Position numbers and translations under genes: made by a program | Shown here: in pieces, positions 1 to 15,294 of the stretch | How positions within the stretch are numbered: position 1 is the first letter of the stretch | Layout of the letters: each line of letters starts with the position of its first letter | Origin: an uncultured Brevundimonas sp. | Lineage (GTDB): Bacteria; Pseudomonadota; Alphaproteobacteria; Caulobacterales; Caulobacteraceae | Direction of reading: 5' to 3' | DNA: 15,294 nucleotides | Assembly: GCA_946885435.1 (NCBI GenBank) | Contig: CAMPGL010000032.1 | Location: 1 to 15,294 of the forward strand | Notes under the pieces: model-generated | The model's database searches: none | Told to the model about the DNA's origin: nothing | What the model saw: only the letters and a program-made list of their open reading frames with translations

Positions 1-3000
1 AGGTCATCGACAAGGCCGAGGACCGCCAGAAATTCCGCGACGCCATGGACAAGCTCGGTCTCGAGAGCCCGCGCTCCAAGGCCATCCACCACATCGACGA
101 GGCCGAAGACGCGCTCGCCTTCGTCGGCCTGCCCGCCATCATCCGGCCCAGCTTCACCCTGGCGGGCACCGGGGGCGGCATCGCCTACAACGTCGAGGAG
201 TTCCGCGAGATCGTCGAGCGCGGCCTCGACCTGTCGCCGACCACCGAGGTCCTCATCGAGGAGTCCGTCCTCGGCTGGAAGGAGTTCGAGATGGAGGTCG
301 TCCGCGACAAGGCGGACAACTGCATCATCATCTGCTCCATCGAGAACGTGGACCCCATGGGCGTCCACACCGGCGACTCCATCACGGTCGCCCCGGCTCT
401 GACGCTGACGGACAAAGAGTACCAGCGCATGCGCACGGGCTCGATCAACGTACTGCGCGAGATCGGGGTCGAGACCGGCGGGTCGAACGTCCAGTGGGCC
501 ATCAATCCGAAGGACGGCCGCATGGTCGTCATCGAGATGAACCCGCGCGTGTCGCGGTCCTCGGCCCTGGCCTCCAAGGCCACCGGCTTCCCGATCGCCA
601 AGGTCGCCGCCCGCCTGGCCGTCGGCTACACGCTCGACGAACTCACCAACGACATCACCCAGGTCACCCCGGCCAGCTTCGAGCCGTCGATCGACTACGT
701 CGTGACCAAGATCCCCCGCTTCGCCTTCGAGAAGTATCCGGGGTCCGAGCCCTATCTGACCACCTCGATGAAGTCGGTGGGCGAGGTCATGGCCATCGGC
801 CGGACCTTCCAGGAATCGATGCAGAAGGCGCTGCGCGGCCTCGAGACCGGCCTGACCGGCTTCGACGAGATCGAGATCGAGGGCGTCGCGGGCTCGGAAG
901 ACGGCGTCTCGGCCCGCGAGGCCGTGATCCGCGCACTTGGTCGGCCCACGCCCGACCGCATCCGCGTCATCGCCCAGGCCTTCCGCCACGGCCTGACGGT
1001 CGAGGAGGTCCAGAGCGCCTGCGACTACGAGCCCTGGTTCCTGCGCCAGATCGCCGACATCGTCCGCATGGAAGGCCACGTCCGCGCCTACGGGATTCGC
1101 GACTACGACCCGGTTGGACACGATGGGCGGGTCGAATATCAGGAGCGGGTTCACCCGGAGAAATTTGACTTCGGCGACTGTCCCCGACCGGACGATTGGA
1201 TCGACCCCGCGCCGACCTTCGCGAAGCTGAAGGCCATGGGCTTCTCCGACGCGCGGCTGGCGAAACTCACCGGGACGCCCGAAAAGGCGATCCGCGAGGG
1301 CCGTCGGACGCAAGGCGTCCGCCCGGTCTTCAAGCGCATCGACACCTGCGCCGCCGAGTTCGCCTCGGCCACCGCCTACATGTACTCGACCTACGAGACG
1401 GGCGCGCTGGGCCAGGTCCCGGACTGCGAGGCCGACCCCTCGGATCGCCGCAAGGCCGTGATCCTCGGCGGCGGTCCCAACCGCATCGGCCAGGGCATTG
1501 AGTTCGACTACTGCTGCTGCCACGCGGCCTTCGCCTTCGACGAGATCGGCGTCGAGAGCATCATGGTCAACTGCAACCCCGAGACCGTTTCGACCGACTA
1601 CGACACCTCGGACCGCCTCTATTTCGAGCCCCTGACCGCCGAGGACGTGCTGGAGCTGATCGACGTCGAGCGCTCGAAGGGTGAGCTGCTGGGCGTCGTC
1701 GTGCAGTTCGGCGGCCAGACCCCGCTGAAGCTGGCCCATGCGCTGGAGGAGGACGGCGTGCCGATCCTGGGCACCAGCGTCGACTCCATCGACCTGGCCG
1801 AGGACCGCGAGCGCTTCCAGCAGATGCTCCACGACATCGGCCTGATGCAGCCGCCCAACGGCCTCGCCCGCTCGGCCGAAGAAGCCGCCGAGAAGGCCGA
1901 GGAGGTCGGCTATCCCGTGGTGCTCCGCCCCTCCTACGTGCTGGGCGGACGCGGCATGCAGATCGTCCACGACCGCGAGCAGCTGGACCGCTACGTCCAC
2001 GAGGCGATGCAGGTCTCGGGCGACGATCCCGTCCTGATCGACCACTACCTGAACCGCGCCACCGAGGTGGACGTGGACGCCCTGTGCGACGACGAGACCG
2101 TCTTCGTGGCCGGGGTGCTGGAGCACATCGAGGAGGCCGGGGTGCACTCGGGCGACAGCGCCTGCTCGATGCCGCCCTATTCGCTGTCGGCCGCCACCGT
2201 GGCCGAGCTGAAGCGTCAGACCGAGGCCATGGCCCGGGCTCTGAAGGTGCGCGGCCTGATGAACGTCCAGTTCGCGATCGAGGAGCCGCACTCGGACAGC
2301 CCGCGCATCTTCGTGCTGGAGGTGAACCCGCGCGCCAGCCGCACCGTGCCATTCGTCGCCAAGACCATGGGGGCGCCTGTGGCCGCTATCGCCGCCAAGG
2401 TGATGGCGGGTGAGAAGCTGGACTCGTTCGGGCTCGAGGACCGCGCCTACGACCACATCGCGGTCAAGGAAGCGGTCTTCCCCTTCGCCCGCTTCGCCGG
2501 CGTCGACACTGTGCTGGGCCCCGAGATGCGCTCGACCGGCGAGGTCATGGGCCTGGACTGGAAGCGCGACGGCGAGGCCGACATGGCCCCCGCCTTCGCC
2601 CGCGCCTTCGCCAAGAGCCAGCTGGGCGGCGGAACCGTCCTGCCGACCAAGGGCTGCGCCTTCATCTCGGTCAAGGATTCCGACAAGCCCTTCGCCGTCG
2701 AGGCGGCCCGGACCCTGCTGGCCGAAGGATTCAGCCTGATCGCGACGGGCGGCACCCACGCCTACCTCACCGAGCAGGGCGTTGAGGTGGGCTTCGTCAA
2801 GAAGGTCCTGGAAGGCCGCCCGCACATCGTCGATGCGATGAAGAACGGCGAGGTCCAGATCGTCATCAACACCACCGAGGGCAAGCAGTCCCTGCAAGAC
2901 AGCTTCAGCCTGCGGCGCACCGCCCTGATGATGAAGATCCCCTATTTCACCACCATCTCCGCGGCCATCGCCGCCGCCCGCGCCATCGCGGCGATCCGGG

Positions 3001-3047
3001 CGGGCGAGCTGGATGTCCGGCCGCTGCAGGACTACGCCCACGGCTGA
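1..3047 (+). CDS. carB: Carbamoyl-phosphate synthase large subunit, 5' end missing
   Basis: The enzyme makes carbamoyl phosphate from bicarbonate, two ATP and ammonia supplied by CarA, for pyrimidine and arginine synthesis in the cytoplasm. The reading frame is open from base 3, before the first in-frame ATG at 45. By comparison with the 1073-residue E. coli protein, about 120 N-terminal residues lie outside the window. The first ATP-grasp half shows IIRPSF (Arg codon at 144) and [16 protein letters not shown] near 531. An oligomerisation region follows at about 930-1330. The second half has [17 protein letters not shown] near 1461, [17 protein letters not shown] near 1917 and [16 protein letters not shown] near 2310. 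The C-terminal MGS-like allosteric domain runs from about 2650, with ATGGTHAYL and INTTEGK. An insertion of about 33 residues relative to E. coli sits at 1098-1205. The family assignment is certain. The stop at 3045-3047 is 55 bases before the next start. Confidence 0.98.
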
Positions 3048-3075
3048 TTGCGCGGCCGCGCACGAGGTCTACAGT
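3048..3075 (+). promoter_or_regulatory. Possible promoter for the M20 amidohydrolase gene
   Basis: TTGCGC (3048-3053) is followed after 16 bases by TACAGT (3070-3075). The second element and the bases after it (TACAGTCCCC) also occur at the predicted dnaG -10 region. The -35 match is poor, so this is only a candidate. If real, transcription would start near 3082, within the hairpin described next. Confidence 0.3.
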
Positions 3076-3097
3076 CCCCCTCGACGAAGAGGGGGAC
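3074..3097 (+). promoter_or_regulatory. Perfect 9-bp hairpin covering the ribosome binding site of the M20 gene
   Basis: GTCCCCCTC (3074-3082) and GAGGGGGAC (3089-3097) are exact reverse complements around a 6-base loop. The right arm is the purine-rich stretch that would act as the Shine-Dalgarno sequence for the ATG at 3103. There is no T-tract, so it does not look like an intrinsic terminator. In a transcript reading through from carB, the stem would hide the ribosome binding site. The pairing is seen directly; the regulatory role is inference. Confidence 0.55.
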
Positions 3098-3102
3098 CGA
3101 CC

Positions 3103-4410
3103 ATGAAACGCCTGCTGCTCGCCGCCGTCGCGGCCTCGTGCCTTGCGGGAACCGCGCACGCCCAGGACGCCGACCTTCGCGCGGCGATCCAGGCCGACTA
3201 CGACCGCAACCTCGCCCAGCTGTTCGAGCACTTCCACCGCAACCCGGAACTGTCCGGGCTGGAGCACATGACCGCCGCGCGGCTGGCTCAGGAGCTGACC
3301 GCGCTCGGGTACGAGGTCACCACCGGCGTGGGGGGCACCGGCGTGGTCGCGGTCCTGAGAAACGGGGACGGGCCGACCGTGCTGATGCGCGCCGACATGG
3401 ACGGCCTGCCGCTCGAGGAGCAGTCGGGCCTCGCCTACGCCTCTGAGGCCCGCCAGACGAACAGCGAAGGCGTGGAGCAACCGGTCATGCACGCCTGCGG
3501 CCACGACGTGCACATCACCGCCCTCGTCGGCGCCGCGCGCCAGATGATCGAGAACCGGGACACCTGGTCGGGCACGCTGGTGCTGGTCGGCCAGCCCGCC
3601 GAGGAGCGCATCTTCGGCGCGCGGGCCATGATCGAGGACGGCCTCTACGAGCGCTTCCCGAGGCCCGACTACGCGCTGGCCTTCCACGTCTCGGCCGACG
3701 CGCCGGCGGGCCAGATCCAGGTGCCGCTGAATATCGTGGCTTCCAGCTCCGACAGCGTCGACATCACCGTGCACGGCGTGGGCACCCACGGCGCCTATCC
3801 GCACCTGGGGGTCGATCCCGTAGTGGTGGCCTCGCACATCGTGGTGGCCCTGCAGAGCGTGGTGACACGCGACATCAATCCGCTGGAAGGCGCGGTGATC
3901 ACCGTCGGCTCGATCCACGGCGGGGTGAAGCACAACATCATCAGCGATCGGGTGGACCTGCAGATCACCGTCCGCTCCGACAATCCCGAGGTCCGCGAGC
4001 AGCTGCTGAGCGGCATCGAGCGGGTTGCGCGAGGCACCGCGCTGGCGCTCGGCGTGCCGGAGGACATGCTGCCGACCGTGACCCGATCGGCCACCGAGAC
4101 CACTCCGCCCACGATCAACGACCCTGAGACGGCCCAGCGGGTGCGGGACGCCATCACCGCGCACATGGGCGCGGATCGGCTGATCCAGTCGCCGCGGACC
4201 GGCATGGGCGCGGAGGACTTCGCCTATTTCGTCACGCCTGAGAGCGGCGTGCGGGGCGTCTACATGGACGTCGGCGGCACCCTGCCGGAGGATCTGGAGG
4301 ACGCGCCGGGACACCACTCGCCCTTCTTCCGCATCGAGCCGGAGCCGTCGGTCACCGCAGGCATTGAGGCCATGGTGGTCGCGGCGCGGGCGCTGATGCC
4401 GCGAACCTGA
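3103..4410 (+). CDS. Secreted M20D-family amidohydrolase/peptidase
   Basis: This is a metal-dependent amidohydrolase of the M20D group, which includes hippurate and N-acyl-amino-acid hydrolases; the substrate cannot be told from sequence. I chose the ATG at 3103, giving 435 residues. It has a purine-rich site just upstream and opens with a typical signal peptide (MKRLLLAAVAASCLAGTAHA, likely cleavage after AHA), so the enzyme should act in the periplasm. The open frame extends back to 3013, but those codons lie inside carB. Likely metal ligands fit the family pattern: HACGHD with Cys132 and His134, Glu167-Glu168 in PAEE, His195, and His404/His405 in GHHSPF. RADMDG (Asp98, Asp100) and GMGAEDFAYF are also present. 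A dimerisation-domain motif is seen at GTHGAYPH. The gene is complete and is followed by a 99-base gap before the helicase. No functional partner is evident among its neighbours. Confidence 0.92.
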   Translation: MKRLLLAAVAASCLAGTAHAQDADLRAAIQADYDRNLAQLFEHFHRNPELSGLEHMTAARLAQELTALGYEVTTGVGGTGVVAVLRNGDGPTVLMRADMDGLPLEEQSGLAYASEARQTNSEGVEQPVMHACGHDVHITALVGAARQMIENRDTWSGTLVLVGQPAEERIFGARAMIEDGLYERFPRPDYALAFHVSADAPAGQIQVPLNIVASSSDSVDITVHGVGTHGAYPHLGVDPVVVASHIVVALQSVVTRDINPLEGAVITVGSIHGGVKHNIISDRVDLQITVRSDNPEVREQLLSGIERVARGTALALGVPEDMLPTVTRSATETTPPTINDPETAQRVRDAITAHMGADRLIQSPRTGMGAEDFAYFVTPESGVRGVYMDVGGTLPEDLEDAPGHHSPFFRIEPEPSVTAGIEAMVVAARALMPRT

Positions 4411-4457
4411 TCCGCCCCACCTCGGCCTTTATCGCACTGTAGAGGCTCGCACCCCTC

Positions 4458-4498
4458 CGCCCGGCCGGGATCATTCCCCCGCCGGGCGCTTTCTTTTT
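4458..4498 (+). terminator. Terminator-like hairpin with T-tract immediately before the DEAD-box helicase
   Basis: CGCCCGGC (4458-4465) pairs perfectly with GCCGGGCG (4481-4488). An inner GGGA/TCCC stem extends the structure. The tail CTTTCTTTTT (4489-4498) completes a textbook intrinsic terminator. It could end the M20 transcript. However, only 11 bases separate it from the helicase ATG at 4510, so any helicase transcript with a normal leader would contain it. It may therefore act as an attenuator. Confidence 0.75.
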
Positions 4499-4509
4499 CC
4501 GGACCTTCA

Positions 4510-6411
4510 ATGCCCTTTCCCGCCATCCATCCCGCGCTCGACCGTGCGCTCACCGCCCAGGGCTACGCCGAGCCCACGCCGGTGCAGTCCGCCGTGCTGG
4601 AGGCCGAGGTCGCGGGCCAGGACCTGCTGGTCTCGGCCCAGACCGGATCGGGCAAGACGGTCGCCTTCGGCCTGGCCGCCGCGCCGACCCTGCTGGGCGA
4701 GGCGGAGACCTTCGGACGGACCGAGACGCCGCTGGCCCTGGTGATCGCGCCGACGCGCGAGCTGGCCTTGCAGGTGTCGAAGGAGCTGACCTGGCTCTAC
4801 GCCGAGGCGAACGCCCGGATCGCCACCTGCGTCGGCGGCATGGACGCGCGGCGCGAGCAGCGGGCCCTCGCCGCCGGCGTCCATATCGTGGTCGGAACGC
4901 CCGGCCGCCTGAAGGACCATATCGAGCGCGGCAATCTCGACCTGTCGGCGCTGAAGCTGGTCGTCCTCGACGAGGCCGACGAGATGCTCGACATGGGCTT
5001 TCGCGAGGACCTGGAGTTCATCCTCGACGCCACGCCGGCCGAGCGCCGCACCCTGCTGTTCTCGGCCACGATCGCGCGCGAGATCGCCAACATGGCCCGC
5101 CGCTACCAGCGCGACGCGGTCCGGATCGACACCACCAACCGAAACACGCCCCACGGCGACATCGAGTACCGGGCGATGCGGATCGCGCCGAACGAGATCG
5201 AGCACGCGGTCGTCAATGTGCTGCGCTTCTTCGAGGCGCCGGGCGCCTTGGTCTTCTGCTCGACGCGGGACGCGGTGCGGCACCTGCAGTCCTCGCTTCT
5301 AGAGCGCGGCTTCAACGCCGTGGCCCTGTCCGGCGAGATGGGCCAGCGCGAGCGCAACGACGCGCTTCAGTCGCTCAGGGACGGCCGGGCGCGGGTCTGC
5401 GTGGCGACGGACGTGGCGGCGCGAGGCCTCGATCTGCCGGACCTCGGTCTGGTCATCCACGCCGAGCTGCCGATGAACCGGGCGGCGCTGCTGCACCGGT
5501 CGGGTCGCACGGGCCGCGCGGGCAAGAAGGGCATCTCGGTCCTCCTGGTCCCGCACACGCGCCGCCGCAAAGCCGAGATGGTGTTGAACTCGGCTGGGGT
5601 CGATGCGACCTGGGGCGGCGCCCCGACGGCCGAGGAGATCCGCGCCAAGGACGAGACCCGCCTGCTGCAGAGCGACGTCTTCGCCCAGGAGGTGTCGGAC
5701 GAGGACATGGCTCTGGCCCAGAAGCTGGTGGCCGAGCGGACGCCGATCGAGCTGGCCGCGGCCTTCATCCGCCTGCAGCGCGCCGACCTGCCGCCGCCCG
5801 AGGAGCTGCTGGATCCGGGCGCGGACCGTCCGGCCCGCCGGCCCCGCGCAGAAGGCGACACCTCACCCGCGCCCTGGCCGGGCGACCGGCTGCAACCCGA
5901 CGAGGTCAGCTGGTTCCGCATGGATGTGGGCCGCAACCGCAACGCCGATCCGAAGTGGCTGATTCCGCTGATCTGCCGGCTGGGTCACATCACCAAGAAG
6001 GAGATCGGCTCGATCCGGGTCTATCCGGACGAGACCCGCTTCGAGATCGCCAAGACTCACGAAGCCAAGTTCCGCGAGGCCGTGAAGGCCTCGACCGAGA
6101 AGGACGTGACCATCGAGCCCTCGGAACAGCCGCAGCCCGGCGGCTACAAGAAGGGACCGAAGCCTCATCCGCGCGAGGACGGCGGCAAGCCGCCGTTCCA
6201 GAAGAAGCCTTACGCCAAGCGGGACAATGCCGAAGGCGGCGAGGCGCGGCCGTTCAAGAAGCCGTTCGTGAAGCGCGAGGACAGACCCGCTGGCGACGGC
6301 CCGCGCCCGCCGTTCAAGAAGAAGGCCTTCGGCAAGCCGCATGGCGCGCCGGGCGGCAAGAAGCCGTTCGCCAAGAAGCCCTTCAAGGCCAAGGCTCAGC
6401 GCGCGGGCTAG
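4510..6411 (+). CDS. DEAD-box ATP-dependent RNA helicase with DbpA-type RNA-binding domain
   Basis: This 633-residue ATP-driven RNA helicase probably acts in ribosome assembly or unwinding of structured RNA. All core motifs are intact: Q motif YAEPTPVQ (Gln26), AQTGSGKT (43-50), PTRELALQV, TPGRL, DEAD (154-157), SAT (185-187), ALVFCSTR, ATDVAARGLD and HRSGRTGRAG (from 329). Residues of about 465-540 (WFRMDVGRNRN through VTIEP) match the DbpA RNA-binding domain found in DbpA and CsdA/DeaD-type helicases. The rest is a basic, low-complexity tail with repeated KKPF/KKAF units, probably a nonspecific RNA contact. The ATG at 4510 fits the start of the Q-motif region, but no clear Shine-Dalgarno precedes it and a terminator-like hairpin ends 11 bases upstream. 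It could be named DeaD or a DbpA relative; I leave the symbol blank because the choice cannot be settled here. Confidence 0.95.
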   Translation: MPFPAIHPALDRALTAQGYAEPTPVQSAVLEAEVAGQDLLVSAQTGSGKTVAFGLAAAPTLLGEAETFGRTETPLALVIAPTRELALQVSKELTWLYAEANARIATCVGGMDARREQRALAAGVHIVVGTPGRLKDHIERGNLDLSALKLVVLDEADEMLDMGFREDLEFILDATPAERRTLLFSATIAREIANMARRYQRDAVRIDTTNRNTPHGDIEYRAMRIAPNEIEHAVVNVLRFFEAPGALVFCSTRDAVRHLQSSLLERGFNAVALSGEMGQRERNDALQSLRDGRARVCVATDVAARGLDLPDLGLVIHAELPMNRAALLHRSGRTGRAGKKGISVLLVPHTRRRKAEMVLNSAGVDATWGGAPTAEEIRAKDETRLLQSDVFAQEVSDEDMALAQKLVAERTPIELAAAFIRLQRADLPPPEELLDPGADRPARRPRAEGDTSPAPWPGDRLQPDEVSWFRMDVGRNRNADPKWLIPLICRLGHITKKEIGSIRVYPDETRFEIAKTHEAKFREAVKASTEKDVTIEPSEQPQPGGYKKGPKPHPREDGGKPPFQKKPYAKRDNAEGGEARPFKKPFVKREDRPAGDGPRPPFKKKAFGKPHGAPGGKKPFAKKPFKAKAQRAG

Positions 6412-6434
6412 CGTGGCCGTGAGCGATGCGCCGC

Positions 6435-6459
6435 GCTAGAGTGAGGGGCCATCGGGAGG
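6435..6459 (+). promoter_or_regulatory. Possible -10 element and ribosome binding site of the GST gene
   Basis: GCTAGAGT (6435-6442) resembles the Caulobacter housekeeping -10 consensus GCTANAWC. GGGAGG (6454-6459) is a good Shine-Dalgarno sequence 7 bases before the ATG at 6467. No convincing -35 was found. The ribosome binding site is well supported; the promoter is tentative. Confidence 0.4.
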
Positions 6460-6466
6460 CCCGGCC

Positions 6467-7129
6467 ATGATCGTCGTCCACCACCTCAACGACTCCCGCT
6501 CACAGCGGGTGCTCTGGCTGCTCGAGGAGCTGGGGCTGGAGTATGAGGTGAAGCGCTACCAGCGGGACCCGCAGACAATGCTCGCGCCGGCCGAGCTCAG
6601 GGCGGTGCATCCGCTGGGCAAGTCGCCGGTGGTCGAGGAACATGGGATCAAGGTCGCCGAGACCGGGGCGATCCTGGAATGGCTTCTGGACACCCACGGC
6701 GAAGGTTGGCTGCGGCCCGCGCGCGAGACCGAGGAGGCGCGGCGCTTCACCTACTGGCTGCACTATGCGGAAGGCTCCGCCATGACGCCGCTGCTCCTGA
6801 GGCTGGTCTTCAGCGAGCTGGCCAAGCGGGCGCCCTTCCTCGTGCGGCCGGTGGCCAAGGGCATCTCCAAGGCCATGAATACGCGGATGATCCAGCCGCA
6901 GCTGGACGCCCACATCGCCTATTGGGAGGCGGAGCTGGGCCGGTCGGAGTGGTTCGCGGGCGACCAGTTCACCGCCGCCGACATCATGATGAGCTTCCCG
7001 CTGGAGGCCGCCGCCGCGCGAGCCGGCGCGGGGTCCCGTCCACGCATCAAGGCGTTCCTGGAACGGATCCATGCGCGGCCCGCCTACCAGCGCGCCCTGG
7101 AGCGCGGCGGCCCCTACGCCTACGCCTGA
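6467..7129 (+). CDS. Glutathione S-transferase family protein
   Basis: This is a 220-residue cytosolic GST-type protein that probably conjugates glutathione to, or otherwise processes, an electrophilic substrate. The substrate is unknown. The N-terminal thioredoxin-like fold is recognisable: MIVVHH strand, NDSRSQRVLWLLEELG helix with Ser10/Ser12 as the likely catalytic serine position, HPLGKSPVV with the cis-proline, then AETGAIL for gamma-glutamyl binding. The C-terminal all-helical domain contains WFAGDQFTAADIMMSFPL, the conserved N-capping region of GSTs. The length is normal for the family and the start has a GGGAGG site. It stands alone between the helicase and a small membrane-protein gene, probably with its own promoter. 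It belongs to the broad GstB-like bacterial group, but the subclass is uncertain. Confidence 0.93.
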   Translation: MIVVHHLNDSRSQRVLWLLEELGLEYEVKRYQRDPQTMLAPAELRAVHPLGKSPVVEEHGIKVAETGAILEWLLDTHGEGWLRPARETEEARRFTYWLHYAEGSAMTPLLLRLVFSELAKRAPFLVRPVAKGISKAMNTRMIQPQLDAHIAYWEAELGRSEWFAGDQFTAADIMMSFPLEAAAARAGAGSRPRIKAFLERIHARPAYQRALERGGPYAYA

Positions 7130-7209
7130 CGAATCGGAGAACGTCACTCGCCCAGGTCGGAGTTTGCGGCGAAGGTCGAACTCGCGGGGGTTCCGCACGT
7201 TAACCTGTC

Positions 7210-7419
7210 ATGAAGACCACCAACCTGCGCCTCAAGGGAAACACCGTCCGCCTCGTCTCCGCCGTCCTGGCGGGGCTCGTCCTGCTGTTGCTGGCGGGCG
7301 TGCTGGGCATGGCCCTGGGCGCGGCGGCCGTGGCCGCGCTGGCCGTTGCGGTGCTCGTCTGGATCAGCTGGATGGCTCTGAAGCGGGTCTATTGGCGGCT
7401 GGTTCGCCCCCCGGCTTGA
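7210..7419 (+). CDS. Small two-helix membrane protein, function unknown
   Basis: The product has 69 residues: a short basic N-terminus ([15 protein letters not shown]), two closely spaced hydrophobic helices at about residues 15-36 and 38-56, and a basic C-terminus ([11 protein letters not shown]). This is the shape of a small inner-membrane hairpin protein with both ends in the cytoplasm by the positive-inside rule. I do not recognise a family. The codons have high GC at the third position, as in its neighbours, which supports real coding. No clear Shine-Dalgarno precedes the ATG, although GTTAACC lies just upstream. Its TGA stop lies inside the -35 element proposed for greA. Confidence 0.7.
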
Positions 7420-7444
7420 ACGGCGTCATTTCAGCGCCTATCAT
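7416..7444 (+). promoter_or_regulatory. Predicted sigma-70-type promoter of greA
   Basis: TTGAAC (7416-7421) and TATCAT (7439-7444) are separated by exactly 17 bases. They match the -35 consensus at 4 of 6 positions and the -10 consensus at 5 of 6. The expected start of transcription is near 7451, just before a strong hairpin. The -35 overlaps the stop codon of the preceding small gene. Confidence 0.6.
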
Positions 7445-7459
7445 CTGAACCCACGACAC

Positions 7460-7494
7460 GCCGACCGCCACGCCCGCGGTCGGCTTTGCAATTT
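7460..7494 (+). terminator. Terminator-like hairpin in the greA leader
   Basis: GCCGACCGC (7460-7468) pairs perfectly with GCGGTCGGC (7476-7484) around a 7-base loop. An interrupted T-rich tail (TTTGCAATTT) follows. It lies between the predicted greA promoter and the greA start at 7526. It could therefore cause premature termination of the greA transcript, or end the upstream small-gene transcript. Confidence 0.65.
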
Positions 7495-7525
7495 GACCCA
7501 GGGCGACAAGAAAACACCCGCGACC

Positions 7526-7999
7526 ATGGAAAAAGTGCCGATGACGGCCGGGGGCTATCAGGCCCTCGACGATGAGCTGAAGCGTCTGAAGACGGTCGAG
7601 CGCCCGAGCGTGATCGCCGCCATCTCCGAGGCGCGCTCGCACGGCGATCTGTCCGAGAACGCCGAGTACCACGCCGCCAAGGAACGCCAGGGCTGGATCG
7701 AAGGCCGGATCGCCGAGATCGAGGACAAGATCTCGCGCGCCCAGGTGATCGACGTCTCCAAGCTGTCGGGCTCCCAGGTGAAGTTCGGCGCCACGGTGAC
7801 CGTGATCGACGAGGACACCGAGGAAGAGGGCCGCTACCAGCTGGTCGGCGAGCACGAAGCCGACGTGAAGGAAGGCCGCGTGTCCATCACCTCGCCCATC
7901 GCCCGCGCCATGATCGGCAAGGAGCAGGGCGACGTCGTGGAGGTCAACACGCCCGGTGGCGTGAAGGCCTACGAGATCGTCAAGGTCGAGTGGCTGTAA
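7526..7999 (+). CDS. greA: Transcription elongation factor GreA
   Basis: GreA inserts its coiled coil into the RNA polymerase secondary channel and stimulates cleavage of backtracked RNA. I place the start at the ATG of 7526 (157 residues) because MEKVPMT aligns with the E. coli start MQAIPMT. The open frame begins earlier, at a TTG (7493), but that codon lies in the T-tail of the leader hairpin. The coiled-coil tip reads [17 protein letters not shown], with Asp41 and Glu44 at the positions of the catalytic acidic residues. The FKBP-like C-terminal domain includes [31 protein letters not shown] and a C-terminal VKVEWL. The length is standard. The gene overlaps the next one by 10 bases, so the two are probably cotranscribed. 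Ribosome binding upstream of 7526 is weak. Confidence 0.97.
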
Positions 8000-8985
8000 G
8001 CGCTCACGCGCCCCTGTCCATCTGGGCCGTCTCCGACGGCCGCGCCGGTATCGAGAACCAGGTGCTGGGCCTGGCGGAGGCGGTCGCGCGCCTGACGCCG
8101 GCCGAGGTCGCGCCGAAGCGGCTGGCCTACAAGCCGCTGTTCGACCGCTGGCCCAACGCCCTGCGCCTCTGGCCCGACGGCATGCTGGCTGAGGGCTCCG
8201 ACCGGCTGACGCCGCCGTGGCCGGACCTGATGATCGCGGCGGGTCGGGCGAGCCTGCCTTTCTCCACCCGCATGAAGCGCCGCAGCAGGGGCCGGACCTT
8301 CGTGGTCCAGGTCCAGGACCCGCGTGCGGACCTGAGTGTCTTCGACCTGGTCGTGCCGCCCCGGCATGACGGGCTGGAGGGGGCGAACGTCTTTCCGATC
8401 ACCGGCTCTCCCAACCGGATTTCGCCGGAGCGGCTGGCCGAGGCCGCGGCGGGTTTCGCAGGCCGGCTGGAGCCCCTGCCCTCGCCGCGCGTGGCCGTGC
8501 TGATCGGCGGAGCGTCCAAGGCTTATGTCTTTTCGCGCGACCGCGCCGACGCCTTGGCCGCGGAGATCGCCGAGGCGGTCTCGGCGGCCGGCGGCTCCGT
8601 CATGGTCACCTTCTCGCGGCGAACGCCCGCTGAGGTGCGGGCGGCGATGACGGCGCGGCTGGGCGGCGTGCCCGGCTGGATCTGGGACGGCGAGGGCGAG
8701 AACCCCTACTTCGCCTTCCTGGCGGCGGCCGACCACATCCTCGTCACCGAAGACTCGACCAACATGGCCACCGAGGCGGGCGCGACCGGCAAGCCGGTGC
8801 ATGTGCTGAGCCTGGAGGGCGGCTCGGCCAAGTTTGACGCCCTGCATGCCGAGCTGGAGCGGCGGGGCGTGAGCCGTCGGTTCGCCGGCCGGCTGCCGAG
8901 CTGGACCTATGCGCCGCTGAACGAGACCGAGGCGGCGGCGCGCGAGATCCTCGGGCGGATGGGCGCGGAGCGGCGGCTCAGCTGA
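7990..8985 (+). CDS. ELM1 (mitochondrial fission ELM1-like, DUF1022) family protein
   Basis: This 331-residue protein belongs to the family named after plant ELM1. In bacteria its role is unknown, though the fold resembles GT-B glycosyltransferases such as MurG or LpxB. Recognisable segments are [17 protein letters not shown] near the start, GRASLPF, VQVQDPR with [37 protein letters not shown], and a C-terminal [18 protein letters not shown] followed by [17 protein letters not shown]. The last of these looks like a nucleotide-sugar-binding loop. The start is a GTG at 7990 that overlaps the last codons of greA, with a weak AAGG four bases upstream, so translation is probably coupled to greA. 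No signal peptide or membrane helix is evident. The family call is strong; any enzymatic activity is inference. Confidence 0.88.
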
Positions 8986-8988
8986 GGT

Positions 8989-9011
8989 TGTCGCTCTAGA
9001 CAGGAGCGACA
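8989..9011 (+). repeat. 8-bp inverted repeat after the ELM1-family gene
   Basis: TGTCGCTC (8989-8996) and GAGCGACA (9004-9011) pair perfectly around a 7-base loop, starting 4 bases after the ELM1 stop codon. The left arm can equally pair with the identical copy at 9020-9027. There is no T-tract directly after the stem. Confidence 0.6.
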
Positions 9012-9032
9012 CAGCGACAGAGCGACACAGCG
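9004..9032 (+). repeat. Tandem octamer repeat (S-AGCGACA, about 3.6 units)
   Basis: The sequence reads GAGCGACA, CAGCGACA, GAGCGACA, CAGCG without interruption. Equivalently, the 13-mer GAGCGACACAGCG occurs twice at a 16-base period. A further isolated GAGCGACA lies at 9075-9082. Confidence 0.85.
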
Positions 9033-9044
9033 TTTCTGTGTTTT
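9025..9044 (+). terminator. Weak terminator-like hairpin overlapping the octamer repeat
   Basis: ACACAG (9025-9030) pairs with CTGTGT (9036-9041) over a 5-base loop, followed by TTT. The stem is short and not GC-rich, so termination strength is doubtful. It is the only candidate terminator for the greA-ELM1 transcript. Its left arm overlaps the second GAGCGACA copy. Confidence 0.4.
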
Positions 9045-9253
9045 CAATGACTTGTACGTCGCCGAGGCAGCCGCGAGCGACAGCCGGGCGCGCGCAACGC
9101 ATTCGGGCGGACCTGAGAACGGCGCGCTCAGTGACGGAGATGTCAAAGACCGCCCAGCAGTCTAGACGCGCGCCGACGGACGGGGGTTCGCTACGGCGCC
9201 GGCGGCATATTCATGCGTGTTCTCAGCGCCCTGACTGGAGGGATTAGGGGCGC

Positions 9254-9547
9254 CTAGTCGCCGCCGCCGCCCGAGTCCCCACCGCCGTCCGAACCATCGC
9301 TGTCGCTATCCGGACGTCGGGACGGCGCATCGCCCGCGCTGGCGCTGCCGTCCGAACCGCCGTCGCGCCGGTTGCGCTGGGCCTGGGCGCCGGACATGGC
9401 CGCGCCCATCCCGGCGCCGATGGCGACGCCGAGCGCGATGCCGAGCCCCAGGTTGTCCATCGCCGTGCCGAGCGCGACGCCGATGGCGATCCCGGCGCCA
9501 ATCCCGATCGGCAGGAAGGCCGCGCTCTTGTTGACAGGTTCGGTCAC
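9254..9547 (-). CDS. Small glycine-zipper protein, function unknown
   Basis: The protein has 97 residues. After a short polar N-terminus (MTEPVNKSAAF), residues of about 12-52 form a glycine/alanine-rich hydrophobic region with repeated GxxxG-type spacing (IGIGAGIAIGVALGTAM, LGIALGVAIGAGMGAAM). This is the glycine-zipper pattern of membrane-inserting small proteins. The remaining 45 residues are disordered, rich in Ser, Asp, Gly and Arg, and end in a Gly run. The start is a GTG, supported by GGAGAGAG about 6 bases upstream on the minus strand. It is divergent from trxB with only 49 bases between the starts, so the promoters must overlap or abut. I do not know its function. No Lys-Asp signature of a toxin or other recognised motif was seen. 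Confidence 0.75.
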   Translation of the reverse strand: MTEPVNKSAAFLPIGIGAGIAIGVALGTAMDNLGLGIALGVAIGAGMGAAMSGAQAQRNRRDGGSDGSASAGDAPSRRPDSDSDGSDGGGDSGGGGD

Positions 9548-9582
9548 GAGGCTCTCTCCGGTCGCATCGATCCGGAATCGAC

Positions 9583-9596
9583 CCTAGATAGACGCC
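9583..9596 (+). promoter_or_regulatory. Predicted -10 element giving a leaderless trxB transcript
   Basis: CCTAGATA (9583-9590) resembles the Caulobacter -10 consensus GCTANAWC. It ends 6 bases before the trxB ATG at 9597, so transcription would start at or next to the A of the ATG. No Shine-Dalgarno sequence is present upstream of the start. The -35 is not convincing. Confidence 0.4.
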
Positions 9597-10598
9597 ATGA
9601 GCAATCCCCGAACCGTCCGCGTCGCCATCATCGGCTCCGGCCCCGCCGGCTGGACCGCCGCCATCTACGCCGCGCGCGCCATGCTGAACCCCGTGGTCAT
9701 CGCCGGCCTGCAGCCGGGCGGACAGCTGACCATCACCACCGACGTCGAGAATTATCCGGGCTTCGCCGAGGTCATCCAGGGCCCCTGGCTGATGGACCAA
9801 ATGCGCGCCCAGGCCGAGCATGTCGGCACCGAGGTGATCCAGGACATCGTGGTCGAGGCGGACCTGTCGCAGCGTCCCTTCCGCCTGAAGCTGGACGGCG
9901 GCGACACCATTCTGGCCGAGACGGTCATCATCTCCACCGGCGCCCAGGCCAAGTGGCTGGGGCTGGAAAGCGAGGGCCGCTATCAGGGCTTCGGCGTCTC
10001 GGCCTGCGCGACGTGCGACGGCTTCTTCTATCGCGGCAAGACGGTCGCGGTGGTCGGCGGCGGCAACACCGCGGTCGAGGAGGCGCTCTTCCTGACCAAC
10101 TTCGCCGAGAAGGTCATCCTGGTGCACCGCCGCGACGAGCTGCGGGCCGAGCGCATCCTGCAGGACCGGCTGTTCGCCCACCCGAAGATCGAAACGGTGT
10201 GGAACCACGCCGTCGACGAGATCCTGGGCGGCGACAATCCGCGCGGCGTCACCGGCGTGCGGCTGAAGGACGTGATGACCGGCGCGACCAAGGAGATCGC
10301 CCTGGACGGCGTGTTCATCGCCATCGGCCACGCCCCGGCGTCGGAGCTGTTCAAGGGCCAGCTCGAGATGGACGGCTCCGGCTATCTGAAGGTCAAGCCG
10401 GGCACGGCGGCGACCGCGATCCCCGGCGTCTGGGCCGCCGGCGACGTGACCGACGACGTCTATCGCCAGGCGGTGACGGCGGCGGGGATGGGATGCATGG
10501 CCGCGCTCGAGGCCGTGCGCTTCCTGGCCGAGCAGGACCACAAGGCCGAGGGTCACCCCATCCCGCACAAGGAAGCCGAGAAGATCGGCGTCTGGTGA
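9597..10598 (+). CDS. trxB: Thioredoxin-disulfide reductase (NADPH)
   Basis: This 333-residue flavoenzyme passes electrons from NADPH through FAD and a redox-active cysteine pair to thioredoxin in the cytoplasm. In order it shows the FAD-binding GSGPAG (residues 13-18), QPGGQL, TDVENYPGF, STGAQAKWLG, the active site CATC (137-140), the NADPH-binding GGGNTAVEE (154-162), HRRDELRAE (from 177), IAIGHAPAS, and the C-terminal FAD motif AAGDVTD. This is the low-molecular-weight bacterial TrxR layout at normal length, with nothing missing. The ATG at 9597 fits the family N-terminus; the lack of a ribosome binding site and a -10-like element 6 bases upstream suggest a leaderless mRNA. The antiporter gene follows after 71 bases with its own ribosome binding site, and no terminator is seen between them. 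Confidence 0.97.
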   Translation: MSNPRTVRVAIIGSGPAGWTAAIYAARAMLNPVVIAGLQPGGQLTITTDVENYPGFAEVIQGPWLMDQMRAQAEHVGTEVIQDIVVEADLSQRPFRLKLDGGDTILAETVIISTGAQAKWLGLESEGRYQGFGVSACATCDGFFYRGKTVAVVGGGNTAVEEALFLTNFAEKVILVHRRDELRAERILQDRLFAHPKIETVWNHAVDEILGGDNPRGVTGVRLKDVMTGATKEIALDGVFIAIGHAPASELFKGQLEMDGSGYLKVKPGTAATAIPGVWAAGDVTDDVYRQAVTAAGMGCMAALEAVRFLAEQDHKAEGHPIPHKEAEKIGVW

Positions 10599-10669
10599 CG
10601 CCGCCCGGTTGACCTGAGAAGCCCCGGGCCCCAAGTCCGAGGCTCCCCCACCGTCAAGCCGGAGCGCGG

Positions 10670-11899
10670 ATGCCGCATCACGACAGCCTGATCCTCATGC
10701 TCGTGGCCGGCTTCGTGCTGGCCTTCATCCTCGGCATGGCGGCCAACAGGCTGAAGCTGTCGCCCCTGGTGGGCTATCTCCTCGCGGGTGTCGCGGTCGG
10801 ACCCTTCACACCCGGCTTCGTGGCGGATCAGGAGCTGGCGCCCCAGCTGGCGGAGATCGGCGTCATCCTGCTGATGTTCGGGGTGGGGCTCCATTTCTCG
10901 CCCCAGGACCTGATGCGGGTGCGCAAGGTCGCCGTGCCTGGCGCGATCGTACAGATCACCGCCGCCACGGTGCTGGGCTGGGGCCTGGGCCGCGTCATCG
11001 GCTTCGACGACGCCGAGGCCCTGCTGTTCGGCTTCTCCCTGTCGGTGGCGTCCACCGTCGTGCTGCTGAGGGCGCTGGAGCAGCGCGCGCAGGTCAAGGG
11101 TGACATCGGGCGGATCGCCGTGGGCTGGCTGATCGTCGAGGACCTGGTGATGGTGATCGCCCTGGTCGTGCTGCCGCTGCTGGCGCAGGCGCGCGGAGAG
11201 AGCTTTGACCTGGCCGGGCTGGCGACCAGCTTCGGCTGGACCCTGCTGAAGGTCGCCGCCTTCGTCGGCCTGATGCTGGTGGTGGGCGGGCGCGTCCTGC
11301 CGTGGCTGCTGGTGCGGATCGCCCACACGCGGTCGCGCGAGTTGTTCACCCTGGGCGTGCTGGCCATCGCGCTGGGCATCGCCTGGCTGGCCTATGCGGT
11401 CTTCGGGGCCTCGTTCGCGCTGGGCGCCTTCGTCGCCGGCCTGGTGCTGAACGCCTCGCCGCTGGGCCACAACGCGGCGGAACGCTCACTGCCGTTGAGG
11501 GACGCCTTCGCAGTGCTGTTCTTCGTCTCGGTCGGGATGCTGTTCGACCCGATGGTGCTGGTGCGCGAGCCCTGGGCGGTGGCCGGGGTGCTGGGCATCA
11601 TCATCGTCGGCAAGTCGGCGGCGGCGCTCGCCATCACCTCCGTCTTCAAGCTCGACCGGCAGACCAGCCTGACTGTGGCGGCGAGCCTGGCCCAGATCGG
11701 CGAGTTCTCGTTCATCCTGGCGGCGCTGGGCGTGTCGCTGGGGCTGATGACCGACCGGGCCCAGGACCTGATCCTGGCGGCCGCGCTGCTCTCGATCGCG
11801 CTAAATCCCTTCGTCTTCGCCCTGGCGGACCGGCTGGGCGGCAGGCCCAGGCCGGCCAGGGCGGCCGAGACGTGCTCGCCCCTGGACGCGGGCGGCTAG
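10670..11899 (+). CDS. CPA2-family cation/proton antiporter lacking an RCK domain
   Basis: This inner-membrane antiporter of the KefB/YbaL (RosB) type has 409 residues. It matches E. coli YbaL closely through the membrane domain: ISPLVGYLLAG-like SPLVGYLLAG, GPFTPGFVAD, ILLMFGVGLHFS, STVVLLRALEQR, GWLIVEDLVMV (Asp158, a likely ion-binding carboxylate), SRELFTLGVLAIALG, SFALGAFVAGLVLNAS, PLRDAFAVLFFVSVGMLFDP and ASLAQIGEFSFILAALG. I count roughly 11-12 hydrophobic segments. YbaL continues for about another 150 residues with a TrkA-N/RCK nucleotide-binding domain. This protein instead stops just after the last helix with a short Arg-rich tail. No RCK remnant is seen downstream, where a convergent gene begins 6 bases later. 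The ATG is preceded by GGAG at 10661-10664. The transported ion (K+ or Na+) is unknown. Confidence 0.93.
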   Translation: MPHHDSLILMLVAGFVLAFILGMAANRLKLSPLVGYLLAGVAVGPFTPGFVADQELAPQLAEIGVILLMFGVGLHFSPQDLMRVRKVAVPGAIVQITAATVLGWGLGRVIGFDDAEALLFGFSLSVASTVVLLRALEQRAQVKGDIGRIAVGWLIVEDLVMVIALVVLPLLAQARGESFDLAGLATSFGWTLLKVAAFVGLMLVVGGRVLPWLLVRIAHTRSRELFTLGVLAIALGIAWLAYAVFGASFALGAFVAGLVLNASPLGHNAAERSLPLRDAFAVLFFVSVGMLFDPMVLVREPWAVAGVLGIIIVGKSAAALAITSVFKLDRQTSLTVAASLAQIGEFSFILAALGVSLGLMTDRAQDLILAAALLSIALNPFVFALADRLGGRPRPARAAETCSPLDAGG

Positions 11900-11905
11900 G
11901 CCGGA

Positions 11906-12172
11906 TCAGGGCAGGGGCGCGAAGCTCTTTTCCTCGCGGAGCGCGGCGGCCTTGGCCACGACCATCGGGCAGCAGGCCTTCCAGTAGTCGGCGTCGTCGC
12001 TGCGGGCGGCGGCCAGGCGTTCGGCCGCCCGCAGACGGCGCGCCGCGGCGTTGGCCAGGAGCTTGGCGTGAAGCGCGCGGGGCGACGGATCGAGCACGAT
12101 GGGCGCGCCGGGGGTGGCGGCGGCGTCGGGACCTTGCGGGGCGATTTCGGGACGCTGGATACTGACGAACAT
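11906..12172 (-). CDS. Conserved-looking small protein of unknown function
   Basis: I do not recognise this 88-residue protein. I chose the ATG at 12172. The frame is open back to an ATG at 12253, but those extra 27 codons encode an improbable Arg-rich stretch. The N-terminal third is rich in Pro and Ala (MFVSIQRPEIAPQG). The middle is an Ala/Arg/Leu amphipathic helix (ALHAKLLANAAARRLRAAER), and the C-terminal part carries DYWKACCPMVVAKAAALREE, with two adjacent cysteines. GC-rich third codon positions support coding on this strand. It is convergent with the antiporter gene (6 bases between stops) and divergent from dnaG, so its promoter probably lies in the AT-rich region that holds the CtrA-type boxes. 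No clear Shine-Dalgarno precedes 12172, which leaves the start uncertain. Confidence 0.65.
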   Translation of the reverse strand: MFVSIQRPEIAPQGPDAAATPGAPIVLDPSPRALHAKLLANAAARRLRAAERLAAARSDDADYWKACCPMVVAKAAALREEKSFAPLP

Positions 12173-12226
12173 GGGCTTTGGCTTTGAAGTCCGGTCGGTC
12201 CGCCGTCCGCGGCCGCGCCGGAGACA

Positions 12227-12245
12227 GAGGCGCTTATGTCGCCTC
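12227..12245. promoter_or_regulatory. Small hairpin in the leader region of the minus-strand 88-residue gene
   Basis: GAGGCG (12227-12232) and CGCCTC (12240-12245) pair around a 7-base loop. On the minus strand this sits in the putative leader about 55 bases before the start at 12172. It carries a GAGGAGG-like sequence on that strand. Its role is unknown, and a 6-bp stem could arise by chance. Confidence 0.3.
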
Positions 12246-12269
12246 CTCGGCATGGTTAATCTTCAAAGC

Positions 12270-12278
12270 TGTGGATAG
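12270..12278 (-). promoter_or_regulatory. DnaA-box-like site
   Basis: On the minus strand the site reads CTATCCACA, matching the DnaA box TTATCCACA at 8 of 9 positions. It lies about 107 bases before the dnaG start, in an AT-rich stretch unusual for this window. Single near-matches occur by chance, so function is uncertain. Confidence 0.4.
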
Positions 12279-12323
12279 TTCCTCATTCTGACTGAAATTG
12301 GGCAATCTTTTCCTAGTGTTATG

Positions 12324-12338
12324 TTAACCTCTCGTTAA
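12324..12338 (+). promoter_or_regulatory. CtrA-type binding box 1 upstream of dnaG
   Basis: TTAA (12324-12327), seven bases, TTAA (12335-12338): a perfect match to the CtrA consensus TTAA-N7-TTAA of Caulobacter and other alphaproteobacteria. Relative to the predicted transcription start near 12385 it covers about -61 to -47. It is one of two such boxes separated by 6 bases. Confidence 0.7.
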
Positions 12339-12344
12339 TAGCGG

Positions 12345-12359
12345 TTAAGAAGAAGTTAA
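12345..12359 (+). promoter_or_regulatory. CtrA-type binding box 2, overlapping the dnaG -35 region
   Basis: TTAA (12345-12348), seven bases (GAAGAAG), TTAA (12356-12359): a second perfect TTAA-N7-TTAA box. It covers about -40 to -26 relative to the predicted dnaG start of transcription. CtrA would therefore touch the polymerase -35 contact region. Boxes 1 and 2 start 21 bases apart, two helical turns. Confidence 0.7.
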
Positions 12360-12370
12360 GCCTCGCCCGC

Positions 12371-12384
12371 GCTATACAGTCCCC
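12371..12384 (+). promoter_or_regulatory. Predicted dnaG -10 element giving a leaderless transcript
   Basis: GCTATACA (12371-12378) resembles the Caulobacter -10 consensus GCTANAWC and contains TATACA, close to TATAAT. Exactly 6 bases separate it from the GTG start at 12385, as at trxB. No Shine-Dalgarno is present. A TTAAGC at 12356-12361 may serve as a poor -35. Confidence 0.5.
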
Positions 12385-14250
12385 GTGCGCCTCGACGAAC
12401 GTTTCCTGGATGAGTTGAAAAGCCGGCTCCGCCCGTCCGAGGTGATCGGGCGGACGGTGAAGCTCAAGCGCCAGGGCCGCGAGTGGGTGGGGCTGTCCCC
12501 CTTCACCAAGGAGAAGTCTCCGTCGTTCTTCGTGAACGATGACAAGGGCTTCTTCCACGACTTCTCCTCGGGCAAGCACGGCGACGTCATCTCCTTCCTG
12601 CAGGAAACCGAGCGGCTGTCCTTCCGCGAGGCGGTGGAGCGGCTGGCCGGCGAGGCCGGCATGCAACTGCCTGCCGAGGACCCGCAGGCCGCCCAGCGCG
12701 AGCAGGTGCGGCAGGGCCTTCAGGACTGGCTGGAGCTGGCGGCGAAATATTTCGAGGCGTCGCTGCGCCGCCCCCAGGGCCAGGCGGCGCGGGACTATCT
12801 GGGCCGGCGGGGCCTGCCCGAGGATCAGTGGACGCGCTTTCGCCTGGGCTATGCGCCGGGATCGCGCACGGCGCTGAAAGATGCGCTGGTCCAGCGCGGG
12901 GCCAAGGTCGGCGATCTGGTCGAGGCCGGGCTGCTGATCCAGCCGGAGGACGGGGGCCAGCCGTACGACCGTTTCCGCGACCGGATCATCTTTCCAATCA
13001 CCGACACGCGCGGCCGGGTCATCAGCTTCGGCGGCCGGGCGCTCAATCCGGACGACCGGGCCAAGTACCTGAACGGGCCGGAGACGGCCCTCTTTCACAA
13101 GGGCGCCAACCTCTACGGCCAGGCGGAGGCGCGGCGCATCCTGGCCCAGGGCGGCGGCGACAGTCCGCTGGTGGTGGTCGAGGGCTACATGGACGTGATC
13201 GCCTGCCAGCGGGCGGGGATCGCGGCGGTGGCGCCCATGGGCACGGCCCTGACCGAAGAGCAGATGGAGCGGCTGTGGCGCATCACGCCCGAGCCGGTGC
13301 TGTGCTTCGACGGGGACGCCGCGGGCGTGCGCGCGGCCTGGCGGGCGATCGACCGCGCCCTGCCTCTGCTGAAGCCGGGGCGGTCGTTCCGCTTCGCGCT
13401 GCTGGCCGGCGGGGCCGACCCGGACGACATCCTGCGCGAAAAGGGCGCGGTGGGACTGCGCGCGGCCCTGGCCGACACGCAGGGTTTCGCCGATCTTCTT
13501 TTCCGCAAGGAGACCGAAGCCGAGACGCTGGATACGCCCGAGCGACGGGCGGGTCTGAAGGCCCGGCTGCGCCAGGCGGCGGCCCGCATCGGGGACAAGG
13601 ATCTGGCCGAGCAGTATCGCGCGGAACTGCTGGGCCGGTTCGACGGCCTGTTCGCCCGGCCGGCCCCGCCGGCGCGCGACGGCGGTCGGAGGTCGTGGGG
13701 CGGTCCGGCGCCGGCGGCGGCGCCCACGCAGGAAGGCCGCGCGGCCGCGCGGGCCCTGTCGCGCGCCATCGATCCGTTTTCCGCGGCCCTGGCCGTGACG
13801 GCGATCGAACACCCCGAACTGCTGGATGATCACCTTGAATCCCTGGGCGCGCACGGCTTCGGGGACGAGGCCCTGTCGGCGCTCGCGTCCGAGATCGTCA
13901 GCCTGAGACTGGCCTGGGACGAGGTCCAAACCCTTGACAGTGCCGCCCTTCGTCGCCATCTGGCGCGCTCGGGCTTTGAATCGTTAATGCGAGAGGTCGA
14001 GAAGGCGGCGGCGAAGTCCGGCGCGCCTGTCCTGGGCGGACACGCCCCCCTCGCCGACGTGACCGCCCGATGGTCGCAGGCTTTCGAGGCTCTGACGCGC
14101 ATGATGGCGTTGGAAGATGCCCTCGCATCGGCGAAATCCGAGGCTCATCTCGGACTCGACGACGAGGCGTTCCGCAGGCTGAAGGCCGAGCGCGATCAGC
14201 TCAGGCGAGCGATCAAGACAGGATCAATCTGGTCGTCCGCGGACCTTTGA
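12385..14250 (+). CDS. dnaG: DNA primase, with zinc-binding residues replaced
   Basis: DnaG makes RNA primers at the replication fork. The protein has 621 residues and starts at GTG 12385. The N-terminal domain aligns well with E. coli DnaG (VKLKRQGREWVGLSPFTKEKSP). However, the four zinc ligands Cys40, His43, Cys61 and Cys64 of E. coli are here Ser38, Thr41, Asp59 and Ser62. The polymerase core is intact: YDRFRDRIIFPI, GRVISFGGRAL, KYLNGPETALFHKG, the TOPRIM motif VVVEGYMDVI (from 13174), CFDGDAAG with the metal-binding acids, and DPDDIL. Beyond about residue 430 come an Ala/Pro-rich linker and a helical C-terminal region that should bind DnaB, ending RRAIKTGSIW near the stop. rpoD follows after 65 bases, the usual dnaG-rpoD order. 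The gene is predicted to be controlled by the CtrA-type boxes upstream. Identity is certain; the zinc loss is directly visible. Confidence 0.97.
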   Translation: MRLDERFLDELKSRLRPSEVIGRTVKLKRQGREWVGLSPFTKEKSPSFFVNDDKGFFHDFSSGKHGDVISFLQETERLSFREAVERLAGEAGMQLPAEDPQAAQREQVRQGLQDWLELAAKYFEASLRRPQGQAARDYLGRRGLPEDQWTRFRLGYAPGSRTALKDALVQRGAKVGDLVEAGLLIQPEDGGQPYDRFRDRIIFPITDTRGRVISFGGRALNPDDRAKYLNGPETALFHKGANLYGQAEARRILAQGGGDSPLVVVEGYMDVIACQRAGIAAVAPMGTALTEEQMERLWRITPEPVLCFDGDAAGVRAAWRAIDRALPLLKPGRSFRFALLAGGADPDDILREKGAVGLRAALADTQGFADLLFRKETEAETLDTPERRAGLKARLRQAAARIGDKDLAEQYRAELLGRFDGLFARPAPPARDGGRRSWGGPAPAAAPTQEGRAAARALSRAIDPFSAALAVTAIEHPELLDDHLESLGAHGFGDEALSALASEIVSLRLAWDEVQTLDSAALRRHLARSGFESLMREVEKAAAKSGAPVLGGHAPLADVTARWSQAFEALTRMMALEDALASAKSEAHLGLDDEAFRRLKAERDQLRRAIKTGSIWSSADL

Positions 14251-14315
14251 GGAAACTCTAGGCCGCGCCGCACGGTTTTTGCATGTCGGGGTCTCGCCCC
14301 CGGCCGGAGATTTAG
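14251..14315 (+). promoter_or_regulatory. dnaG-rpoD intergenic region with rpoD ribosome binding site
   Basis: GGAGA at about 14306-14310 lies 5 bases before the rpoD ATG. A 5-bp stem (CGGGG/CCCCG) with a 6-base loop lies just upstream. A GGTTTTTG run near 14273-14280 has no strong preceding stem, so I do not call a terminator; dnaG and rpoD may share a transcript. Confidence 0.5.
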
Positions 14316-15294
14316 ATGACCGCTCAAGCGGAAACCCAAGAGCAGGAAAACACGCCCGACGGTCCCCTGCTCGACCTGACCGACGCCGGCGTCAAGAAGT
14401 TCATCAAGCAGGCCAAGGCCCGCGGCTACGTCACCATGGACGAGCTGAACAAGGTCATGCCGTCCGAGGAGGTCACGCCCGACCAGATCGAGGACACGCT
14501 GGCCATGCTGTCCGAGATGGGCGTCAACGTCGTCGAGGCGGAAGAGGACGCGCCGGAAGGCACGGACGTGGCCACCCGCGAGGAGACGGCCGTCGTCGAG
14601 ACGGAGTCCAAGCCGACCTACGATCGCACCGACGACCCGGTGCGGATGTATCTGCGCGAAATGGGCTCGGTCGAGCTGCTGAGCCGCGAGGGCGAGATCG
14701 CCATCGCCAAGCGCATCGAGGCCGGCCGCGACACCATGATCCGGGGCCTGTGCGAAAGCGCCCTGACCTTCGAAGCCATCATGGTGTGGCGCCAGGAGCT
14801 GGCCGAGGGCCGCATCCTGCTGCGCGAGGTCATCGACCTGGAAGGCACCTACGGCGGCACGCCCGTCGACAACTCCGTGCCGCGCCCCGAGGGCGAGGAG
14901 GAGCCGGAGCCGGAGCCCGCGGCCGAGGAAAAGCCGGAGGGCGACGAGGACGACGAGGATTTCGACGACGGCGGCGGCCTGTCGGTCTCGGCCATGGAGG
15001 CCGAGCTGCGCGAAGGCGTCATGGAGGTCCTGGACGCCGTGGCCAAGGACTTCGGCGCGTTCCGCAAGCTGCAGGACAAGCTGGTCGCGGCGCGGCTCGA
15101 AGGGACCGACCTGTCGGACAAGGAGCGCAAGACCTATCAGGCGCTGACCACCTCGATCTCCGACAAGCTGAAGACGCTGAAGCTGAACAACGCCCGGATC
15201 GAGGCGCTGGTCGACCAGCTCTACGCCATCAACCGGCGTCTGATGGGCCTGGAAGGCCGCCTGCTGCGCCTGGCCGACAGCTACGGCATCTCGC
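14316..15294 (+). CDS. rpoD: RNA polymerase primary sigma factor, 3' end missing
   Basis: The first 326 codons of the housekeeping sigma factor are present and the frame runs off the window. The ATG at 14316 has a GGAGA site 5 bases upstream. Residues of about 20-80 form region 1.1 (LLDLTDAGVKKFIKQAKARGYVT-like start, then MPSEEVTPDQIEDTLAMLSEMG). Region 1.2 begins at about residue 106 (DDPVRMYLREMGSVELLSREGEIAIAKRIEAG). The long non-conserved region includes FEAIMVWRQELAEGRILLREVIDLEG. It then has a strongly acidic stretch of Glu, Asp and Pro, about residues 190-220, typical of RpoD proteins in this group. The end of the window (LRLADSYGI) is still within that region, before the core regions 2-4. 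It sits directly after dnaG, as in many bacteria. Confidence 0.96.
   Translation, partial: MTAQAETQEQENTPDGPLLDLTDAGVKKFIKQAKARGYVTMDELNKVMPSEEVTPDQIEDTLAMLSEMGVNVVEAEEDAPEGTDVATREETAVVETESKPTYDRTDDPVRMYLREMGSVELLSREGEIAIAKRIEAGRDTMIRGLCESALTFEAIMVWRQELAEGRILLREVIDLEGTYGGTPVDNSVPRPEGEEEPEPEPAAEEKPEGDEDDEDFDDGGGLSVSAMEAELREGVMEVLDAVAKDFGAFRKLQDKLVAARLEGTDLSDKERKTYQALTTSISDKLKTLKLNNARIEALVDQLYAINRRLMGLEGRLLRLADSYGIS

Follow-up and report, generated by a model that had tools for sequence, protein, structure and literature searches.

Tandem CtrA-type boxes upstream of the DNA primase gene of a Brevundimonas: a candidate CtrA-activated dnaG promoter

Is the gene for DNA primase a direct target of the cell-cycle regulator CtrA in Brevundimonas? 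In Caulobacter, CtrA is known to block replication at the origin; control of the replisome genes is attributed to GcrA and DnaA. The question is raised by a stretch of 15,294 nucleotides from an uncultured Brevundimonas sp. (here called the window), in which two CtrA-type boxes precede dnaG. The reading to which we give a probability of roughly 0.6 is that the dnaG promoter would be a direct target of CtrA and, judged by the geometry of the boxes, one that is activated. CtrA would then be the reader of the boxes and activation would take place in CtrA-rich (predivisional) cells. CtrA control of promoters and of the origin is already known; as far as the sequence can tell, the novelty would lie in the target and in the arrangement. 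A search of titles and abstract openings in the open-licence literature turned up no work in which dnaG is placed under CtrA control.

The half-site array and the dnaG promoter

The dnaG gene (12385..14250, + strand, with a GTG start) was identified by a match of 425 bits to NCBIfam TIGR01391 and by the Pfam domains CHC2, DNAG_N, and Toprim. After 65 bases it is followed by rpoD, specifying the housekeeping sigma factor (14316..15293, + strand), which is cut by the end of the window; the two genes are possibly co-transcribed. An open reading frame (ORF) of 88 amino acids (11906..12172, - strand), for the product of which no match was obtained in Pfam or NCBIfam, is divergent from dnaG. The 212 bases between its start at 12172 and the GTG at 12385 contain five TTAA tetramers, and this intergenic stretch (12173-12384) has a GC content of 53 %, against 69 % for the whole window. 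One of the tetramers (12256..12259) is isolated. The others start at positions 12324, 12335, 12345, and 12356, with spacers of 7, 6, and 7 bases, and make up two exact TTAA-N7-TTAA boxes of the CtrA type, the starts of which are 21 bp apart, all of which agrees with the original prediction. Box 1 (12324..12338, + strand, TTAACCTCTCGTTAA) starts 61 bp 5' of the dnaG start codon, and box 2 (12345..12359, + strand, TTAAGAAGAAGTTAA) starts at -40, over the -35 place. The middle pair of half-sites (12335..12348, + strand) reads TTAA-N6-TTAA, a spacing that recurs at the ctrA locus in six genomes. The starts of successive half-sites are separated by 11, 10, and 11 bp, which puts all four on the same face of the helix.

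A -10-like element, GCTATACA, is located at 12371..12378 (+ strand), which places the predicted transcription start at about 12385, on or beside the GTG, so that the mRNA would be leaderless. It is relative to this predicted start that the 5' end of box 2 is at -40. The box covers the -35 place, as had been proposed, but that place holds no -35 hexamer: at spacings of 15-19 from the -10-like element, no hexamer matched TTGACA at more than 2 of the 6 positions, and a promoter scanner run on 12150-12450 did not return a sigma-70 consensus. Neither does a half-site overlap the -10, the arrangement of the CtrA-repressed class, the last half-site being located at 12356-12359 and the -10-like element at 12371-12378.

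Promoters that are activated in predivisional cells are described as having a full CtrA motif the 5' end of which is near -35, and CtrA half-sites over the -10 are described as repressing (PMC4287350). Activation is favoured here because box 2 has, relative to the predicted start, this published full-motif geometry and a -35 hexamer is not present. Phosphorylated CtrA would occupy the four half-sites as two neighbouring dimers, the one on box 2 is predicted to stand in for the missing -35 element and to activate transcription of the primase gene, and box 1 would raise the occupancy by cooperativity. With the CtrA-activated promoters of C. crescentus treated in PMC4287350, the window shares the perfect motif, the 5' end at -40 of the predicted start, and the poor -35 hexamer; it differs from them in its target, a primase gene, in having two adjoining perfect boxes, and in that its start is a predicted one. 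The pilA promoter of C. crescentus likewise combines a site at -35 with one or more sites upstream (PMC11264516). P1(2X) is an artificial construct in which 6 bp, as between the two boxes of the window, separate the -35 site from a second site upstream of it; the activity was similar, and a third site lowered it (PMC11264516). The natural pilA sites are reported to be imperfect, with site 2 located 31 bp upstream of site 1, and the upstream sites repress and delay (PMC11264516).

Conservation of the box among dnaG loci

The dnaG loci came from genome contigs, 80 of the 175 loci found there being used, and from a set of 131 genomes of the genus. A DnaG match was obtained in 129 of these 131; 30 loci were taken automatically, and 93 further stretches as well as that of the sister MAG were added. 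The 204 loci with the N-terminus of DnaG yielded 202 upstream regions, 138 of which are distinct, window and sister included; 14 of the 138, all from the genome contigs, are of Caulobacter type or otherwise outlying. At -70..-26, a box with no more than one mismatch was present in 37 of the 138 (35 of 136 when window and sister are set aside) and absent in the other 101. Perfect N7 boxes within 120 bp of dnaG occur in 12 of the 138 distinct upstream regions; nine of them start at -61 to -40 and those of L128, L159, and L087 further up. Elsewhere in the family a box with up to one mismatch within 120 bp was found in none of 70 sampled dnaG upstream regions (30 automatic ones and 40 chosen by hand among the rows listed, from 259 non-genus genomes searched, some of them the same records as the genome-contig loci), and 6 of these 70 carry GANTC at -30..-14. 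The box is thus conserved in a subset of relatives but not throughout the Caulobacterales. A perfect tandem (perfect boxes with a gap of 0-30) was found at dnaG in none of the 131 genus genomes, and is seen there only in the window. In the sister MAG (genome G001, locus L056 = L113), the DnaG of which is 96 % identical to that of the window over 420 residues, box 2 is perfect and identical to that of the window and box 1 has one mismatch.

In 25 of the 35 box-bearing relatives the second half-site is TAAA. The resulting form, TTAA-N7-TAAA, is plausible as a CtrA site since sciP of B. subvibrioides is reported to require a CtrA site the half-sites of which are TAAA and TTAG (PMC7987155). A DnaG tree of 86 rows, made by a quick method with a midpoint root, places window and sister outside the other 70 Brevundimonas-type rows, which group with a support of 99. 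The box, present in 28 of the 86 rows, takes 9 changes on this tree, against a mean of 23.9 after shuffling, and at least 5 of the 9 are forced by well-supported branches. These gains and losses indicate that the box is clustered but quickly gained or lost.

The box goes together with other features of the dnaG promoter, in counts that are not independent tests because the rows are related: a TAT -10 at -14..-9 is present in 35/37 box-bearing and 18/101 other upstream regions, a Shine-Dalgarno-like motif in 0/37 and 28/101, GANTC at -30..-14 in 25/37 and 2/101, a TGTGGA..GTTCC block in 32/37 and 9/101, and an inverted TCCACA..TGTGGA in 26/37 and 9/101. A YGAKTCK-type site is found in 23/37 and 0/101, numbers that should not be over-read as the GcrA of B. 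subvibrioides is described as having little preference beyond GANTC (PMC7987155).

The TGTGGA..GTTCC block (12256-12282 in the window) is located 115-129 bp 5' of dnaG in the 32 box-bearing upstream regions that have it. At its head is a DnaA-box-like sequence, TGTGGATAG (12270..12278, - strand), one base away from the textbook DnaA box, TTATCCACA. An input of DnaA at this block, via the inverted DnaA-box-like pair TCCACA..TGTGGA, is possible.

The box of the relatives starts at -54 to -50, 10-14 bp upstream of the place of box 2, in 34 of 35 cases, and in 25 of the 35 a GANTC is located between the box and the -10. The window contains no GANTC in 12173-12384 and so lacks the mark of a GcrA/CcrM-type promoter. 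An alignment of nine sequences sets box 2 against the single box of the relatives. Between this box and the -10 it has 13 columns that are missing from window and sister and that contain GAGTC in 5 of the 7 relatives aligned. In window and sister the distance to the -10 element is 26 bp from the start of box 2, instead of the 37-39 bp of the relatives, and 47 bp from that of box 1. As the lineage of the window is an outer branch, the 13-bp difference can be either a loss here or a gain elsewhere. Going by the alignment, absence of the 13 bp would set the CtrA box slightly over one helical turn nearer to the -10 and would swap a GcrA/CcrM input for a CtrA input. A review states that the primase gene of C. 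crescentus is under GcrA control (PMC2877005). The dnaG gene belongs to the same functional class as the GcrA/CcrM-controlled replication genes (PMC7987155, PMC2877005), and most box-bearing upstream regions have the GANTC of that class, unlike the window.

Origin-type arrays and the direction of control

CtrA was found in 6 of 6 genomes, the sister included, with 87-89 % identity to the C. crescentus protein, and TTAA-N6-TTAA is present in the ctrA locus of all six; an N6 motif is also reported for ctrA P2 of C. crescentus (PMC11264516). GcrA was present in all eight genomes tested. Perfect N7 boxes number 3, 6, and 8 in the whole genomes G001, G131, and G102, respectively, against 1, 3, and 1 for the reversed control pattern. 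Only the interval between hemE and the kinase-PPPase gene and that of dnaG carry a perfect box in all three. Although G131 and G102 were picked for having a dnaG box, the boxes in the hemE/kinase-PPPase interval are independent of that choice. Judged by their flanking genes, these intervals are probably the origins of the scanned genomes. Further perfect boxes neighbour fliF in G102, a gene for a 2-hydroxyacid dehydrogenase in two genomes, and other or unknown genes. Another perfect CtrA box of the sister genome (L111, 3200-3214), TTAACGACTCCTTAA, the spacer of which contains GACTC, is located before an unknown ORF of 124 amino acids.

In C. crescentus the hemE-COG1806 interval is the origin and carries five CtrA sites (PMC1914354). 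Of the 390 genomes of the family, 68 contain the four-half-site arrangement of the window, N7-N6-N7, when up to one mismatch is allowed, the reversed control being present in 8 of 390 rows, and the idea that the tandem is unique within the genus was dropped once one mismatch and the whole family had been allowed for. Going by the starts of the ORFs, 11 of the 20 array loci kept adjoin hemE, the kinase-PPPase gene, or both; Pfam confirmed both genes at L427, L440, and L452, the three loci tested. The other nine are the sister's dnaG, one place common to Caulobacter-like genomes (a label given for likeness of their DnaG to that of L068, Caulobacter ginsengisoli), and seven elsewhere. As 7 of the 20 are located at other places, the array as such is no proof of an origin-type function. 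Most origin arrays are held by G153-G176, which may, at a guess, be Asticcacaulis. Eight Caulobacter-like loci (L445-L451 and L453) share one N7-N6-N7 array before a gene the product of which starts with MFEF and is without a Pfam match at the one locus tested. The exact array also occurs in at least 120 stretches of viral contigs. A different TTAA-N7-TTAA tandem, with a gap of 19-20, is present in 4 of the 131 genus genomes (L212-L215), where it is located, by reading, between an ABC-ATPase-like and a small membrane-protein-like ORF.

The window resembles the Cori-type arrays beside hemE (PMC1914354, PMC11264516) in having several CtrA boxes with phased half-sites, in the N7-N6-N7 order (at most one mismatch) that is also seen beside hemE in other family genomes. 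It differs from them in that it is located on a gene promoter, flanked by the 88-amino-acid gene and dnaG rather than by hemE and the COG1806/kinase-PPPase gene, and has no half-site over the -10. At the Cori-type origin, CtrA is described as a repressor (PMC1914354, PMC11264516).

An unlikely reading, albeit the strongest of the alternatives, is that CtrA binds the array at dnaG but represses. CtrA~P would cover the promoter in G1/swarmer cells, as it does at the origin, and synthesis of primase would have to wait until CtrA has been cleared at S-phase entry. That origin-type intervals carry arrays of four half-sites with this spacing would fit, as would hemE Ps, which carries two CtrA boxes and is repressed (PMC11264516). 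The presence of GANTC beside the CtrA box in 25 of 37 upstream regions, against 2 of 101 others, points the same way, ctrA P1 with its GANTC and CtrA half-site being repressed by CtrA (PMC4287350). Speaking against activation, moreover, is the position of the box in the 34 relatives that have it at -54 to -50, outside the usual place of an activator. However, the window has no half-site over the -10, described as the usual place for repression (PMC4287350), and with box 2 in the place of a -35 hexamer, low activity is to be expected unless an activator is bound. As some activating effect is reported for hemE Ps in addition to repression by its two sites (PMC11264516), the effect of CtrA at dnaG could go either way; activation is favoured over repression by about two to one.

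It is improbable that another regulator, for instance DriD, exerts the main control at the -35 place, with a minor part for CtrA. DriD is reported to activate dnaG of C. crescentus after DNA damage from a site over the -35 of that gene, but this site is a 20-bp pseudo-palindrome (PMC12340889), whereas the sequence conserved here is TTAA-N7-TTAA.

Still less credit can be given to the view that the tetramers form an AT-rich upstream element, or have come together by chance, and have no specific reader. The intergenic stretch is indeed AT-rich for the genome, and 101 of the 138 upstream regions are without a box. Nevertheless, dinucleotide shuffles of 12173-12384 gave at least one box in 325, two boxes in 3, and the four-half-site array in 0 of 50,000 cases, and none of 200 shuffles of the whole window reached two boxes. 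The spacing is unlikely to be random, as was suggested at the outset; five TTAA placed randomly in 212 bp give two N7 pairs with P ~0.002. Among the 138 upstream regions, 12 have a perfect TTAA pair at spacer 7, against 0, 2, 0, and 1 at spacers 3, 4, 5, and 6 and none at spacers 8, 9, 10, 11, or 12. With one mismatch, within 120 bp, N7 was found in 45 and N6 in 32, other spacers giving 0-12; the N6 matches are, we think, largely N7 sites in another register. In the same 78 loci, 6 perfect boxes are present in 8.3 kb of dnaG upstream sequence and 4 in 545 kb elsewhere, a comparison to which little weight was given as it is unmatched for promoters. The box has a near-fixed distance to the -10 and tends to be accompanied by GANTC and by the TGTGGA..GTTCC block. 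A chance cluster and an AT-rich element were rejected on the spacer preference, the near-fixed spacing, and the shuffles.

It had also been suggested that the boxes might serve the divergent 88-amino-acid gene. This gene is conserved, with a homologue divergent from dnaG in 61 distinct upstream regions, 35 of which have the box. From the start of the box to the -10 of dnaG there are 37-39 bp in 31 of the 32 relatives with a recognisable -10 (48 in L148); the box-bearing L153, L202, and L203 do not have one. Among the upstream regions with the divergent gene, window and sister left out, the standard deviation of this distance is 1.7 bp (n=30), against 10.6 bp (n=33) for that to the start of the 88-amino-acid gene, which indicates that the box is phased to dnaG. 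That the boxes serve the 88-amino-acid gene, the start codon of which is 152 bp from the start of box 1, and are near dnaG by accident is the least probable of the alternatives.

The dnaG promoter and gene in the genus

Coming back to activation by CtrA, a wider proposal can be made tentatively, at odds clearly below even. An origin-type CtrA array may have replaced a GcrA/CcrM site at dnaG, such that one regulator would silence the origin and drive primase, and perhaps rpoD, stocking CtrA-rich predivisional cells for the next round; the dnaG promoter of Brevundimonas would then be a rapidly rewired node of DnaA, CtrA, and GcrA/CcrM inputs. If CtrA does control primase, a single switch would govern both initiation and the supply of primers. 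The naturally occurring variants (no box; one box with GANTC; two boxes without GANTC) lend themselves to a comparison of the way in which an essential replication gene is shifted from one cell-cycle clock to another by small indels.

The dnaG gene itself shows some peculiarities in other genomes. At a distance of either 22-30 or about 680-720 bases beyond dnaG, 11 genomes (G110, G129, G088, G040, G008, G031, G026, G122, G022, G100, and G006) have a second match to the C-terminus of DnaG, of about 105 residues and 64-71 % identity, which looks like a duplication of the C-terminal domain into a separate gene. In contig C5 of G014, dnaG matches in two pieces, one comprising residues 2-435 and the other residues 447-619, with about 250 bp between them, and in G033 the two pieces are located on different contigs.
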